Shown: positions 1-64,000 of the stretch, piece by piece
Numbering within the stretch: position 1 is the stretch's first letter
How the letters are laid out: each line of letters starts with the position of its first letter
Assembly: GCF_013376455.1 (NCBI RefSeq)
Contig: NZ_CP045504.1
Coordinates: 124,001 to 188,000, forward strand
From: Desulfolutivibrio sulfodismutans DSM 3696
GTDB taxonomy: Bacteria; Desulfobacterota; Desulfovibrionia; Desulfovibrionales; Desulfovibrionaceae
Direction: 5' to 3'
DNA length: 64,000 bases
Position numbers and translations under genes: made by a program
The notes under the pieces: generated by a model
What the model saw: the letters and a program-made list of their open reading frames with translations, nothing else
Told to the model about the DNA's origin: nothing
Database searches by the model: none

Positions 1-285
1 CGTGTGCGCCCCGGCCTTTTGGGCCAGCCGGAGTTTTTGCATCTCCATCTTGACGTCGTTGATCAAAACCGAGGTGCCGATATTGGCGTTGACCTTGATC
101 GTGGCAGGCTGTCCTACCACGGTGGGGATGACGCATAGATGGGCCGGATTGGCCAGAAGCACCATGCGCCCGGCGTCGATGCCGCCGGTCAGGGCGGCTA
201 CGTCGAGGCGTTCCGCCGTGGCCAGTGCGGCGGCATGGGTTGCAAGGAGTTGGGAAAGCGCCGTGTTTTTGCCGAGAATGCCCAT
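1..285 (-). CDS. thiC: phosphomethylpyrimidine synthase ThiC, N-terminal part (cut by window edge)
   Basis: ThiC is the radical-SAM enzyme that converts aminoimidazole ribotide to the hydroxymethylpyrimidine phosphate of thiamine. Only the first 95 codons are in the window. The frame begins at the ATG at 285, with AAGGA six to seven bases upstream, and runs off the left edge with no stop. The diagnostic stretch is KVNANIGTS at about residues 64-72, a hallmark of ThiC, preceded by a short alpha-helical leader and GQPATI. It is divergent from the TetR gene. I looked for a TPP (thi-box) riboswitch in the 5' leader (286-480) and found none. The partial length limits certainty, but the NANIGTS block is hard to explain otherwise. 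Confidence 0.8.
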   Translation of the reverse strand, partial: MGILGKNTALSQLLATHAAALATAERLDVAALTGGIDAGRMVLLANPAHLCVIPTVVGQPATIKVNANIGTSVLINDVKMEMQKLRLAQKAGAHT

Positions 286-435
286 GGGTGTGTGTTCCTT
301 TTGGCTGAGGTGTTCCTTGCTCGGTTCCTAGCACGTCCCGAAATGAAGCTCAAAGGGGTTGCGCGCCCTTGGGTCCGTTTGGGGCTGAAAAGACGTGGCC
401 GTGAGGTTTTCGCGTGTCCCGGCCGAAGGGATGAG

Positions 436-464
436 TTGACATCACGAACGCCTGCCCATAAACA
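436..464 (+). promoter_or_regulatory. sigma-70-type promoter of the TetR/RND operon
   Basis: A perfect -35 hexamer TTGACA lies at 436-441. About 17 bases later comes a weak -10 such as TAAACA (459-464), or CATAAA with shorter spacing. The -10 overlaps the first of two palindromes at 460-484, so a bound repressor would block polymerase. Confidence 0.5.
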
Positions 465-484
465 TTCGTTTCAAACATTTGTTT
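460..484. promoter_or_regulatory. probable TetR operator: two adjacent palindromes
   Basis: AAACATTCGTTT (460-471) and AAACATTTGTTT (473-484) are both AAAC-N4-GTTT inverted repeats separated by one base. They lie between the promoter and the start of the TetR gene, as expected for an autoregulated TetR-family repressor. Binding by the adjacent protein is inferred. Confidence 0.55.
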
Positions 485-500
485 GACGGAAGGAGACGGC

Positions 501-1205
501 ATGAGCGACAGCGGCAACGGCGAAGAAACGCGGATTCGGCTTCTGCACGCGGCAGGGGACATCTTTTCGAAGAAAGGCTACCAAGCCGCCACCATCCGGG
601 ACATCTGCCGCAAGGCCAAGGCCAACGTGGCCGCCGTGCATTACCATTTCGGCAGCAAGGAGCGGCTCTACGACGCCGTGTTGCGCCATGCCCACGAAGA
701 GGCCCTGCGCCGCTATCCCATCGATTCGGGCGTGTCGGAGGCAAGCCCTCCCCGGGAGCGCCTTTCGGCCTACGTCCGGGCTTTGCTTTTACGCATGCTC
801 TGCAAGGGCGAGAATTCCTGGCACAGCGCGCTCATGGCCAGGGAGCTGTCCGAGCCCACACCCATGCTGGGACGCTTCGTGGACCGCTCCATCATGCCCC
901 GGGTGGAAAAACTGCGTGAGATCGTAAGCGACATCCTGGGCTCGGGGGCCGATCCGGCCCTGGTCGCCCTGTGCGTGCAGAGCATTGTGGGCCAATGTCG
1001 CAATTATGCCGTGGCGCGGCCCATCCTGACCCGGATCTTTCCCGACCTGACCTACGACGAAACCGGCATTTCCCGCCTGGCAGAGCATATCGTCCGTTTC
1101 TCCCTGGCGGGCATGGCCCATTATCATGACCGGCAAGAGGATGGGCTTGGCCCCGATGCTGGCCATGCCGCCCCGTCTCATTCTGAAAACCACATGCGGC
1201 AGTAA
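501..1205 (+). CDS. TetR/AcrR-family repressor, CerR/CecR-like C-terminal domain
   Basis: A 234-residue DNA-binding regulator that probably controls the RND pump directly downstream. The N-terminal helix-turn-helix is typical of TetR (AAGDIFSKKGYQAATIRDIC, then a VHYHFGSKERLY recognition segment). The ligand-binding part contains MARELSEPTPML and a VDR-PRVEKLR-type helix, which resembles the DUF1956/CerR C-terminal domain of CecR (YbiH). I chose the ATG at 501 because GGAAGGAG (488-495) sits five to six bases upstream; an in-frame TTG at 483 lacks such a site. The adaptor gene follows after 27 bases, so the operon is regulator-adaptor-pump. The inducer is unknown. Confidence 0.85.
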   Translation: MSDSGNGEETRIRLLHAAGDIFSKKGYQAATIRDICRKAKANVAAVHYHFGSKERLYDAVLRHAHEEALRRYPIDSGVSEASPPRERLSAYVRALLLRMLCKGENSWHSALMARELSEPTPMLGRFVDRSIMPRVEKLREIVSDILGSGADPALVALCVQSIVGQCRNYAVARPILTRIFPDLTYDETGISRLAEHIVRFSLAGMAHYHDRQEDGLGPDAGHAAPSHSENHMRQ

Positions 1206-1232
1206 CACCCAAAACCACCCTGGAGAAGACTC

Positions 1233-2462
1233 TTGTCGACACGCGCCCAAAATACGCGCGCCCGGATACGCGGCGCTTTGTCGTTTCGGTCCCCCGTCCT
1301 GAGGGGCATGTTCGTGGCGATGCTTGCGCTTGCCGCGTGGTCCTGTAACGGCGGGGACAAGGCCGCCGGGCCGAAGGCCGCCCGGGCCGTCCCGGTGGCC
1401 GTGGCCACGGCCGTGAAAAAAACCGTCCCCGTGAACATCCAGGCCGTGGGCAATGTGGAATCCATGGCCTCGGTGTCGGTCAAGACCCAGGTGGGCGGAC
1501 TGATCATGGAGCAATACGTTGTCGACGGCCAGGACGTGGCCGAGGGCGACAAGCTGTTTCTCATCGATCCGCGCCCCTTCGAACTGTCCCTGGCCGAGGC
1601 TGAGGCCAAGATCGAGCGGGATCGCGCCCTGTTGCAGAATGCCGAGGAGGATCTCGCCCGCTACGCCCGGCTCAAGGAAAAAGACGTCATTTCCAAGGAG
1701 TCCTACGACCACACCCTGGCCCAGGCCCGGACCCTGCGCGGCACCATCAAGGTCAGCGAGGCCGAGCGCGACCGGGCCAAGCTCGACCTGGAATACGCCC
1801 ATGTACGCTCTCCCATCACCGGCCGGGTGGGGGCGATTTTGTTGCACAAGGGCAACGTCATCAAGGCCAACGATGACCGCGTGTTGGTGGTCATCAACCG
1901 CATCCGGCCCATCTACGTCTCGTTTTCCGTTCCCGAACGCTATCTGCCCGGGATCATGGCCCGCATGAAGGCCGGGCCGGTCACGGTCACGGCCCAGGCG
2001 GACGGGGAGGCGACGACAGAGACCGGGGTGCTTTCGGCCTTAAACAATACCGTGGACACCACCACCGGGGCCATCCGGCTCAAGGCGAGCTTCACCAATG
2101 CCGACGCCGCCCTGTGGCCCGGGCAGTTCGTACGGGTGACGATCGCCCTGGACCAGCGCCAGGGCGTGGTGGTGCCGACGCCCGCCGTGCAGGAGGGGCT
2201 GCGCGGCCCGTACCTGTATGTGGTCAAGCCCGACAACACCGTGGAACCGCGCGATCTGAAGATTTACGGCATTGTGGGCGGCGAGACCGTGCTCAACGAG
2301 GGCGTGGCCGACGGCGAGGTCGTGGTCACGGACGGGCAGTTGCGGTTGACCCCGGGGGCGGCGGTGGAGGCCAAGGGCGGCCCCGGAGCGGCCAAGGAGG
2401 CAGGGGCCGGGCCGACCGCCGCCAAGGCCGCTGAGACGCCCGGCAAGGAAGGCTCCAAATGA
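1233..2462 (+). CDS. RND efflux periplasmic adaptor (membrane fusion protein)
   Basis: A 409-residue adaptor of the AcrA/MdtA family that would link the inner-membrane RND pump to an outer-membrane channel. An N-terminal hydrophobic segment ends in WSC at about residue 38, which looks like a lipoprotein site but is not a canonical lipobox. The first biotinyl-lipoyl half carries VSVKTQVGGLI and VVDGQDVAEGD. A coiled-coil hairpin (residues about 115-185) and a second lipoyl half (HVRSPITGRVG) follow, then a beta-barrel. The start is a TTG with GGAGAAG upstream; an internal ATG at 1308 lacks good spacing. The end overlaps the pump gene by four bases (ATGA). No outer-membrane channel is in this operon. 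Confidence 0.9.
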   Translation: MSTRAQNTRARIRGALSFRSPVLRGMFVAMLALAAWSCNGGDKAAGPKAARAVPVAVATAVKKTVPVNIQAVGNVESMASVSVKTQVGGLIMEQYVVDGQDVAEGDKLFLIDPRPFELSLAEAEAKIERDRALLQNAEEDLARYARLKEKDVISKESYDHTLAQARTLRGTIKVSEAERDRAKLDLEYAHVRSPITGRVGAILLHKGNVIKANDDRVLVVINRIRPIYVSFSVPERYLPGIMARMKAGPVTVTAQADGEATTETGVLSALNNTVDTTTGAIRLKASFTNADAALWPGQFVRVTIALDQRQGVVVPTPAVQEGLRGPYLYVVKPDNTVEPRDLKIYGIVGGETVLNEGVADGEVVVTDGQLRLTPGAAVEAKGGPGAAKEAGAGPTAAKAAETPGKEGSK

Positions 2463-5400
2463 ATCCTTCGGCCCTTTTCATCAACCGCCCGGTGACCACC
2501 ACCCTGATCATGCTGGGGCTTTTGCTGTTCGGGATCATGGCCTACAACCGGCTGCCCGTCAGCGATCTGCCCAACGTGGATTTTCCCACCATCCAGGTCA
2601 CGGCCAACCTGGCCGGGGCCAACCCCGAGACCATGGCCTCGGCCGTGGCCACGCCGCTGGAGAAGGAATTCTCCACCATCGCGGGCATCGATTCCATGAC
2701 CTCGGCCAACAGCCTGGGGTCCAGCAAGATCACCCTGCAATTCTCCCTGGAACGCGACATCGACGCGGCGGCCCAGGACGTGCAGGCGGCCATCACCGCG
2801 GCCATGCGCCAACTGCCGTCGGACATGACCACGCCGCCCACCTACCGCAAGGTCAACCCGGCCGATCAGCCCATCCTGTACCTGGCCATTTCCTCGCCCA
2901 CGCTGAGGCTGTCCGACGTCAACGAATACGCCGAGACCCTGATGGCCCAGCGCATCTCCATGGTCAACGGCGTGGCCCAGGTCATGGTCTACGGGTCGCG
3001 CAAATACGCCGTGCGCATCCAGCTCGATCCCGAGGCCCTGGCCTCGCGGCAGATTGGGGTGGACGAGGTGAATTCGGCCATCAAAAGCGGCAACGTGAAC
3101 CTGCCCGTGGGCACCGTGGCCGGGCCCCAGCGCGAATACACCGTGCATTCCAGCGGCAAGCTCATGAACGCCGAGGCCTACGGACCCCTGGTGGTGGCCT
3201 GGCGCAACGGAGCGCCCGTGCGCCTAAACGAGGTGGCCAAGGTCTTCGACAGCGTGGAGCAGCCGCGCCGGGCCAACTGGTACAACTTCACCCCGGCCAT
3301 GGTCCTGGCCATCCAGCGCCAGCCCGGCACCAATACCGTGGGCGTGGCCCAGGCCGTCAAGGATCTGTTGCCCGAGTTCCGCTCCCAGCTCCCGGCGGCG
3401 GTCAACCTGGACATCCTTTTCGACCGTTCGGACTCCATCAAGGATTCCGTGGGCGAGGTGAAGTTCACCCTGATGCTCACCGTGGGCCTGGTCATCATGG
3501 TCATCTTCCTGTTCCTGCGAAACCTCACGGCCACGCTCATCCCGAGTCTGGCCCTGCCCATGTCCGTGGTGGGAACCTTTGCGGTCATGTACCAGATGGG
3601 ATTCAGCCTCAACAACATCTCGCTCATGGCCCTGACCCTGGCCGTGGGGTTTGTGGTGGACGACGCCATCGTCATGCTGGAAAACATCGTGCGCCACATG
3701 GAGCAGGGCAAGTCCCCGCTCCAGGCGGCCATGGACGGCTCCAAGGAAATCTTTTTCACCATCGTGTCCATGACCATCTCGCTTGCGGCGGTGTTTTTGC
3801 CGGTGTTGTTCATGGGCGGCGTGGTGGGGCGGCTGTTTCACGAGTTCGCGGTGACCATTTCCTCGGCCATCCTGATTTCGGGGTTCGTGTCCCTGACGTT
3901 GACCCCCATGCTGTGCAAGCTCATGCTCAAGCCCCACGGCCATGGGCAAAAGCACGGCCGATTCTACCGGCTCATGGAGAGCGTGTTCGAAGGCATGCGC
4001 CGCATCTACGAAAAAACCTTGCGGGCCACCATCAATCACAAGCTGCCGGTGCTGCTCTTCTCCTTTCTGCTGGTGGGGGCCTCGGTCTACCTGTTTCGCA
4101 TCGTCCCCAAGGGCTTCGTGCCCAGCGAAGACAACGGCGGCCTCCAGGCCGTGGTGGAAGGGGAGCAGGGCATCGCCATCGAGGCCATGGTCGGACACCA
4201 GAAAAAGCTCATGGACGTGATTTCGAAGGATCCGTCCGTACAGGCCTTCATGTCCGTGGTGGGGGCCGGCGGACCCAACTCCGCCGGCAACACCGGTCGG
4301 CTCATGATCCGCCTCAAACCCCGGGACGAGCGCCCGGACCACGCCAACGAGGTCATGCAGCGCCTGCGCGGCAAGCTGTCCCAGGTGCCGGGGGTGCGGG
4401 TGTTTCTGCAGAACCCGCCGCCCATCAAGGTGGGAGGCATGGCCACCAAGGGCCAATACCAGCTCACCCTGCAAAGCCCCAACATCGAGGAACTGTACCG
4501 CGAGGGCTCGGTCCTGGAGGAGCGGTTGCGCGGGCTGCCCCTGCTTCAGGACGTCAACAGCGACCTGGAGATCAAAAATCCCCAGCTCAACGTGACCATC
4601 GACCGGGACAAGGCCTCGTCCCTGGGGATTTCCGCCTATCAGATCGAGGACGCCCTGGCCACGGCCTACGGCAACCGCGAGGTGTCCACCATCTACGCCT
4701 CCAACAGCACCTACAAGGTCATGGTGGAGCTTGATCCGAAATATCAGGCCAATCCCGACGCGTTGGCGCTGCTCTACGTGCGCTCCAAGGACGGCAAACT
4801 GGTGACCATGGACACCCTGGCCAGTTGGACGGTTGCAGCCGGTCCACTTTCCGTCAACCATTCCGGACAGTTGCCGTCCGTGACCTTGTCGTTTAACCTG
4901 CGTCCCGGGGTGTCTTTGGGCGACGCGGTGTCGACGGTGGAGGATGTGGCCCGCCAGACGTTGCCTGATGGCATCAGCACCGCGTTTCAGGGCGAGGCCC
5001 AGGCCTTCCAGAGTTCGTTTTCGGGGTTGTGGCTGCTTCTGGCCATGGCCATCGTGGTCATCTACATCGTGTTGGGCATCCTGTATGAGAGCTTCATCCA
5101 CCCCTTCACCATCCTGTCGGGGCTGCCCTCGGCGGGCGTGGGGGCGCTTTTGACGCTCTACGTGTTCGGGGAGGATTTGAACATCTATGGGTTCGTGGGC
5201 ATCATCATGCTGATCGGCATCGTCAAGAAAAACGCCATCATGATGATCGACTTCGCCCTTGAGGCCCAGCGGGCCGGAAAGCTCGACCCGGCCCAGGCCA
5301 TTTTTGAAGGCGCGCTGGTGCGGTTTCGGCCGATCATGATGACCACCATGGCGGCGCTGATGGGCACGTTGCCCATTGCGCTCGGCATGGGGGCCGGGGC

Positions 5401-5572
5401 CGAGGCCCGGCGTCCCCTGGGCCTGGCGGTGGTGGGGGGGCTTGTGGTGTCGCAGCTTTTGACGCTGTACTTCACGCCGATCTACTACATCTACCTGGAT
5501 CGGTTCCAGTCGTGGCTGGGGCGGCTTTTCGGGCGCAAGGCCAAGGCGAAGGAAGCCGAGGCGGCGGGGTAG
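2459..5572 (+). CDS. RND multidrug efflux permease (AcrB/MdtB-like)
   Basis: A 1037-residue proton-driven transporter, the normal length for the HAE1 family. It has an N-terminal membrane segment (FINRPVTTTLIMLGLLLFG), two large periplasmic loops, and two blocks of membrane segments at about 335-500 and 860-1020. The proton-relay pair is visible as VVDDAIVMLEN with Asp401-Asp402, matching Asp407-408 of AcrB. It is translationally coupled to the adaptor gene. The second membrane block contains GLPSAGVGALLTL and GIVKKNAIMMIDFA, both family hallmarks. A strong terminator follows at 5601. Substrates cannot be read from the sequence; the NPSALFINRPV start resembles MdtB/MdtC more than AcrB. Confidence 0.93.
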   Translation: MNPSALFINRPVTTTLIMLGLLLFGIMAYNRLPVSDLPNVDFPTIQVTANLAGANPETMASAVATPLEKEFSTIAGIDSMTSANSLGSSKITLQFSLERDIDAAAQDVQAAITAAMRQLPSDMTTPPTYRKVNPADQPILYLAISSPTLRLSDVNEYAETLMAQRISMVNGVAQVMVYGSRKYAVRIQLDPEALASRQIGVDEVNSAIKSGNVNLPVGTVAGPQREYTVHSSGKLMNAEAYGPLVVAWRNGAPVRLNEVAKVFDSVEQPRRANWYNFTPAMVLAIQRQPGTNTVGVAQAVKDLLPEFRSQLPAAVNLDILFDRSDSIKDSVGEVKFTLMLTVGLVIMVIFLFLRNLTATLIPSLALPMSVVGTFAVMYQMGFSLNNISLMALTLAVGFVVDDAIVMLENIVRHMEQGKSPLQAAMDGSKEIFFTIVSMTISLAAVFLPVLFMGGVVGRLFHEFAVTISSAILISGFVSLTLTPMLCKLMLKPHGHGQKHGRFYRLMESVFEGMRRIYEKTLRATINHKLPVLLFSFLLVGASVYLFRIVPKGFVPSEDNGGLQAVVEGEQGIAIEAMVGHQKKLMDVISKDPSVQAFMSVVGAGGPNSAGNTGRLMIRLKPRDERPDHANEVMQRLRGKLSQVPGVRVFLQNPPPIKVGGMATKGQYQLTLQSPNIEELYREGSVLEERLRGLPLLQDVNSDLEIKNPQLNVTIDRDKASSLGISAYQIEDALATAYGNREVSTIYASNSTYKVMVELDPKYQANPDALALLYVRSKDGKLVTMDTLASWTVAAGPLSVNHSGQLPSVTLSFNLRPGVSLGDAVSTVEDVARQTLPDGISTAFQGEAQAFQSSFSGLWLLLAMAIVVIYIVLGILYESFIHPFTILSGLPSAGVGALLTLYVFGEDLNIYGFVGIIMLIGIVKKNAIMMIDFALEAQRAGKLDPAQAIFEGALVRFRPIMMTTMAALMGTLPIALGMGAGAEARRPLGLAVVGGLVVSQLLTLYFTPIYYIYLDRFQSWLGRLFGRKAKAKEAEAAG

Positions 5573-5600
5573 GGCTGGCCGCACGAATGAATCGACGGGC

Positions 5601-5640
5601 AAAGCCCCCCGGGCGTGATCGCGTCCGGGGGGCTTTTTGC
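5601..5640 (+). terminator. rho-independent terminator of the RND operon
   Basis: A 12-base-pair perfect stem (5601-5612 with 5625-5636, AAAGCCCCCCGG and its complement) has a 12-base loop and ends in TTTTT. It lies 28 bases after the pump stop codon. Confidence 0.85.
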
Positions 5641-5646
5641 GACGAA

Positions 5647-5683
5647 GCGCCAGAAGAACGATCTGGCGCTAATTTTAGATCGT
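5647..5683 (+). terminator. second terminator-like hairpin with a competing alternative stem
   Basis: GCGCCAGA (5647-5654) pairs with TCTGGCGC (5662-5669), followed by TAATTTT, a terminator-like arrangement. Overlapping it, ACGATCT (5658-5664) can pair with AGATCGT (5677-5683), so the two stems exclude each other. This may be a backup terminator; a switching role is only a possibility. Confidence 0.4.
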
Positions 5684-5899
5684 ATGGAGCATCATTTCCC
5701 ATCTTTGATCTTGAGGACATCCTTTACCTCTCCATGTCGCGTATGATAACTGCGACGACCAGAAAGGATTCGTGAGAACGTAAAGTTGCAAAGCGGTGGG
5801 TCTTTTTCGCTGAGTCCGGAGCTATGAATTTATATTCGGCACGATTTCTTGATATTATTAAATTGTGACGTATATTTTCCCCGTAGAAAGGGGATAGTC
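5684..5899. other. AT-rich intergenic stretch with a promoter
   Basis: Between the RND terminators and the small exported-protein gene there is no convincing coding frame. The base composition drops sharply in GC compared with the rest of the window, especially at 5770-5880. The only feature I can support is the promoter at 5849-5876. Confidence 0.5.
5849..5876 (+). promoter_or_regulatory. sigma-70-type promoter of the small exported-protein gene
   Basis: TTGATA (5849-5854), a 16-base spacer and TATATT (5871-5876), each one base from consensus. It lies 24 bases upstream of the ATG at 5900. Confidence 0.65.
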
Positions 5900-6253
5900 A
5901 TGCGAAAATGTATCACATTGGTGTCTTTTCTGACGGTATTTTGCTTATCTATGGCAGCAAGAATATCCTTTGCTGGAGATATCAGAGGTGAATGGCGCAT
6001 TCACTGGCCAAATAGAACTGTGAACAGCATGACACTGAAAGGGAATTTAGATGCGTTGTATGGCGTCTATATCGATGACGCGGGGAATTCATGCCTTGTG
6101 TTAGGATCTGGGGACAAACAGTCCGTCTCCTTTGTCATCCAGTGTGAGACATGGACGGCGAACTGCAAGGGAATGTTGTCGCCAGCGGATGTTCTCGAAG
6201 GTTCCTTCCATACCGATCTCGGGATGACCGGCAAATATCGGATGGTTCGATGA
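5900..6253 (+). CDS. small exported protein of unknown function
   Basis: A 117-residue protein with a clear signal peptide: basic start MRKC, a hydrophobic core, and a likely cleavage after SFA at about residue 25. The mature part of about 90 residues begins GDIRGEWRIHW and looks beta-rich, with repeated GxY/GxW strands and three Cys residues that could form a disulfide. I do not recognise a family. The ATG at 5900 has GAAAGGGG upstream; an in-frame upstream start at 5849 would fall in the promoter. The gene is AT-richer than its neighbours and uses codons such as ATA and TTA that are rare here, which suggests recent acquisition. Confidence 0.7.
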   Translation: MRKCITLVSFLTVFCLSMAARISFAGDIRGEWRIHWPNRTVNSMTLKGNLDALYGVYIDDAGNSCLVLGSGDKQSVSFVIQCETWTANCKGMLSPADVLEGSFHTDLGMTGKYRMVR

Positions 6254-6449
6254 TACGACAACAGGATATCTTTCAGCATATCCCCTCAGCCGGAAGGGCA
6301 ACGATAGCGGGGGAGGCTGGGTATGGGGAGAGCCCATATCCTCAGGGCGCGACCATCCTCTCACCCCGCCACTTCACCCGCATTCCCTTTCCCCGCGCCC
6401 CGAGACTTTGGGGTACGCGGCCTTAATACCCGCCAGCGACAAAGACAAG

Positions 6450-7232
6450 TTACTTCATACCGGCTGTCGGCGCGGATTCCTCGATACGCTCCAGGGCCGT
6501 GGAGACGGCCTGGGGCGAAATGTTCACCGACCCTGAAAACGGGGTGTTGATGTCGTAGATGAAATACATGCACGACAGGATAGTGAAAATGGCGATGCTT
6601 TCCACGACGTGTTTTCGCATGCCGTTTTTTGCCCCTGTCGCATTCAGTTCCAGGCAGATCCCGACAAACCCGATGATCATGATGATCCACACCGGCGGAT
6701 ACAGATTCCCGGACAGGGACAAGGCCCGCGCCGCGCGCAGTTTCGAAGACAGCATCAGCGTCGTGCCGAGTTCGACATAGAGGGAATTGTCTTCCTTGTC
6801 TCCCGGCTTCAAGGCGCGGAAGGCATCCCAGACCGTGTCGAAATGCTGCTTCGAAATGGCGGACATGGCGTTTTCCTTGTCCATGGACGGCCACTCGTCC
6901 TGCACGATGCTTTCCAGATATGCCGCCACGGCATTGCGAAACCCGCTGGAGTCGTTAAAATTGCGGGAGATGTAGCTGGCGACGAGCAGGGCGTTGGCCT
7001 CTTCGGCGAGGTTCATCTTGGCGGTGTTGAACGTGCTCCACAGGGTCACGATGCAAAATCCGATGAAAAAAGCATAGATCGAGCCGAAAAGGGAAAAGAT
7101 GGTTCCGCTGACGCTGCAGGCGGGTTTTCCTTCGGTAGCCCTGGCGACACGGTTTTTCAGGGCCAGATACATTGTGGGCACGGCAATGCTTATGCAGGCA
7201 ATCGCGCCGAATGTGAGCAGATAATTGAGCAT
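6450..7232 (-). CDS. bestrophin-like domain (DUF4239-type) membrane protein
   Basis: A 260-residue inner-membrane protein. Two hydrophobic segments lie near the N-terminus (LTFGAIACISIAVPTMYLAL and FSLFGSIYAFFIGFCIVTLW) and two near the C-terminus (PPVWIIMIIGFVGICLEL and ESIAIFTILSCMYFIYDI). Between them is a soluble helical region with AEEANALLVASYISRNF and a late DINTPFSG motif. This layout matches DUF4239 proteins annotated as bestrophin-like. The ATG at 7232 has GGAAGGA upstream; a GTG at 7253 is possible. Its role, perhaps ion conductance, is not established. It is about 60 bases downstream of the binding-protein gene on the same strand. Confidence 0.7.
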   Translation of the reverse strand: MLNYLLTFGAIACISIAVPTMYLALKNRVARATEGKPACSVSGTIFSLFGSIYAFFIGFCIVTLWSTFNTAKMNLAEEANALLVASYISRNFNDSSGFRNAVAAYLESIVQDEWPSMDKENAMSAISKQHFDTVWDAFRALKPGDKEDNSLYVELGTTLMLSSKLRAARALSLSGNLYPPVWIIMIIGFVGICLELNATGAKNGMRKHVVESIAIFTILSCMYFIYDINTPFSGSVNISPQAVSTALERIEESAPTAGMK

Positions 7233-7292
7233 GGGCAGCCGTCCTTCCCGCACAAAACGTCGTTTTGCCTGACACGCGCCGCAACCGGGAGA

Positions 7293-8438
7293 CTATCTGC
7301 CCGGCCGCCACACCTCTTTGACCGTATACGCCCCGCCCGTCACCGCGATGATCGACACGGCCTTTTTGGGCACGCCGCTTTTGCGGCTGTAATCGATCCT
7401 GCCGGTCACGCCCTCGAAATGCCGCGTGCCGCGGAGGGCCTGACGCAAGGTCTGGGTGTCGCCTTTTCCGGCCCGGCCGCAGGCATCGGCCACAAGCATC
7501 ACGGCGTCGTAGCCCAGGGCGGCAAAGGCGCTCTCCGGCGCCACGCCGTATTCGGCCCGGTAGTCGGCGATGAATTGTTGCACCTTAGGACGGGCGTCGC
7601 CGCGAAAGGTGTGGGTGGAGAAATACACGCCATGGGCCAAATCCGGTCCCGGAACGGTCGCCACGAGTTCGGTGTCGAAGCCGTCGCCGGACAGGATGGG
7701 CAGCTTCAGACCGGCCTGGCGAATCTGCTTCACGATCACCCCGGCCTCGTCCGGCACGGCGGCCACAAACACCGCGTCGGGCTTTGGCTCGGCCTTTTGC
7801 AGGCGCTCGACCAGGGCCGAAAAGTCCCGGTCCCCGGCCTTGAATTCGTCCGTCAGGACCACCTCGCCGCCCTTGGCCCGGAAACGCTTCTCAAAATAGC
7901 GGGAAAGCGCCGTGGTGAAGTCCATGGACATGTCGGTCCACACGGCGACCCGCTTCAGGCCCAGATCCTCCCGGGCGTAGTCGGCGATGGCGTGGGCCTG
8001 GTCGTCGTCGCCGAAGGGAACCATGAAGAAATTCGCGCCCAGCCGTTTGGGCAGGTCAGGAAGCGTGGCCCCGGAGGTGATGAAGGGCACGCCTTTCTCC
8101 ATGAAAAGCGGCGCGGCGGCCAGTACGAAATTCGTGTCGCCGTAGCCGATGCCCGCCGCCACGCCTGCGTCCAGGGCCTTCCCGGCCGCAGCGGCCGCCG
8201 CCTGCGGGTCGCTGGCGGTGTCGAAGACCACCAGTTCGATGGGCCTGCCGCCGACGCCGCCCTGGGCGTTCATGTGTTTGGCGGCCAGCTTCGCGCCGCG
8301 CAGGCCCGGGGTATCGATGGAGCTCATGCCGCCGGTTGTGTTGTACAGGGCGGCGACCTTTATGGGGGCGGCCGCCGCGGCACAGTGGGCGATGAGACAG
8401 AGGGCGCAGGCCAGAAGCGGGATACGCGCGATGGGCAT
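7293..8438 (-). CDS. ABC transporter substrate-binding protein, branched-chain amino-acid (LivK) type
   Basis: A 381-residue periplasmic binding protein of the Peripla_BP_6 fold. It has a signal peptide (MPIARIPLLACALCLIAHCAAAAA) followed by IKVAALYNTTGGMSSID, the usual first strand and ligand loop. Later landmarks are RGAKLAAKHMNAQGGVGG and YDAVMLVADACGRAG. No permease or ATPase genes of the Liv type are adjacent, so it either works with a transporter encoded elsewhere or acts as a sensor. The ATG at 8438 has an AAGGAGAG site upstream. The ligand is unknown, since this fold also binds urea, amides and aromatic acids. Confidence 0.8.
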   Translation of the reverse strand: MPIARIPLLACALCLIAHCAAAAAPIKVAALYNTTGGMSSIDTPGLRGAKLAAKHMNAQGGVGGRPIELVVFDTASDPQAAAAAAGKALDAGVAAGIGYGDTNFVLAAAPLFMEKGVPFITSGATLPDLPKRLGANFFMVPFGDDDQAHAIADYAREDLGLKRVAVWTDMSMDFTTALSRYFEKRFRAKGGEVVLTDEFKAGDRDFSALVERLQKAEPKPDAVFVAAVPDEAGVIVKQIRQAGLKLPILSGDGFDTELVATVPGPDLAHGVYFSTHTFRGDARPKVQQFIADYRAEYGVAPESAFAALGYDAVMLVADACGRAGKGDTQTLRQALRGTRHFEGVTGRIDYSRKSGVPKKAVSIIAVTGGAYTVKEVWRPGR

Positions 8439-8757
8439 GAGGCTCTCCTTGGTGTGGCGATTGCGGGGATATGTTCCCGCCGCCCTTTATCATACGGCCT
8501 GGGGAACGGGAATATCCCTGTGACGCCTGCGGTGTCATCCAGCCTGGGATTCCAGAGGGATGTTCCTCGCGGAATGGCCCTGGCGCCTGATCGCGACCGG
8601 CTTGGCCTGCGCCGCGGACGTCACATTCGGAAGCCCCAGAGGCCGGGCCATGATGTCGGAGCTCCTCTGATGACCAGTAAAACAAACCCCCCCTCCCGGC
8701 GAACCGGAAGGGGGGATGTGTACGGTGGAGACGGGACGCGGGAGCGCCCAGAACCCT
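8439..8757. other. intergenic region holding a terminator only
   Basis: 319 bases between the LivK-type gene and the end of the polar amino-acid ABC operon, both on the minus strand. Apart from the terminator at 8677-8715 I see several short imperfect inverted repeats and no coding frame or obvious promoter. Confidence 0.4.
8677..8715 (-). terminator. rho-independent terminator of the amino-acid ABC operon
   Basis: On the minus strand a 12-base-pair stem (8704-8715 with 8688-8699) closes a TTCG tetraloop and is followed by TTTGTTTT. It lies about 40 bases after the ATPase stop codon. Confidence 0.85.
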
Positions 8758-9498
8758 CTAGAGGATCTGCTCCAGGAACTTCTGCGTGCGCGGATGCTCG
8801 GGTGCGGTGAAGAACTTGGCGGGCGGGGCTTCCTCCACGATGCGGCCGCCGTCCATGAAGATGATCCTGTCGGCCACCTCCCGGGCGAACCCCATTTCGT
8901 GGGTCACCACCACCATGGTCATGCCCTCCCGGGCCAGGGCGGCCATGACGTCCAAGACCTCGCCGATCATCTCCGGATCGAGCGCCGAGGTGGGTTCGTC
9001 GAAAAGCATGATTTTGGGGCTCATGGCCAGGGCCCGGGCGATGGCTACCCGCTGCTGCTGGCCGCCCGAGAGCTTCACCGGGAACACGTCGGCCTTGTCC
9101 GGGATGCCCACCTTCTCAAGCAGCCGCCGGGCCATGGCCTCGGCCTCGGCCACGGGCATTTTTTTGAGCTTTTGGGGGGCGATGGTCAGATTGCGCAGCA
9201 CGGTCATGTGCGGGAAGAGGTTGAAGCTCTGAAAGACCATGCCCACTTCCATGCGCACCTTGTTGATGTCCACGCTTGGCGAATACAGGTCGAAGCCGTC
9301 CACCACGATGGACCCGGCGGTGATGCTTTCCAGGCGGTTGATGGTCCGAAGCAACGTGGACTTGCCCGAGCCGCTGGGGCCGATGATGACCACCTTTTCT
9401 CCGGGTTCGATGAAAAGGTCCACCTCGGACAGGGCCGCCACCGTGTCGAAATGCTTGCTGACGTTTTCGACGCGGATGATGGGGTTAGCGGGTGACAT
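8758..9498 (-). CDS. glnQ: polar amino-acid ABC transporter ATPase (GlnQ type)
   Basis: A 246-residue ATP-binding subunit that powers import of a polar amino acid. The Walker A is GPSGSGKST (about 41-49), the Q-loop [13 protein letters not shown], the signature LSGGQQQR, the Walker [14 protein letters not shown] and the H-loop VTHEM. All are intact and characteristic of the HisP/GlnQ subfamily. The start overlaps the permease gene by 14 bases, indicating coupled translation. It is the last gene of the binding protein-permease-ATPase operon and ends at the terminator at 8677-8715. Whether glutamine, glutamate or another amino acid is carried cannot be decided. Confidence 0.92.
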
Positions 9499-10294
9499 GG
9501 CGCGAAAGCCTCTCTTCCATGATGCTCACCAGTTTGGAGAGGATCAGGGTGATGATGAGATAGATGAGGGCCACCAGGGTGTAGGTCTCGAAGTACAAAA
9601 AGCTCTCCGAGGCGAATTCCCTTCCCCGGCGCAGGAGGTCGGAGACGGCCAGGATGGAGACCAGGGAGGTGTCCTTTAACAGCGCGATGAATTCGTTGCC
9701 GACCGGCGGCAGAATGGTCCGCCAGGCCTGGGGCAGGATCACGTAATACATGGTCTGCCAGCGGTTGAAGCCCAGGGAGCGGGCGGCCTCGGTCTGGCCG
9801 TGGGAGATGGACAGGATGCCCGCCCGGAACACCTCGCCCATGTAGGCCCCGTAACAGAAGCTCATGGCAACCACGGCGGCCACCATGTCCGGCACCTTCA
9901 CGAACTGGCCCAGGGCGTAATAGATGTAGAACAGTTGGACCAGAAGCGGCACGCCGCGCACGATCTCCACATAGGTGGAGGCCACGAGGTTGATGACCTT
10001 GTTGCGCGAGATGCGCCCAAGTCCCGTCAAAAGCCCGATGACGATGGCCAAAAGGATGGAGAAGATGGTGACCTGGAAGGTGACCAGGATGCCGTCGGGC
10101 AGAAATTTGATCAGCCGCACATAGGGGGTGGGCCGGAAGATGAGCAGATAGGCCAGGGTGGCCACGGCGAAGAAAAAGGACAGCTTCCAGGCCGACACCA
10201 GCCCCCGGTCGCCCCGGGAGGGAATGGCCGCGCCGTCGCCGACTTCGATGACGACGGGTTTTATGTCCTGTGATCGTTTCTTGTCTTCGTTCAT
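9485..10294 (-). CDS. glnP: polar amino-acid ABC transporter permease (GlnP/HisM type)
   Basis: A 269-residue inner-membrane permease. An N-terminal cytoplasmic extension of about 45 residues ([14 protein letters not shown]) is longer than in most GlnP proteins. It is followed by the canonical HEQRO domain: [44 protein letters not shown], and the coupling EAA loop [24 protein letters not shown]. It sits between the binding protein (about 110-base gap with a hairpin) and the ATPase (14-base overlap). A single permease gene suggests a homodimer. Confidence 0.92.
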
Positions 10295-10357
10295 ATCGCA
10301 TGTCTTTTTGGTCGCGCGGCGGGGGAGACGCGGCGCGTCTGGCGAATCACGTGAGAA

Positions 10358-10389
10358 GGCGCGCCGCTCTCCATGGAAAGCGGCGCGCC
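10358..10389 (-). promoter_or_regulatory. intercistronic hairpin between binding-protein and permease genes
   Basis: GGCGCGCCGCT (10358-10368) pairs perfectly with AGCGGCGCGCC (10379-10389) around a 10-base loop, 14 bases after the binding-protein stop. Only a short TTCT follows, so it is more likely a partial terminator or mRNA-stabilising hairpin that favours binding-protein expression. Confidence 0.6.
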
Positions 10390-10403
10390 CAGGCGGCCTG
10401 CGT

Positions 10404-11138
10404 TTACTGGCCGATCCACTTCTTCTGGAGTTCCTTGTCGATGCCCTTGTCCTGGACGGCCTTGATGCCCTTGTTCACCAGGTCGAGCACTTCCTTGTTC
10501 CCCTTCTTCATGGCGATGCCGTAGAACTCGTCGCCAGCCTCGATGATCGTGGCGATCTTCAGGGCGTTCTTGTACTTGTCGTTTTGCAGGGCGTACTGGG
10601 CGGCGACGGGGTCGTCACACACCACGCCGTCGATGCGGCCGTTGAACAGATCCTCGAAGGCCAGGCCGACCTCGTCATAGGACTTGTCCTTGATGCCCTC
10701 GACCTTCTTGATGGCGAAGTGGCCGGTGGTGCTGATCTGGGCGCCCAGGGTCTTGCCCTTCATCTCCTCAATCTTCTTGACCGTGCTGTCCTTGGGGACC
10801 ACCAGGGCCTGACGGACTTTGAAATAGGGGGTGGAGAAGTCCATGGCGTTTTTGCGCTCGTCGGTGATGGACACGGAGGAGCAGATGGCGTCGTAGTTTC
10901 CGGCGTCGAGACCGGCGAAGATGCCGTCCCAGGCCACGGCCTTGAACACCGGGGTGAATCCGGCTTCCTTGCCGGCGGCCTTCATATAGTCGACGGCGAA
11001 GCCGGTGATTTCCTTGTCGGGACCGACAAATTCCATGGGTGGCCAGGTGGCGTCCGTGGCGAACACGATGTCTTTGGCCAGGGCCGTGCCGGTCAGCAGC
11101 ACGAGGGCCATCACGGTGAGCAGGGTCCGTTTGAACAT
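10404..11138 (-). CDS. glnH: polar amino-acid ABC transporter substrate-binding protein (GlnH/HisJ type)
   Basis: A 244-residue periplasmic binding protein of the SBP_bac_3 family. It has a signal peptide MFKRTLLTVMALVLLTGTALA, then DIVFATDATWPPMEFVG, the usual first strand. The ligand loop is FDAG-NYDAICSSVSITDERKNAMDFSTPYF, followed by VCDDPVAAQYAL in the second lobe. The ATG at 11138 has AAGGAGAAAG upstream. It is the first gene of the operon; the preceding 140 bases are AT-rich. The Asp in the first loop and the SIT-ER block fit binding of a polar or basic amino acid, but the ligand is not certain. Confidence 0.92.
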   Translation of the reverse strand: MFKRTLLTVMALVLLTGTALAKDIVFATDATWPPMEFVGPDKEITGFAVDYMKAAGKEAGFTPVFKAVAWDGIFAGLDAGNYDAICSSVSITDERKNAMDFSTPYFKVRQALVVPKDSTVKKIEEMKGKTLGAQISTTGHFAIKKVEGIKDKSYDEVGLAFEDLFNGRIDGVVCDDPVAAQYALQNDKYKNALKIATIIEAGDEFYGIAMKKGNKEVLDLVNKGIKAVQDKGIDKELQKKWIGQ

Positions 11139-11204
11139 GCGACTTTCTCCTTGCGGTTGGGGGGTTGCGGGATCGGTGCGGCCTGCCGGGCTATGCCGGA
11201 AAAA

Positions 11205-11285
11205 TCCGTTTCTTTACGAAATCAGAAATATTTGTCCGAATCGTGGCAAAAAAACAAGTAAAAAAATCAATACAATCCGTAGGTC
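11205..11285 (-). promoter_or_regulatory. AT-rich promoter region of the amino-acid ABC operon
   Basis: A markedly AT-rich stretch with two runs of seven T (on the minus strand), about 11 bases apart, lies 70-150 bases upstream of the binding-protein start. This looks like an UP-element or curved DNA. I could not fix convincing -35/-10 hexamers. Confidence 0.35.
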
Positions 11286-11305
11286 CGCCAAGATGTGTGG
11301 CTTTT

Positions 11306-12433
11306 TCACGAACCGGGCGACGCGGCGTCGTCAAGGAAGGCGTCCAGCACCGCCAGCCCCTCGATGAACCCCGCCCGGCCAAAGCCCAGGCGGAAATGGG
11401 AGGCGTAGGGGCCATAGACCCTGCCGGGCAGAAGCAGGGCCCCAGTGGCGTCGAGCAGGCGCTTGGCGAATGCCGCCGCATCGCCGCCGTCCGCCAGACG
11501 CGGGAAGGCGATGGGGCCTGCCTTGGGGGCGGCCCAGGTGAAACGATCCGCCCGGCGGGCCATGAACTCCCCGGCCGCCGCCAGATTGTCCAGTGTGATG
11601 GCGCGGGTCCGGGACAGCACGGCCTCCCGTTGGGATAGGGCCAAGGCGGCCAGAAATTCCGTGGCCGGGGAGCCGCAGATGCTGGTGTAATCCTTGACCC
11701 GGGCCATGCCCGCCAGCACCGGGGCGTTTTTGCTGGCCACCCAGCCCACCCGCAGGCCCGCCAGCCCGAAGGATTTGGACATGACCCCAAGGGACACGGC
11801 CGTGTCCGAGAGGTCGCAGGCGGCCGGAAGGCGGTCAGCCGGGTCGTATTCCAGGAAGCGGTACACCTCGTCGGAAAAAAGCACGGCCCCGGCGGCGTCG
11901 CACAGCCGTACGATCTCCCGGAAGGTGTCCTGGTCGGGCAGGGCCCCGGTGGGGTTGTGGGGAAAGTTGACGATCACGGCCCGGGTTTTTTCCGCAAGGG
12001 CCTTTTTCAGAAAGCCCAGGTCCGGTATCCAGCCATCCTCCTGACGTCCCGGCCATTCCAGCACCGAGGCCCCCAGGGCGGCGGGCACGTCGCGCAGGGA
12101 GCGGTAGCAGGGGGTCTGGACGATCACCCGGTCGCCGGGGGAGATGATGGCGCTGAAAAAGGTGAAAATGGCCTCTTCGGCCCCCACATGCACCAACAGG
12201 TCGTCCGGGGTCACGGCGGCGTAGAGCGGACATATGGCCTGTCGCAGGGAGGGGCCGCCCCGGGAATCGGCGTAGCCCATGGGCAAGGCGGCAAAGGCCT
12301 CGGCCGCGCCGTCGGAGAGCGACAGCAGTTCGGCCACGGTCAGAGGCTGGCAGTCCGAAACGCACATGAGGCGTTTGGCCGTGAATTCATGGACGGAAAA
12401 GTAGCGTTCCAGTTCAAAGGGCGGCAGGTTCAT
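11306..12433 (-). CDS. PLP-dependent aminotransferase, class I/II
   Basis: A 375-residue fold-type I aminotransferase. The cofactor features are HVGAEEAIF (phosphate side), NFPHNPTGAL (Asn of the NPTG motif), SDEVYRFL (Asp and Tyr), and MSKSFGLAGLRVGW with the Schiff-base Lys in SKS. The wording KDYTSICGSPATEF resembles capreomycidine-synthase-like and other small-family aminotransferases, so the substrate is open. The true start is the ATG at 12433 with GGGAG upstream; the longer upstream open frame is not protein-like. It is just upstream of the amino-acid ABC operon on the same strand and may function with it, though a 170-base gap with a promoter separates them. Confidence 0.85.
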   Translation of the reverse strand: MNLPPFELERYFSVHEFTAKRLMCVSDCQPLTVAELLSLSDGAAEAFAALPMGYADSRGGPSLRQAICPLYAAVTPDDLLVHVGAEEAIFTFFSAIISPGDRVIVQTPCYRSLRDVPAALGASVLEWPGRQEDGWIPDLGFLKKALAEKTRAVIVNFPHNPTGALPDQDTFREIVRLCDAAGAVLFSDEVYRFLEYDPADRLPAACDLSDTAVSLGVMSKSFGLAGLRVGWVASKNAPVLAGMARVKDYTSICGSPATEFLAALALSQREAVLSRTRAITLDNLAAAGEFMARRADRFTWAAPKAGPIAFPRLADGGDAAAFAKRLLDATGALLLPGRVYGPYASHFRLGFGRAGFIEGLAVLDAFLDDAASPGS

Positions 12434-12522
12434 GGCAAACTCCCAGGCAAGGATGGCTTCGGCGCCACAGTGGGAAAGCCCCCCACGGCGACAGAGGCCG
12501 ATACCCGGCTTTGCGTCAGGGA

Positions 12523-13203
12523 TCAAGGGCTTTGTGCCCGCTCGCGGCCACTTTGCGGCGGCGGGCCGCTGCCCTGGCCGTTGTGCAGGAAAAAGGTCAG
12601 GACCGAACGCAGGACCACCTCGGAATGGGCGTTGAACGCGGCATGGGCCTTGGCCTCCGTGGTTCCCATGGCATAGGAGGTCACGGCGTAGAGGCGGTCG
12701 CCCCGGAGAAGAAAGGTCTGGTTGACGAATTGCTTGCGCACAGCCCCTTTGGCGTCGGCCACATCCCGCAGGTACAGGGCCTCGTAGGCCTGGCGGCCCT
12801 GGACCGTGGTGGTGCGGCATTCCACGCGGCGTCCCAGAAGCGTCTCCTCCACATAGGTCTTGATCTGCTCGCAGTTGACGAACTCGCTTTGGCTGGTGGC
12901 GAAGTCCGGGGGGCGCTGCCGCACGCAGACGTAGACCAGGCCGTTGTCCGGGCCTGTGGCCCCCAGGGAGGCCAGGCAGTCGCGGGTTTTCTCCTCGAAG
13001 GTCTTCCAGCCCGGGGGCAGGACGATGCTGAAGCCGTATTCCGTATTGGCGCTGCGCACGGGCGGGGGCAGCTCCTGTTCACGGCAGGCGGCCAGGGCGG
13101 CCAGGACGGCCACCGCGGCCAGGAGTGCGACCATGCCGTGGGTTGCACGCCATGAACGCGGCGGCTGCCCGGCCGACCGGGACGGATGACGGGATGCGGA
13201 CAT
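12523..13203 (-). CDS. lipoprotein of unknown function, PsbP/DcrB-like fold possible
   Basis: A protein of 226 residues or fewer with a hydrophobic segment ending in the lipobox LAAC at about residue 40, so a membrane-anchored lipoprotein. The mature part starts with EYGFSIVLPPGWKTFEE, a pattern seen in DcrB/PsbP-like domains, and has Cys residues near 85, 94, 110 and 124. The ATG at 13203 gives a 23-residue N-terminal extension before the hydrophobic core. An internal ATG at 13134 would start directly at the core, but neither has a strong ribosome site. It ends 90 bases before the aminotransferase gene. I cannot assign a function. Confidence 0.65.
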   Translation of the reverse strand: MSASRHPSRSAGQPPRSWRATHGMVALLAAVAVLAALAACREQELPPPVRSANTEYGFSIVLPPGWKTFEEKTRDCLASLGATGPDNGLVYVCVRQRPPDFATSQSEFVNCEQIKTYVEETLLGRRVECRTTTVQGRQAYEALYLRDVADAKGAVRKQFVNQTFLLRGDRLYAVTSYAMGTTEAKAHAAFNAHSEVVLRSVLTFFLHNGQGSGPPPQSGRERAQSP

Positions 13204-13370
13204 GCTCCATGTCTACCCCAACCCCGGCGAAAAGCAAAACCCGCACGGCCCGTGCATTCGGACGTTGCTGTGCCGTGGCCCGTTTCCGGCTCCTTGCCGG
13301 GAGCCCTCACGGCAGGGGGCGGCGCATGCGTCGCCAAAGCCGTCCCGGTGACGTGAATACGATGCGCGGC

Positions 13371-13410
13371 TTGCATGATGTGGCAAAAGGTCTTATTGTT
13401 TGTTAATAAG
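13371..13410 (+). promoter_or_regulatory. possible promoter and palindrome upstream of the flagellar-type gene
   Basis: TTGCAT (13371-13376), 17 bases, TATTGT (13394-13399) is a modest sigma-70 match. CTTATT (13392-13397) and AATAAG (13405-13410) form an inverted repeat over the -10, which could be an operator. No sigma-54 or sigma-28 promoter pattern is visible. Confidence 0.35.
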
Positions 13411-13462
13411 TCTTCTTTGATCGTCCCACGGCGCACAGCCCCTCCACAAGGAGGACCGGTCC

Positions 13463-13849
13463 ATGATCAACGGCATTTCCTCCAATCTGCAGGCCCTTTC
13501 GGCCTTCGCTACGTCCCAGGCGGTCACGGCCGACAACGTGGCCAACGTCAATACCGACGGGTATCAGTCCGCCCGGGTAACCCTGGAGACCGGCCAGGGC
13601 GGCTATGGCGTGGCCGTGCAGGACATTTCCCGGGACCAGGCCCCCGGTCCCTTGCGCTATGAGGAACTTCCCGTGGAGACTGCCGATGGCCGCACCGAAG
13701 GGGAGTGGACGGCCGTGGAGGGCAGCAACGTGGACCTCTCCACCGAGATGGTGCATATGATCAACGACGAAAACGCCTATTCCGCCAACCTGGCCTCCAT
13801 CCGCACCCAGGACGAACTGGTCGGCTCCATCCTGAACATGATTGCCTAG
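13463..13849 (+). CDS. flagellar basal-body rod/hook-family protein (FlgC-like, short)
   Basis: A 128-residue protein with the two conserved ends of flagellar axial proteins. The N-terminal helix [27 protein letters not shown] carries the Asn-Asp-Gly rod signature. The C-terminal helix [24 protein letters not shown] has the VDL-EM-M pattern. The middle is only about 55 residues, so it is shorter than a typical FlgC (about 140-150) and far shorter than FlgF/FlgG. GGAGG lies eight bases upstream of the ATG. No other rod genes are beside it, so it is an orphan copy. Export through the flagellar type III pathway is expected; incorporation into the rod is inferred. Confidence 0.8.
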
Positions 13850-13954
13850 GTTCCCTCCCGCCTCCTGGCTGCCCCGGCGCATTGGCCCTCTGCGGCCGGG
13901 AAGGATTTCGACTGGCCCATATTGTCCGCATGTTGCAGAAATCGCGTCAGGAAA

Positions 13955-13983
13955 TTGACATGGGGGCGACGGCCGCTTACAGT
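13955..13983 (+). promoter_or_regulatory. sigma-70-type promoter of the sigma-54 activator gene
   Basis: TTGACA (13955-13960), exactly 17 bases, then TACAGT (13978-13983). It lies 85 bases upstream of the ATG at 14068. Confidence 0.65.
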
Positions 13984-14067
13984 TCTTTTTGGCCGTGTGC
14001 GTCCCGTGGTGGAAAGGGATGGGACGGGTCTCACGGGACAGTGGGGCGCGACGATCCAGGAGGGCGG

Positions 14068-15087
14068 ATGGAACTGAATCTGGGCGGCATCGTGGGAAAA
14101 AGCCCGGTGTTGGATGAGGTCTACCGTATTCTGGGCAAGGTGGCCCCCACGGACAGCACGGTTTTGGTCACCGGCGAGTCCGGCACGGGCAAGGAACTGT
14201 TGGTGCGGGCCCTGCATTGCAACAGCCGCCGCCAGGGCAGGCCCTTTGTCCCGGTCAACTGCGGGGCCATTCCCCGCGAACTTCTGGAATCCGAGCTTTT
14301 CGGCCACGAGAAGGGGGCCTTCACCTCGGCCATCCGCAGCCGTCCCGGCCGCTTCGAGCTGGCCGACGGCGGCACCATCTTTCTCGACGAGATCGGGGAG
14401 ATGGATTTGAGCCTCCAGGTGAAAATCCTGCGTGTGCTTCAGGAAAAAGAATTCGAGCGGGTGGGCGGCACCAAGACCATGAAGGCCGATGTGCGCATCG
14501 TGGCCGCCACCAACCGCGACCTGGAAGAGGAGGTCCGGACGGGACGCTTCCGGGAAGACCTGTTTTATCGCTTAAACGTCATCCCCCTGCATCTGCCGCC
14601 GCTTCGGGAACGCGGCGAGGACATCCTGCTTCTGGCCGACCATTTTCTGAACCGGTTCTGCAAGCAGAAGCAGCGCAAGAAACTGGGCCTTCCGGCCCGT
14701 TCCCGCGACCTTTTCCTCAGGTATCCCTGGCCGGGCAACGTCCGTGAACTGGAAAACTTCATGGAGCGCCTGTCCATTTTATGCGAACACGACGAGATCC
14801 TCCCCGAGGATCTGCCGCAAAAGATTCTCGACGCCGCGGGCCTGGCCGCGCCTGAAGCCCCGGTGGCGGCCTGTGCGCCCGCAAACGGCTTCGTGTGGCC
14901 CACCATTGGGCATTTGCGGGAAAAATCGTTGGGATTGAAGGAATTTCTGGATCAGGTGGAGGAGCGCCTTTTGCTTGAAGCCCTGGAAGAGGCCGGTGGC
15001 GTCAAGAACCAGGCCGCCGAGATCCTCTGCATCAAGCGGACCACGCTCATCGAGAAGCTCAAAAAACGGAACCTGGCGGCCGACTGA
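14068..15087 (+). CDS. sigma-54-dependent activator without receiver domain, GAFTSA loop
   Basis: A 339-residue AAA+ enhancer-binding protein that has only the central domain and a Fis-type DNA-binding tail. Walker A is GESGTGKE (36-43), the Walker B region ends FLDEIGEM, and the arginine-finger region [22 protein letters not shown] is intact. The sigma-54 contact loop reads GAFTSA (83-88) instead of GAFTGA. The tail [23 protein letters not shown] is the helix-turn-helix. The start is the ATG at 14068 with AGGAGG upstream. With no N-terminal regulatory domain, activity must be set by expression, a partner protein or ATPase state. Its position after a flagellar-type gene suggests a motility role (FlrC/FlgR-like), which is inferred. 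Confidence 0.88.
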
Positions 15088-15280
15088 CGGTTGGGCGGCT
15101 TGGTCCCGCCGCCGTGCAGGCGTTGAGGCTGCCCCTTGGAGGCTCCGGCGCAGGGTGGCGGCTGGCGCGTCCCGGCCGGACAATCCGCCAGACGGCGACG
15201 GGGCGAAGCCTGTCCGGGACACGGCGGCCGGGGCCGCCCCCCCCATGGCCCCAAAGCGTGGCTATTAGCATGGTCCTTGC

Positions 15281-18200
15281 ATGATGCGCCCCGTGATCAC
15301 ACGCTTTTTCGCCGGCTCCCTCCGGCTTCTGCTCCTTGCGGCCCTTCTGGCCGCGCCAACCCGGCCTGTCTGGGCCGCCACCTATTCCTTCACCACCAAG
15401 TCGGACATGGACACCCTGTCGGTGGGCTTTCCTCCCCAGGTTGGCTATCCCACCGTGACCCGCACCGGGGTCAAGGAGATCAGCCTGATCTTTCCGCCCG
15501 GGGCCGAAGGGGTGGCCGCCCCTCCCGCGACCCTGGATTTCAGCCAGTCCCGGTTCATCGAAGGCGTGCGGCCCATCCCCGGCGGGTTGGCCGTGCTGCT
15601 GCGTTCCAATGCCGTGGGGTTTGTCGGCTGGCCGGCAGGCGAGGGGGGGCTCAAGCTCCAAATTTACCGTGATCCGCAAGGGGCCAAATGGACTCCGCCG
15701 GGCCCGGCCCCGGGCCAGAAGACCCCGGCCGCCTCCGATCCGGCGCCCGGCCCGCCGCCCCAGGCCGCCCCGGCCGGAGACAAAAATCCCGCGCCCAAGG
15801 GGATGCCGCCGGGGGAGAAACGCCCCGTGGACCTGCCGCCCCTGACCCAGCCCGAACCGGCCGTCCCGGTGGCCGGCCCTGCTCCCAAACCGTCGGCCGG
15901 GCCGGTCCCGCCGCCGCAAGCGGAAAGGGGGGGAGCTGTTTCGGCCCCGGTCGCACCCCCCGCCGCACCGCCGGTCGCCGCAGACCCATCCCGGGAGCCA
16001 TTTTTTTCCGTCCCCCATTCCCTGCGGGCCGGTGTCGAACGGGCCGGGCCCACCGAGGCGGCTGTGCTTCGGCCCGAAGGGTCGATCCCCCCGCCATCCC
16101 CGTCATCCCCGCCATCCCGGAAGGATGCGTCTGCGGACGCAAAACAACCCGCGACCGGCCAGCCGACCACGCCGCCCCCGGCTGTCCCCGCCGCCCCGAC
16201 TGCGCCGCCGCTTGCCGCGCCACCCCAGACGCCATCCGGAGACACGTCCGGCCGCACCTCCGGGCTGCCTCCCCTGCCGCCGGGGCTGGAGAGCCGGGAG
16301 GGAGAGCTCAAGGCCCGGGTGACCCCGCCCTCGCCGCCCATTGCCGCCGCGCCGGTGGCGCCGGTTTTTTCAGGCCCCCAGGCCGTGCGTTCCAAGGTTT
16401 CCCGCGACGCGCCGCCGCCGGGAACGCCTGGGGAGCCCTTGCCGCCGCCGACCGTACCCGCCGCCGCTCCCGAACCGGCTGCACCAAGTCCGTCCGCACC
16501 AGTGCCCGAGCAGGCCGCACCGGCCGCGCCTGTCGGTTCCCCGGCCTCCGGAGAACCCGGGCAACCGGCCACGGAACCGGCCACGGAACCGACTGAGGAG
16601 GAGCCGCCCCTCGAGCAGGCCCAGGCCGAATCCGAGAACGACGGCATGCTTATGGCTGCCCAGGCCAAGCGGCTCGTCGGGGAAAACGAAGAGGCCCTGG
16701 CGATGCTTACGGTGCTCAAGGAGCGCAACACGCTGACCCCCGAACAGCGCGAGGAAACCCTCTACGCCCGGGCCGAAACCCTCTACGACATCAACAAAAA
16801 AGATCCCCTGGCCCATTTCGACGCCATCCAGGGGGCCTTTCAGGAGGCCCTGAACTACAACGCCAAATCGAGCCACATCCCCGGGGCCCTTTTGGTGCTC
16901 GGCATGCTCAACCTCAAGGCCGGAAACATCCCCGAGGCCACGGCCTATTTCAGCATCCTACGCAAGCGCTATCCCAACGACGAAAACATCCCCCTGATCC
17001 ATTTCTACTGGGGCGAGCATTATTTTGAAAAGGGCGACTATCAGAAGGCGGCCAAGGAATATCAGGAACTCATCCAGCGTTATCCGGAAAGCAGATATGT
17101 ACGCGAGGCGTCCATGGGCATGGCTAAGTCCCTGGTGCGTCTTGGGCAATACAAGGAGGCATGGCAGATTGCGGACTACATCGAAAAACGCTGGCCCAGA
17201 TACTATACGGAATTTCCGCCACTCCTGCGTATCAATGGGGAGATCACGTATCGGCTTGGCGACTTCAAGAAGTCGAAGGACTATTATCTGACCTCCTACA
17301 ACATCGATCCCAACTCCGAAGGATCGGACCTGGTCCTGGCCCGGCTTGGCGACATCGCCTCCCACCTGGGCAAGGCCAGGGAGGCCACGGAATTTTATGA
17401 GCTGGACGTGTCCCGGTTCCCGGACAAGGAGGGCGGCCTGATCTCCAAGATGCGACTGGCCGAGCGCGGCGTGTATGACGACCCGAGCATAAGCGACATG
17501 TTTTCGGCCTTCGACAAGCCCGTACAGGGCGGACCCGAGGCCATCTACTCTCAGATCGTGCGTGACCATCCCCAAAGCCCCCTGGCCCCGCTGGCCCAGC
17601 TCAAACTGGCCATGTGGCAGTTGTACAAGGATCGCCACCTCCAGGCCCTGGAGTCGGCGACGACCTTTGAGAAGATGTTTCCGAACAATCCCCTGTCGCA
17701 GCGGGCCGGAGAGGTGGCGGCCACGGCCTTTGACCGCATGGTCGAACCCATGCTGCGCAACCAGCAATATGTCCAGATTGCGGAGTTGTGGCGGGAACAC
17801 CCCCTCCTGGAAAAGCACCGCTCCATCATTTCCGACAAGGGGCAACTGGCTGCGGCCCTGAGTTTTCTGCGCACCGGAAATCCCGGGGAGAGCCTGCGGC
17901 TGGCGCTGCCTTTTGTGCAGCCGACGCAGACCGAGCCCGGGGTCAATGCCCTGCTTCTGGCCCTGCACATCTATCAGGAAGGCAGTGCCTGGCGGGAGAT
18001 TTTAAGCCTGCTGGACAAGGTACGCGACTGGAAGTTCACCATGGACCAGCGCCAGCGCCTGGAATACTCCGCCGCCCAGGCCTTGGAGCATCTGGGGGAC
18101 ACGGCCCGCAGCCGCCCCCTGTGGGCCAGGCTGGCCGCGGATTTCAGCCTGCCTGCCCCGCGCCGGGCCATCGCCATGTATTATCAGGCCAAGGAGGCCA

Positions 18201-18586
18201 AGGCCAAAAACGATCCGGAAAAGACCCTGGTGTTCGCCCAGGAGGCCATGGCCCTGTTGCGGGAAAACAACCTCGATCAGGACAAGATCGTGGATTGCCT
18301 GAACATGCTGGTGGACGCCGCCAAAAGCCTCGGCCAGTACCCCCAGGCCCTGGACTATGCCGAGCAGTATGGCAAGACCCTGCCCGAAAACGGCCCGGAC
18401 TTCGCCGCCAACCGCTTCCGCATGGCCGCCATCTACCGCGAAATGGGCGAAACGGACAAATGGCGCTCCACCCTGGAACAGATGCGGGACGCCATGCCGA
18501 ATACCCTCTACGGCCGCATGGCCGCGTCGGAGCTTTCGGCCCGGGCCTTGGAGGATCGCGCCGACGCCTTGACCAGAAGCAATTGA
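15281..18586 (+). CDS. large exported TPR protein with N-terminal AMIN-like and Pro-rich regions
   Basis: An 1101-residue protein with three parts. Residues 1-32 are a signal peptide ending in VWA. Residues about 33-130 are a beta-rich domain (YSFTTKSDMDTLSVGFPPQV) resembling AMIN domains. Residues about 135-430 are a very Pro/Ala-rich low-complexity linker. From about 450 to the end are many TPR-type helix pairs (for example YFEKGDYQKAAKEYQELIQRYPESRYVREA). It probably spans or decorates the periplasm as a scaffold, similar in plan to FimV or to TPR cofactors of motility and envelope machines. It lies about 190 bases after the sigma-54 activator on the same strand. The start has no strong ribosome site; ATGATG at 15281/15284 is chosen for the signal peptide. 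Confidence 0.8.
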   Translation: MMRPVITRFFAGSLRLLLLAALLAAPTRPVWAATYSFTTKSDMDTLSVGFPPQVGYPTVTRTGVKEISLIFPPGAEGVAAPPATLDFSQSRFIEGVRPIPGGLAVLLRSNAVGFVGWPAGEGGLKLQIYRDPQGAKWTPPGPAPGQKTPAASDPAPGPPPQAAPAGDKNPAPKGMPPGEKRPVDLPPLTQPEPAVPVAGPAPKPSAGPVPPPQAERGGAVSAPVAPPAAPPVAADPSREPFFSVPHSLRAGVERAGPTEAAVLRPEGSIPPPSPSSPPSRKDASADAKQPATGQPTTPPPAVPAAPTAPPLAAPPQTPSGDTSGRTSGLPPLPPGLESREGELKARVTPPSPPIAAAPVAPVFSGPQAVRSKVSRDAPPPGTPGEPLPPPTVPAAAPEPAAPSPSAPVPEQAAPAAPVGSPASGEPGQPATEPATEPTEEEPPLEQAQAESENDGMLMAAQAKRLVGENEEALAMLTVLKERNTLTPEQREETLYARAETLYDINKKDPLAHFDAIQGAFQEALNYNAKSSHIPGALLVLGMLNLKAGNIPEATAYFSILRKRYPNDENIPLIHFYWGEHYFEKGDYQKAAKEYQELIQRYPESRYVREASMGMAKSLVRLGQYKEAWQIADYIEKRWPRYYTEFPPLLRINGEITYRLGDFKKSKDYYLTSYNIDPNSEGSDLVLARLGDIASHLGKAREATEFYELDVSRFPDKEGGLISKMRLAERGVYDDPSISDMFSAFDKPVQGGPEAIYSQIVRDHPQSPLAPLAQLKLAMWQLYKDRHLQALESATTFEKMFPNNPLSQRAGEVAATAFDRMVEPMLRNQQYVQIAELWREHPLLEKHRSIISDKGQLAAALSFLRTGNPGESLRLALPFVQPTQTEPGVNALLLALHIYQEGSAWREILSLLDKVRDWKFTMDQRQRLEYSAAQALEHLGDTARSRPLWARLAADFSLPAPRRAIAMYYQAKEAKAKNDPEKTLVFAQEAMALLRENNLDQDKIVDCLNMLVDAAKSLGQYPQALDYAEQYGKTLPENGPDFAANRFRMAAIYREMGETDKWRSTLEQMRDAMPNTLYGRMAASELSARALEDRADALTRSN

Positions 18587-18623
18587 CGCCCGGCGTCCCG
18601 GGCGTGATGTTCGCGGCCGTCCG

Positions 18624-19421
18624 TCATGGGAGAGGCCGGGCAGGCCAGGTCACTGCCGCTACCTGCCGTATCCTGTCGAAGCGCCGGGAGACCTCGGGAC
18701 GCGGGGCCAGGGACCATGTCCACGTCTCGCCTCCAGGCGGCAGACTGATCCCGTAGAGCAGATCCGTCTCCTCCAAAATCCCGTTCTCGTCCACATCCCG
18801 ACTCACCGTATCCGTGACCAGGCATCGTACGCCCGGCAACCCGCCAAGCCAGTCCACATGCGCCGCCACGATCCGGCGGCAGACCTGCGTCGTCTCTTCC
18901 TCGCGACATCCCAGTTTCATCAGCCGCGCCTTGACCGGCAGGGCCAGTTGCGACAGCACGTTCGCCGAGATCGTCAGGACCGGAGCACAGTTTCCCAGCA
19001 CTTCCGGCGCAACCGGCCTGATCGCCCTCACGTCCACGCCCTTGCGCCACGCCCCGGCCTGCTTCAGAAGCCCCGTCAGGTCCGTTTCCACCAGCCCGAC
19101 ATTGCCTTGCCCCCGAATCTCCCACCGCACCCGCAACGGATGCACCGCGTCCGCCAGCACCACCCGCTCAAACATCCCCGCCAAGCGCCGCACCGGCACA
19201 TCGTGGCAATACCCTGAGCCGCAGACCACAACCGTGCCTCGCCCCGGACACCCCTGCGCCGCCCGGAGCACCGCCTCGCGGCATCTTTGCAAATGAGGCT
19301 CCCACTCCCGTCGGCATCGCCTGTACCGCGCGCCCATGGCCACGGTCTCGGCCACAAGCCCCAGCCCCCGGGCCGCCCAACCCGCCGGAGTGGCCAGCCA
19401 CTCCACACCCTCGCGCAGCAT
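18624..19421 (-). CDS. conserved protein with a methyltransferase-like Rossmann core
   Basis: A 265-residue soluble protein. TVVVCGSGYCHDVP (about 63-76) and ERVVLADAVHP (about 85-95) look like motif I and the acidic end of strand 2 of class I SAM-binding proteins, although the glycine loop is GSGYC rather than GxGxG. Later blocks are SANVLSQLALPVKARLMKLG and CRRIVAAHVDWLGGLPGVRCLVTD. The order of motifs fits a methyltransferase fold; a catalytic role is not shown. The ATG at 19421 has GGGGG upstream. It sits alone, convergent with the TPR gene and separated from tgt by a palindrome array. No substrate can be assigned. Confidence 0.6.
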   Translation of the reverse strand: MLREGVEWLATPAGWAARGLGLVAETVAMGARYRRCRREWEPHLQRCREAVLRAAQGCPGRGTVVVCGSGYCHDVPVRRLAGMFERVVLADAVHPLRVRWEIRGQGNVGLVETDLTGLLKQAGAWRKGVDVRAIRPVAPEVLGNCAPVLTISANVLSQLALPVKARLMKLGCREEETTQVCRRIVAAHVDWLGGLPGVRCLVTDTVSRDVDENGILEETDLLYGISLPPGGETWTWSLAPRPEVSRRFDRIRQVAAVTWPARPLP

Positions 19422-19436
19422 GAGACCCCCATAATC

Positions 19437-19474
19437 GGGGCGGCAGCCCCGCTTGGCGTCGAGGCTGCCGCCCC
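19437..19474. repeat. 12-bp inverted repeat (palindrome array, element 1)
   Basis: GGGGCGGCAGCC (19437-19448) is perfectly complementary to GGCTGCCGCCCC (19463-19474) with a 14-base loop. Confidence 0.8.
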
Positions 19475-19483
19475 GAACCCCGC

Positions 19484-19506
19484 CCGGGGGGAATCATTCC
19501 CCCCGG
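19484..19506. repeat. 11-bp inverted repeat (palindrome array, element 2)
   Basis: CCGGGGGGAAT (19484-19494) and ATTCCCCCCGG (19496-19506) are perfectly complementary around a single C. Confidence 0.8.
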
Positions 19507-19518
19507 ACCCCCCGGTTA

Positions 19519-19568
19519 CCGGCGGCCGCTTCGGCGCGGGGCTCGCCCCGCGCCGAAGCGGCCGCCGG
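19519..19568. repeat. perfect 23-bp inverted repeat (palindrome array, element 3)
   Basis: The arms 19519-19541 and 19546-19568 are perfectly complementary around CTCG. The arm contains GGCGGCCGCTTCGGCG. This is the longest perfect palindrome I found in the window. Confidence 0.85.
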
Positions 19569-19647
19569 AAAACCCGGTGGTGCGCGGGAAGTGATACCAG
19601 CCCGGTGGGCGGGAGGGAATCGCGAAGCGCGTCAAAGTTTTTCGGAG

Positions 19648-19704
19648 GGGGATCCAAGGGGGAACCCTTTTTTCAAAAAGGGTTCCCCCTTGGCCGCCGG
19701 AGGC
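19648..19704 (-). repeat. capped-hairpin repeat, copy 1 (also likely terminates tgt)
   Basis: Read on the minus strand it starts GCCTCCGGCGGCC, then a perfect 19-bp stem (19675-19693 with 19654-19672, two-base loop), and ends GGATCCC, close to the GGAATCCC of the other three copies. It begins 12 bases after the tgt stop and would form a very stable hairpin in that transcript. Confidence 0.7.
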
Positions 19705-19716
19705 CTCCCCCTTTCC

Positions 19717-20850
19717 CTACTCCCCGCTTGGGGCGTCGGGCGGGTAGATGGCGTCCATTTCGGCCTTGAGGCTGGCGAAGCCGCCGGTTTCGATGGCCTC
19801 GCGGATGCGCTTTGTGAGCGAGAGGAAGAAGGTGAGATTATGGATGGTGTTTAAGCGATAGGAGAGCAGTTCCTTGGCGATGTAGAGATGCCGCAGGTAG
19901 GCCCGGGAAAAGGTGCGGCAGGCGTAGCAGGAGCAGGCCGGGTCCAGGGGGGAGTCATCGTCGCGGAAGGCGGCCTTTTTGACGTTGACCTTGCCCGTGG
20001 AGGTGAAAAGTGTCCCGTTTCTGGCGTTTCGGGTGGCCAGCACACAGTCGAACATGTCGATCCCGGCGGCCACCCCGGCCAGGATGTCCTGGGGCGCGCC
20101 CACGCCCATGAGGTAGCGCGGCTTGTTGTCGGGCAGGTGGGGCACGGAGGAATGGATGATGGCGTGCATTTCCGGGCGCGGCTCGCCCACGCTGACCCCG
20201 CCCAGGGCGTGGCCGTCGAAGCCAAGGGAAGTGATCTGGGCCGCGCTTTCGGCCCGCAGTTCCGGATAAAATCCGCCCTGCACGATGCCGAAAAGGAGCT
20301 GGCCACGGTGCAGGGGCGGGTGCGCCTCGCGGCAGCGTTGGGCCCAGGCCGTGGTCAGGGCCAGGGATTTTTTGGTGTAGTCGAAGTCCGCGCCGTAGGG
20401 CACGCACTCGTCGAGCACCATCATGATGTCCGATCCGAGGTTCTGCTGGATGGAGACGACTTTCTCGGGGCTGAAAAAGTGCCTGGAGCCGTCGATATGC
20501 GAGGCGAACTCCACGCCGTCCGGGGTCAGGCGGCGCAGGCCCGCCAGGCTGAAGACCTGGAAGCCGCCGCTGTCGGTCAGGATGGGGCCGTCCCAGGCCA
20601 TGAACCGGTGCAGGCCGCCAAGCCTTGCGATGAGCTCGTCGCCGGGGCGCAAATAGAGATGGTAGGTGTTGCCCAGAAGGATCTGCGTGCCGATCTCGCG
20701 CAGGTCGCGCGGGCACAGGCTTTTGACGGTGCCCTGGGTGCCCACGGGCATGAACGCCGGGGTCTGCACCACGCCGTGCGCGGTGGCCAGCGACGCGCGG
20801 CGGGCGGCGCCGTCGCGGGCGGTGATGGTGAATGTGCCTGGGGTGGTCAT
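19717..20850 (-). CDS. tgt: queuine tRNA-ribosyltransferase (tRNA-guanine transglycosylase)
   Basis: A 377-residue enzyme that exchanges guanine-34 of GUN-anticodon tRNAs for the queuosine precursor preQ1. Visible features are [12 protein letters not shown] with the catalytic Asp, [39 protein letters not shown] with the nucleophile Asp and the RNA-binding loop, and the zinc site CSCYAC followed by RHL. I start at the ATG at 20850 ([14 protein letters not shown]), because the family begins close to FTITARDG and the frame upstream is not protein-like. No good ribosome site is visible. It is divergent from the Tim44-domain gene and ends at the capped hairpin. Confidence 0.93.
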
Positions 20851-20980
20851 GGGAGAGGGGGGATACCCGATGCCCGGGCAGGAGGCAAGGGGGGCCGTCC
20901 GGCCGAGCCTGGAGCCACAGGGGGGGCGTCCGCACGCGGCGCTCGAAGGCCCGTTGCGCGACAGCGCGACAAGGCCCGTG

Positions 20981-21008
20981 TTGACAGGGCGCACTCCGCA
21001 GGTACACT
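20981..21008 (+). promoter_or_regulatory. sigma-70-type promoter of the Tim44-domain gene
   Basis: TTGACA (20981-20986), 16 bases, TACACT (21003-21008), 30 bases before the ATG. Confidence 0.65.
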
Positions 21009-21037
21009 GGCAAAAAAGCGCAAAAAAGGACTCCCCC

Positions 21038-21955
21038 ATGCCCCATGCCGCGTATCGTCGCCTCCGGGCGTTCTCCCTGGGCGCAGCCGCGCCGTTTTTC
21101 CCGGCCCTGGCCGCCACGGCCCTGGCTGCCGCAAACGCCGAGGGCCTGCCCTCGGACGAATCCTCGGGAATGTTCGGCGGCGGGCTCATAAACGCCCTGT
21201 TTTTGGGGGAGCCTTTCACCGGCCCCAGGTTGGCCGACATCGTGATCATCGGGCTTGTGGTCTTTATGCTGTTCCGTTTTTTTGCGGGCAGGCGCACGCC
21301 GTCCACGGGACCGGACAGGGCCGCACGGCCCACGCCGTCCCCTGCCGGGGGGCGGACGCCCTCCGGTCCTTCGACCAACGGCCATGATCCCGCCTCGTCC
21401 GACCCGCAGCCGTCGGCCCCTCCAAAGGAGGGCTACGGCCCGGGGACGTCCCATGGCCCTGGCCCGGAGGGCCGGGAGCCGGGCCTGGAACGCGCCTATC
21501 AGGCGGCCGAGGCGGCCTGGGGCGGACTGCGTTCCGCGCCGTCGGCCGGAAAACCGGCCCCGGCCGGAGCGCAACCGGCCTTCCACAGCGAGGACGAGGA
21601 GTTTGTGGCCGGGGCCAAGGCGGTCTATGCCCGGGTCCGCGAGGCCATGGAGAAGGGCGACGTGTCCGGGATGGCCCCGTTCGTGGCCCCGGAGTTCATG
21701 GGCGAGCTGGCCCGGATGGCGACGGCGCGCGCCGCGCAAACGGGCGGGAAGACGTCCCAGCTGCTTTTGGTCGACGCCGGGATCGCGACCCGCGTCAAGG
21801 AAGGAAACACCACAAGGATTGAGACCCTCTACGAGGTGCTGGCCAAGATGCCGGGCCAGTCCGGGGACGACCGGGAGCGGGAGACCTGGACCTTTGTCCG
21901 GGACGAATCCACGCCCGGGGCCATGTGGCTTTTGGCCGGGATCAAGGCCGCCTGA
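21038..21955 (+). CDS. Tim44-like domain membrane protein
   Basis: A 305-residue protein. A signal-like hydrophobic segment (about 10-32) is followed by a second membrane segment [18 protein letters not shown] (about 67-84), a Pro/Gly-rich linker, and a C-terminal Tim44-like/NTF2-fold domain. That domain starts at [36 protein letters not shown] and contains [12 protein letters not shown]. Bacterial proteins with this layout are common and of uncertain function, possibly membrane quality control. The ATG at 21038 has AAGGA upstream and a good promoter. It stands alone, divergent from tgt. Confidence 0.8.
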
Positions 21956-22021
21956 GGAGGCATCTCGTTGCGGCCCGCACCGTGCGCGAGCGGCTTTCCG
22001 GCGGCTGTCTCATGCGCCGCC

Positions 22022-22735
22022 TCAGGCCGGACGCTCCTGGCAGTCGGCGGCTTCGCCGTCCTCGTCGCACTCCTCGACCCCGGCGCCGTCCAGGCACATG
22101 TCGTCGATCTCGGCCAGATGCCCGGGTTTGACGTCCATGAACACAACCCCGAGCCCCGGCAGCATCCCGGGTTCTCCCCAGGGCCGCCACCAGCGCACCA
22201 GCCCGAAGATCGGGGTAGGGTCCGTCAGTTCCACGATCCGGACATGCACAAAGCGCGAGGCTGAAAAATCCTCAAGGGTCAGGACGAAGCAGCCGCTTTG
22301 GGAGATGTTGAGGATGTTCGCCCGGGTGGCGTCCAGCATGGCCGGATCGTCCTCGCGGGTCACGAAGGCGTTGAGTTTGACCGGGTAGCGCAGGGTGCAG
22401 CGCTTGCGCTCGGGGCAGAACGTGCCGCAATTGTGCAGGAAGCAATCGACATCATCCAGGAAAAGGATGTTTTTGCCCGACCGGTCCACCTTGGTGCGCA
22501 GAATGGGGTAGGATTCGCTGACCCGGAACAACCGATCCCTCTCGGCCCGGGGGGAGCGCATGACCTTTTGAATGTCCAGCACCAAACCCTGCCGGGGGCT
22601 CCCGGACAACCGCTCCAAAAATTCCGGCACGCTTGCGGCGATGGTCACCGGCATCTCCAGCCGGTTCATTTCCCTGGCGTACAGATCCGTGCGGTCAGCC
22701 AACACCAGCAGGCCATCGGTTTTTTTCGCGGACAT
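22022..22735 (-). CDS. PilZ-domain protein (c-di-GMP receptor candidate)
   Basis: A 237-residue cytoplasmic protein. The first about 110 residues form an alpha/beta domain with LLVLADRTDLYAREMNRLE and FLERLSGSPRQGLVLDIQKV, reminiscent of a degenerate receiver. There is a Cys-rich stretch (DVDCFLHNCGTFCPERKRC). The PilZ domain follows, with RCTLR (an RxxxR match) and NISQSGC (the D/NxSxxG match), both needed for c-di-GMP binding. The ATG at 22735 has AAGGAG nine bases upstream. It is 130 bases downstream of asd on the same strand. Downstream partners are unknown; motility or adhesion control is likely for the family. Confidence 0.8.
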   Translation of the reverse strand: MSAKKTDGLLVLADRTDLYAREMNRLEMPVTIAASVPEFLERLSGSPRQGLVLDIQKVMRSPRAERDRLFRVSESYPILRTKVDRSGKNILFLDDVDCFLHNCGTFCPERKRCTLRYPVKLNAFVTREDDPAMLDATRANILNISQSGCFVLTLEDFSASRFVHVRIVELTDPTPIFGLVRWWRPWGEPGMLPGLGVVFMDVKPGHLAEIDDMCLDGAGVEECDEDGEAADCQERPA

Positions 22736-22865
22736 CGACACACACTCCTTGTCGGTTCCGTCGCGTTTCATCCCCGGGACGGCAACGGCGCGGGGCGCCG
22801 CGAACGTCCGCGCCCCGCACCACATGGCCTGTTTCCGTCCCTTTTGCGGCCTGCCCTGGCCGCTA

Positions 22866-23888
22866 TCAGCCGAGCATGCCGCGCGTCAGCAGCAGTTCGG
22901 CGATCTGAACGGCGTTTAAGGCCGCCCCTTTGCGGATGTTGTCGGCCACGATCCACAGGTTGAGGCCGTTGTCGATGGTTTGGTCCTCGCGGATGCGCCC
23001 TACGAAAACCTCATCCTCTCCGGCCGCCAGAAGCGGCATGGGATAGAACTTCTCCGAGGGGTTGTCGTACACCGTGATTCCCGGGGCCTGGGCCAGGATG
23101 GCCCGGGCCTGGGCAGCCGTCAGCTTTTCCTCGGTCTCGATGTTCACGGATTCGCTGTGGCCGTAAAAAACCGGCACGCGCACCGTGGTGGCCGTGACCT
23201 TGATGGATTCGTCGCCCATGATCTTGGCCGTTTCCTTGATCATCTTGATCTCTTCGAAGGTGTAGTCGCCTTCGGAAAAGACATCGATCTGGGGCAGGCA
23301 GTTGAAGGCGATCTGATACGGATACACCTTGGCCTCGGGTTCCTGCATGTTGAAAAGCTGGCGCACCTGGGTCTCAAGCTCGGTGATGGCCTTTTGCCCG
23401 GTGCCGGACACGGCCTGATAGGTCGAGACAATGACCCGCTTGATTTTGGCTGCATCGTGCAGGGGCTTTAAGACCACCACCATCTGGATGGTGGAGCAGT
23501 TGGGGTTGGCGATGATGTTTTTGTGCCAGGCCACGTCGTCCGGATTGACCTCGGGCACGACCAGCGGCACCTCGGGGTCCATGCGCCAGGCGCTGGAATT
23601 GTCCACCACGATGCATCCGGCCTTGGCCGCGTGGGGGGCGAATTTTTTCGAGGTCGCGCCGCCGGCGGAAAAAAGGGCCAGATGGATGCCCTTGAAGGAA
23701 TCTTCGGTCAGTTCCTCGACCACCAGTTCGCCGTCCTTGAAGGGGACGGTGGTTCCCGCCGACCGGGCCGACGCGAAGGCCCGTACGGTCGTTGCCGGAA
23801 AATCGCGTTGCTCAAGCGTCTTGAGCATCTCCCTGCCCACAGCACCCGTGGCGCCGCACACGGCCACGACCAGATCGCCCCTTCCCAT
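22866..23888 (-). CDS. asd: aspartate-semialdehyde dehydrogenase
   Basis: A 340-residue enzyme that reduces aspartyl phosphate to aspartate semialdehyde, the branch point to lysine, DAP, threonine and methionine. Landmarks are VAVCGATGAVGREML (NADP-binding), the catalytic Cys in NPNCSTIQMV, YQAVSGTGQKAITEL, and the catalytic His in RVPVFYGHSE. The start is the ATG at 23888 with GGAGG five bases upstream, giving the normal family length; an upstream in-frame ATG at 23900 is less well placed. It follows metF by 67 bases on the same strand, so the two may be co-transcribed for methionine-related supply. Confidence 0.95.
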   Translation of the reverse strand: MGRGDLVVAVCGATGAVGREMLKTLEQRDFPATTVRAFASARSAGTTVPFKDGELVVEELTEDSFKGIHLALFSAGGATSKKFAPHAAKAGCIVVDNSSAWRMDPEVPLVVPEVNPDDVAWHKNIIANPNCSTIQMVVVLKPLHDAAKIKRVIVSTYQAVSGTGQKAITELETQVRQLFNMQEPEAKVYPYQIAFNCLPQIDVFSEGDYTFEEIKMIKETAKIMGDESIKVTATTVRVPVFYGHSESVNIETEEKLTAAQARAILAQAPGITVYDNPSEKFYPMPLLAAGEDEVFVGRIREDQTIDNGLNLWIVADNIRKGAALNAVQIAELLLTRGMLG

Positions 23889-23955
23889 ACCATCCTCCAT
23901 CACGACGGGGTTTACGATGTACGGGACGTTCGTGGCGTCCCGATGACGACAACGG

Positions 23956-24834
23956 TTACGACGGGAGGCCAAGTCCGCCGATGATCTTCAGACAGGCCTC
24001 GGCCTTGTTCAAGGTATACAGATGCACCCCGGGGGCGCCCCCGGCGATGAGTTCCCGGGCCTGGGCCGTGGCGTAGGCCACGCCGAGTTCGGCCACGGCC
24101 TGGCTGTCGCCTGAGGCGTCGGCCGCCTCCAGCGCGGCCATGTAGTCCGGCGGCATGGACGCCCCGCAAAAGGCCAGCATGCGTTTGGCCCCGGCCAGGC
24201 TGATGACCGGCAGCACGCCGGGCAGCATGGGCACGGCGATGCCCGCGGCCCGGGCCCTGGCCACGAAGTCGAAATACAGCCGGTTGTCAAAAAAAAGCTG
24301 GGTCACGATGAAGTCGCCGCCCGCGTCCACCTTGCGCCCAAGGTATTCCAGATCCTTTTCCGGGGACTCGGCCTGGGGATGCATCTCGGGATAGGCGGCC
24401 ACGCCGATGCACAGCGAGGGATATTCGGCCCGGATGAACGCCACCAGATCCGAGGCGTGCCGGAACTGCTCCGAGTCGGGCACGAAATCGGCCTGGCCCT
24501 TGGGCGGGTCGCCGCGAAGGGCCAGCACGTTTTCCACGCCGCTGTCCACCAGGGAGTCCAGGAAGGCCCGGATGTTTTTCTCGCTGGCCCCCACGCAGGT
24601 CAGGTGGGCCATGGGCTCCAGGCCGTATTCCTTCTTCATGCGGGAGACGATCTCCAGGGTGTTGGCCTGGGTGCCGCCGCCCGCGCCGTAGGTCACGGAC
24701 ACGAACAGGGGATTGGTGGGCGTAAGCCAGTTGACCACGTCGAAAAATCCCGGCCAGGCGCTTTTTTCCTTGGGGGGGAAGAATTCGAGGGAGACAAAGG
24801 GTTTTCCGCTTCCTATCAGATCAATAATCTTCAT
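23956..24834 (-). CDS. metF: methylenetetrahydrofolate reductase
   Basis: A 292-residue flavoenzyme that reduces 5,10-methylene-THF to 5-methyl-THF. Features are SLEFFPPKEK (catalytic Glu), SVTYGAGGGTQ, AHLTCVGAS, LALRGDPPKG and FIVTQLFFDNRLYFDF, all family signatures in order. The ATG at 24834 has AAGGAAG upstream. In anaerobes of this type it can serve methionine synthesis and also the methyl branch of C1 metabolism. It lies between the Nudix gene (76-base gap) and asd. Confidence 0.95.
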   Translation of the reverse strand: MKIIDLIGSGKPFVSLEFFPPKEKSAWPGFFDVVNWLTPTNPLFVSVTYGAGGGTQANTLEIVSRMKKEYGLEPMAHLTCVGASEKNIRAFLDSLVDSGVENVLALRGDPPKGQADFVPDSEQFRHASDLVAFIRAEYPSLCIGVAAYPEMHPQAESPEKDLEYLGRKVDAGGDFIVTQLFFDNRLYFDFVARARAAGIAVPMLPGVLPVISLAGAKRMLAFCGASMPPDYMAALEAADASGDSQAVAELGVAYATAQARELIAGGAPGVHLYTLNKAEACLKIIGGLGLPS

Positions 24835-24910
24835 ACTCTTCCTTGTCATCATGGGGTCATGGACACCGCCGCAGATGCCTGCCGCCAGACGTCGGTCAGT
24901 CGTTCCGGGC

Positions 24911-25315
24911 TTACGAAACGCCGCGCCCGAGTTCGCGCACGATGTCCGTGTCGGCTTCGAGAAACGGATAGGCCACGGCCTCGTCCGGGGTCAGCCAGGC
25001 CAGTTTCTGTCCTTCCATGGGGGCGGGATCGCCAACAAACTCCCGGACATGAAAAAACACCAGCCGCACACGCAGGTTCGGATAGGCGTGGGTCGTTTCC
25101 TTCCAAAAAACCGGGCAACAGGGGATCACCCCGAGTTCCTCGCGAATCTCCCGCACCAGCGCGTCCACCGGGGTCTCGCCCGGCTCCAGCTTGCCCCCGG
25201 GAAATTCCCACATCCCGGCCATGGGCTTGCCCGGCGGGCGGCGCACGGCCAGAAACCGGCCGCCGCGCCACAGGATGGCCGCAACGACGTCGAGGCACGG
25301 GGCGGGGGGCTTCAC
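24911..25315 (-). CDS. Nudix hydrolase, MutT-like (oxidised-nucleotide sanitiser candidate)
   Basis: A 134-residue single-domain Nudix protein. The Nudix box is complete: GGKLEPGETPVDALVREIREELGV at about 40-63 (G-x5-E-x7-REUxEExGU). The start VVAAILWRGGRFLAVRR and the GMWEFPGG strand are typical of MutT, which hydrolyses 8-oxo-dGTP. The gene begins nine bases after the ABC-F stop codon, so the two are probably co-transcribed. Exact substrate cannot be decided from sequence. Confidence 0.85.
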   Translation of the reverse strand: MKPPAPCLDVVAAILWRGGRFLAVRRPPGKPMAGMWEFPGGKLEPGETPVDALVREIREELGVIPCCPVFWKETTHAYPNLRVRLVFFHVREFVGDPAPMEGQKLAWLTPDEAVAYPFLEADTDIVRELGRGVS

Positions 25316-25324
25316 GGCACGGCC

Positions 25325-27292
25325 CTACTGCTCGGCGATGGCGGCCCGGCGGGCTTCGAGAGACTCAATTTCTTCCTCCAGTTTCCCCATGCGGGTCAAG
25401 AGATTTTCCGCCGCTTCGCCCAGTTCGTGATATTTTTTGGACAGTTCCGAAAAGAGCCCGCGATCCGCATAGGTGGCCGGGTCGGCCATGGCGGCTTCCA
25501 CCCGGTGCTGTTCGTCGAGCGCCGCCTCAAGCTCGGTCTCCAGGGACGCATAGGCCTCTTTCTTGGGTTTGAGCTCCCGGTAGACGGCGTTTCGCTCCTC
25601 GGCCAGACGTCGCTTGCGTTCCTTGTCGTCCTTGCGGCTGGTCTTGACCTCCTGGTCCTGGGCGGCGGCCGCCTTGGCCGTCTCGCGAAGCATCCGGTCG
25701 TATTCCTCAAAGCCGCCCAGATGCACGGTGATGCCGCCGTGCCCCACGGACCATACCTCGTCCGCCACCTCGGCCAGAAGCCGCCGGTCGTGGGCCACCA
25801 GAAGGATGGTCCCGGAATAGTCGATAAGCGCCCGGGTCAGGGCCTCGCGGCTCTCCAGGTCCAGGTGGTTGGTGGGCTCGTCGAGCACCAGGAAATTGGC
25901 CCGGGCCGCGAAAAGCCCGGCCAGGAGCAGGCGGCTTTTCTCGCCGCCGCTGAGCTGCGCCACGGGCCGCTCGAAGTAGCCCTCGCCCAGAAGGAAAAGC
26001 CCCAGGATGCTGCAAACCTCCTGGTGGGAGGCCCTGGGACCGGCCATCCGCTTCATCTCGAAGATGACCGTCTGGTCCGGGTTGAGAAGTTCGGTCTGGT
26101 GCTGGCTGTAATACCCGATCTTGATGCCCGTTCCCACCCGCACCCGGCCGGAGTGGGGGGCGAGATTTCCGGTGACCAGCTTGAGGAGCGTGGTCTTGCC
26201 CGAGCCGTTGGGACCGGCCAGGGCGATTTTCTGGCCCCGGTAGATATGGAAGGTCAGCGCCTCCCACAGGGGCGCGCGGCCGGGGAAGCTGAAGGTCACG
26301 TCGGCCGCCGAGACCACGGTCTTGTCCCCGCGTTCGGGTTCGGGGAGCGTAAAGGACAGGGTGGGGCCGCCGGACTCGGGCCGGGCGTCCCGCAGGCCTT
26401 CCAGCTCCTTTTCCAGGCGGGTCACGCTTTTGAGCTTGCTCTGGGCCTGTCTGGCCTTGGAGGACTTGAAGCGGAAGCGGTCGATGTTGGCCATCTGGCG
26501 CTTGATCTTGTCGTCGATGTTCTGGGCCTGCTTGCCGAGCCGGGAGTCCAGTTCTTCGCGCCAGGCCAGAAAGTCCGAAAACGATCCGGGCCGCACCACG
26601 GGTTTGGCCTCGCCCAGAAAAAGCGTCTTGGTGGCCACCCGGTCCAAAAACACCCGGTCGTGGGCCACGAAGACCAGCACCCCTTCGTAGGCCAGAAGAT
26701 AGTTCTCAAGCCACTCCACGGCCTCCAGGTCCAGGTGGTTGGTGGGCTCGTCCAGAAGCAGGATGTCCGCCCCGGCGGCCAGAACCCGGGCCAGCTTGGC
26801 CCGTTCCCGCCAGCCGCCGCTTAAGGCCGAAAGCTCACGGCCCCACTGCCGGTCGTCGAAGCCAAGCCCCGAAAGGATGGCCTTGGCCCGGTGCTCGGGG
26901 TTGTAGCCCAGTTCGTGTTCGAGCCGGGTCTGGCGCGCGGACAGTTCCTTTAAGGCGTTTTCGTCGCCGTTTTTCGCGGCCTGGTCCCAGTCCCGCCAAA
27001 ACGATCCCCAGGAGGGCAGGGCGGCCATGACAAAGGACAGAAGCGGCGTCTGCAGGTCCGTTCCGTCCAACTCCTGGGCCACGTATCCCACCCGGGCCCC
27101 GGGGGGGTAGGCCACGCGCCCGGCGTCGGGTTCGTCCTGTCCGGCCAAAAGCCGCAACAGGGTGGATTTGCCTGCGCCGTTGCGGCCGACCACCGCCAGG
27201 CGCGTTCCGGCGTCGATTTCCAGGCAGAAATCGCGCAGCACGTCGCGGCCGCCATAGGACTTGGACAGGGACAAAATGGAAATCTTGGGCAT
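25325..27292 (-). CDS. ABC-F family ATPase (Uup/EttA-like translation factor)
   Basis: A 655-residue soluble protein with two ABC domains in one chain and no membrane segments. Walker A motifs are GRNGAGKST and GPNGSGKTT; signatures are LSGGWRERAKLA and LSGGEKSRLLLA; both Walker B motifs read DEPTNHLDLE. Between them is the P-site tRNA interaction linker (ARQAQSKLKSVTRLEKELEGL). The C-terminal about 100 residues are a charged coiled coil as in Uup. ABC-F proteins act on the ribosome to relieve stalls. The ATG at 27292 is followed immediately by PKISILSLSKSYGG. It is divergent from fabD and heads the run ABC-F, Nudix, metF, asd. Confidence 0.92.
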   Translation of the reverse strand: MPKISILSLSKSYGGRDVLRDFCLEIDAGTRLAVVGRNGAGKSTLLRLLAGQDEPDAGRVAYPPGARVGYVAQELDGTDLQTPLLSFVMAALPSWGSFWRDWDQAAKNGDENALKELSARQTRLEHELGYNPEHRAKAILSGLGFDDRQWGRELSALSGGWRERAKLARVLAAGADILLLDEPTNHLDLEAVEWLENYLLAYEGVLVFVAHDRVFLDRVATKTLFLGEAKPVVRPGSFSDFLAWREELDSRLGKQAQNIDDKIKRQMANIDRFRFKSSKARQAQSKLKSVTRLEKELEGLRDARPESGGPTLSFTLPEPERGDKTVVSAADVTFSFPGRAPLWEALTFHIYRGQKIALAGPNGSGKTTLLKLVTGNLAPHSGRVRVGTGIKIGYYSQHQTELLNPDQTVIFEMKRMAGPRASHQEVCSILGLFLLGEGYFERPVAQLSGGEKSRLLLAGLFAARANFLVLDEPTNHLDLESREALTRALIDYSGTILLVAHDRRLLAEVADEVWSVGHGGITVHLGGFEEYDRMLRETAKAAAAQDQEVKTSRKDDKERKRRLAEERNAVYRELKPKKEAYASLETELEAALDEQHRVEAAMADPATYADRGLFSELSKKYHELGEAAENLLTRMGKLEEEIESLEARRAAIAEQ

Positions 27293-27408
27293 GGATCGAT
27301 CCGGATACGGGGGTTCGATAGGGCTTGCACAACGGGGCGTCATCAACTACCAATCGCGCCGAACCCATCATGGTAAACGACAACGACCTGTAAGGAGTGT
27401 GCGACGCG

Positions 27409-28350
27409 ATGGCAACCCCCATAAGCCGTGCGATCCTGTTCCCGGGACAGGGTTCCCAGGAAAAAGGCATGGGCAAGGCCCTGGCCGAAGTGTCCTCCGA
27501 GGCCACGGAACTGTGGACCCTGGCCGAGAAGCAAAGCGGCCTGCCCCTTCGGGAAATCTACTGGGACGGCGACGACGCCGCCATGTCCGATACGAAAAAT
27601 CTCCAGCCGGCCATGGTCGCCGTAAACCTGGGGTTGTGGTATCATCTCAAAAAAAGGCTCTCTCCGGCCGCCGCCGCCGGGCACAGCCTGGGCGAATACG
27701 CAGCCCTGACCAGTGCGGGCGTGCTTGAGCCCGCAGAGGCCCTGTCCCTGGTCAGCCTGCGTGGGCGGCTCATGGCCGAAGAGGGCGGCCCGGACGGCAA
27801 GATGGCGGCCATGCTCAAGCTTGGCCTGGAGCAGGTCGAGGAGATCGTGGCCAAGGCCGCCGCCGCAACCGGCGAGATCCTTTTGGTGGCCAACTACAAC
27901 TCCCCCGGGCAGTTTGTCGTCAGCGGCCACGCCAAGGCCGTGGAGGCCGCCGCCGCCCTGGCCAAGGAGCTAAAGGGCCGGGCCATCCCCCTGGCCGTGT
28001 CCGGGGCCTTCCACAGCCCCATGATGGACGCCCCGGCCAGGAAGCTGGTGCGGGCCATGCAGGGGATGTCCTGGCGGGCCCCGGCCTTTCCGGTCTACAT
28101 GAACGTCACGGGCGCCGCCGAAACTGATCCGGGGATCATCAAGGGGCTCATGGAGCGCCAGATGACCTCCCAGGTACGCTGGCTCCAGACCATGGACGCC
28201 ATGTGGCGGGCGGGGATACGCTCCTTTGTGGAGCTTGGGCCCAAGGGCGTTTTGGCCAAGCTGGCCAAGGCCTGCCTGCCCGCCGACGCCGCCGACGCGG
28301 AGGCGGAGATCCTGGGCGTGGCCGATCCGGACGCTGCTGCGGCGATTTAG
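27409..28350 (+). CDS. fabD: malonyl-CoA:ACP transacylase
   Basis: A 313-residue enzyme that loads malonate onto acyl carrier protein in fatty-acid synthesis. The oxyanion region is [12 protein letters not shown], the nucleophile Ser93 lies in AGHSLGEY, the active-site Arg is in LRGRLM, and the catalytic His in SGAFHSPMM. The ATG at 27409 is 11 bases after AAGGAG; an in-frame GTG at 27397 touches the ribosome site, so it is unlikely. It is not in a fab cluster here. A capped-hairpin repeat lies 20 bases after its stop, before argS. Confidence 0.95.
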
Positions 28351-28369
28351 GGAGCCGGGCCGAGGGAAT

Positions 28370-28408
28370 GCCTCCGGCGGCCAAAGGGCTTCCGCCCTTT
28401 GGAATCCC
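28370..28408 (+). repeat. capped-hairpin repeat, copy 2
   Basis: GCCTCCGGCGGCC, then a perfect 9-bp stem (28381-28389 with 28394-28402), ending GGAATCCC. It lies between fabD and argS, where it could attenuate or process the transcript. Confidence 0.75.
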
Positions 28409-28484
28409 GCAACGGGAAGAGGCCTGGCCTGCCGCGAAAGACCGGCTGCGGGGCCTCGACCATCATATTTCAAGGACATATGCC

Positions 28485-30158
28485 ATGCGTGCCGTCACTC
28501 ATCTGCGTTCCCTGCTCTCCGATGCCCTGGCGGGCATGGGCATCCCCTGGCCGGAAAAGACCACCATCGAGCCGCCCCGGGACGCCAAATTCGGCGATCT
28601 GGCCACCAACGCGGCCATGATGGCCGCCAAGGCCGCCGGACAAAAGCCCCGTGATCTGGCCGAGGCCCTGCGTCAGGCCCTGGTGTCCGCCGATCCCGGC
28701 ATTGCGGCCGAGGTGGCCGGGCCGGGGTTTTTGAACGTGACCTTTCCGCCCGCCTTCTGGCAGGCCACCATCGCCGACGTGCTGGAGCAGGACGCAGGCG
28801 GCGGCTACGGCCGCTCGGACCTGGGAGGCGGCAAAAAGATCCAGGTGGAATACGTCTCGGCCAACCCCACCGGCCCCCTGCACATCGGCCACGGCCGGGG
28901 CGCGGCCCTGGGCGACACCCTGGCCCGCATCCTGCGCGCCGCCGGTTTCGACGTCTCCACCGAATACTACATCAACGACGCCGGACGGCAGATGCGGCTT
29001 CTGGGCAACTCCATCTGGCTGCGCTACCGGGAGTTCTACGGCAAAGACGTGGTCTGGCCCGAGGACTGGTACAAGGGCGAGTACATCATCGATCTGGCCC
29101 GGGAGCTTTCGGCCATCCACGGCATGGCCCTTTTCAACATGCCCGAGGCCGAGGCCATAGCCATCTGCCAGACCTACGGCGTGGACAGCATCATGGCCGG
29201 GATCAAAAAGGATCTGGCGGATTTTCGGGTGTCCCACGAGGTGTGGTTCTCGGAAAAGACCCTGGTGTCCGGCGGCCGGGTGGAGGCCACCCTGTCCGAC
29301 CTGAAGGCCCGGGGGCTGGCCTATGAAAAAGACGGGGCCCTGTGGTTCGCCTCGGAGAACCTCGGCGACGACAAGGACCGGGTGCTGCGCAAGTCGTCTG
29401 GAGAGCTTACCTATTTCGCCTCGGATATCTGCTACCACGCCGATAAGTTCGCCCGGGGCTTCGAGGTGGTGGTGGACATCTGGGGCGCGGACCATCACGG
29501 CTACGTGCCGCGCATGAACGCCGCCGTGCAGGCCCTGGGCCGCACCCCGGACAGCCTCAAGGTCATCCTGGTGCAGCTCGTGAATCTGTTAAGCGGCGGC
29601 GAGCAGATCGCCATGTCCACCCGGGCGGGCAAGTTCGAGACCCTGGCCGACGTGGTGGCCGAGGTGGGCACGGACGCGGCCCGGTTCATGTTCTTGTCGC
29701 GAAAAAGCGACAGCCACCTGGATTTCGACCTGGAGCTGGTCAAGCGCCAGACCATGGACAACCCGGTCTATTACGTGCAGTACGCCCATGCCCGGGTGAA
29801 ATCGCTTTTCGCCAAGGCCGCCGAGCGCGGGATAGCGGCCGGGACGCCGGACGAGGCCCTGTTGTCGCGGCTGTCCACCCCGGAAGACCTGGGGCTTTTG
29901 CGCCAGATCGAACAGTTCCCGGACGTGGTGGCCACGGCGGCGGCCACGTTTTCGCCGCATGTGATCAGCTACTATCTGCGCGACCTGGCCGGACGGCTGC
30001 ATTCCTATTATGCAGCGCATCAGGTGCTTGCGACCGGGGACGAGGAACTGACCCGGGCCAGGATGCATCTGCTGGACGCCGTGGCCCGGGTGGTGCGGGC
30101 CGGGCTGGCCCTTTTGGGCGTTTCCGCGCCCGAGAAGATGGAACGGTCGGAGTCATGA
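28485..30158 (+). CDS. argS: arginyl-tRNA synthetase
   Basis: A 557-residue class I synthetase. The N-terminal Arg-S additional domain occupies about 1-110. The catalytic core has [24 protein letters not shown] (HIGH motif), [11 protein letters not shown], and the degenerate KMSKS loop [13 protein letters not shown]. The C-terminal anticodon-binding domain starts at [17 protein letters not shown] and ends [22 protein letters not shown]. The ATG at 28485 has AAGGA eight bases upstream. Its neighbour is a SPOR-domain gene on the same strand, a pairing common in deltaproteobacteria. Confidence 0.96.
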
Positions 30159-30367
30159 CGGCGACCGGATTTTTCGAAATTTTTCGAAACCGGGGCTTTG
30201 CGCCGTCATCGGATTGCTTCCGGCCGGAAACGCTTGAGAATCCCCTGGCTGCCGCGCGGCCACGGGGCAGTCTGTCCGTATTTTTTCTGACCGTTGACGG
30301 AGTCGACGGCCGTGGTCTTGACTTTTCGCCAAAAAGCGAAATGATGCCCTGCAATGGAATCTAGGAA

Positions 30368-31222
30368 ATGAAACTCTTGAGCAAATTCAACGTGTCGAAC
30401 GACGGCGGTCCCCGCAAGTTCAGCTTCGAGCTGACCATGTCGGGGCTTGTGTCCCTGGGCATTGTCCTTGTTTTGGGCATAAGCTGGGTGTTTATTCTGG
30501 GCATCCTGGTGGGCCGGGGCTACCGGCCCGAAGAGGCCGTGCCGGAGTTGGCCCAGATCATGCCCTCCACCGAGACCTCGTCCACCCTGGACAACGCCCA
30601 GCCGCCCACGGTGCTTCGGCCCGAGGAACTCCAGTTCATGGAGGATCTGCAAAACAAGACGGGCAGCGCCGAGACCATCACCGTGGACTCCGTCCCCAAG
30701 ACGCCGCCCCACAAGCCGACCCCGGCCCTGCCCGGCGGGGCGGCCCCGTCCGGAGGGCTCACCGGCCGCGATCTGGCCGACGGACCCGGGATATCGTCGG
30801 CTTCCCCGGCGGCCCGGCCCGCGTCCGCCCCCCCTGCCCAGGTCAGGCCCGCGCCCACCCTGGACCCGGCCCTGGCCCAGCGCCCGCAGGTTGCGCCACA
30901 GGCCGCCAAGCCCGTGGAGCCGGTCGTCCCGGCGCGCACGGAAGCCGTGCCGCCTGCGCCGAAGCTGGAGGCCCCCGCATCGGGCGGCGGGGTTGAGGCG
31001 ACCTATCAGGTGGCGTCTTTTTTCAAAAAGGATCAGGCCGACGCCATGATCAAAAAGCTGGCCCAGAAGGGGGTCAAGGCGGAGATCAGGCCGGGCAAGA
31101 TTCAGGACAAGGATGTTTTCCGCATTGCGGTGACCCTGCGCGGAACCGAGCAGGAGATCAAGGCCGGGCTGGAAAAAACGGGCGAGAAAGGCCCTATACT
31201 TCTCGGCAAAAAACCCTTATAG
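30368..31222 (+). CDS. SPOR-domain membrane protein
   Basis: A 284-residue single-pass protein. A short cytoplasmic N-terminus is followed by one membrane segment (VSLGIVLVLGISWVFILGILVG, about 30-51), a Pro/Ala-rich periplasmic linker (about 55-210), and a C-terminal SPOR domain starting at ATYQVASFFKKDQADAMIKKL and ending near the C-terminus. SPOR domains bind denuded peptidoglycan at the division site, so a role in cell division or envelope remodelling is expected. The gap to argS is about 210 bases and includes a small TTTCGC/GCGAAA hairpin near 30325-30342. Confidence 0.85.
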   Translation: MKLLSKFNVSNDGGPRKFSFELTMSGLVSLGIVLVLGISWVFILGILVGRGYRPEEAVPELAQIMPSTETSSTLDNAQPPTVLRPEELQFMEDLQNKTGSAETITVDSVPKTPPHKPTPALPGGAAPSGGLTGRDLADGPGISSASPAARPASAPPAQVRPAPTLDPALAQRPQVAPQAAKPVEPVVPARTEAVPPAPKLEAPASGGGVEATYQVASFFKKDQADAMIKKLAQKGVKAEIRPGKIQDKDVFRIAVTLRGTEQEIKAGLEKTGEKGPILLGKKPL

Positions 31223-31270
31223 GGATGCCCCCGCTTGTCCCGGGAGACTCCCCCAGAATGAGGACCGCAC

Positions 31271-31825
31271 ATGCAGCACATGTCTTTCGTCCCGACCAAG
31301 GCTTTTTTCACCAAGGGCATCGGCCGCCACAAAAACAAGCTCCAGTCGTTCGAGCTGGCCCTGCGTGACGCCGGAATCGAAAAGCTCAACCTCGTCTACG
31401 TGAGCAGCATCTGCCCGCCCAACTGCACGATTCTTCCCCTGGAGGAAGGCGTCAAGCAGTTGAGTCCGGGCCAGATCACCTTTTGCGTCATGGCCCGCAA
31501 CGCCACGGATGAAAAAAACCGCATGGTGGGTTCGGCCGTGGGCATGGCCTTTCCTGCGGACAAAGGCAACTACGGGTACATTTCCGAACACACCACGTTC
31601 GGGGCCGATGAACAGGAAATCGGCGACTTCGCCGAGGACTTGGCCTCCACCATGCTGGCCACCACGCTCGGCATTGATTTCGACCCCGAGACGGCCTACG
31701 ACGAACGCCGCCAGATCTATCTCATGAGCGGCAAGATCGTGGATTCGGCCTCCATGCCCTGCGTCACCACCGGCCAGGCCGGAGTGTGGTCCACCACCAT
31801 CTCCGCCGTGGTCTTTCTGCCCTAG
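31271..31825 (+). CDS. pdaD: pyruvoyl-dependent arginine decarboxylase
   Basis: A 184-residue proenzyme that makes agmatine from arginine, first step of polyamine synthesis. It self-cleaves between two serines to form a pyruvoyl group; the site is seen as LVYVSSICPPNC with Ser45-Ser46. Other family blocks are FFTKGIGRHKNKLQSFELALRDAGI, NATDEKNRMVGSAVGMAFP and YGYISEHTTFG. The ATG at 31271 has TGAGGA upstream; an ATG three codons later is possible. This type occurs in archaea, Chlamydia and deltaproteobacteria instead of the PLP enzyme. It lies between the SPOR gene and nth. Confidence 0.93.
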   Translation: MQHMSFVPTKAFFTKGIGRHKNKLQSFELALRDAGIEKLNLVYVSSICPPNCTILPLEEGVKQLSPGQITFCVMARNATDEKNRMVGSAVGMAFPADKGNYGYISEHTTFGADEQEIGDFAEDLASTMLATTLGIDFDPETAYDERRQIYLMSGKIVDSASMPCVTTGQAGVWSTTISAVVFLP

Positions 31826-31842
31826 GCTTGGTCAGGCGCTGC

Positions 31843-32484
31843 GTGGACAGGCAAGCGCGCGCCACAATCATTCTTGAGCGGTTGCGGCCCCGGTATCCCG
31901 GGGCCGCCTCCGCCCTGACCTGGACAAATCCCTTCGAACTTCTCGTCTCCACGGTGCTGGCCGCCCAGTGCACCGACGCCCGGGTCAATCTGGTGACCCC
32001 GGAATTTTTCCGGCGTTGGCCCGACCCGGCCGCCCTGGCCGCAGCCGATGTGGCCGAGGTGGAGGTCGTGGTCCATTCCACGGGCTTTTTCCGCAACAAG
32101 GCCAAAAATCTTGTCGCCGCCGCGAAAATGATGGTGGCCGAACACGGCGGCGCGGCTCCGCGCACCCTGGCGGAGCTTACGGCCCTGCCGGGACTGGCCC
32201 GCAAGACCGCCAACATCGTGTCCGGGAACGCCTACGGCAACCACGAGGGCATTGCCGTGGACACCCACGTCAAGCGCCTGTCGTACCGCCTGGACCTGAC
32301 GGATTCCGAAAACCCCGTGGTCATCGAAAAAGACCTCATGCCCCTTTTTCCGCGTGAGGCGTGGGGTGAAATCAACCATCTGCTGGTGCTGTTCGGCCGC
32401 GACGTGTGCCAGGCCCGAAAGCCCCGTTGCCAGGACTGTCCCCTGGCCGATGTCTGCCCCCGGAAGGGGCTTCCCCGTTTTTGA
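31843..32484 (+). CDS. nth: endonuclease III
   Basis: A 213-residue base-excision glycosylase/AP lyase. The helix-hairpin-helix LPGLARKTANIVSG contains the catalytic Lys, and VDTHVKRLSYRL contains the catalytic Asp. The [4Fe-4S] cluster loop is complete (C-x6-C-x2-C-x5-C, CQARKPRCQDCPLADVC). I chose GTG at 31843 because it puts the start about ten residues before ILERL as in other Nth proteins; the ribosome site is weak. It begins 17 bases after the decarboxylase stop. A longer start overlapping that gene would add an unlikely His/Arg-rich leader. Confidence 0.9.
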   Translation: MDRQARATIILERLRPRYPGAASALTWTNPFELLVSTVLAAQCTDARVNLVTPEFFRRWPDPAALAAADVAEVEVVVHSTGFFRNKAKNLVAAAKMMVAEHGGAAPRTLAELTALPGLARKTANIVSGNAYGNHEGIAVDTHVKRLSYRLDLTDSENPVVIEKDLMPLFPREAWGEINHLLVLFGRDVCQARKPRCQDCPLADVCPRKGLPRF

Positions 32485-32610
32485 GGCCTGAGCGGATCAC
32501 CGTTTTTCCCGTCCCCGATCTCCCTCCGCGTTTCCCCAGTCTTTGGCGGCCCCCCCGGCTGCCCCGGCCGACCGTTCGCCGTCCCCCGGCCAGGGCCATG
32601 TATTGGCGTA

Positions 32611-32620
32611 GTCTATAGAC
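32611..32620. promoter_or_regulatory. 10-bp perfect palindrome upstream of yedE
   Basis: GTCTATAGAC is a perfect palindrome, about 130 bases upstream of the yedE start. It could be a regulator site or chance. Confidence 0.25.
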
Positions 32621-32648
32621 AGCACTTACGGAGATAGGAACTTTGAAT

Positions 32649-32677
32649 TTGTCCTTGGTTTGTTCCTCTTCTATACA
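32649..32677 (+). promoter_or_regulatory. possible promoter of the yedE operon
   Basis: TTGTCC (32649-32654), 17 bases, TATACA (32672-32677). This is a modest match to sigma-70, 70 bases before the yedE ATG in an AT-richer segment. Confidence 0.4.
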
Positions 32678-32747
32678 ATCGCCAATTACCGTGTGTTGCG
32701 GAGGGGGAATCCCGGCACTGGGAACCGTTAACGTGAGAGGAGCCGCC

Positions 32748-33830
32748 ATGAAGAATTTCTTTTCCTCAAAGCAGGGCATCATCGCCGTGGGCCTTGCCAT
32801 CGGCGTCTTGGCCCCGCTGCTGCAATTCTGGGGCAACCCGGGAAACATGGGCATCTGCGTGGCCTGCTTCGAGCGCGACATGGCAGGGGCCGTGGGCCTG
32901 CACCGGGCGGCCATCGTCCAGTACATGCGCCCGGAGATCATCGGCTTCGTGCTCGGTTCCCTTCTGGCGGCGTTTTTCGCCAAGGACTTCCGTCCCCGGG
33001 CCGGGTCCGCGCCGATTGCCCGGTTCATCCTGGGGGCGTTCGCCATGATCGGGGCATTGGTTTTTCTGGGCTGCCCCTGGCGGGCCATCCTGCGTCTGGC
33101 CGGCGGCGACCTGAGCGCCATTTTCGGCATTCTGGGCCTTGTGGCGGGCATCTGGATCGGAACCATCTTTTTCCGCAAGGGCTACAACCTGGGCCGCAGC
33201 CAAAAAACCCACGCCTCGGTGGGGCTGATCATGCCCCTGGTCATGCTCGGTTTTTTCGCCCTCATGCTGCTGTATCCCCAGATCGATAAAGAGCCCCAGT
33301 CCGGCGTGCTGTTCTACAGCGTCCAAGGCCCTGGTTCCATGCACGCGCCTCTTCTGGCCTCCCTGGCCGTGGGCCTTTTGGTCGGCGTCATCGCCCAGCG
33401 CAGCCGGTTTTGCACCATGGGCGCGTTTCGCGACGTGATCCTTTTCAAGCAGTCCCACCTTCTGCTCGGGGTCATCGCCCTTTTCGTCGCGGCCGTGGTG
33501 GTCAACGCCCTGCTCGGGCAGGTGAAGATCGGCTTCGAGGGCCAGCCCGTGGCCCACACCCAGCAGGTCTGGAACTTCGCCGGGATGCTCCTGGCCGGAC
33601 TGTGCTTCGCCCTGGCCGGGGGATGCCCGGGACGGCAGCTCTTTTTGTCCGGCGAGGGCGACGGCGACGCCGCCGTCTTCGTGTTCGGGATGATCGTTGG
33701 CGCGGGCTTCGCCCACAACTTCGGGCTGGCCAGCTCCCCCCAGGGCGTGGGGCCCCACGGCATCGCCGCCGTGTTCATCGGATTGGCCGTGTGCCTGTAC
33801 TTCGGCCTGACCATGCGCGCCAAGGCATAA
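32748..33830 (+). CDS. yedE: YedE-type putative selenium/sulfur transporter
   Basis: A 360-residue inner-membrane protein with about ten hydrophobic segments. It has the YeeE/YedE features: MGICVACFERDMAGAVGLH near the N-terminus, FLGCPWRAILRLAGGD in the middle, QRSRFCTMGAFRD, and AGGCPGRQLFLSGEGDGDA near the C-terminus. The conserved Cys residues in these blocks match the channel lining of YeeE proteins. Members with this long form are linked to selenium metabolism. It is followed by tusA-like and DUF3343 genes, which supports that link. The ATG at 32748 has GAGAGGAG upstream. Transport of selenium, rather than thiosulfate, is inferred from context. Confidence 0.88.
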   Translation: MKNFFSSKQGIIAVGLAIGVLAPLLQFWGNPGNMGICVACFERDMAGAVGLHRAAIVQYMRPEIIGFVLGSLLAAFFAKDFRPRAGSAPIARFILGAFAMIGALVFLGCPWRAILRLAGGDLSAIFGILGLVAGIWIGTIFFRKGYNLGRSQKTHASVGLIMPLVMLGFFALMLLYPQIDKEPQSGVLFYSVQGPGSMHAPLLASLAVGLLVGVIAQRSRFCTMGAFRDVILFKQSHLLLGVIALFVAAVVVNALLGQVKIGFEGQPVAHTQQVWNFAGMLLAGLCFALAGGCPGRQLFLSGEGDGDAAVFVFGMIVGAGFAHNFGLASSPQGVGPHGIAAVFIGLAVCLYFGLTMRAKA

Positions 33831-33858
33831 GAGGGGCGTGTCAGGGAGGAGGGGAAAA

Positions 33859-33896
33859 GCCTCCGGCGGCCCAGGGGCTTCGCCCTTGGGAATCCC
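33859..33896 (+). repeat. capped-hairpin repeat, copy 3
   Basis: GCCTCCGGCGGCC, a 9-bp stem (33870-33878 with 33882-33890, one G-T pair) with a TTC loop, then GGAATCCC (the last G of the stem overlaps). It lies between yedE and the tusA-like gene. Confidence 0.75.
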
Positions 33897-33987
33897 ATAG
33901 CGGTTGCTGGACATCCTCACGCCGTCTGGTGTTTCGAGAAGAGTCCGTGTTTGCCGGAACAGATGCACGAGGAAAGGAGATCATGCC

Positions 33988-34206
33988 ATGGAAAAGACCA
34001 TAGATGCCAGGGGGCTGTCCTGCCCCCAGCCGGTTTTGGATACGCTTTCGGCCATTGCGGCCATGGGTTCGGGGAAGCTGACCGTTTTGGTCGATACCGA
34101 GGCCTCCAAGGAAAACGTGTCCCGGGCCATCCAGGCCAAGGGCTGGCGGCTTGACGCCGTGGCCGAGGACGGTGGAGAATACCGCCTCGACATCAGCAAG
34201 GGATGA
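33988..34206 (+). CDS. TusA/SirA-family sulfur (selenium) carrier protein
   Basis: A 72-residue protein with the family signature DARGLSCPQPVLDTL, in which Cys of CPxP carries persulfide (or selenide). The rest (LTVLVDTEASKENVSRAIQAKGWRLDAV) has the two-helix layout of YedF/TusA. The ATG at 33988 has AGGAG eight bases upstream. Its stop overlaps the start of the DUF3343 gene (ATGA). Lying after yedE, it is probably the carrier for the transported selenium or sulfur species. Confidence 0.9.
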   Translation: MEKTIDARGLSCPQPVLDTLSAIAAMGSGKLTVLVDTEASKENVSRAIQAKGWRLDAVAEDGGEYRLDISKG

Positions 34207-34763
34207 TTTTGGGATTTCTCGACCGCTTTCGGAAAAAAGACCCCGGCCCGCCGCCCGCATCCAAAGCTGACCGGGGTCTTTTGCTGTTTGAAAACACCAG
34301 CGAGGTCATCAGGGCCGAGAAGGCCCTGCGTGAGGGCGGGTTTGCGGTCAGGGTGGTGGGGCCGCCGCCTGAGGTGCGCACGGGCTGCGATCTGGCCGTG
34401 GAGTTCCCGCTCATCGAGGGCCTGCGCATCCGTCGCAGGCTCGAGGCCGCGAATGTGCCGCCCCTGGACACGATTCCGGTCACCGGCCCCCTTTTGGCCC
34501 CGGTGGACATCTTCCAGGTCAAGGACTTCGGGGCCTATCTCATGGTCCGGGCCGCGAACATGAAACTGACTGTGGAAAAGGCCACCGGCGTCATCGTCAA
34601 CGTCTCGGGCGGCGGCTGCCCGGACGTGCCGTACCTGGCGGCGCGGCTCATCGGCCACAGACTCGACGAGGCCCCCTCGCCGCGCGAGATCGGCCACACC
34701 CTGTGCGGTTACGCCCTGGGGCTGGCTTTCGAGGAAATGAAAGAACAATGCTCGCCGTCGTAG
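34203..34763 (+). CDS. DUF3343-domain protein with a C-terminal extension
   Basis: A 186-residue cytoplasmic protein. Residues about 22-70 (GLLLFENTSEVIRAEKALREG and PPPEVRTGCDLAVEF) match DUF3343, a small domain tied to selenium metabolism that often sits with TusA-like proteins; the RTGCDLAVEF Cys may accept a sulfur or selenium atom. Residues about 85-186 form an extra domain with VDIFQVKDFGAYLMVRAANMKLTVEKATG, VNVSGGGCPDVPYLAARLIG and HTLCGYALGLAFEEM, carrying two further conserved-looking Cys. Most DUF3343 proteins are shorter, so this is a fusion. It overlaps both neighbours, indicating tight coupling. Confidence 0.75.
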   Translation: MILGFLDRFRKKDPGPPPASKADRGLLLFENTSEVIRAEKALREGGFAVRVVGPPPEVRTGCDLAVEFPLIEGLRIRRRLEAANVPPLDTIPVTGPLLAPVDIFQVKDFGAYLMVRAANMKLTVEKATGVIVNVSGGGCPDVPYLAARLIGHRLDEAPSPREIGHTLCGYALGLAFEEMKEQCSPS

Positions 34764-35617
34764 GCACCATCCCCGATCCCGACGTGCCGGTCACCGAAGG
34801 CCTGGCGGATATTTCCAACCAGGGCCTGACCGTGGACGGCCTGCGCGTGGCTCCGGATCGGGGAACCCCGGCCCTTTTGGCGGCGGCCGCCGCAGCCTGC
34901 GCCACCCTCGGGTTGCCCGCGCCCTACGCCTTTCTGGTCGGCGACGAGGGCCTGGGCCACGGCAGCCGCGCCCTGTATCGCCATCTGGCGGACGTCCTGC
35001 CCGGACGGCGGTTTTCCACCCTGGTCTTTCACTATCTCATGCCCGACGTCATGTGGCACGACAAGGTGCTCTTCGCCGTGGAGGCCATGCCCGAGCGCCC
35101 CAGGCTCATTGCCGACGCCGGATTCATGTATGCGGCCAAGATGAGCGGGCAGGCCGCGTCCTACGACCTCTTCACCCCGGACGCCGGGGAACTGGCCTTT
35201 TTGGCCGACGAAACCGCGCCGCATCCCTTCTATACCCGGGGGTTCGTCCTGCATGAGGAAAACCGCGTGCCGGACCTGATCGCCAGGGCCTACCGGGGCG
35301 AGAATGCGGCCACGACGCTTCTGGTCAAGGGCGGCACGGATTATATCGCCGACGCCACAGGGGTGCTTTTCACCGTGGACGGCCCCGGCGAAGAGGCCAT
35401 GGAGGCCATGGGCGGCACCGGCGACACCGTGGCCGGGATGGCTGCGGCGCTCATGGAATCCGGCCGATCCGCGCCCATGGCGGCGTGGTGTGCGGCCAGG
35501 GCCAACCGGCTGGCCGGGAGGCTGGCCCGCCCCAACCCGGGGTCGCGCATCGCCGAGATCATCCCCCACATACCCGAGGCCCTGCGCCAGGCCCTGGCCG
35601 AGGAGCCCGTCCCATGA
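34748..35617 (+). CDS. ribokinase/NAD(P)H-hydrate-dehydratase-like protein
   Basis: A 289-residue protein related to the YjeF C-terminal/ribokinase-like fold. Clues are LLVKGGTDYIAD and AMGGTGDTVAGMAAALMESG; the GTGDTxAG motif is the anion hole and catalytic Asp of that superfamily. AAACATLGLPAPYAFLVGDEG and LIADAGFMYAAKMSG form the earlier core. It starts at the ATG at 34748, overlapping the DUF3343 end, and its stop overlaps the DUF1858 start (ATGA). Its place inside the yedE operon suggests a selenium- or sulfur-linked substrate; true hydrate repair is an alternative. Confidence 0.7.
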   Translation: MLAVVGTIPDPDVPVTEGLADISNQGLTVDGLRVAPDRGTPALLAAAAAACATLGLPAPYAFLVGDEGLGHGSRALYRHLADVLPGRRFSTLVFHYLMPDVMWHDKVLFAVEAMPERPRLIADAGFMYAAKMSGQAASYDLFTPDAGELAFLADETAPHPFYTRGFVLHEENRVPDLIARAYRGENAATTLLVKGGTDYIADATGVLFTVDGPGEEAMEAMGGTGDTVAGMAAALMESGRSAPMAAWCAARANRLAGRLARPNPGSRIAEIIPHIPEALRQALAEEPVP

Positions 35618-35844
35618 GCGCCCGGCGCATCACCGCAGACATGGCCCTTTTGGATGTCGTCGCCGCTCATCCGGCCACGGAGGCGGTCTTCCGTTCCCGT
35701 GATGGGGCGGCCGGGGTATGCCTTTTGTGTACGGCGCTTTTCGACTCCATTGAAGTGGTGGCCACGCGCCATGGGCTCGATCTCGAGGCGCTGCTTGGGG
35801 AGCTTGAGAACGCGGCCGCAGGAGGTTCGGGAAGCACTGGATGA
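35614..35844 (+). CDS. DUF1858-type small protein
   Basis: A 76-residue protein with the DUF1858 outline: ITADMALLDVVAAHPATEAVFRS, then GVCLLCTALFDSIEVVATRHGLDLEALLGEL. In this family a Cys pair (here C-x2-C, CLLC) follows the first helix and has been linked to redox or hybrid-cluster proteins. It starts by ATGA overlap with the kinase-like gene and is the last of the five-gene run. Its function is not established. Confidence 0.75.
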   Translation: MSARRITADMALLDVVAAHPATEAVFRSRDGAAGVCLLCTALFDSIEVVATRHGLDLEALLGELENAAAGGSGSTG

Positions 35845-36097
35845 AGCCGTCTTGAGCGGCGCAGCCGTTTCCCGGCCTAAGCGGTCTGTCGGCCGCGTAG
35901 GCGTCCCGCCTTTCTCCTCCCGGCCTGCTTCATGGCGCCGGCGTTTCCCGTCAAATCCTTATCCCCGGCTGTGGAAAATTCCGAGGTATTCCCCGTAATG
36001 ACGACGGGGGAGGTCTGGCAGGCCTGAGGCGCACCGGCGATTGTTTCATGGCAGGCCGCTGTGCGGGAACGTCGGCTGGGCCTGGGCATGGCGCGCC

Positions 36098-36130
36098 GGG
36101 TCTGGGCCGGGTCTGGGCCGGATATGGGCC
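36098..36130. repeat. 11-bp tandem repeat, three units
   Basis: GGGTCTGGGCC at 36098-36108 and 36109-36119, then the variant GGATATGGGCC at 36120-36130. The period equals about one helical turn. Confidence 0.6.
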
Positions 36131-36183
36131 GGGTCGGGAAAGCCCTGGATCGGAAATCCCGCCGGGGGGCGTGGAAAAATGAA

Positions 36184-36212
36184 TTGTGAGCTATTGCGGG
36201 AAGTTCTATAAG
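36184..36212 (+). promoter_or_regulatory. sigma-70-type promoter of the stress/two-component operon
   Basis: TTGTGA (36184-36189), 17 bases, TATAAG (36207-36212), 60 bases before the universal stress gene. Confidence 0.6.
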
Positions 36213-36271
36213 GATGGTGTAGTCTTGATGAATTCGGCCCGGCCTGTGGGGCCGACTTCGGGAGAAGGCGC

Positions 36272-37156
36272 ATGGACAAGCACTTCCTGGTGACCATAGG
36301 GGATGACCCCGGTATTTTCTACGGCGTCGGCTTCCTCAGCCATTTTTTCGACGCCAAGGATCGGGTGCGGGTGACGCTTTTCCACATCGCCCCCCAGCCT
36401 CCGGCGGTCTGGCCCGAGGAACTGAGCTACGAGACCAAAAAGGCCTTGGAGGACAACGTCGGGCGCCTGGAGGACAAGGGCCGCCTGGCCCTGGCCGCCG
36501 CCCGGGAGCGTTTTTTGGGCTCGGGATTTTTACCGCGCAAGATCGAGGAGAAATTCATCTTCGGGGCCTTCCCCCGGGCCGGGAATCTGGTCATGGAGGG
36601 GGAGTACGGCGACTATGACGCCGTGGTCCTGGGGCAACGCGGTTTCGCGGGCTTAAGCGCCTTCCTGGATCGCGGGGTCGGGGTCGAGATCATGCGCGAA
36701 TCCTTCGACTTTCCCCTGTGGGTCTGCCGCTTCCCGGACTATGGGCGATCCGGGGTGCTGGTCTGCGTGGACGGCTCAAGCGCCGCGCTTCGGGCCGTGG
36801 ACCATGTGGGGAGCATGCTTGAGGGGGAGAACCGGCACGCCGTGACCCTTTTTTATGTCTCGGGACAGGCACAGAAGGGGGCTGCGCAGGCCGTGTTCGC
36901 CCGGGCCCGGGAGGTGCTTGCCGCCAGGGGCGTTGCGCCCGAACGCATCACCGCCCGGCTGGTCGCGTCCGACCATGTGGCCAGGGCCGCGCTTGCCGAG
37001 GCCGAATCCGGGCGGTATGCCGTGGTGGCCGCCGGGCGCACGGGCCAGGGACGGGGGAGCACGCCGCTTGGCGGGCTGTCCCGGGCCTTTTTCGGGTCAA
37101 CCAGCGATGTGTTGTTCCACGAGTTGGCCGGGGCGGTCCTGTGGGTGTGCCGCTGA
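36272..37156 (+). CDS. tandem universal stress protein (two UspA-like domains)
   Basis: A 294-residue cytoplasmic protein with two Usp folds. The first (1-155) starts HFLVTIGDDPGIFYG and ends YDAVVLGQRGFAGLSAFLDRGVGVEIM-PLWVCRF, a degenerate nucleotide-binding end. The second (about 160-294) starts GVLVCVDGSSAALRAVDHVG and ends YAVVAAGRTGQG-GGLSRAFFGSTSDVLFHELAGAVLWVCR, close to the ATP-binding G-x2-G-x9-G-S/T pattern. The ATG at 36272 follows GGGAGAAGG. It is the first gene of a run with two histidine kinases and a response regulator, so it may report energy or stress state. The gap to the first kinase is 37 bases. Confidence 0.85.
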   Translation: MDKHFLVTIGDDPGIFYGVGFLSHFFDAKDRVRVTLFHIAPQPPAVWPEELSYETKKALEDNVGRLEDKGRLALAAARERFLGSGFLPRKIEEKFIFGAFPRAGNLVMEGEYGDYDAVVLGQRGFAGLSAFLDRGVGVEIMRESFDFPLWVCRFPDYGRSGVLVCVDGSSAALRAVDHVGSMLEGENRHAVTLFYVSGQAQKGAAQAVFARAREVLAARGVAPERITARLVASDHVARAALAEAESGRYAVVAAGRTGQGRGSTPLGGLSRAFFGSTSDVLFHELAGAVLWVCR

Positions 37157-37193
37157 CGGGGCGCCCGCACCATGGCAACGGTGTAACGGACGG

Positions 37194-38753
37194 ATGAAGG
37201 TCATGACCACCCCGGACAGACACGAGCAGACTGAATATTGTTTGTGGGACACCTCCGACCGGGAATTCCAGGTAGGCATCATCGGCGCCGGGTCCGGGTT
37301 CATGTCCATTCTGGATATCCTGGGCAACGAGCAATACCAGGAATTTTTGCCGGGCCTGAAACTGACGGCCGTGGCCGATCTCGGACCCCAGCCCGCCAGC
37401 CGGGCCTATGTGGAAAAGCTCGGGGTGCCGATCTACGAAACCTTCCAGGAGATGCTGGCGGCCCACCCCGGCATCGACCTGGTGGTGGAGCTCATCGGTT
37501 CCCGGGCCAAGCTGCGGGCCATCCGTTCGGCCTTGCCGGACACGGTTTCGCTTATCGACCACAATGCGGCCTTTTTCCTGTGCGGCCTGCACAACATGCT
37601 CCAGGTCAGCACCCACTGCCAGGTCAACCTGGACCGGCACAAGGAACTCTTAAACGCCATCATCGACGAGGTGCGCGACGACATCATCCTCCTGGACAAG
37701 GAGGGGCGCGTGGTGGACCTCAATAAAAACGTCTACCAGCGCCTGGGCAAGGAGAAGGCCGAACTTCTGGGGCTGCCCTGCTGGCAGGTGCAGACCCTCG
37801 ACGACGGACGGCCCTTTTGCTGCGGCCAGGACAAGGACTGTCCCTTTTTCTCCACCCTCTCCACCGGCCGCGAGGCCGAGGCCCTGTTTACCCGACTCGA
37901 TGCCGACGGCCGACTCATGTATTTTCGCATCTATGCCTATCCCATCTTCAATCCGCTGGGGAATATGACCCACATCATGGTCATGCGCCGGGACATCACA
38001 CGGCGCACCTACCGGGAACGCCACCAGCAGCACGCCGAAAAGCTGGCGGTCATCGGCGAGATGTCCATGTACCTGGCCCATGAGATCCGAAATCCCCTGT
38101 TCGCCATCTCCGGCTTCACCAAGTCGCTTCTGGACTCGGCGAACCTGGCGGAAAAGGAACGGGAAAAGCTGCGCATCATCGCCGAGGAGGCCAAGCGCCT
38201 GGATCGCATGCTGTCGAGCATTTTAAGCTTCTCGCGCCAGACCCAGACCGTGTCCGGCCCCGTGGACATAAACCGGGTCAGCGAGGAGGCCGTGGAGCTT
38301 ATGCGTATCGGCTATGCCGACAAGGGGTACCGCTTCGTGTTCAATGCCGATCCCAACATCCCGCGCGGCCGGGCCGAGTCCGAGACCATCAAGCAATGTC
38401 TGGTCAACCTGATGCTCAATTCCATGGAGGCCATGCCCGCAGGCGGCGAGATCCGGGTGCGTACGGGCATGGAGGAGGACCGGCCGATGGTCGAGGTGGC
38501 GGATCGCGGCCGGGGCATGAGCCAGGCCGAGATGGACAAGGTCTTTAGCCCCTTCCACACCACCAAGGGCCAGGGGTACGGATTGGGGTTGGCCATGATC
38601 AAAAAGATGATCGAGGAGTTCGGCGGCCAGGTGACCCTGTCCAGCCGGGAGGGGCATGGAACCGCCGTGACCCTGCATTTCGCGCCCATCCTGGCGGGCG
38701 AGGAGGAACGGCAGGCCGTGGACGACCTCAAGGCCCCACGGGACGTCGCCTAG
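37194..38753 (+). CDS. sensor histidine kinase with N-terminal Rossmann domain and Cys-rich PAS
   Basis: A 519-residue soluble kinase. Residues about 25-130 look like a dehydrogenase NAD(P)-binding domain: FQVGIIGAGSGFMSIL (GxGxxG from residue 28 on), LTAVADLG, YETFQEMLAAHPGIDLVVELIG, then VSLIDHNAAFFL. A PAS domain (about 155-265) contains the Cys-rich insert FCCGQDKDCPFF and ends MVMRRDITRR. The H-box is LAHEIRNPLFAISGF with His296; N-box LVNLMLNSMEA; G-boxes DRGRGMS and GYGLGLAMIKKM. No membrane segment is present. It may read NAD(H) state or a metal/redox signal; that is inferred. The start could also be the ATG at 37203. Confidence 0.85.
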   Translation: MKVMTTPDRHEQTEYCLWDTSDREFQVGIIGAGSGFMSILDILGNEQYQEFLPGLKLTAVADLGPQPASRAYVEKLGVPIYETFQEMLAAHPGIDLVVELIGSRAKLRAIRSALPDTVSLIDHNAAFFLCGLHNMLQVSTHCQVNLDRHKELLNAIIDEVRDDIILLDKEGRVVDLNKNVYQRLGKEKAELLGLPCWQVQTLDDGRPFCCGQDKDCPFFSTLSTGREAEALFTRLDADGRLMYFRIYAYPIFNPLGNMTHIMVMRRDITRRTYRERHQQHAEKLAVIGEMSMYLAHEIRNPLFAISGFTKSLLDSANLAEKEREKLRIIAEEAKRLDRMLSSILSFSRQTQTVSGPVDINRVSEEAVELMRIGYADKGYRFVFNADPNIPRGRAESETIKQCLVNLMLNSMEAMPAGGEIRVRTGMEEDRPMVEVADRGRGMSQAEMDKVFSPFHTTKGQGYGLGLAMIKKMIEEFGGQVTLSSREGHGTAVTLHFAPILAGEEERQAVDDLKAPRDVA

Positions 38754-38756
38754 GCC

Positions 38757-40259
38757 ATGTTCGTCCGAAAATCCGTGCCCGGCTCCCTTTCTCCGCGCCT
38801 GTGGAGCCTGCGGGCCCGGCTGATCCTGGTCCTGGGGACGCTTGTGGCCCTCAGCCTGGGGGGGGCGGTCCTGTCTTTGTGGTACGGCCACATGGCCCGC
38901 AACCTGTATCTCTCCACCCTGGAAGGCGACGTGGCCGGTCTGGCGGCGGCCCAGGAGCTGGAAAACGCCCTGCTGGCCCTGTATGCCGAGGCGGCCGGGG
39001 CCAGGAGCCGGGGGACCATGGACGCCGCCGAGGGGCTTGCGGCCGGACGCAGGCGGGTGGAGGAGTGGCTGCGCAAGGCCCGCGATGCGGCAGGCGGCGA
39101 GGCCGCCCGGCAGGGGCTTTCCCAACTGGACGCGTCCTGGTTCGAGGTTCAGGAGGCCATGGACATGGCCTTTGACCGGTCCTCGACCCCCGAGGCCGGT
39201 CTTGAGCTTTTATCCCGGCGTTTCCACGAGGCCTTTTCCCGGGCCGAGGCCTACAAGAGCCTTTTTCGGGAGGGCATTGCGGCCCGGCGCGCCGACTACC
39301 AGGAGCGCACCGACGCCCTGGTGGCCATGGTCTGGATCGCCTTGCCCCTGGTGGCCCTTCTGGGGCTGGCCCTGACGCATCTGGTCTTTTGGCGCATTTT
39401 GAACCCCATCCGCCATCTGGCCCGCACCGGGGCCGGAGCCGACAAGGAGTTGTGCGACGGCAACGAGGTCAAGACCCTGGCCCGGCGTTTCGGCAATCTG
39501 CTTGTGGCCGTGGACCGGGCCGAATCCGATCTGGAGGTGAGCCGGGACCATCTCATGCAGTCGGAAAAGCTGGCCCTGGTGGGCAAGCTGGCTGCCGGGG
39601 TGGCCCATACTATCCGCAATCCCCTGACCTCGGTCAAAATGCGGCTTTTCTCCCTGGAGCGCGTCCTGCGCCTGGAGCCCGCCCAGAAGGAGGACTTCGA
39701 GGTCATTTCGGAAGAGATCCGGCACATCGACACCATCGTGCGCAACTTTCTGGAGTTTTCCCGGCCGCCCAAGCTGGTTTCCCGGCCCACGAGCCTGTCC
39801 GACGTGGTGGACACCACCCTAAATCTCCTCAAGCACAGGTTGGAATCTTACGGGGTGACGGTGGAGGTCTTGCGGGCCAAGCGGCTGACCCCCATCAGCG
39901 CCGACCCCGACCAGCTCAAGGAGGCCCTGGTCAATCTGGTGCTCAACGCCTGCGAGGCCATGGTCGAGGGCGGCCGGATCGTCATTCGCGAGGAGGAGGG
40001 GGTCATGGAGCCGGCCGGGCGGGTGGTGGTGGTGCGCATCAGCGACACCGGGCCGGGGGTGCCGGAATTTATCCGCGACCGGGTGTTTCAGCCCTTTTTC
40101 ACCACCAAGGGCGAAGGCTCCGGCCTGGGACTGCCCATTGCCCAGCGTATCGTGGAGGAGCACGGCGGGTGGATCAACCTGCATTCCCCCGAGGGCCGGG
40201 GGGCCACCTTCGCCTTGATCTTTCCGCACACCGAGGAGCGCACGTGGCACAGATTCTGA
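38757..40259 (+). CDS. membrane sensor histidine kinase
   Basis: A 500-residue kinase. Two membrane segments (LILVLGTLVALSLGGAVLSL about 22-41 and MVWIALPLVALLGLALTHLV about 189-208) enclose a helical periplasmic region of about 145 residues resembling four-helix-bundle sensors. A short HAMP-like linker is followed by the H-box VAHTIRNPLTSVKM with His284, N-box LVNLVLNACEA, and G-boxes DTGPGVP and GSGLGLPIAQRIVEEHGGW. It starts three bases after the previous kinase stop and overlaps the response-regulator gene by 16 bases. The two kinases probably feed the same regulator. Confidence 0.92.
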   Translation: MFVRKSVPGSLSPRLWSLRARLILVLGTLVALSLGGAVLSLWYGHMARNLYLSTLEGDVAGLAAAQELENALLALYAEAAGARSRGTMDAAEGLAAGRRRVEEWLRKARDAAGGEAARQGLSQLDASWFEVQEAMDMAFDRSSTPEAGLELLSRRFHEAFSRAEAYKSLFREGIAARRADYQERTDALVAMVWIALPLVALLGLALTHLVFWRILNPIRHLARTGAGADKELCDGNEVKTLARRFGNLLVAVDRAESDLEVSRDHLMQSEKLALVGKLAAGVAHTIRNPLTSVKMRLFSLERVLRLEPAQKEDFEVISEEIRHIDTIVRNFLEFSRPPKLVSRPTSLSDVVDTTLNLLKHRLESYGVTVEVLRAKRLTPISADPDQLKEALVNLVLNACEAMVEGGRIVIREEEGVMEPAGRVVVVRISDTGPGVPEFIRDRVFQPFFTTKGEGSGLGLPIAQRIVEEHGGWINLHSPEGRGATFALIFPHTEERTWHRF

Positions 40260-41740
40260 TTGTGGACGACGACCACCAGTTGCGCCAGAGCTTCGAGCGC
40301 CTGCTTTCCGCCGAGGGCTACACGGTACGCACGGCCTCAACTGGCGAGGCCGGGGTGGAGATGGTCCGCGAGAGCCTGCCCGATCTGGTGGTCATGGACG
40401 TGCGCATGCCGGGCCTAAGCGGCCTGGAGGCCTTCGCGGCCATGCGCGAGATCGAGCCGAGGCTCCCGGTGATCATCATGACCGCCCACGGCACCACGGA
40501 AACCGCCATCGAGGCCACCCGCATGGGGGCCTTCGACTACGTGCTCAAGCCCTTCGACATCCCCGACATCTTGAAGCTCATCGAAAAGGGCTTAAGCGCC
40601 GGGCGCTTCATGCGCTCCAAGGTGGAGATGGACGCCCCGGCCGAGGGCGGCGAGGGCGAGGCCATCGTGGGCGGCGGCCCGGCCATGCAGGAGGTCTACA
40701 AGGCCATCGGCCGGGCGGCGCCCACCGACGCCACGGTGCTCATCCGGGGCGAGTCCGGCACGGGCAAGGAACTCGTGGCCCGGGCCGTCTACCAATACAG
40801 CTCCCGGGCCGGGAAGCCGTTTTTGGTCATCAACTGCGTGGCCATCCCGGAAACGCTTCTGGAATCGGAACTCTTCGGCTACGAGCGGGGGGCCTTCACC
40901 GGGGCCTCGGGCCGCAAGGTGGGCAAGATCGAACAGGCCAACCGGGGCACGGTCTTTCTGGACGAGATCGGGGACATGCCGGTCTCCATCCAGGCCAAGC
41001 TTTTGCGCCTTTTGCAGGAAAAGCATGTGGAGCGCCTGGGCGGGGCTGGCCCCATCCCCGTGGACGTGCGCATCATCGCCGCCACCAACCGGGATCTGGA
41101 ACAGGCCGTGGCCAAAGGGGCCTTTCGCGAGGATCTGTATTACCGCCTCAAGGTGGTGACCATGACCCTGCCCCCCTTGCGGGAGCGGCGCGAGGACATC
41201 CCGCTTCTGGCCAAACATTTTTTGTGCCGTTTTTCCCGCGAGGCCGGCGTGCCCGATCCGGGGCTGACCCCGCAGGCCTTGGACTTTCTGACCGGGCATG
41301 ACTGGCCGGGAAACGTGCGCGAATTGGCCAATGTCCTGCAAAAAAACCTGATATTCAACCGGGGCGGTCCCATCACCGCCGACGATCTGCAACAGGCCGC
41401 CGGGGTGACGCCCCAGGCGGCGGCCGCCGGGACGGCGACCCCCGCTTTGGAGGCTGGAGGCGACGGCTCGGCCCAGGAATTTCTGCGGCGGTTCGTGCGC
41501 GGGGAGCTGGTGGCGGCCCGGGACGACGAGGGGGCCTTCGAATCGCTCATGGACCGTTTCGGGGCGGTGGTCATTGCCGAGGCTCTGGCCATGACCGGCG
41601 GCAACCGCACCCGGGCGGCCAGACTTCTCGGGCTGTCGCGGCCAACGCTTCTGGCCCGCATCGAAAAATACGGATTGAAAATCGAGACCTCGGTGACCTC
41701 CCAGCTTGGCGCGACCGATCCCGACAGCCCCGGGCGATGA
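40244..41740 (+). CDS. sigma-54-dependent response regulator (NtrC family)
   Basis: A 498-residue regulator with three domains. The receiver (1-120) has VDDD, phospho-acceptor Asp52 in VVMDVRMPG, and the conserved Lys in VLKPFD. The AAA+ domain has [14 protein letters not shown] (216-221, canonical), FLDEIGDMP and FREDLYYRL. The C-terminal Fis-type helix-turn-helix is GGNRTRAARLLGLSRPTLLARIEKYG. The GTG at 40244 has GAGGAG five bases upstream and overlaps the kinase gene. It should activate sigma-54 promoters in response to the two upstream kinases. Its target genes are not evident in this window. Confidence 0.94.
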   Translation: MAQILIVDDDHQLRQSFERLLSAEGYTVRTASTGEAGVEMVRESLPDLVVMDVRMPGLSGLEAFAAMREIEPRLPVIIMTAHGTTETAIEATRMGAFDYVLKPFDIPDILKLIEKGLSAGRFMRSKVEMDAPAEGGEGEAIVGGGPAMQEVYKAIGRAAPTDATVLIRGESGTGKELVARAVYQYSSRAGKPFLVINCVAIPETLLESELFGYERGAFTGASGRKVGKIEQANRGTVFLDEIGDMPVSIQAKLLRLLQEKHVERLGGAGPIPVDVRIIAATNRDLEQAVAKGAFREDLYYRLKVVTMTLPPLRERREDIPLLAKHFLCRFSREAGVPDPGLTPQALDFLTGHDWPGNVRELANVLQKNLIFNRGGPITADDLQQAAGVTPQAAAAGTATPALEAGGDGSAQEFLRRFVRGELVAARDDEGAFESLMDRFGAVVIAEALAMTGGNRTRAARLLGLSRPTLLARIEKYGLKIETSVTSQLGATDPDSPGR

Positions 41741-41824
41741 TCGCGGCCGGGATGCGGCGTCGCCCGGGTCGGAAGAGGGGCGGCGCGGGGCCCAGGCGGC
41801 CGTCATGGCCTGCCCGGGGCGACC

Positions 41825-42535
41825 CTATCCCAGGTCGTCCCAGAAATTTTCCCAGCGCACCTTGCCCTTGGTCTTTTTGAACTTGCGTAAGAGCACGTAC
41901 AGGGCCCCTGCGCCGCCGTGCCGGGGCAGGGCCGTGGCGAAGGCCAGGATGACGCGTTTCAAGGGGTCGCGGGTGAGCCAGGTCTTGAGCTCCTCCTTGA
42001 GCACGGGAAGCCCGCCCGGGGAGTTGGCCCCGCGCCCGGGGATGAGGAGCAGGCAGCGTTTCCCGGCCAGGTAGTTTTCGCGCACGAAATGCAGAAGCGC
42101 CAATTGGGCCTGGGCGGCGTTTTGGCCGTGCATGTCCAGATGGGCCTCGGGAGAGAACTGCCCGGCGCGCAGTTGGCGGAAGACCTTCTGGTCCATGTCC
42201 CGGACAAATCCCTGCAGGTATTCGTCGGTAAACGACAATTCAAATTCCACCCGCCCGGCAACAAGGTCCAGCAGGGCGTTTTTGCCGTCCGGATCGGACT
42301 CGGGCATGGAACCGGGGCGCGGATCGGCAGGCTTGGGAACCACGACCCGGCCCCGAACCGTGCCGTCCATGGCCCGCACCCCGGACATGGCCTGGGAGAA
42401 CAGATGTTCTTCGTCATCGGCCGGGATATCCGGGTCCGGGGCAGGCTTTGGCGGGGCCTTGACCGGTTCCGGTTTTTTTTTCTGGATTTTAAGGGATTTG
42501 AGGGCGTCGAGGCCCGCACGTTTTTGTTCTGCCAT
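41825..42535 (-). CDS. Smr-domain protein
   Basis: A 236-residue protein. The first about 85 residues are charged and Pro-rich (KKKPEPVKAPPKPAPDPD). A connecting region has VEFELSFTDEYLQGFVRDMDQKVFRQLRAGQF. The Smr domain (about 148-236) has LDMHGQNAAQAQLALLHFVREN (LDxHG motif) and LLLIPGRGANSPGG (the usual TGKG/HGKG position) and ends HGGAGALYVLLRK. Smr domains are nucleases acting on branched DNA or on collided-ribosome mRNA; this stand-alone form resembles E. coli YdaL/SmrB. The ATG at 42535 fits the family start. It is convergent with the response-regulator gene and stands alone. Confidence 0.9.
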   Translation of the reverse strand: MAEQKRAGLDALKSLKIQKKKPEPVKAPPKPAPDPDIPADDEEHLFSQAMSGVRAMDGTVRGRVVVPKPADPRPGSMPESDPDGKNALLDLVAGRVEFELSFTDEYLQGFVRDMDQKVFRQLRAGQFSPEAHLDMHGQNAAQAQLALLHFVRENYLAGKRCLLLIPGRGANSPGGLPVLKEELKTWLTRDPLKRVILAFATALPRHGGAGALYVLLRKFKKTKGKVRWENFWDDLG

Positions 42536-42867
42536 GTCCCCAAGGCTACAGGGAAGCCGACGGATTGGCAATGGACGGGCCCGCCGGGGGAAAAAGTCAG
42601 GGTGGCTTTGCCCTGTTTCTTGACCCGCCGTGGCCGATGGACTACACAATAGACGGTTTTCATATTGCACGACTTTGTCCGGCGGTTTCCGTGCCACTTT
42701 GCTGTACCGCTATTTTTTTTGGTCTTGCTTCTGCACGGCTCTTTTGTGCAGTTTATCAAACGTTGTGGGAGGCGTATCGGAGTTTATTCGATTCTGAGCG
42801 GACCTCATGACGGAAAGAATCGTGATAAAGACCGTGATGAAATCCGCTCGATAAAAAAGGACCAGGC
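42536..42867. other. intergenic region, AT-richer near the TPR gene, with a dyad
   Basis: 332 bases between divergent smr and TPR genes. CTGCAC (42731-42736) and GTGCAG (42746-42751) form a 6-bp dyad. No strong promoter hexamers are evident; T-runs are frequent at 42655-42725. Confidence 0.4.
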
Positions 42868-43659
42868 ATGTCCGATCAATTCCGGATTCTCGGAATCTAT
42901 TCCCTGACAAGGTCCACCGAGGTTGGAGTTGGGGGAACAGCCAAAGGTTACGAACAAAAGACCTATTGGTTTGTGCGGCGTCTGCCGGACGATTCCTATG
43001 AGGTACAGCCGATAAATGCCAATCATCTTCCATCTGGCATAAAACGCATCCTTTCCAAGGGGGAGTTCCTGGCGGGATACGCACCGGAACCTGGATATTA
43101 CGAAAAAAAGACCCTTCCCCTTGTCCAATCCCTGAAAAAGAAGCTGACCCAGGGCGAGGAGGCGCTTTGCGCGGGCAACCTCAATGATGCCGAGAAATTG
43201 TTCTGCAAGGCCCTGCTGCTCGATGAGGACAATCCCACAGCCAATATGGCCCTTGGCGAGGTGTACTGCCGCAGGCAGGAGCACAAGCGTCTGGAGGCCG
43301 TCTTGCGGCGCATCCTGAACCTGGACGAGGTCTTCAAAGAGGAACAGCGCCATATCTTCAACAGCTTCGGCATCAGCCTGCGCAAGGAGAAGTATTTCGC
43401 CGAGGCGATCCGCTATTACCGCCGGGCCATCGAGTTCAACCCCACGGACGAGAATCTGCATTTCAATGCAGCTCGCGCCTACTTCGAGGCCGGTGAGCTC
43501 ACCCTGTGCGTCGAACACCTGGAGCAGGCCTTGCAATTGCGGCCTGATTTCGCCGAAGCCGCCGAGTTTCTGCGCTACCTCGACTCCTCTTCGGCCGTCA
43601 CGGACGCCCCTTCCGCGACCGCTGTGACGGATGGGGCCGGGCCGCATCGAGGGGAATGA
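42868..43659 (+). CDS. TPR protein with a short N-terminal domain shared with a second gene in this window
   Basis: A 263-residue soluble protein. The N-terminal about 85 residues contain KTYWFVRRL, then spaced residues leading to GEFLAGYAPEPGYYEKK. A very similar pattern (KIYWFA ... FFADYFLEPDLGYRY) occurs in the TPR gene at 58477-59328. Four TPR units follow, the last FNSFGISLRKEKYFAEAIRYYRRAIEFNPTDENLHFN matching the other gene closely. RBS AAAAGGA precedes the ATG. I do not recognise the N-terminal domain. The paralogue beside motAB suggests a motility-linked scaffold, but no motility gene is next to this copy. Confidence 0.75.
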   Translation: MSDQFRILGIYSLTRSTEVGVGGTAKGYEQKTYWFVRRLPDDSYEVQPINANHLPSGIKRILSKGEFLAGYAPEPGYYEKKTLPLVQSLKKKLTQGEEALCAGNLNDAEKLFCKALLLDEDNPTANMALGEVYCRRQEHKRLEAVLRRILNLDEVFKEEQRHIFNSFGISLRKEKYFAEAIRYYRRAIEFNPTDENLHFNAARAYFEAGELTLCVEHLEQALQLRPDFAEAAEFLRYLDSSSAVTDAPSATAVTDGAGPHRGE

Positions 43660-43989
43660 TCGCCATGCCCCGGCATCCCCGCCGTGTCCGCCTGTGCCCG
43701 GCAATATCGCCGTCAACCGGGTCTTGTTGACGATTTTGTGAAATAATTGAGGGGGAGAGGGCTGTTTTTTGTTGTCCATCAGGCCGGGACGTTTTACAAG
43801 AAACCCCGTGCCTGATGGGGAGGGAACGTTTTTTTGCGCCAAGGGGAGGGGGATCCCCGTACGCCGCGTGTGACGGATGTGCGACGGCAGGGATGAAAAC
43901 TTTTTTACCCCCCGAGGCGCCGTTCCCTTTCCCGGCGCGCGAAGCAGGGTGCGACCTTTTCGACAACGTCAATGATGGAGGCCTACGGC
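43660..43989. other. leader region of the dipeptide transport operon
   Basis: 330 bases without a coding frame I can support. GTCAA (43712-43716) and TTGAC (43727-43731) form an inverted repeat that could be an operator. The segment 43725-43760 is AT-rich and may hold the promoter, but I could not fix two hexamers at proper spacing. Confidence 0.35.
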
Positions 43990-45531
43990 ATGCGTATCTG
44001 GTCACTTCTGTGTTGCCTGGTCATGATTTTGGCCGTGTCCGTGGCTCACGCCGCCGACAAGGACACCCTGGTGGTGTCCGTGCCCTCGGACATCCACACC
44101 CTGGACCCGGGCGTGTCCAGCGACAACTACGATTGGCGTCAGATATATCCCTGCTACGACCGGCTGGTGAAATACAAGGTCGAAAACGGCAAGGGCTCAA
44201 CCGAGGTCGAACCCATGGCCGCCGAGTCCTGGACCGTCTCCCCGGACGGGCTGGTGTGGACCTTCAAGATCAAAAAAGGCATCGCCTTCGACGACGGCAC
44301 GCCCCTGGACGCCGAGGCCGTGCGCTATTCCCTGGACCGCACCCTGGCCATCGGCAAGGGCCCGGCCGACAACATCGGGGCCATCGCCTCCATGAAGGTG
44401 GTCGATCCCCAGACCCTGGAAGTCACCCTGAAAAACCCCTATGGCCCGTTTTTGCAGACCCTGGCCACGGACGGGGCCTCCATCGTCAATCCCAAGGTGG
44501 CGGCCAAGGCTACGGGCGACGACAAGGCCCAGGCCTGGCTGGCCGAGCATGTGGACGGCAGCGGCCCCTTCAAGGTGACCGAATGGACCCGGGGCCAGAG
44601 TTGCGTGCTTGAGGCCAAGCCGAACTACTGGGGCGGCGCGCCAAAGATCAAAAAGGTCATCATCCGCTTCATGCCCGAGTCCGCCGACCGCCGCATGGCC
44701 TTGGAAAAGGGCGACGTGGACATCGCCGAAAACATCCTCATCGACCAGCTTCCGGCTCTGGAGAAAAACCCCGACATCGTGGTCAACCGTTTTCCGGCCC
44801 AGATGACGGAATACGTCTACGTCAACTGCCAGAATAAAAAGCTGGCCGATCCCCGGGTGCGCCAGGCCCTGTCCTACGCCGTGGATTACAAGGGCATCAT
44901 CGACCAGGTGCTCCAGGGCAACGGCATGCAGATGCGCGGCCCCATCCCCCAGGGCATGTGGGGACACCGCGAGGACGTCTTCCAATACAGCCAGGACGCG
45001 GCCAAGGCCAAGGAGCTTCTGAAGGCCGCCGGGGCCGAGAACCTGGAACTGACGCTGATCTATTCCGAACGCCGGGCCACCTGGGAGCAGATCGCCCAGG
45101 TCATGCAGGCCAATCTGGCCGACATCGGCGTGAAGCTCAAGCTTGAGCTCATGTCCAACCCGACGCTTCGCGACAAGATCGACAAGGGCGACTTCGAGCT
45201 GTGCCTGGGCGCCTGGAGCCCGGATTTCGCCGATCCCTACATGTTCATGAACTTCTGGTTCGACTCCAAAAACGCGGGCCTGCCCGGAAACCGCAGCTTC
45301 TACAAAAACGACAAGGTGGACGAACTGGTGCGCAAGGCCGCCGGTCTTTCCGATGTGGCCGAGCGCAAGAAGCTGTACAGCGAGGCCCAGGACATCATTA
45401 TGAAGGATGCCCCGTACATCTTCCTGTACCAGATCCAGACCATCGTGCCCATGCGCAAGGACGTGAAGGGGTACGTCTTCAACCCCATGCTCGAATCCAT
45501 GTACAACTTCGAGGCCATCTCGAAGAACTAA
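43990..45531 (+). CDS. dppA: dipeptide/oligopeptide ABC transporter substrate-binding protein
   Basis: A 513-residue periplasmic SBP_bac_5 protein. It has a signal peptide MRIWSLLCCLVMILAVSVAHA, then DTLVVSVPSDIHTLDPGVSSDNYDW, the family start. Further signatures are VEPMAAESWTVSPDGLVWTFKIKKGIAFDDGTPL, YVYVNCQNKKLADPRVRQALSYAVDYKGI and LELMSNPTLRDKIDKGDFELCLGAWSPDFADPYMF. The ATG at 43990 has GGAGG eight bases upstream, better than the earlier ATGs at 43972/43975. It leads a complete dpp operon ending with a D-aminopeptidase, so small peptides, perhaps with D-residues, are the likely cargo. Confidence 0.92.
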   Translation: MRIWSLLCCLVMILAVSVAHAADKDTLVVSVPSDIHTLDPGVSSDNYDWRQIYPCYDRLVKYKVENGKGSTEVEPMAAESWTVSPDGLVWTFKIKKGIAFDDGTPLDAEAVRYSLDRTLAIGKGPADNIGAIASMKVVDPQTLEVTLKNPYGPFLQTLATDGASIVNPKVAAKATGDDKAQAWLAEHVDGSGPFKVTEWTRGQSCVLEAKPNYWGGAPKIKKVIIRFMPESADRRMALEKGDVDIAENILIDQLPALEKNPDIVVNRFPAQMTEYVYVNCQNKKLADPRVRQALSYAVDYKGIIDQVLQGNGMQMRGPIPQGMWGHREDVFQYSQDAAKAKELLKAAGAENLELTLIYSERRATWEQIAQVMQANLADIGVKLKLELMSNPTLRDKIDKGDFELCLGAWSPDFADPYMFMNFWFDSKNAGLPGNRSFYKNDKVDELVRKAAGLSDVAERKKLYSEAQDIIMKDAPYIFLYQIQTIVPMRKDVKGYVFNPMLESMYNFEAISKN

Positions 45532-45548
45532 CGGTAAGGACGCCAACG

Positions 45549-45580
45549 CCCCGGCCGGACGACAAAACGTCCGGCCGGGG
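45549..45580 (+). promoter_or_regulatory. intercistronic hairpin between dppA and dppB
   Basis: CCCCGGCCGGAC (45549-45560) pairs perfectly with GTCCGGCCGGGG (45569-45580) around an 8-base loop, 18 bases after the dppA stop. There is no U-tract, so a stabiliser or partial terminator that favours dppA is likely. Confidence 0.65.
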
Positions 45581-45592
45581 CCGCTTCACCTC

Positions 45593-46603
45593 ATGCGCAT
45601 TCTCGCCTACACCTTCCGCCGCCTGCTGGCCGCCATCCCCGTGCTGCTCGGGGTCAGCGTCCTGGCCTTTCTCATTTCCCACGCCATCCCGGGCGATCCG
45701 GCCCGCCTGATCGTGGGCCCCAAGGCCAGCCGGGAGGCCGTGGAGGCCATCCGCAAGGAGCACGGCCTGGATAGGCCGCTGCCCGTGCAATATCTGCATT
45801 TTCTGGGCGGATTGGTCCAGGGCGACCTGGGCCAGTCCATCCGCAACCACCGGCCCGTGACCGAGGATCTGGCCGATTATTTTCCCGCCACCCTGGAACT
45901 GACCCTGGCCAGCCTGATGCTGTGCCTGACCGTGGGCATTCCCCTGGGCATCCTGGCCGCGGTGCGGCGCAACCGTTTCGCGGACCATGCCGCCCGGGTG
46001 GTGTCGGTGATCGGCGTCTCCACCCCGGTTTTCTGGCTGGGGCTTATGTTGTTGCTCCTTTTCTACCGCCATTTGAGTTGGCTGCCGGGTTCGGGGCGGC
46101 TCGACGTGACCAGCGCGCCGCCTGCCGGGATGACCGGCCTGTACGTGGTGGACGCCCTTTTCGCCGGGGACTGGGCGCTTTTGCGCGAGGCCTTAAGCCA
46201 CCTGATCCTGCCCGCCTTCTGTCTGTCCTACGTCTATCTGGCCATCATCACCCGCATCGTGCGCTCCTCCATGATCGCCGTGCTGGGGCAGGACTACATC
46301 ACCACGGCCCGGGCCAACGGCCTGTCCGCCGCGCGCGTGGTCGTAAAGCACGCCTTCAAGAATTCGCTCATCCCCACGGTGACCATCGTCGGCCTGTCCC
46401 TGGGGGAGCTTCTGGGCGGGGCCATCCTCACCGAGACCATCTTCGCCTGGCCGGGCATGGGCAAATACGTGGTGGATTCCGTCAATTCCCTGGATTTTCC
46501 GGCCATCATGGGATTCACCCTGGTGGCCAGCACGGCCTATGTGGCCATCAACCTGGGGGTGGACGTCTTGTACGCCTTTTTAAACCCCCGCATCCGGTAT
46601 TGA
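45593..46603 (+). CDS. dppB: dipeptide ABC transporter permease (DppB type)
   Basis: A 336-residue inner-membrane permease. The N-terminal segment YTFRRLLAAIPVLLGVSVLAFLISHAIPGDPARLIVG is the family signature. The periplasmic loop has KEHGLDRPLPVQYLHFL. The EAA coupling loop is TARANGLSAARVVVKHAFKNSLIP. Six membrane segments are visible, ending YAFLNPRIRY. It starts 62 bases after dppA and pairs with DppC as a heterodimer. Confidence 0.93.
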   Translation: MRILAYTFRRLLAAIPVLLGVSVLAFLISHAIPGDPARLIVGPKASREAVEAIRKEHGLDRPLPVQYLHFLGGLVQGDLGQSIRNHRPVTEDLADYFPATLELTLASLMLCLTVGIPLGILAAVRRNRFADHAARVVSVIGVSTPVFWLGLMLLLLFYRHLSWLPGSGRLDVTSAPPAGMTGLYVVDALFAGDWALLREALSHLILPAFCLSYVYLAIITRIVRSSMIAVLGQDYITTARANGLSAARVVVKHAFKNSLIPTVTIVGLSLGELLGGAILTETIFAWPGMGKYVVDSVNSLDFPAIMGFTLVASTAYVAINLGVDVLYAFLNPRIRY

Positions 46604-46614
46604 GGTCGCCGCCC

Positions 46615-47481
46615 GTGCCCCCCCGCGCCCGCCATCCTTTTTTTCGCGAACTGACGCTGACGCTTGGCATCCTGTCGCGCAACCCCTCGGCCGTCATGGG
46701 CGGCACGATCATCGCGGCCATGGTCTTTCTGGCGCTTTTTGCGCCCCTTCTGGCCCCCTACGATCCCGTGAAGCTGGCCCTGCCCGAGCGTCTCCTGGCC
46801 CCGGGGGCGGCGCATTTTTTCGGCACGGACGAGCTTGGCCGGGACATCTTTTCCCGGGTGCTTTACGGGGCCCGCATCTCGCTTTCCATCGGGCTTCTGG
46901 TCATCAGCGTAGCCGGGGGCCTCGGCGCGCTCATCGGGGCCACGTCGGGCTATTTCGGGGGGAAGATCGACAGCGTGGTCATGCGCGCCATGGACGTGAT
47001 CCTGTCCTTTCCGTCCCTGGTCCTGGCCCTGGCCCTGGCCGCCGCCCTGGGACCAAGCCTGATCAACGCCATCTTCGCCACGGCCTTCGTCATGATCCCC
47101 AAGTTCGCCCGTATGGTGCGCGGCGAGGCCCTGTCCGTGCGCGAGCTGCCGTTCGTGGCCGCCAGCCGGGTGGCCGGGGCCGGACACGGCTTCATCATCC
47201 GCCGCCACATCCTGCCCAACTGCCTCAACTCGGCCATCGTCCTGGCCACCCTGACCCTTGGCGACGCCATCCTCATCGCCGCCTCGCTGTCGTTTATTGG
47301 CCTGGGGGCCCAGCCGCCCACGCCCGAGTGGGGGGCCATGATCGCCTCGGGCCGCAAGTTTCTCATGGACCAGTGGTGGTATGCGACCTTTCCGGGGCTT
47401 TTCATCCTGGTCACGGTCATCGGCTTCAACATTTTCGGCGATGCGCTGCGCGACGTGCTTGATCCGCGCATCCGGCGTTAG
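46615..47481 (+). CDS. dppC: dipeptide ABC transporter permease (DppC type)
   Basis: A 288-residue permease. After a short cytoplasmic start (RNPSAVMGGTIIAAMVFLALFAPLLAPYDP) comes HFFGTDELGRDIFSRVLYGARISL, the DppC/OppC hallmark, then the EAA loop AASRVAGAGHGFIIRRHILPNCLN and the ending FGDALRDVLDPRIRR. The start is a GTG at 46615, 11 bases after dppB; no other in-frame start gives the family N-terminus. Confidence 0.93.
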   Translation: MPPRARHPFFRELTLTLGILSRNPSAVMGGTIIAAMVFLALFAPLLAPYDPVKLALPERLLAPGAAHFFGTDELGRDIFSRVLYGARISLSIGLLVISVAGGLGALIGATSGYFGGKIDSVVMRAMDVILSFPSLVLALALAAALGPSLINAIFATAFVMIPKFARMVRGEALSVRELPFVAASRVAGAGHGFIIRRHILPNCLNSAIVLATLTLGDAILIAASLSFIGLGAQPPTPEWGAMIASGRKFLMDQWWYATFPGLFILVTVIGFNIFGDALRDVLDPRIRR

Positions 47482-47486
47482 TCATC

Positions 47487-48473
47487 ATGCCCACCCCGAC
47501 GCCGCTTCTCGACATCCGCGACCTCTCGGTCAGCTTCAAGACCTATCAGGGCCGGGCCCGGGTGCTGGACCGGGCCAGCCTGTCCGTGAACCGGGGGGAG
47601 ATCATGGGCCTTGTGGGCGAGACCGGTTGCGGCAAGTCCGTGCTCTCCCGGGCGGTGCTGCGCATCATCCCGTCGCCGCCGGGGCGCATCGACGGCGGGG
47701 AGATCCTTTTTGACGACCGCGATCTGCTCACCCTGCCGAAAAAGGCCATGCGCGCCCTGCGGGGGGACCGCATCTCCATGATTTTCCAGGAGCCCATGAG
47801 CAGCCTGAATCCGGTTTATACCGTGGGCAACCAGATGCGCGAGGTCATCCGGGCCCACCGTAAGGTGAGCCGGGCCGAGGCCCACGCCGTGTGCCTGGAG
47901 ATGCTTGAGGCCGTGCGCCTGCCCGAACCCGGGGCGGTGCTTTCCGCCTATCCCCACGAGCTGTCCGGGGGCATGCGGCAGCGGGTGATGATCGCCATGG
48001 AGCTGTCCTGCCGCCCGGCCCTGCTTCTGGCCGACGAGCCCACCACGGCGCTCGACGTCACGGTCCAGGGCCAGATTCTGGCCATTTTGGCCGAGCTGTC
48101 GGCCCGCGAGGGCCTGTCCATCCTCTTGGTCACCCACGATATGGGCGTGGTGGCCCAAGTCTGCCGCCGGGTGGCGGTGATGTATGCCGGGCAGGTGGTG
48201 GAGGTGGCCGACGTGGAGAGCCTGTTCGCCCGTCCGGCCCATCCCTATACCCGGGGGCTGATCGCCTCCATCCCGGGCCGGGCCGGGGGCGGCGAACTCT
48301 ACGCCATTCCGGGCAGCGTCCCAAGCCCCATCGATCCGCCCCCGGGCTGCCGCTTCCATTCCCGTTGCACCCAGTCCGGGCCGGACTGCCGTCGGGCCGT
48401 GCCCGAGATGGTGCTCGTGGCCCCGGACCATGCCGTGGCCTGCCACCAGTGTCCCGGAGGAGGGCGGCCATGA
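47487..48473 (+). CDS. dppD: dipeptide ABC transporter ATPase (DppD type)
   Basis: A 328-residue ATPase. Walker [11 protein letters not shown]-loop [15 protein letters not shown], signature [15 protein letters not shown], Walker [16 protein letters not shown]-loop VTHDM. The C-terminal oligopeptide extension has [29 protein letters not shown], a Cys-rich motif known in this family and probably binding a [4Fe-4S] cluster. It begins five bases after dppC and its stop overlaps the dppF start. Confidence 0.94.
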
Positions 48474-49444
48474 GCGAACCGCTGCTTCTGGTTGCGAATC
48501 TGTGCAAGGCCTTTCCGCTTGGCGGGGGATTTTTCGGAGGCGGAAAGCGTTTCCTCAAGGCCGTGGACGGGGTGGACCTGTCGCTATCGCGCGGCGAGAC
48601 GCTGGGGCTGGTGGGCGAGTCGGGCAGCGGCAAGTCCACGGTGGGCAACTGCATCCTGCGCCTGCTCGACCCTGATTCGGGCTCCATCGCCTTTGACGGC
48701 GTGGAGCTCACGGAACTTTCCGGCCAGGCCCTTATGAAGGCCCGGGCCCGCATGCAGGTGGTCTTCCAGGATCCCCAGAGTTCCCTTGACCCGCGCATGA
48801 CCGTGGGGGGCATCGTCTCCCTGCCGCTGCGGGTTCAGGGGGTGGCCAGGGGCAGTGAGCTTCGCGACCGGGCCAAGGCCAGTCTGGCCGAGGTGGGGCT
48901 TGGGCCGGAGTGCCTGGACCGCTATCCCCATGAGTTTTCCGGCGGCCAGCGGCAACGCATCGGCCTGGCCCGGGCCTTGGTGGCCGATCCGGCCTTCGTG
49001 GTCATGGACGAACCGACCAGCGCCCTGGACGTGTCGGTCCAGGCCCAGATATTGAACCTCATGGCCGGACTTCAGGAAAAGCGCGGCCATGCCTATCTGT
49101 TCATCTCCCACGACCTGACCGTGGTGCGCCACGTCAGCCGCCGCATTGCGGTCATGTATCTGGGGGCTGTCGTCGAGACCGCGCCCACGGACGCGCTGTT
49201 CACGAATCCGGCCCATCCCTACACCCAGGCGCTTTTGGCCTCGGCGCCCCTGCCGGACCCGACGAAACGGCAGAATCTGGCCCGGCTGACCGGCGACGTG
49301 CCAAGCCCCGTGGACCTGCCGCCGGGCTGCCGGTTCCATCCCCGCTGCCCCGAGGCCATGGCCGTGTGCGCCTGCGAAGCGCCTCCGAAGGTGGCTGTGG
49401 CGGCGGGACATGAAGTCGTCTGCCATTTGCACAGTTCAGGCTAA
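48470..49444 (+). CDS. dppF: dipeptide ABC transporter ATPase (DppF type)
   Basis: A 324-residue ATPase, partner of DppD. Walker A GESGSGKST, Q-loop MQVVFQDPQSSLDPRMT, signature FSGGQRQRIGLARAL, Walker [15 protein letters not shown]-loop ISHDL. The C-terminus has PPGCRFHPRCPEAMAVCACEAP, again the Cys motif. The ATG at 48470 has GGAGGAGGG upstream and a four-base overlap with dppD. Confidence 0.94.
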   Translation: MSEPLLLVANLCKAFPLGGGFFGGGKRFLKAVDGVDLSLSRGETLGLVGESGSGKSTVGNCILRLLDPDSGSIAFDGVELTELSGQALMKARARMQVVFQDPQSSLDPRMTVGGIVSLPLRVQGVARGSELRDRAKASLAEVGLGPECLDRYPHEFSGGQRQRIGLARALVADPAFVVMDEPTSALDVSVQAQILNLMAGLQEKRGHAYLFISHDLTVVRHVSRRIAVMYLGAVVETAPTDALFTNPAHPYTQALLASAPLPDPTKRQNLARLTGDVPSPVDLPPGCRFHPRCPEAMAVCACEAPPKVAVAAGHEVVCHLHSSG

Positions 49445-49459
49445 TGCCTTAAAAAGAAA

Positions 49460-49508
49460 GGGATTCCAACGGGGCCGCGCCTCGTTGGGCGTTGGGGCCG
49501 CCGGAGGC
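49460..49508 (-). repeat. capped-hairpin repeat, copy 4
   Basis: On the minus strand it starts GCCTCCGGCGGCC and ends GGAATCCC. The interior has CCAACG (49466-49471) pairing with CGTTGG (49490-49495), a different stem from the other copies. It lies between dppF and the M55 gene. Confidence 0.7.
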
Positions 49509-49568
49509 TTCCCCCCGACAGCACGCGCCTCCCCATCCCATACCGCAACACCATCAAAGGATACTGCC

Positions 49569-50393
49569 ATGAAAGTCTTCATCAGCGCCGACATTGAGGG
49601 CGTGGGGGCCGTGGCCCGCCACGAACACTCCCGGGTGGACGGCCGGGAATACGCCGTGGCCCGGTCGCGTATGACCGGCGAGGTCAACGCCGCCATCGCC
49701 GGGGCCTTCGACGGCGGGGCCACGGCCGTGACCGTGGCCGACGCCCACAACGTGGGCTTAAACCTCATCCCCGAGGAACTCGACGAGCGGGCCACCCTGG
49801 TCATGGGATCGCCCCGGCCCCTGTCCATGGTCCACGGCATCGACGCCACCTATGGCGCGCTTTTCTGCGTGGGCTACCACGCCATGGCCGCCACCCGCGA
49901 CGCCAGCATCGTGCATACCTTCACCGGGCGCATCCAGGCGGTCAGCCTCAATGGCCTAAAAATCGGGGAGATCGGCTTAAACGCCGCCCTGGCCGGGTCG
50001 TTTAGCGTGCCGCTGACGTTTTTGGCCGGAGACGGCGCGGCCTGCCGCGAGGCCCAGGCGCTTTTGCCCGGGGTGCGCACCGTGGCCGTGAAGGAGGGCA
50101 TCGGGGCCTATGCCGCCGTCGGCCCCCATCCGGCCCGCTGCCGGGCGGCCATCTATGCCGCCGCCAGGGAGGCTGCGGCTAATCCCCCCCAGGTCAGGCC
50201 CCTGGCCTTTTCCGGCGAGGTGGAGTTGGTGGTGCGCTGCACCACGGCCTCGGGCGCGGATCGGGCGGGCATGATCCCCAGGACGAAGCGTCTGGACGAC
50301 CTTACCGTGAGCTATGCGGGCGACGACGTGGTGGAGGCGTTTATGGCGTTTAACGCCATGACCTGCTTGGTGGAGCTGGTGCCCTTCATCTAA
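49569..50393 (+). CDS. M55-family D-aminopeptidase
   Basis: A 274-residue zinc peptidase related to B. subtilis DppA, which removes D-alanine from short peptides. The metal ligands fit: Asp8 and Glu10 in ADIEGVGAV, His in TVADAHNVGLN, His in CVGYHAMA, and Glu in KIGEIGLNAALAG. The gene starts 124 bases after dppF with AAAGGA upstream of the ATG, is on the same strand, and ends just before a strong terminator. Together with the dpp transporter this points to uptake and use of D-amino-acid peptides such as cell-wall fragments. Confidence 0.9.
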   Translation: MKVFISADIEGVGAVARHEHSRVDGREYAVARSRMTGEVNAAIAGAFDGGATAVTVADAHNVGLNLIPEELDERATLVMGSPRPLSMVHGIDATYGALFCVGYHAMAATRDASIVHTFTGRIQAVSLNGLKIGEIGLNAALAGSFSVPLTFLAGDGAACREAQALLPGVRTVAVKEGIGAYAAVGPHPARCRAAIYAAAREAAANPPQVRPLAFSGEVELVVRCTTASGADRAGMIPRTKRLDDLTVSYAGDDVVEAFMAFNAMTCLVELVPFI

Positions 50394-50440
50394 TCCCTGA
50401 GCCTTTTTGCATCCGGCGGCCTTGCGCCGCGTGCGTCAAA

Positions 50441-50483
50441 CGCCAGGAGGCGGCCCTTTTGGGGGCGCTCCTGGCGTCTTTTT
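50441..50483 (+). terminator. terminator of the dpp operon (possibly bidirectional)
   Basis: CGCCAGGAG (50441-50449) pairs with CTCCTGGCG (50468-50476), followed by TCTTTTT. The reverse strand also has a stem followed by TTTG, and the converging exporter operon ends at 50546. Confidence 0.8.
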
Positions 50484-50545
50484 CGGCCCATGGCCGTGGG
50501 GGCGGGCGGTCATCCGTCCGCCGGCGCGCCTGGAGCCGTTTCGGC

Positions 50546-52084
50546 CTAGCCGCTTCCGGAGGCCGCCTTCCAGCCGCCGCCCAGGGCTTTGTACAGGGAA
50601 ACCAGGCTGACCCGCAGGGCCGCCTCGGACTGACTCAGATCCGTCTGGGCCGCATAGAGCGCGGCGTCGATGACCAGGACGTCGAGAAAGGTGGTCAGGC
50701 CCTTGCCGTAGCGGATCTCCGCCAGTCGCCGGGCCTGCTCGTAGGCGGCCACGGAGGCGGCCAGCCGCTGCCGTCGCTCGGATTCGGCGTAATAGGAGGC
50801 CAGGGCGTTCTCCACATCCTCCAGGGCCGTATGGAAAGCCTGGCGGTAGGCGGCCAGGGTTTCGTCGAACAGGGCTTTTTTCTTGTCCACCCCGGCCCGG
50901 GCCTTGCCCATGTCGAAAAGCGGCCAGGACACCCCCGGGACCACCGACCAGTACCAGGTGGAGAACCCGGCGATGTTCGAGGGGCTGACGCCTTGCAGGC
51001 CAAGACCGGCCGTAAGGTCGAACTTGGGATACAGATCCGCCACGGCCGCCCCGATCCCGGCCGAGGCCGCCGCCAGTTCCCGTTCCGCGCGGCGCAGGTC
51101 GGGACGGCGGGAAAGGAGTTCGGCGGGCAGGCCCGAGGCCGACACCCCCGTCAGGGACGGTTGGGGACGCGGGGGGGCCAGGAGAGCGATGAGGCTTTCG
51201 GGGGGCTGGCCGGTCAGGACGCCGAGCCTGTGGATGGATTGGGACACCGTGGCCGTGAGGCGCGGCGGGTCCGCCGCCGTGGACGCGGCCTGGCCCTCGG
51301 CCTGGGCCACGTCGAGCTGGCTGGTCAGTCCCAGACGGAACCGCTCCCGGGTGACCTCCACGGTCTCTTCCTGGCTTTTCAGGTTGCGCCGGGCGATGTC
51401 CAACTGCTCCTGGGCGGCGCGCAATTCCATGTAATTTTCGGCCACCTCGGCCAAAAGGGTGAGCCGCGTGGCCTCCAGATCCCAGATGTCGGCCTCAAGC
51501 GTGGCCTGGGCCGCCTCTCGTTCCCGGCGTTTGCCGCCGAAGATGTCGATCTCCCAGGTGGCGTCGAATCCGGCCGTAAAAAGCGTGGTGGTGGTGGTCG
51601 TCGTGGCCCCGGCGTTGTCCGTGCCGACCGACGTGGACCCGGTTCCGGTCGATCCGCTGCTGCCGGAGCCGCCTGTACTGCCTCCTGCGGAGGAGGTTCC
51701 CGTGCCGGCGTCGAGCAGGCCGTTGGCCGAGGTGGTGGAACTGCCGGTGACGTTCACCGTCGGGAAGAGGGCGGCCCTGGCGATGGCGGCCTCGGCCCGG
51801 GCCTGGCGCACCCGTGCCCTGGCCTGGGCCAGATCCAGGTTTGCGGCCATGGCCCGGGTGACCAGCTCGTTTAAAATGGGATCGTCAAAGGACTGCCACC
51901 AGGCCGCTGCCGCAAGGCCCAGGGCCTCGTGCCCCTGCCCCGGACCCTGGTTTGCCGTCTGGGCGAACCGATCCGGGGCCTCAAGGGACGGCGGATGGTA
52001 GTCGGGGCCCACGGCCAGGCAGCCCCCGAGGATCACGGCCGGACACAGGGCCAGGACAAAGGCGAGGACGGGGCGCATGGTCAT
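50546..52084 (-). CDS. outer-membrane efflux lipoprotein (NodT/TolC family)
   Basis: A 512-residue channel for the exporter encoded upstream. A lipobox LGGC lies at about residues 19-22. Two outer-membrane efflux repeats follow: AAAWWQSFDDPILNELVTRAMAANLDLAQARARVRQARAEAAIARAALFP and SRRPDLRRAERELAAASAGIGAAVADLYPKFDLTA. An unusual Ser/Gly/Thr-rich insert (about 115-170, ending in seven Thr) sits in the first repeat. The ATG at 52084 has AAAGGAAG seven bases upstream and overlaps the adaptor stop. It completes a tripartite system without relying on a shared TolC. Confidence 0.9.
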   Translation of the reverse strand: MTMRPVLAFVLALCPAVILGGCLAVGPDYHPPSLEAPDRFAQTANQGPGQGHEALGLAAAAWWQSFDDPILNELVTRAMAANLDLAQARARVRQARAEAAIARAALFPTVNVTGSSTTSANGLLDAGTGTSSAGGSTGGSGSSGSTGTGSTSVGTDNAGATTTTTTTLFTAGFDATWEIDIFGGKRREREAAQATLEADIWDLEATRLTLLAEVAENYMELRAAQEQLDIARRNLKSQEETVEVTRERFRLGLTSQLDVAQAEGQAASTAADPPRLTATVSQSIHRLGVLTGQPPESLIALLAPPRPQPSLTGVSASGLPAELLSRRPDLRRAERELAAASAGIGAAVADLYPKFDLTAGLGLQGVSPSNIAGFSTWYWSVVPGVSWPLFDMGKARAGVDKKKALFDETLAAYRQAFHTALEDVENALASYYAESERRQRLAASVAAYEQARRLAEIRYGKGLTTFLDVLVIDAALYAAQTDLSQSEAALRVSLVSLYKALGGGWKAASGSG

Positions 52085-53169
52085 TTCCCGGCTTCCTTTG
52101 TCTGGGCGCTGGCCGCCTGGACCCGGGCGCAGGCGAAAAGCCCCTGGCCCAGCCCGGCGGAAGGCGCATCGGCATCCGCCTCGGAGATGTCCCGGGCCGC
52201 TGCGGCAGGGCCGGGGGAGGAAGCGGGGAGGGTCTCGGGCGACGTCTCGATGAACACGTCCATCTGCTGGCCCACGTAGACCGGAAGGTCGGAGGGGTCC
52301 AGGTCGAAAAGCACCTGCAACACCCGGGTGTCCACGCGTTCGGTGCTGGTCCCGGTCAACTGGGTCTTGGACACCACATAGGGCTCCACGCGCACGAAGC
52401 GCATGTCGGCGCGCATGTCCCGGTTGCCACGGATGTAGGCCACGGCGCGGGTTCCCGGGGTGAAACGCCAGGCGTCGTTTTCGTCGATGTCCGTGCGCAC
52501 GTGCAGCCGCGACACATCGCCCAGGCGCAGAAGCGGGGTATCCACGGCGCCGGCCACGGCATATTCGCCGGGATGGATGTTGACCTGGAGCACCGTGCCG
52601 TCTGACGGCGCGCGTGCCGTCAGACGGTCCAGGTCCGTGGCGGCGGCGTCCCGTTCGGCCTTGGCCGATTCCACGGCGACCAGGGCGCTTTCGAGCTTGG
52701 CCTTGGCCAGCAGCTCGGCATTTTTGCGTTGCTCCACGTCGTCCTTGCTCACCGCCCGGTGGTCGGCCACGTTGCGCACCAGGGCGAACTGCGCCGTGGC
52801 GTCGCGCAGGGAGGCCCGGGCCTCCTCCACGGCGGCGATGGCCACAGCCAGTTCGGCGGTTTTGACGGCCAGTTCGGCCCTGGCCTCGCGGTCGTCCACC
52901 AGAAAAAGGGGATCGCCCGCCTGCACCCGGTCGCCGACAGTGACGAACACCGTCTGGACCACCCCGGCCAGGGACGACCCGATCCCGATGATTTCCGAGC
53001 GCGGCTCGACGATGCCGCCGCCGCCGATATAGGTTTCGAAGGGGGCCTTGGCGGGCAGGGCCACGGGTTCCGGCGTGGGAGGGGTCTGGTTGGAATAGAG
53101 TCCCACGACCACGGCCAGGGCCAGACCGGCCAGGGAGACGGCCATGATCAGTTTGTTCGTCAAGCGCAT
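52081..53169 (-). CDS. periplasmic adaptor of an ABC exporter (DevB/HlyD-like)
   Basis: A 362-residue membrane-fusion protein. One N-terminal membrane segment (LIMAVSLAGLALAVVVGLYS) is followed by GGGGIVEPRSEIIGIGSSLAGVVQTVFVTVGDRVQAGDPLFLVDD (lipoyl half), a coiled-coil hairpin (about 95-185), then RLTARAPSDGTVLQVNIHPGEYA and a beta-barrel with YVGQQMDVFIE. The pattern fits DevB of DevBCA-type exporters. Its start overlaps the ATPase stop by ten bases; its end overlaps the outer-membrane gene. Confidence 0.9.
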   Translation of the reverse strand: MRLTNKLIMAVSLAGLALAVVVGLYSNQTPPTPEPVALPAKAPFETYIGGGGIVEPRSEIIGIGSSLAGVVQTVFVTVGDRVQAGDPLFLVDDREARAELAVKTAELAVAIAAVEEARASLRDATAQFALVRNVADHRAVSKDDVEQRKNAELLAKAKLESALVAVESAKAERDAAATDLDRLTARAPSDGTVLQVNIHPGEYAVAGAVDTPLLRLGDVSRLHVRTDIDENDAWRFTPGTRAVAYIRGNRDMRADMRFVRVEPYVVSKTQLTGTSTERVDTRVLQVLFDLDPSDLPVYVGQQMDVFIETSPETLPASSPGPAAAARDISEADADAPSAGLGQGLFACARVQAASAQTKEAGK

Positions 53170-53888
53170 GATGGAGCGTCCGTTTCGGGTTTGAGGCGGG
53201 TTTCCTGGATGACGCCGTCGTCCATGTGGGCGATGCGGTCGGCATAGGGAAAGATGCGGGAGTCGTGGGTCACGATGACCAGGGCCCGGTTGTCCCTCAC
53301 GGCCAGGGACTTGAGGGCGCCCATGACCCGGGCGCCGGTGGCGTGGTCCAGGGCGCTGGTGGGCTCGTCGCAGACCACAAGGCCTGGGTCGTGCACCAGG
53401 GCCCGGGCGATGGCCACGCGTTGCTGCTGGCCTCCGGAGAGCTGGCCCGGGGTTGTGCCCAGGCGGTCGCCGAGTCCCACCTGGTCCAGGTGGCGCGCCG
53501 CCCGGCGCAGGGCCTCGTCGCGCCTCACGCCGTTGATGAGCAGGGGGACGGCGATGTTTTCCAGGGTGGTCAGGCACGGCACCAGATTGAAGGCCTGAAA
53601 CACGAAGCCGATGTGTCTGCCGCGAAAACGGACCCGTTCGCGCGGCGAAAGCAGGGCCAGATCCTGTCCGAACAGGGCGCAGGAGCCCTGATCCTGGTTG
53701 AGGATTCCGGCGATGACCGAGATGAGCGTGGTCTTGCCGCACCCCGAGGGGCCGACCAGCATGAGCAGTTCCCCGGGCTGCACGTCCAGATCCACGCCGC
53801 GCAGGGCTTTGGTGGCGGTGTCGCCGACGCCGTAGGTTTTGGTCAGGCCCCGGCAGACGACCACGGGAGTGGTGGCGGAGGTTTCCAT
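53160..53888 (-). CDS. ABC exporter ATPase (DevA/LolD/MacB-like)
   Basis: A 242-residue ATPase. Walker [11 protein letters not shown]-loop [17 protein letters not shown], signature [15 protein letters not shown], Walker [15 protein letters not shown]-loop VTHDS. The opening [25 protein letters not shown] is typical of MacB/LolD/DevA. The ATG at 53888 overlaps the permease stop (TGATG). It should power the FtsX-like permease next to it. Confidence 0.92.
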
Positions 53889-55051
53889 CAGCTTTTGAAC
53901 ACCTCGGCCGGTTCCAGCCGGAGCACCTTGCGGGCGCTGAAAAAGGCCGCCGCCAAAACGATCAAAAGGACGGCCAGGCCGCTGGCGCATAAAAGCGGCA
54001 GTCCGACCTCAAGCTTCATTTCATTGCCCTTCCAGGTGGAGGCGGCAAAGGCGGCGGTGACCCCTGAGCCGAGGCCGAAGCCCATGAGCCCGGCCAGAAG
54101 GGCCTGGAGCAGAATCATGCAAAGCAGCATGCGATCCGTGGCCCCCATGGCCTTGAACACCCCGAAATAACGCAGGTTGTCCAGGGTGAAGTTGTAAAAT
54201 ATCTGCCCCGTGACCGCCGTACCCACCACGAACCCCACCAGGACCACGAAGCCGAAATTCATGAGCATGGCCGAGTTGTGCAGCATGAAATCCAGGGACC
54301 GGCTTTTGAATTCCCCGGCGGTGTAGGCCGCCAGATCCGTGGCCTGTGCAATGCGCCGGGCCACGGCCTCGGAGTCGAGGCCCGGCTTGGCCTTGGCCAG
54401 GATGAAGGACAGGAGCTTGCGTTCGCTTGCGGCGTAGTTTTTGGCCCTGCTGTAGGTGGTGTACAGGATGGGCTGGGACTGGAAGGTGGGCGTGGCCTTG
54501 GCGATGCCCACCACGGTGGCCCTTTTTTCGTTGATCTCCAGCGTATCCCCCACCTGCAAGGGGATGCCGTGCTCTCCGGGGCGTCCCGTCTGCCGGGCCA
54601 GGCGGCCCCTGGCCCCGGCCTCGTCCACGATGACCGCGTCGGGCATGCGCAGATCGGCCAGATTGCCCTCCACCATGATCCCGGGACCGCCGATCAGGGT
54701 GGCGTCGTCAAGCCCGAGCATGATCGCCCGTTCCAATTCTCCGTTGCCCAGGCGTACGGTAAGGCTGCCCTTGTACAGGGGAACGGCCCATTCCACGCCT
54801 TCAATGCCGCGCACCCGATAGAGCTGGGTGTCCAAAAGGGCTCTGGAATCCTCGCTGGTGCGCACTTTGGGGTCCATGACCCAGATGTCGGGCAGGCTTA
54901 TGTCCGTGATCAGGCTGTAGGTATGCGACAGCATGGTCAAAAGGATGCTGGGCTGCTGGATGATGATGATGGAGGCCATGGCGATGCCGACGATGATGCC
55001 CAGGTATTTGCCCCGGTCGCCGAAAAGCATCTGCAAAGCGATTCGATACAT
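53888..55051 (-). CDS. FtsX-like ABC exporter permease (DevC type)
   Basis: A 387-residue permease. One N-terminal membrane segment (KYLGIIVGIAMASIIIIQQPSILL) is followed by a large periplasmic region and three C-terminal segments (FGFVVLVGFVVGTAVTGQIFYNFT, MILLQALLAGLMGFGLGSG, LPLLCASGLAVLLIVLAAAFFS) ending RKVLRLEPAEVFKS, the FtsX/MacB/DevC end. ISLPDIWVMDPKV and FKAMGATDRML are DevC-like. It is the first gene of the exporter operon; cargo is unknown (glycolipid, drug or peptide in homologues). Confidence 0.9.
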   Translation of the reverse strand: MYRIALQMLFGDRGKYLGIIVGIAMASIIIIQQPSILLTMLSHTYSLITDISLPDIWVMDPKVRTSEDSRALLDTQLYRVRGIEGVEWAVPLYKGSLTVRLGNGELERAIMLGLDDATLIGGPGIMVEGNLADLRMPDAVIVDEAGARGRLARQTGRPGEHGIPLQVGDTLEINEKRATVVGIAKATPTFQSQPILYTTYSRAKNYAASERKLLSFILAKAKPGLDSEAVARRIAQATDLAAYTAGEFKSRSLDFMLHNSAMLMNFGFVVLVGFVVGTAVTGQIFYNFTLDNLRYFGVFKAMGATDRMLLCMILLQALLAGLMGFGLGSGVTAAFAASTWKGNEMKLEVGLPLLCASGLAVLLIVLAAAFFSARKVLRLEPAEVFKS

Positions 55052-55208
55052 GAAGGTGCCGCATCCTGGTTAACGGGGGGAAGGGGATGGCCCGGGGTGG
55101 CGTCGGGGGAAACCAAGCGGTTCGCCGGGCGACGGGACGGACGCCACAGGCGGAACATGCGAAGGCAACATGCCCTTGCGTTGGCAAGAACTGTTCCTGT
55201 TCTGAAAA

Positions 55209-55221
55209 GATATGTTATATC
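55209..55221. promoter_or_regulatory. 5-bp dyad overlapping a possible -10 of the exporter operon
   Basis: GATAT-GTT-ATATC is a perfect dyad about 160 bases upstream of the permease start. On the minus strand it includes TATAAC, a possible -10. Confidence 0.35.
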
Positions 55222-55249
55222 AGCATGATGAAGGAATGATGCGGGTTTC

Positions 55250-55289
55250 TTTGCACGTATGTGTGCATGCCTTTGCACTCATATGTGCA
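55250..55289. promoter_or_regulatory. twin palindromic operators, 22 bp apart
   Basis: TTTGCACGTATGTGTGCA (55250-55267) and TTTGCACTCATATGTGCA (55272-55289) each contain TGCAC-N6-GTGCA. Their centres are 22 bases apart, about two helical turns, so two dimers could bind the same face. Confidence 0.55.
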
Positions 55290-55449
55290 GATTGGAGGGG
55301 GAAGTGCAATCGTGCTGACCAAGGGGCGGTTGATCGTTTTTCCGGGACGGATAACGATTTTTCGCCCGCCGGGCGCAGAAAACGACCGGGATGGCGGGGA
55401 CAACTGGGGGGTGGTCAGGAAAGGCGGCGCTGTCGGGGCGGCCAAGGGA

Positions 55450-55938
55450 TCAATCGTTGCCCGAAGCCTCGGCCGTTTCCGGAAGAGTCGCGTCGGCCCG
55501 GGCTGGCTTGGCCTTGCCGCGCCTGCCGCCGGGAAGAAACGCCCGCAGGGCGTCGGCGGCCTTCTCGGTCTCCGTGGCCTTGGCCAGAAGACACATTTCG
55601 CCCTTGGGTGATATCCAGTGCCATCCGGCGGGCTTGGTCAAAAGCGTGGCCCCGTGTTTCTCCAAAAATTCCCGGGCCTGGGAGACGGCCGTTTCCTTCT
55701 CGATGTCGGCCAAAAGCGTCTCGTGCTCCAGGGCCACCGAGGCGTTGCGGAAGATTTCAAAGGCCCCGTGGACCACGTCGAACAGGGCGAAATCCCCGGC
55801 CTTGCGGCTCCCCGTGAGAATCTTCTCCAGGGTCGCCAGGTCTTTTTGCACCATTTTTAATTCACGCAGGGCCAGTTCCCTGGCCTGATCGCTTTTATCC
55901 CGAAGCGTCCTGGCGACGGCGGCAGCCGTGGTCTTCAT
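55450..55938 (-). CDS. hypothetical helical protein
   Basis: A 162-residue soluble protein I do not recognise. The first about 95 residues are helical and charged (MVQKDLATLEKIL, FEIFRNASVALEHETLLADIEKETAVSQAREFLEKHG). Then comes TLLTKPAGWHWISPKGEMCLLAKATE, which looks like a small beta unit, and a basic low-complexity tail (GGRRGKAKPARADA). The ATG at 55938 has GGGGAA upstream. It is not clearly linked to its neighbours. Confidence 0.6.
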   Translation of the reverse strand: MKTTAAAVARTLRDKSDQARELALRELKMVQKDLATLEKILTGSRKAGDFALFDVVHGAFEIFRNASVALEHETLLADIEKETAVSQAREFLEKHGATLLTKPAGWHWISPKGEMCLLAKATETEKAADALRAFLPGGRRGKAKPARADATLPETAEASGND

Positions 55939-56199
55939 GGGCGTTCCCCTTTTCCGGCAGGCATAGCCCACCCGGGAGGGAAAGGGAACCGCCGGGAAGG
56001 AATTCTCCCGGCCTGGACGTCTGCGGCGAGTGCTCCAGGGGGGATGTCCCCGGGGAGGGGCGAGATGGACGGGAAGGGCGACAGGGACGTTGCCTGTCGG
56101 GAAAACACGGGTTCTGCGGCTTGCCAGGAGCGCCCCGGGGCGGTTATGCGATACCTGTCGGCCGTGTTGCGGCCGGGGAGTTGGCACGGAGGTTCTTCT

Positions 56200-56547
56200 T
56201 TGGACATTTTCGGAGTGTTGGACGCATTTGCAGCCGCCGCGGGCAACGGCCCGAACTGGAGGGAGACCTGGCCCTTCGGCCCCGGCTATTCCGAGGGATT
56301 TCTCTCCACCATCCTGAAATTCGGCCTGATCGCCGTGTTTTTTCTGGCCATCGGCCTTTTTTTGCGTTTTCTGTTCGGACCTGGCGGATGGATGCGCGAC
56401 AAGGAATTCGATCTGCCCCCGCCGGGCGACCCGACCCCCCGGGAAGGCGGCCAGACGCCGCCCGCCGCCCCCGGTTCCGCCCCCGGTTCCGCCCCCGGTC
56501 CCGCCCCCGGGCCATCTCGCCGCACCCCGGACGACCCCCATGCTTGA
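56200..56547 (+). CDS. small single-pass membrane protein with Pro/Gly repeat tail
   Basis: A 115-residue protein starting at TTG 56200, with GGAGG seven bases upstream. One membrane segment (TILKFGLIAVFFLAIGLFLRFLF) is followed by a cytoplasmic or periplasmic tail with GSAP/GPAP repeats encoded by near-perfect 12-base units at about 56467-56514. An upstream ATG at 56146 would add a leader but has no ribosome site. The end overlaps the HD gene start, so they are coupled. No family is recognised. Confidence 0.5.
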   Translation: MDIFGVLDAFAAAAGNGPNWRETWPFGPGYSEGFLSTILKFGLIAVFFLAIGLFLRFLFGPGGWMRDKEFDLPPPGDPTPREGGQTPPAAPGSAPGSAPGPAPGPSRRTPDDPHA

Positions 56548-57328
56548 CCGCTTTATCCGCTGTTTCCAGGCCTATGTGGATCGCTTCCTCACGGGCGACG
56601 CCACGGACGACGGGCGCGTGAATCTCAAACGCGAACACAGCCTCATGGTGCTGGCCGAGGCCAGGATGTTGACGCGAAGCCTCGGCGTCGCCCCGGAAAC
56701 GGCGGACCTCATCCACCTGGCGGCGCTTTTCCACGACACCGGGCGATTCCCCCAGTATGCGGCCTACAAGACCTTTCGCGACGCGATAAGCGTCAACCAT
56801 GGCCGCCTCGGGGTGGCCACCCTGCGCCGGGAGGGCCTTCTGGCGGACCTGCCGCACGCGTCGCGCGCCTTGATTTACGGGGCCATTGTCATGCATAACC
56901 GATTTGCCTTGCCCGCCGCCGTGGCCGCCGCGCCCACGAGTCCCCTGGCGCTGGCCGCCCAGGTGGTGCGCGATGCGGACAAGCTGGACATCCTGCGGGT
57001 CATGGTCGAACATTTCGAGGCCGACGGCGGGGGGGACGAGGTGGTGACCATGGCCTTGCCCGACAGGCCAAACGACTATTCCCCGGCCCTCGTCGCCCCC
57101 CTTTTCGGCGGCCAGGTGGCCCGCTATACGGACATGGCCTGCCAAAACGACATGCGGCTGCTTCTGATTTCCTGGGTGTACGGTTTCAGCTTTCCGGCTG
57201 CGAGGCAGGAGGCGTTTTCGCGCGGCCTGATCGGTCGGCTGTTTGCGGGACTTCCCCGGACGAGTGAGATTGAAACCGCCAGGGATTATGTGATTCAGTT
57301 GGCTCCCGGCGGCAAACACGGCGCCTGA
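56540..57328 (+). CDS. HD-domain metal-dependent phosphohydrolase
   Basis: A 262-residue protein with an HD fold. The metal ligands are seen as the His in KREHSLMVLAEA, HDTGRFPQ (His-Asp pair) and, later, the Asp in RDADKLDILR. NHGRLGVATLRREGL and YGAIVMHNRF fill the core. HD hydrolases act on nucleotides, including signalling ones; the substrate here is unknown. It overlaps the small membrane-protein gene and lies 20 bases before the receiver-TPR gene, all on the plus strand. Confidence 0.85.
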   Translation: MLDRFIRCFQAYVDRFLTGDATDDGRVNLKREHSLMVLAEARMLTRSLGVAPETADLIHLAALFHDTGRFPQYAAYKTFRDAISVNHGRLGVATLRREGLLADLPHASRALIYGAIVMHNRFALPAAVAAAPTSPLALAAQVVRDADKLDILRVMVEHFEADGGGDEVVTMALPDRPNDYSPALVAPLFGGQVARYTDMACQNDMRLLLISWVYGFSFPAARQEAFSRGLIGRLFAGLPRTSEIETARDYVIQLAPGGKHGA

Positions 57329-57348
57329 GGGCGCGGACGATACCTTTC

Positions 57349-58440
57349 ATGGAACGCACCTCCACCGTTTTCGACACCGTGGTCATCCTGACCAACAGCG
57401 AGGAACACGCCAAGCGGGATCGCTACACCATGCAGGCCTTTCGCCCTCGAAGCGTGGTGCATTTCTCCAGCGGCTCCGAGGCCATCGATTATCTGAGCGT
57501 CAACCGGGCGGACATGGTGCTCCTGGATTCCAGCCTGGACGACATGGACGGGGTGCGGTTTTTAAAGCTCATCCGCCACAACATGCAGCTCAAAGACACC
57601 CCGGTGGTCATGGTCACGGCCGACAGCACCCGCAACCATGTGCTCGACGCCATCGCCGCAGGCTGCGCCGGATACATCATCCGCCCCTATTCCTCCGAGA
57701 CCTTCAAGCAACACGTGCTGCGCGCCTCCCAGGTGGAGCGTATGACCGAAATCGAGCAGCAGCAGGTCAAAGACGCCCGCGAGATGGTGGACATGGGCAA
57801 TTTCGACGACGCCATCGAGGCCTTCGAGGAGATCGTTTCCGAGCAGAACCTGGCCCGGAAATATTACGACATGGGCTGCAAGTATCTGGTCAAGCAGAAA
57901 TACGGGCAGGCCATCATCGCCTTCAAGAAGGCGGTCAAGATCAACGACCTGTTCGCCGAGGCCTACAAGGGATTGGCCGAGGCCTACAAGGGCAAAAGCG
58001 AGATGGAGCAGTACAAGACGTTTATGCAGAAGGCCGCCGAGGTGTATGCCCAGTTCGACCGCATGGAGGAGACCAAGGAGCTTTTTATCGAGGTGCTCAA
58101 GTACGACGCCGCCGCCCCCAACCCCTTCAACACCCTGGGGGTGCGTCTGCGCAAGAGCGGGGATCTGGCCGGGGCCCTGCACGCCTACAAGCAGGCCATC
58201 GAACTGACGCCCGATGATGAAAACATCTATTTCAACATGTCCAAGGCCCATTATTTCATGGGCAACATCGCCGAGGCCAAGGTCAGCGTGGAGGACGCCA
58301 TGCAGCGCAATCCCGGCTTCACCGAGGGGCGCAAGCTCTACCGCAAGCTTTTCGGCAAGGATTATCCCAAAACAGAAGCCGACGAGGCGGCCGGGGCGCG
58401 TCCCGCCAGCGTCTACCACGCTTCGATTCGCGACGATTGA
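57349..58440 (+). CDS. response-regulator receiver fused to TPR repeats
   Basis: A 363-residue protein. The receiver domain (about 1-125) has the phospho-acceptor-like Asp60 in VLLDSSLDDMDG, but the N-terminal acidic pair is replaced (ILTNSEEH) and the conserved Lys is Arg112 (YIIRPYSSE), so it may not be phosphorylated normally. TPR repeats (about 135-340) follow, for example FNTLGVRLRKSGDLAGALHAYKQAIELTPDDENIYFNMSKAHYFMG. The last repeats resemble those in the TPR genes at 42868 and 58477. It converges on the motAB operon and is likely an adaptor in signalling, perhaps to the motor. Confidence 0.85.
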   Translation: MERTSTVFDTVVILTNSEEHAKRDRYTMQAFRPRSVVHFSSGSEAIDYLSVNRADMVLLDSSLDDMDGVRFLKLIRHNMQLKDTPVVMVTADSTRNHVLDAIAAGCAGYIIRPYSSETFKQHVLRASQVERMTEIEQQQVKDAREMVDMGNFDDAIEAFEEIVSEQNLARKYYDMGCKYLVKQKYGQAIIAFKKAVKINDLFAEAYKGLAEAYKGKSEMEQYKTFMQKAAEVYAQFDRMEETKELFIEVLKYDAAAPNPFNTLGVRLRKSGDLAGALHAYKQAIELTPDDENIYFNMSKAHYFMGNIAEAKVSVEDAMQRNPGFTEGRKLYRKLFGKDYPKTEADEAAGARPASVYHASIRDD

Positions 58441-58476
58441 GCCGATCCATGGCCCTCTCCTGAGCCGGACGGCGGA

Positions 58477-59328
58477 TTACTTCGGATCGGTTCCCAGCCG
58501 GAAAAAGAAGCGGCGCAGCGTCGGGTCGCTGGCCTCGAAGCCTTTTTTGCGCAGAAAGGCCAGAAAGGCCTTGGCCTCCTCCACGTCGCGGTTGAGCTCG
58601 AAGGTCTTTTTCAGGTGCGCGAAGGCCGCCTCCATGTCGCCTTTTTCGAACATGGCCCGGGCCATGTTCAGATAGATGTTTTCGTCTTTGGGCGAGAGTT
58701 CGGCAGCCCGGCCGTAATAGCGCATGGCCTCGTCGAAAAGGTTTTTTTTGCGAAGCGCGATGCCGAATTCGTTGAACAGGTGTTTGTGGGCCTCCTCGAA
58801 ACTCTCGTCCATGTCCACCAGCCGGGAAAAGACGTAGCGGCCCTTGTCCAGTTGGTTGAGCGCCAGATAGGCCAACCCCAGCCCGAAATTGGCCCGGATG
58901 TTCTCCTCGTCGATGCGCAGCACCATCTGGTATTCGATCTTGGCCTCCACATTCAAATCCTGCTTGCGGTACCAGTCGCCGCGCACGATGCGCTGGGTGA
59001 CGTAGCGGTAGCCCAGGTCCGGCTCCAGGAAATAGTCCGCAAAAAAGGTCTCCCGGTTGACCAGCGCCTGCTGGCCGACGGGAAAAAAATGGGTGTCCAG
59101 GCGTTTGAGGGAAACCATGTCCGGCCCGCATTCCGAGGCGAACCAGTAGATTTTTCCCGGATCGAAGCCGTCCGCGTCTCCGGCCGGACCTGGGGCTTCC
59201 GGGACGCGTTGGCCCGGCGGCCCGGCGGTCGGGTCCACCGGGGCCGGGGACGAGAAGATGCCCTTGATCTTGTGGGGTTCGTCGCCGTCGTCGATGACCG
59301 GAGAACTGGTGCCCATGTCTTTTGGCAT
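58477..59328 (-). CDS. TPR protein of the mot operon, paralogue of the gene at 42868
   Basis: A 283-residue protein. After a Gly/Pro-rich start, KIYWFASECGPDMVSLKRLDTHFFP and FFADYFLEPDLGYRY form a domain shared with the 42868 gene. Four TPR-like repeats follow, with FNEFGIALRKKNLFDEAMRYYGRAAELSPKDENIYLNMARAMFEKGD. It lies 28 bases after motB on the same strand, so it is the last gene of the operon cNMP/FliG-like, motA, motB, TPR. A role in stator or rotor assembly is plausible but not shown. Confidence 0.8.
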   Translation of the reverse strand: MPKDMGTSSPVIDDGDEPHKIKGIFSSPAPVDPTAGPPGQRVPEAPGPAGDADGFDPGKIYWFASECGPDMVSLKRLDTHFFPVGQQALVNRETFFADYFLEPDLGYRYVTQRIVRGDWYRKQDLNVEAKIEYQMVLRIDEENIRANFGLGLAYLALNQLDKGRYVFSRLVDMDESFEEAHKHLFNEFGIALRKKNLFDEAMRYYGRAAELSPKDENIYLNMARAMFEKGDMEAAFAHLKKTFELNRDVEEAKAFLAFLRKKGFEASDPTLRRFFFRLGTDPK

Positions 59329-59356
59329 GGTGCGCCGCGCCTTGTCGCGGCCGGGA

Positions 59357-60121
59357 CTACGGGCTTACCAAAATGACCACACGTCGGTTTTTGGCCTGAT
59401 TTTCAGGGATGGATTTTCCGTCCGGGCCCTCGTTGGGGGCCAGGGGCCGGGTGTCGGCCAGACCCATCACCGCCAGGCCCTCCTTGCGTACGCCATGGTC
59501 CGTGAGGAACCGGGCCACCCGGCTGGCCCGGGCCGAGGACAGCTCCCAGTTGGAAGGATACAGCCAGGACTCCATGGGCTTGTTGTCCGTATGGCCTTCC
59601 ACGGTGATCCTGACCGGAAGCGACTTGAGGGAGGCGGCGATGTCCGTGAGCAGGGGTAGGGAGCCGGGCCGTATCTCGGCGCTGGCCAGATCGAAAAACG
59701 CCGCCCCGTCCAGGCTCACGGCCAGGGACTCGCCGCGCTGGATGATCTCGGCCTGCCCGGTCTTCCCGGCCAGTTTGGACTCGATCTCCCGGCGCAACAG
59801 GTCGATGTCCCGCTGGGTCGGGGACGGGGCGGCCTTGGCCCGCACCTCGGGGGTGACGGGGGCAGGCGGCGGCTCCTGGGCCGGTTGCTCCTGGGGCTTG
59901 GGCGTCGGCCCGGGCGTCTTGGTCCCGGGTTTGCCCCGCTCCCTGGTCATGGCCTTCTCCATGGACCCGGCCACGGTTTCATAGCGGGTCATGTCCAGGT
60001 GCGACACGGACACGATGAGCACGAAAAAGCACAGAATCAGCGTCATCATGTCCGCAAGCGACAACTGCCAGTGCTCTTCTTCGTCGTCGCGCCGCTTGCG
60101 CAGGTCGGAGAGTTTCAGCAT
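59357..60121 (-). CDS. motB: flagellar motor stator protein MotB
   Basis: A 254-residue stator subunit. The single membrane segment contains the proton-binding Asp24 in SLADMMTLILCFFVLIVSVS. A Pro-rich plug and linker follow, then the OmpA-like peptidoglycan-binding domain with FDLASAEIRPGSLPLL, ITVEGHTDNKP, SSARASRVARFL and NRRVVILVSP. It lies 147 bases after motA on the same strand. Peptidoglycan binding and ion conduction are as expected for MotB. Confidence 0.94.
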   Translation of the reverse strand: MLKLSDLRKRRDDEEEHWQLSLADMMTLILCFFVLIVSVSHLDMTRYETVAGSMEKAMTRERGKPGTKTPGPTPKPQEQPAQEPPPAPVTPEVRAKAAPSPTQRDIDLLRREIESKLAGKTGQAEIIQRGESLAVSLDGAAFFDLASAEIRPGSLPLLTDIAASLKSLPVRITVEGHTDNKPMESWLYPSNWELSSARASRVARFLTDHGVRKEGLAVMGLADTRPLAPNEGPDGKSIPENQAKNRRVVILVSP

Positions 60122-60268
60122 CGCATGTCCGTTCCGGTTCCTGTCCGCCCGGGGCCGCGGGTTGCATCCTCACGATTCAGCGGTGTGAACCGCGCGGGAG
60201 AAAACGTACAGCGGTTTTCGCCGCCAGGGAAAGGGCGTGTTTTTCGGCCCGGGCGGCGGGTCCGCCGC

Positions 60269-61066
60269 TTACGCCCCGGCTTTGGCCTGGGCCTCGCGTC
60301 TGCCTATGGAGGCCCAGCGCCGGGGCGGCAGATAGGCCCGCAGCTTGTCCAGGACGATGGCCGCCGGGGTCTTGTCCTTGATGAAGAGCGTGCCGTCGCG
60401 GATGACGCACATGAGGATCACCCGCTCCTCAATGCGCTTTTCCACCTTGATGGCTATGGGCAAAAACAGCACGTTGGCCAAAAGGATGCCGTAAAGGGTG
60501 GTGGTCAGGGCCACTGCCATCTGAAAGCCGATCATGGACAGCCCCCCGGCCATGGACTGCATCATGCCGATGAGCCCGATCAGGGTGCCGATGATGCCGT
60601 AGGCCGGGGACAGCTTGGCCATGGTCCGGTAGATGCCCGCCGAGGAGATCTCCTGCTGGTAGGTCTGCTCGATGCGGGTGTCCAGGATCTCCTTGATCTC
60701 CTCGCGGCTGTAGCCGTCCACGAGCATCTGGATGGCGCTTTTCAAAAATTCGTTTTCGATGCCCGGCAGGGTTTTTTCCAGGTGGATCTTGCCCCGGGCC
60801 GAGGCCTCCCGGGCGATGCGCACGATCTCCTCGATGTAGTTGCCAATCGGCAGTTCCTCGCGCTTCAAGGCCATGAGGAAGGTGTTGAAGACGCGCATGA
60901 CCTCCTTCATGGGGAAGCAGATGAAGGTCGAGGCCAGGGTGCCGCCGATGACGATGGCCAGCCCGGGAAAATTGATGAAGACGCCGATGTTGTCCGTGGA
61001 CAGGACCGTGGCGTAGAAAAGGATGCCGATGCCGAAGATGATGCCGATGACCGTGGCGATGTTCAC
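60269..61066 (-). CDS. motA: flagellar motor stator protein MotA
   Basis: A 265-residue four-segment membrane protein. It starts ATVIGIIFGIGILFYATVLS with FINFPGLAIVIGGTLASTFICFP, typical of MotA. The cytoplasmic loop (about 65-160) carries charged residues such as KREELP and GYSREEIKEILDTRI for contact with FliG. PAYGIIGTLIGLIGMMQ and FQMAVALTTTLYGILLANVLFLPIA form the pore half. Its start overlaps the stop of the cNMP/FliG-like gene (ATGA), showing coupled translation. Confidence 0.95.
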   Translation of the reverse strand: MNIATVIGIIFGIGILFYATVLSTDNIGVFINFPGLAIVIGGTLASTFICFPMKEVMRVFNTFLMALKREELPIGNYIEEIVRIAREASARGKIHLEKTLPGIENEFLKSAIQMLVDGYSREEIKEILDTRIEQTYQQEISSAGIYRTMAKLSPAYGIIGTLIGLIGMMQSMAGGLSMIGFQMAVALTTTLYGILLANVLFLPIAIKVEKRIEERVILMCVIRDGTLFIKDKTPAAIVLDKLRAYLPPRRWASIGRREAQAKAGA

Positions 61067-62280
61067 GAGGCGAGTCCTTTAAGGGATTTGATCCTGTCCA
61101 TGAGCTCCTGCTCCACGCCTGCGGCCTCGTCCTCGTCCACATCGCCCAGATTTCGGGATTCGTCCTGGACCACCTTGGCGATTTTTTTGGAGAGGTTTTT
61201 ATAGATTTTTTCCTGGGCCTCTTCGCCCGCCAGGGCCGCCAGCACCGCCAGCTTGTGAAAGCCCAGGCTTGAGAAGACCTCCTGCAGGGTGGCGTTGTCC
61301 ACGGCCGTGATGTCGTCCACGGTCTCCAGATCCTCGATTTTGAGGCGCGGACGCCTGGCGCGTTGGAAAAATGCCTTCCCCATCCGCTCAATGTAGGCCA
61401 GGGCCGAGGGTTTGTGGAAGAAAAAGAGATTGGCCGGAATCTCCCGGAAACCGATCTTGCGGTAGATCATCTCCGGGCTGGCCTCGGCTTCCTGGGCGAA
61501 GTCGGAAAGGTCCATGAATTCCAGGTCGCAGGAGAAATCAGACAGGGGGCGCAGTTCCTTGGCCAGGTTTTTGGCCACCTGGAGGAATTTTTCCTGGTCG
61601 GGGATGCGCAGGCTGCGGTCCATGACGAATTCAGGGCCCTTTTTCTTCGTGTCCAGCAGGGGGTCGGCGCGGTAGAAGGCCGATTTGATCTCGGTCAGCT
61701 CGATGACCGCCATCTTGGCCAGCTTTTCCACGATCTCGTCGATCTCGATCTGGGAGATCAGGAGGATGTCCTTGATGGCCCGACAGACCTCGGCATAGCT
61801 TATTTCAAACTGCCCGGGTCTGGGAGCGGACGCGGCGGCCGCCTTGTAGTGCAGGGCCAGGACGCGGCACACGGAATAAAACATGTTGCCCGAGGGGCGG
61901 TCGGTGATCCGGGCGCTTAGGGTCTTCACCCGGTCCACCAGAAAGCCGGTGATGATCTGCACCGGACGGGGGCTTTTGACCAGCATGGTGCGCAAAAGCG
62001 GCCGGTCCAGAATGATCACCTCGGTGAAATCCAGGGCCTCGGCGTTGGCCGTGCGTTTTTCGCCGCTGATGATGCCCATTTCCCCGAATATCTGGCCGGG
62101 GCCGCGTTCCCCGAGGTTCACGCGCTTGTTGCCGATGATGCGATGTACGGCCACGCGACCCTGCTTGATGAGATAGGCCACCTTGCTGTCCTGGCCTTCC
62201 TTGTAGATCAGGGCGCCTTTATGGAAAGTCTTGGTCTTGACGCCGTTTTCTTCGGCGAAAAGGTCCGAATCGTGCCGCAT
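61063..62280 (-). CDS. cyclic-nucleotide-binding protein with a FliG-like C-terminal domain
   Basis: A 405-residue soluble protein heading the motAB operon. Residues about 15-125 are a Crp-type cNMP-binding domain; the phosphate-binding cassette is seen as IFGEMGIISGEKRTANAEAL, including the key Arg. Residues about 150-200 (FEISYAEVCRAIKDILLISQIEIDEIVEKLAKM) resemble a winged helix or helical linker. The C-terminal about 80 residues (VDDITAVDNATLQEVFSSLG, LAVLAALAGEEAQEKIYKNLSKKIAKVVQDE, then an acidic DVDEDEAAGVEQELMDRIKSL end) follow the FliG pattern FEDL-LDDR-LQ-LREV ... KEKI-NMS-RAA-LLKED ... SDVEEAQ. A cNMP input tied to a motor-type domain is the simplest reading. Confidence 0.8.
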   Translation of the reverse strand: MRHDSDLFAEENGVKTKTFHKGALIYKEGQDSKVAYLIKQGRVAVHRIIGNKRVNLGERGPGQIFGEMGIISGEKRTANAEALDFTEVIILDRPLLRTMLVKSPRPVQIITGFLVDRVKTLSARITDRPSGNMFYSVCRVLALHYKAAAASAPRPGQFEISYAEVCRAIKDILLISQIEIDEIVEKLAKMAVIELTEIKSAFYRADPLLDTKKKGPEFVMDRSLRIPDQEKFLQVAKNLAKELRPLSDFSCDLEFMDLSDFAQEAEASPEMIYRKIGFREIPANLFFFHKPSALAYIERMGKAFFQRARRPRLKIEDLETVDDITAVDNATLQEVFSSLGFHKLAVLAALAGEEAQEKIYKNLSKKIAKVVQDESRNLGDVDEDEAAGVEQELMDRIKSLKGLAS

Positions 62281-62606
62281 GCGTCTCCCCTTTCAAGTCG
62301 TTTCGCGGGGGCGGATTTCGAATCGTGTCCGGCCCACGTCGCGCGCCGCCGGACTTGATCAAAAGATGTAGCGGCAATCCGTGGCGAATACAAGACATGC
62401 CGCCGTGTTGGGCGTATTTCCCGGGGATTTGATTCGTTTTTCATGCGCCGATTCCGCCGCTTCGTCCATGGCTGTCCGCCGCGCAGGCCACGCGTGGCCG
62501 GGCAGCCGACTGCGGCTTGCGGGAATGCGGCGTTGCCGGGTTTTACAAGCGCCCCGGGCCGGGGTAGAAGTCGCGCTCCACACCATGCACAGCACAGGGA
62601 GGTCGT
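62281..62606. other. divergent intergenic region between the mot operon and pyrK
   Basis: 326 bases. On the minus strand TTGTAT, 17 bases and TACATC near 62365-62395 is a weak promoter for the mot operon. No sigma-28 or sigma-54 motif is evident. The pyrK ribosome site GGGAGG is at its right end. I see nothing else. Confidence 0.35.
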
Positions 62607-63443
62607 ATGGCGGACGCAGGCGGATGCCGCGAGGTGGCGGTCCTGGCCCGGGGGGGCATGGGCCCCGAGGGGGAGCGGCACGGGCTGGTGCGCCTTGCGG
62701 TGGAAAACCCCGGCTGGGACACGGCCGTGGCCGGACAGTTCGCCATGCTGCGCCCCGTATGTTTCGGCCAGGAATTGACCTGGGCCCGGCCCCTGTCGCT
62801 TTTCGGGGTGACGCCGGAGCGCCTGGAGTTTTTCATCCAGGTCGCCGGGCGGGGCACGCGCCGTCTGGCGGCCATGAACCCCGGGGACCGGCTGGTCCTG
62901 TGGGGGCCGCTGGGCCGGGGGTTCGCCGTGGAGCCGGACACGCCCACGCTTCTTCTGGCCGGGGGCGTGGGCCTTGCCCCCTTCGCCCCGTATATCGCGG
63001 CCCATCCCCGGCCGGACAACCTGCGGCTGGTCTTCGGGCACCGGCCGCCGCTTGCCGCCTATCCCTTTGCGGAGATGGCCGCCACTATCCAGGCCGAATC
63101 CTTCCACGAAGAAAAGCCCGGCGACCTGGACCGGTTCACGGCCCTTTTGCGGGAGCGCATCGCGGGTTACCGCGACGGGCTGGTCCTGGCCTGCGGCCCC
63201 CGGCCCTTCCTTTCCGCCGTGGCCGACATGGGGCGTGCGGCCGGGGCCCGGGTCCAGGTGTCGCTGGAGAACCGCATGGCCTGCGGGGTGGGGGCGTGCC
63301 TGGGCTGCGTGGAGAAGGACGCCTCGGGGGAGCTGGTGCAGACCTGCGTGCGCGGGCCGGTCTTTTGGGCCAAGGATCTGGAGGCGTTTTCCGGACATCA
63401 CGGGACGCCCGGGAAAAACGGGGGGTGCGCATGCGGGAACTAG
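62607..63443 (+). CDS. pyrK: dihydroorotate dehydrogenase B electron-transfer subunit
   Basis: A 278-residue FAD and [2Fe-2S] protein that passes electrons from dihydroorotate oxidation to NAD+. FAD binding is at [12 protein letters not shown] binding at [16 protein letters not shown] and [12 protein letters not shown], and the iron-sulfur site is C-x4-C-x2-C-x12-C (CGVGACLGC ... QTC). The ATG at 62607 has GGGAGG upstream. It overlaps pyrD by 13 bases, the usual pyrK-pyrDB pair. Confidence 0.94.
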
Positions 63444-64000
63444 GCGTCGATCTGGCCGGGCTGGCCCTGAAAAATCCCGTGATCACGGCCTCGGGAACCT
63501 TCGGCTACGGCCTGGAATTTTCCCGCTACGGCGACCTCAAAACCCTGGGCGGCATCTGCGTCAAGGGGCTTTCCCTTGCGCCGCGCCAGGGCAACCCCAT
63601 GCCCCGGGTGGCCGAGACGCCCTGCGGCATGCTCAACGCCATCGGCCTGCAAAACTGCGGCGTCGAGACCTTTGTGCGCGACAAGCTGCCGTTTCTGCCC
63701 TGGCGCGACACGGCCGTCATCGCCAACCTTTACGCCTGCGAAGCCGAGGAGTTCGCCGAGTTGGCCGGGGTGCTGGCCGCCGAGGAGGGCGTCGCGGCCC
63801 TTGAGGTCAACATCTCCTGCCCCAACGTCAAGGCCGGGGGCATCCTCTTCGGCCAGGATCCGGCCATGGCCGCTCGGGTCACCGAGGCCGTGAAAAAGCG
63901 GGCCGGAGTAAAGCCGGTCATGGTCAAGCTCTCGCCCAACGTCACGGACATCGCGGCCGTGGCCCGGGCCGTGGAGGCGGCCGGGGCGGACATCCTGTCC
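63431..64000 (+). CDS. pyrD: dihydroorotate dehydrogenase B catalytic subunit, 5' part
   Basis: The first 190 codons of the FMN enzyme of pyrimidine synthesis; the gene continues past the window. It starts at the ATG at 63431 ([30 protein letters not shown]). FMN and substrate features present are [47 protein letters not shown] (substrate Asn and catalytic Cys) and [13 protein letters not shown]. This is the NAD-linked class 1B type, consistent with pyrK upstream. Confidence 0.94.

Follow-up and report, generated by a model that had tools for sequence, protein, structure and literature searches.

Several described systems resemble the locus studied here. YedE and DUF3343 are published selenium-trait candidates and belong, as far as the available account of that work goes, to a set made up of YedE, the SirA-like YedF and DUF3343 (PMC5322559). 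The YTD cluster, as outlined in the publications on it, is hosted by sulfate reducers and their relatives and forms a row of five genes led by yedE and tusA, the other three making up a DsrEFH type II group of DsrE-like, Chp1 and Chp2 proteins (PMC8780430, PMC9751629, PMC13293266, PMC12998232, PMC13047784). The YeeE/YeeD-type pair for thiosulfate uptake is described as a YedE-family channel together with a TusA-family protein (PMC13047784). With regard to selenium, a study of Methanococcus maripaludis notes that a dedicated transporter for selenium has not become known from any organism; in this species the yedE transcript is reported to rise 5.28 log2-fold under selenium depletion and a yedE deletion to give no clear selenium phenotype (PMC11097638). 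A selenium role is ascribed to YedE because of its genome context.

The operon described here bears on how selenium enters bacteria and reaches selenophosphate synthetase (SelD) without being swamped by sulfur. In the window, that is the whole 64-kb stretch of DNA, from a relative of Desulfovibrio, that was analysed, it spans positions 32748-35844 and consists of five open reading frames, all on the plus strand:

32748..33830, + strand: yedE, a 360 aa membrane protein, putative selenium importer (TIGR04112, PF04143)
33988..34206, + strand: tusA-like, a 72 aa single-domain sulfur/selenium carrier with a CPQP motif (PF01206)
34203..34763, + strand: extended DUF3343 gene, a Se_S_carrier domain plus a C-terminal domain (PF11823)
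34748..35617, + strand: ribokinase-fold protein of 289 aa, here called the kinase (PF01256 and structure model)
35614..35844, + strand: DUF1858-like small CxxC protein of 76 aa, the optional fifth gene (family scores below cut-off)

A gap of 157 nt separates yedE from tusA. The following genes overlap by 4 nt at two ATGA junctions, at 34203 (tusA/DUF3343) and at 35614 (kinase/DUF1858-like), and by 16 nt between the DUF3343 and kinase genes (34748-34763). Thus, the five reading frames and the junctions which the initial annotation had proposed are all present. Promoter-like and terminator-like elements occurred between 32480 and 36280 about as often as by chance (1 against 0.5 expected and 4 against 3.7, respectively), and no tRNA was found when the 64-kb window was scanned.

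With the YedE/YedF/DUF3343 set the operon shares YedE, a TusA/SirA-type protein and DUF3343, and related loci lie close to selD, YedF, SelB and a selenium-associated LysR regulator. However, TusA is here a separate 72-aa gene and not YedF, the DUF3343 protein has a second domain and a ribokinase-fold gene regularly belongs to the operon; the latter two are not among the four candidates as given in the account of that set (PMC5322559). YedE, the TusA-type protein and DUF3343 are known selenium-trait genes, whereas the kinase and the carrier-linked domain are the novelty: two additions to the selenium gene set, for which no connection to selenium was found in the literature searched.

The YedE protein passes the equivalog cut-off of TIGR04112 (seleno_YedE) with 488.5 bits (cut-off 200) and that of PF04143 with 57.2 bits (cut-off 27). 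Against the thiosulfate-transporter models, with cut-offs of 400 and 645, it reaches at most 46.3 bits, and in this it is unlike the YeeE/YeeD pair, from which the operon differs also by its additional carrier, kinase and DUF1858 genes. The TusA-like protein matches PF01206 (66.7 bits, cut-off 28.6) and contains the CPxP motif as CPQP; its score against the YedF model TIGR03527 is 53 bits, below the cut-off of 110, as its 72 aa cover the TusA part only.

Our main reading, to which we assign a probability of roughly 0.6, is that the operon serves the uptake of selenium and its delivery to SelD; the five-gene set probably imports selenium and passes it onward within the cell. The occurrence of selD in this genome had been set in advance as a test, and the gene was found at C1:238403-239329 with 339.3 bits (cut-off 125); it contains a single in-frame TGA and lies some 79 kb away from the operon. 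selA is also present (602.9 bits, cut-off 267.9). Eighty named loci, the best 80 of at least 377 relatives in the collection scan, were inspected for their flanks. In 28 of them selD is a neighbour, in 16 cases on the same strand and no more than 1.5 kb downstream, and the closest spacing to the kinase gene is 24 nt; the flanks of the other 52 of these best 80 loci, many of them short flanks, yielded no selD. The loci in which the operon adjoins selD are titled Desulfobacterota-type, Nitrospirae and Bacillota. Cluster representatives of the flanking reading frames scored above curated cut-offs for YedF (13 of the same best 80 loci), the selenium-associated LysR regulator NF040786 (6 loci) and SelB (4 loci).

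Co-occurrence with SelD alone (p=0.003 within the order, p=0.09 across the phylum) is a weak argument, because SelD is nearly universal (180 of 199 genomes in the order, 265 of 297 in the phylum), and therefore adjacency was used instead. Seven genomes with the kinase gave no SelD match. Since selA was found in all seven, an assembly gap is the likely cause. Four of the genomes that have neither the kinase nor SelD were checked as well; selA is present in one of these and was not found in the other three.

The first four genes form a conserved unit, and the kinase is co-inherited with selenium genes in several bacterial groups. Within the order, 96 of 199 genomes hold the kinase and 104 hold YedE: 95 have both, 1 has only the kinase, 9 have only YedE and 94 have neither. 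A pairing of this kind is not due to chance (Fisher p ~7e-45, the genomes not being independent of each other). Conserved linkage, the other test fixed beforehand, was borne out, as the two genes lie within 1.4 kb in 90 of the 90 pairs that share a contig. The extended DUF3343 gene adjoins the kinase gene in 79 of the best 80 loci. There are exceptions: one locus carries the kinase without any other operon gene, and one genome has a partial kinase match and SelD, without a YedE match and without SelA. The initial annotation had called the operon selenium-linked, and the seleno_YedE score, selD and selA in the genome and the adjacency to selD speak for this. Its view of the kinase as an added, non-standard member is contradicted by the near-constant presence in the order (95 of 104 YedE genomes); the DUF1858 protein is an optional operon member. 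The kinase tree was a quick build with many unresolved forks, in which the label "Myxococcota" goes back to records titled "Deltaproteobacteria bacterium".

For the alignments, relatives were picked by hand for spread and combined with the protein from the window (75 of 106 relatives for the DUF3343 protein, 79 of 110 for the kinase and 27 of 106 in a third alignment). The DUF3343 protein exceeds the PF11823 (Se_S_carrier) cut-off of 25 with 75.6 bits over residues 25-89, and Cys62 in this carrier domain is invariant among 76 sequences. A second, C-terminal domain extends over residues ~98-186. The extra Cys-containing domain noted initially is indeed there: Cys139 and Cys168 are conserved, Cys183 mostly, and no curated model matches the domain. 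This domain, which is co-inherited with the kinase, is what is new here. Both occur together in 74 of the 297 genomes of the phylum and each alone in one. Because of this co-inheritance, domain and kinase probably constitute one working unit.

In the structure model of the DUF3343 protein (mean pLDDT 89.3) a resemblance to the IscU fold was seen (5wkp_D, Z 6.6, rmsd 2.4 over 72 residues; 1wfz, Z 6.1), with both scores under the caution line of Z 8 and unrelated folds ranking alongside. For an IscU/NifU origin of the C-terminal domain this is no more than a structural hint, and the profile comparison was negative: hhalign against 29 NifU_N sequences gave a probability of 2.3 (reversed control 1.4), and neither local, global nor low-threshold settings exceeded the reversed control. 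Of 30 sequences one was left out here because its stretch was off-frame. PF01592 matched none of the 76 family members. The second candidate, TIGR03905, occurred in no more than 2 of 39 genomes, which did not suffice to build a profile. There were no DsrE-fold entries among the 50 matches listed and no Foldseek match at E 0.001 for the model, absences which prove nothing, and solved structures gave no match below E 1 to a profile built on the C-terminal domain.

According to its structure model (pLDDT 93.2), the kinase belongs to the ribokinase-like superfamily, with Z 17.5-20.9 over 211-242 residues against ribokinase-like enzymes (50 matches listed); PF01256 (Carb_kinase) is matched with 44.1 bits (cut-off 27). 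Invariant in 80 sequences are TPDxGE and GGTGD, which we take to be the metal/phosphate and catalytic motifs of the superfamily; among the invariant residues are those of the GxGD segment (Gly222-Asp226), whose Asp is presumably catalytic.

One could see in this protein a metabolite-repair or cofactor kinase, of the NAD(P)H-hydrate dehydratase, thiazole, HMP or pyridoxal kinase type, whose only tie to the selenium genes is co-regulation. Its top structural matches among those listed are NAD(P)H-hydrate dehydratase, pyridoxal, pseudouridine and ThiD kinases (3rss_A: Z 20.9, rmsd 3.0, 227 residues), all 80 members match TIGR00196 at E up to 0.01, and with NAD(P)H-hydrate dehydratase (e.g. TM0922) it has in common the fold and a C-terminal half with the GxGD segment. 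However, it stays at 40.1 bits, under the TIGR00196 cut-off of 129.85, and the genome holds a separate, better PF01256 match (184.7 bits, within a 647-aa frame), so that a canonical NAD(P)H-hydrate dehydratase was rejected. The kinase moreover possesses long invariant segments specific to its family, sits in a selenium operon and is tightly paired with one carrier-linked domain. We therefore regard a cofactor kinase as unlikely. Quite improbable appears a non-catalytic ribokinase-fold scaffold or sensor, which would bind the carrier protein and gate the flow of selenium, e.g. by nucleotide sensing. Co-inheritance with a single protein domain would suit it, and the invariant loop 157-166, modelled at low confidence (block 161-170, mean pLDDT 51), could serve docking, but one would expect TPDxGE and GGTGD to be lost from a pure scaffold.

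A further alternative starts from the other end of the operon. The first two gene families, the five-gene layout and the occurrence in sulfate reducers and relatives are as in YTD, and the operon might thus be a variant of it, a dissimilatory relay that delivers sulfane sulfur to the Dsr system, or takes it from there, in sulfur oxidation or disproportionation. Here genes 3-5 encode PF11823 plus the new domain, a ribokinase-fold and a DUF1858-like protein, whereas YTD is described with DsrEFH type II (PMC13293266, PMC13047784); in Pfam at E up to 1 their matches were PF11823, Carb_kinase and DUF1858-like, and DsrE families were absent. Because genes 3-5 differ, membership in YTD was rejected on the basis of the gene-family descriptions. 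Considering also the seleno_YedE score and neighbours such as selD, YedF, the selenium LysR regulator and SelB, we give a sulfur relay little probability. A yedE-tusA start alone is not sufficient to score an operon as a YTD sulfur cluster.

For selenium uptake and delivery, the parts could be arranged as follows. YedE would move selenium species through the membrane, and at the cytosolic side the CPxP cysteine of the TusA-like protein would accept selenium; its next station, on the way to SelD, would be Cys62 in the carrier domain of the DUF3343 protein. Together with the kinase, the C-terminal domain with Cys139, Cys168 and Cys183 may act as a unit for an ATP-dependent step, on selenium held by the carrier or on a selenium-accepting small molecule. 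This kinase step, like the chemical modification suggested initially, is an inference. A bolder and rather doubtful extension is that the pair performs an ATP-driven, selenium-specific step absent from current schemes. If true, ATP would be spent on proofreading, so as to pick out selenium where sulfide is in vast excess, or the kinase would make a dedicated small-molecule selenium carrier for SelD. For the question of how selenium enters cells and reaches SelD, the operon offers a set of parts that is compact, conserved and open to testing, in lineages with many sulfate reducers, in which sulfide may be present in large excess.

The DUF1858-like CxxC protein could, where present, be the source of reducing equivalents. 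The first four of the family names proposed initially are backed by scores above the family cut-offs; the name DUF1858 is weaker, with 18.3 bits against PF08984 (cut-off 32.2) and 30.7 bits against TIGR03980 (prismane_assoc; cut-off 44.95). The gene follows immediately 3' of the kinase gene in 36 of the best 80 loci, and the CxxC of its product reads CLLC.

The genome of Desulfolutivibrio sulfodismutans DSM 3696 comprises 4.44 Mb in two contigs, with the window at positions 124001–188000 of contig C1. The five-gene operon with its last four genes overlapping, as proposed in the initial annotation, is borne out by the open reading frames and their family scores:

within 32748–35844, +, yedE: 360 aa; TIGR04112, 488.5 bits (cut-off 200)
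within 32748–35844, +, tusA: 72 aa; PF01206, 66.7 bits (cut-off 28.6)
within 32748–35844, +, extended DUF3343 gene: 186 aa; PF11823, 75.6 bits (cut-off 25)
within 32748–35844, +, kinase-like gene: 289 aa; PF01256, 44.1 bits (cut-off 27)
within 32748–35844, +, DUF1858-like gene: 76 aa; PF08984, 18.3 bits (cut-off 32.2) and TIGR03980, 30.7 bits (cut-off 44.95), both under the cut-off

The end of yedE is separated from tusA by 157 nt, and the genes from tusA to the DUF1858-like gene overlap successively by 4, 16 and 4 nt.

When 199 genomes of the order Desulfovibrionales were searched with the kinase protein (E ≤1e-5), 97 matched. The 96 strong matches (E 2e-59 or better) were counted and the marginal one, genome G127, was left out. 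The selenium-type YedE was above cut-off in 104 of these 199 genomes. Both proteins occurred in 95 genomes, YedE alone in nine, neither in 94 and the kinase alone in one (p about 7e-45); this last genome, G111, has a partial kinase match and SelD, and neither an SelA nor a YedE match. Linkage in related genomes, on which the selenium proposal had been made to depend, was indeed found: kinase and YedE lie on one contig in 90 genomes, in every case not more than 1324 nt apart, and on separate contigs in five. Among 30 loci fetched from the order, including that of D. sulfodismutans, the sequence TusA, extended DUF3343 protein, kinase was kept in all, YedE in 29 (the exception, L006, starts at TusA) and the DUF1858-like gene in 20.

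Scanned against the collection, the kinase alignment gave at least 377 relatives, and the best 80 loci carry record titles of Desulfobacterota-type groups, Nitrospirae, Bacillota/Clostridia and SAR324. Among these best 80, the extended DUF3343 gene adjoins the kinase in 79, TusA accompanies it in 75 and YedE in 73; in six of the seven loci lacking YedE the operon starts no more than 240 nt from the locus end. The DUF1858-like gene directly follows the kinase in 36 of the 80, 75 of which had at least 300 nt downstream. From these locus and genome counts it follows that this type of operon regularly includes the kinase and optionally the DUF1858-like gene. Both had been regarded as non-standard additions, which does not hold for the kinase. 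The seventh locus (L106:4543-5415, a Desulfatirhabdium MAG) has the kinase without YedE, TusA or the extended DUF3343 protein nearby, next to genes which by reading are unlike selenium genes; it may represent a different setting or a broken operon.

The selD gene, likewise presupposed by the proposal, is present in the D. sulfodismutans genome with one in-frame TGA, together with selA (602.9 bits). In the order, SelD was above cut-off in 93 of 96 kinase genomes vs 87 of 103 others (p=0.003), and in the phylum sample of 297 genomes in 71 of 75 vs 194 of 222 (p=0.09). This agrees with the selenium reading only weakly, because SelD is common. All seven kinase genomes without a SelD match have SelA. 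In a tblastn search of the best 80 loci with the D. sulfodismutans SelD, selD was found in 28 (22 downstream, 6 upstream), and in 16 of the 80 it shares the strand and lies no more than 1.5 kb downstream; by a rough estimate, a random single-copy gene would be expected in such flanks in far fewer than one of the 80 loci. The distance is 24 nt in L102 and L108, 27 nt in L061, 40 nt in L101 (titled Bacillota) and 95 nt in L087 (titled Nitrospirae), and no more than 100 nt separate selD from the kinase in at least nine genomes of the phylum sample. On the kinase tree the selD-adjacent state requires at least 15 changes (66 loci with a usable label, which are not independent). The flanking reading frames of the 80 loci were clustered and one representative per recurrent cluster was scanned against curated cut-offs. 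Above cut-off were the representatives of SelD (28 loci, 364.1 bits), YedF (13 loci, 222.1 bits), the selenium-associated LysR regulator NF040786 (6 loci, 279 bits) and SelB (4 loci, 291.3 bits), neighbours which fit the selenium-trait set in the accessible text of PMC5322559.

Other recurrent neighbours were a HAD-like phosphatase frame (L075:5439-5903; scores under cut-offs), near kinase and selD in 8 of the 80 loci, which could have a bearing on the kinase substrate, and a double-cubane-cluster-containing anaerobic reductase (NF040772, L082:1138-2412; 474 bits, cut-off 350), representative of 6 of the 80 and in four accompanied by a CoA-activase-like frame. The STRING neighbours of DUF3343 and YedF include 2-hydroxyglutaryl-CoA dehydratase and activase genes, according to the accessible part of PMC5322559.

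The extra Cys-containing domain described for the DUF3343 protein was confirmed: Cys139 and Cys168 of this C-terminal domain are invariant across 76 sequences, as is Cys62 of the carrier domain, and Cys183 is invariant in 29- and 28-row alignments and not fully so in the 76-row alignment. In the predicted model (mean pLDDT 89.3) residues about 20–96 resemble small ferredoxin-like domains (EscJ, YebC, UreE, a heavy-metal-binding protein, PII proteins) at Z 5.6–7.8, and residues about 105–186 resemble IscU (5wkp_D, Z 6.6, rmsd 2.4, 72 residues; 1wfz, Z 6.1) and a dihydrolipoamide dehydrogenase domain (6cmz_A, Z 7.2), all below the caution line of Z 8. Profile comparison with 29 NifU_N sequences did not support kinship of the C-terminal domain with NifU_N (probability 2.3; reversed control 1.4), nor was a convincing Pfam or NCBIfam match obtained for its 76 members (top FKBP26_IF, E 0.0006, 35 of 76).

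PF11823 itself is widespread, with and without SelD, according to the accessible text of PMC5322559. Searched alone, the C-terminal domain was found in 75 of the 297 phylum genomes, the kinase likewise in 75 and both in 74 (p about 4e-68, the genomes not being independent); G391, with a partial kinase match, and G303, with a broken domain, are the exceptions. Of the 74 shared genomes, 68 have domain and kinase overlapping or at most 100 nt apart; the matches overlap in 34, and the widest gap is 1092 nt (G354). The simplest reading is that the domain would be a partner or the target of the kinase.

The kinase model (pLDDT 93.2, pTM 0.92) has a ribokinase-like fold. Its matches to NAD(P)H-hydrate dehydratase (3rss_A, Z 20.9), pyridoxal kinase (4c5n_C, 19.8), pseudouridine kinase (7vkp, 19.0) and ThiD (1ub0, 18.7) lie so near one another that the structure names no substrate. 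All 80 sequences keep TPDxGE and GGTGD unchanged, motifs with presumed roles in metal, phosphate and catalysis. Residues 157–166 are invariant or almost so and sit in the lowest-confidence region of the model, as expected for a putative lid or docking loop. TIGR00196 is matched by all 80 members at E ≤0.01, with 40.1 bits for the operon kinase (cut-off 129.85), and a second PF01256 protein in this genome reaches 184.7 bits in a 647-aa frame. This low score and the stronger protein elsewhere argue, at the level of sequence, that the kinase is a paralogue with a role of its own.

The analysis established the gene content of the operon, its linkage, the co-inheritance and the conserved motifs. 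Most likely the operon serves selenium delivery. YedE would import, TusA receive, the extended DUF3343 protein carry and SelD consume, and kinase and C-terminal domain would contribute an ATP-dependent step that perhaps serves selectivity or makes a small-molecule acceptor. Counting against this mechanism, the accessible text of PMC11097638 reports no clear selenium phenotype for a yedE deletion in M. maripaludis; the same text gives a 5.28 log2-fold increase of the yedE transcript upon depletion. A similar arrangement is the YTD cluster (yedE-tusA-dsrE-chp1-chp2) of sulfur-disproportionating and sulfide-oxidizing bacteria, as described in the accessible parts of PMC8780430, PMC9751629, PMC13293266, PMC12998232, PMC8528874 and PMC13047784. 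Only the first two gene families are alike, and scoring on those alone would therefore confuse the operons. Genes 3–5 are PF11823 with a second domain, a ribokinase-fold and a DUF1858-like protein here, whereas in the YTD cluster two of these papers, in the text available, assign them as DsrEFH type II or DsrEFH-like. Known selenium-trait families are joined here by a conserved kinase and partner domain, for neither of which a description or a link to selenium was found in the open-access papers searched.

The surroundings of the operon in the window are as follows:

31271–31825, +, pyruvoyl-dependent arginine decarboxylase (PF01862, 188.4 bits)
31786–32484, +, endonuclease III-like protein (PF00730, 81.1 bits), its frame overlapping the preceding one
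36272–40259, +, universal stress protein (PF00582), then two consecutive histidine kinases
37194–38753, +, PAS-containing histidine kinase (HisKA, HATPase_c, PAS_9)

Neither upstream gene is evidently selenium-related. The first 150 residues of the histidine kinase at 37194–38753 gave no Pfam match at E 0.001 and have, by reading, a Rossmann NAD(P)-binding look (GIIGAGSGF). Beyond the histidine kinases comes what reads as a response regulator of the sigma-54 type, with its end at 41740.
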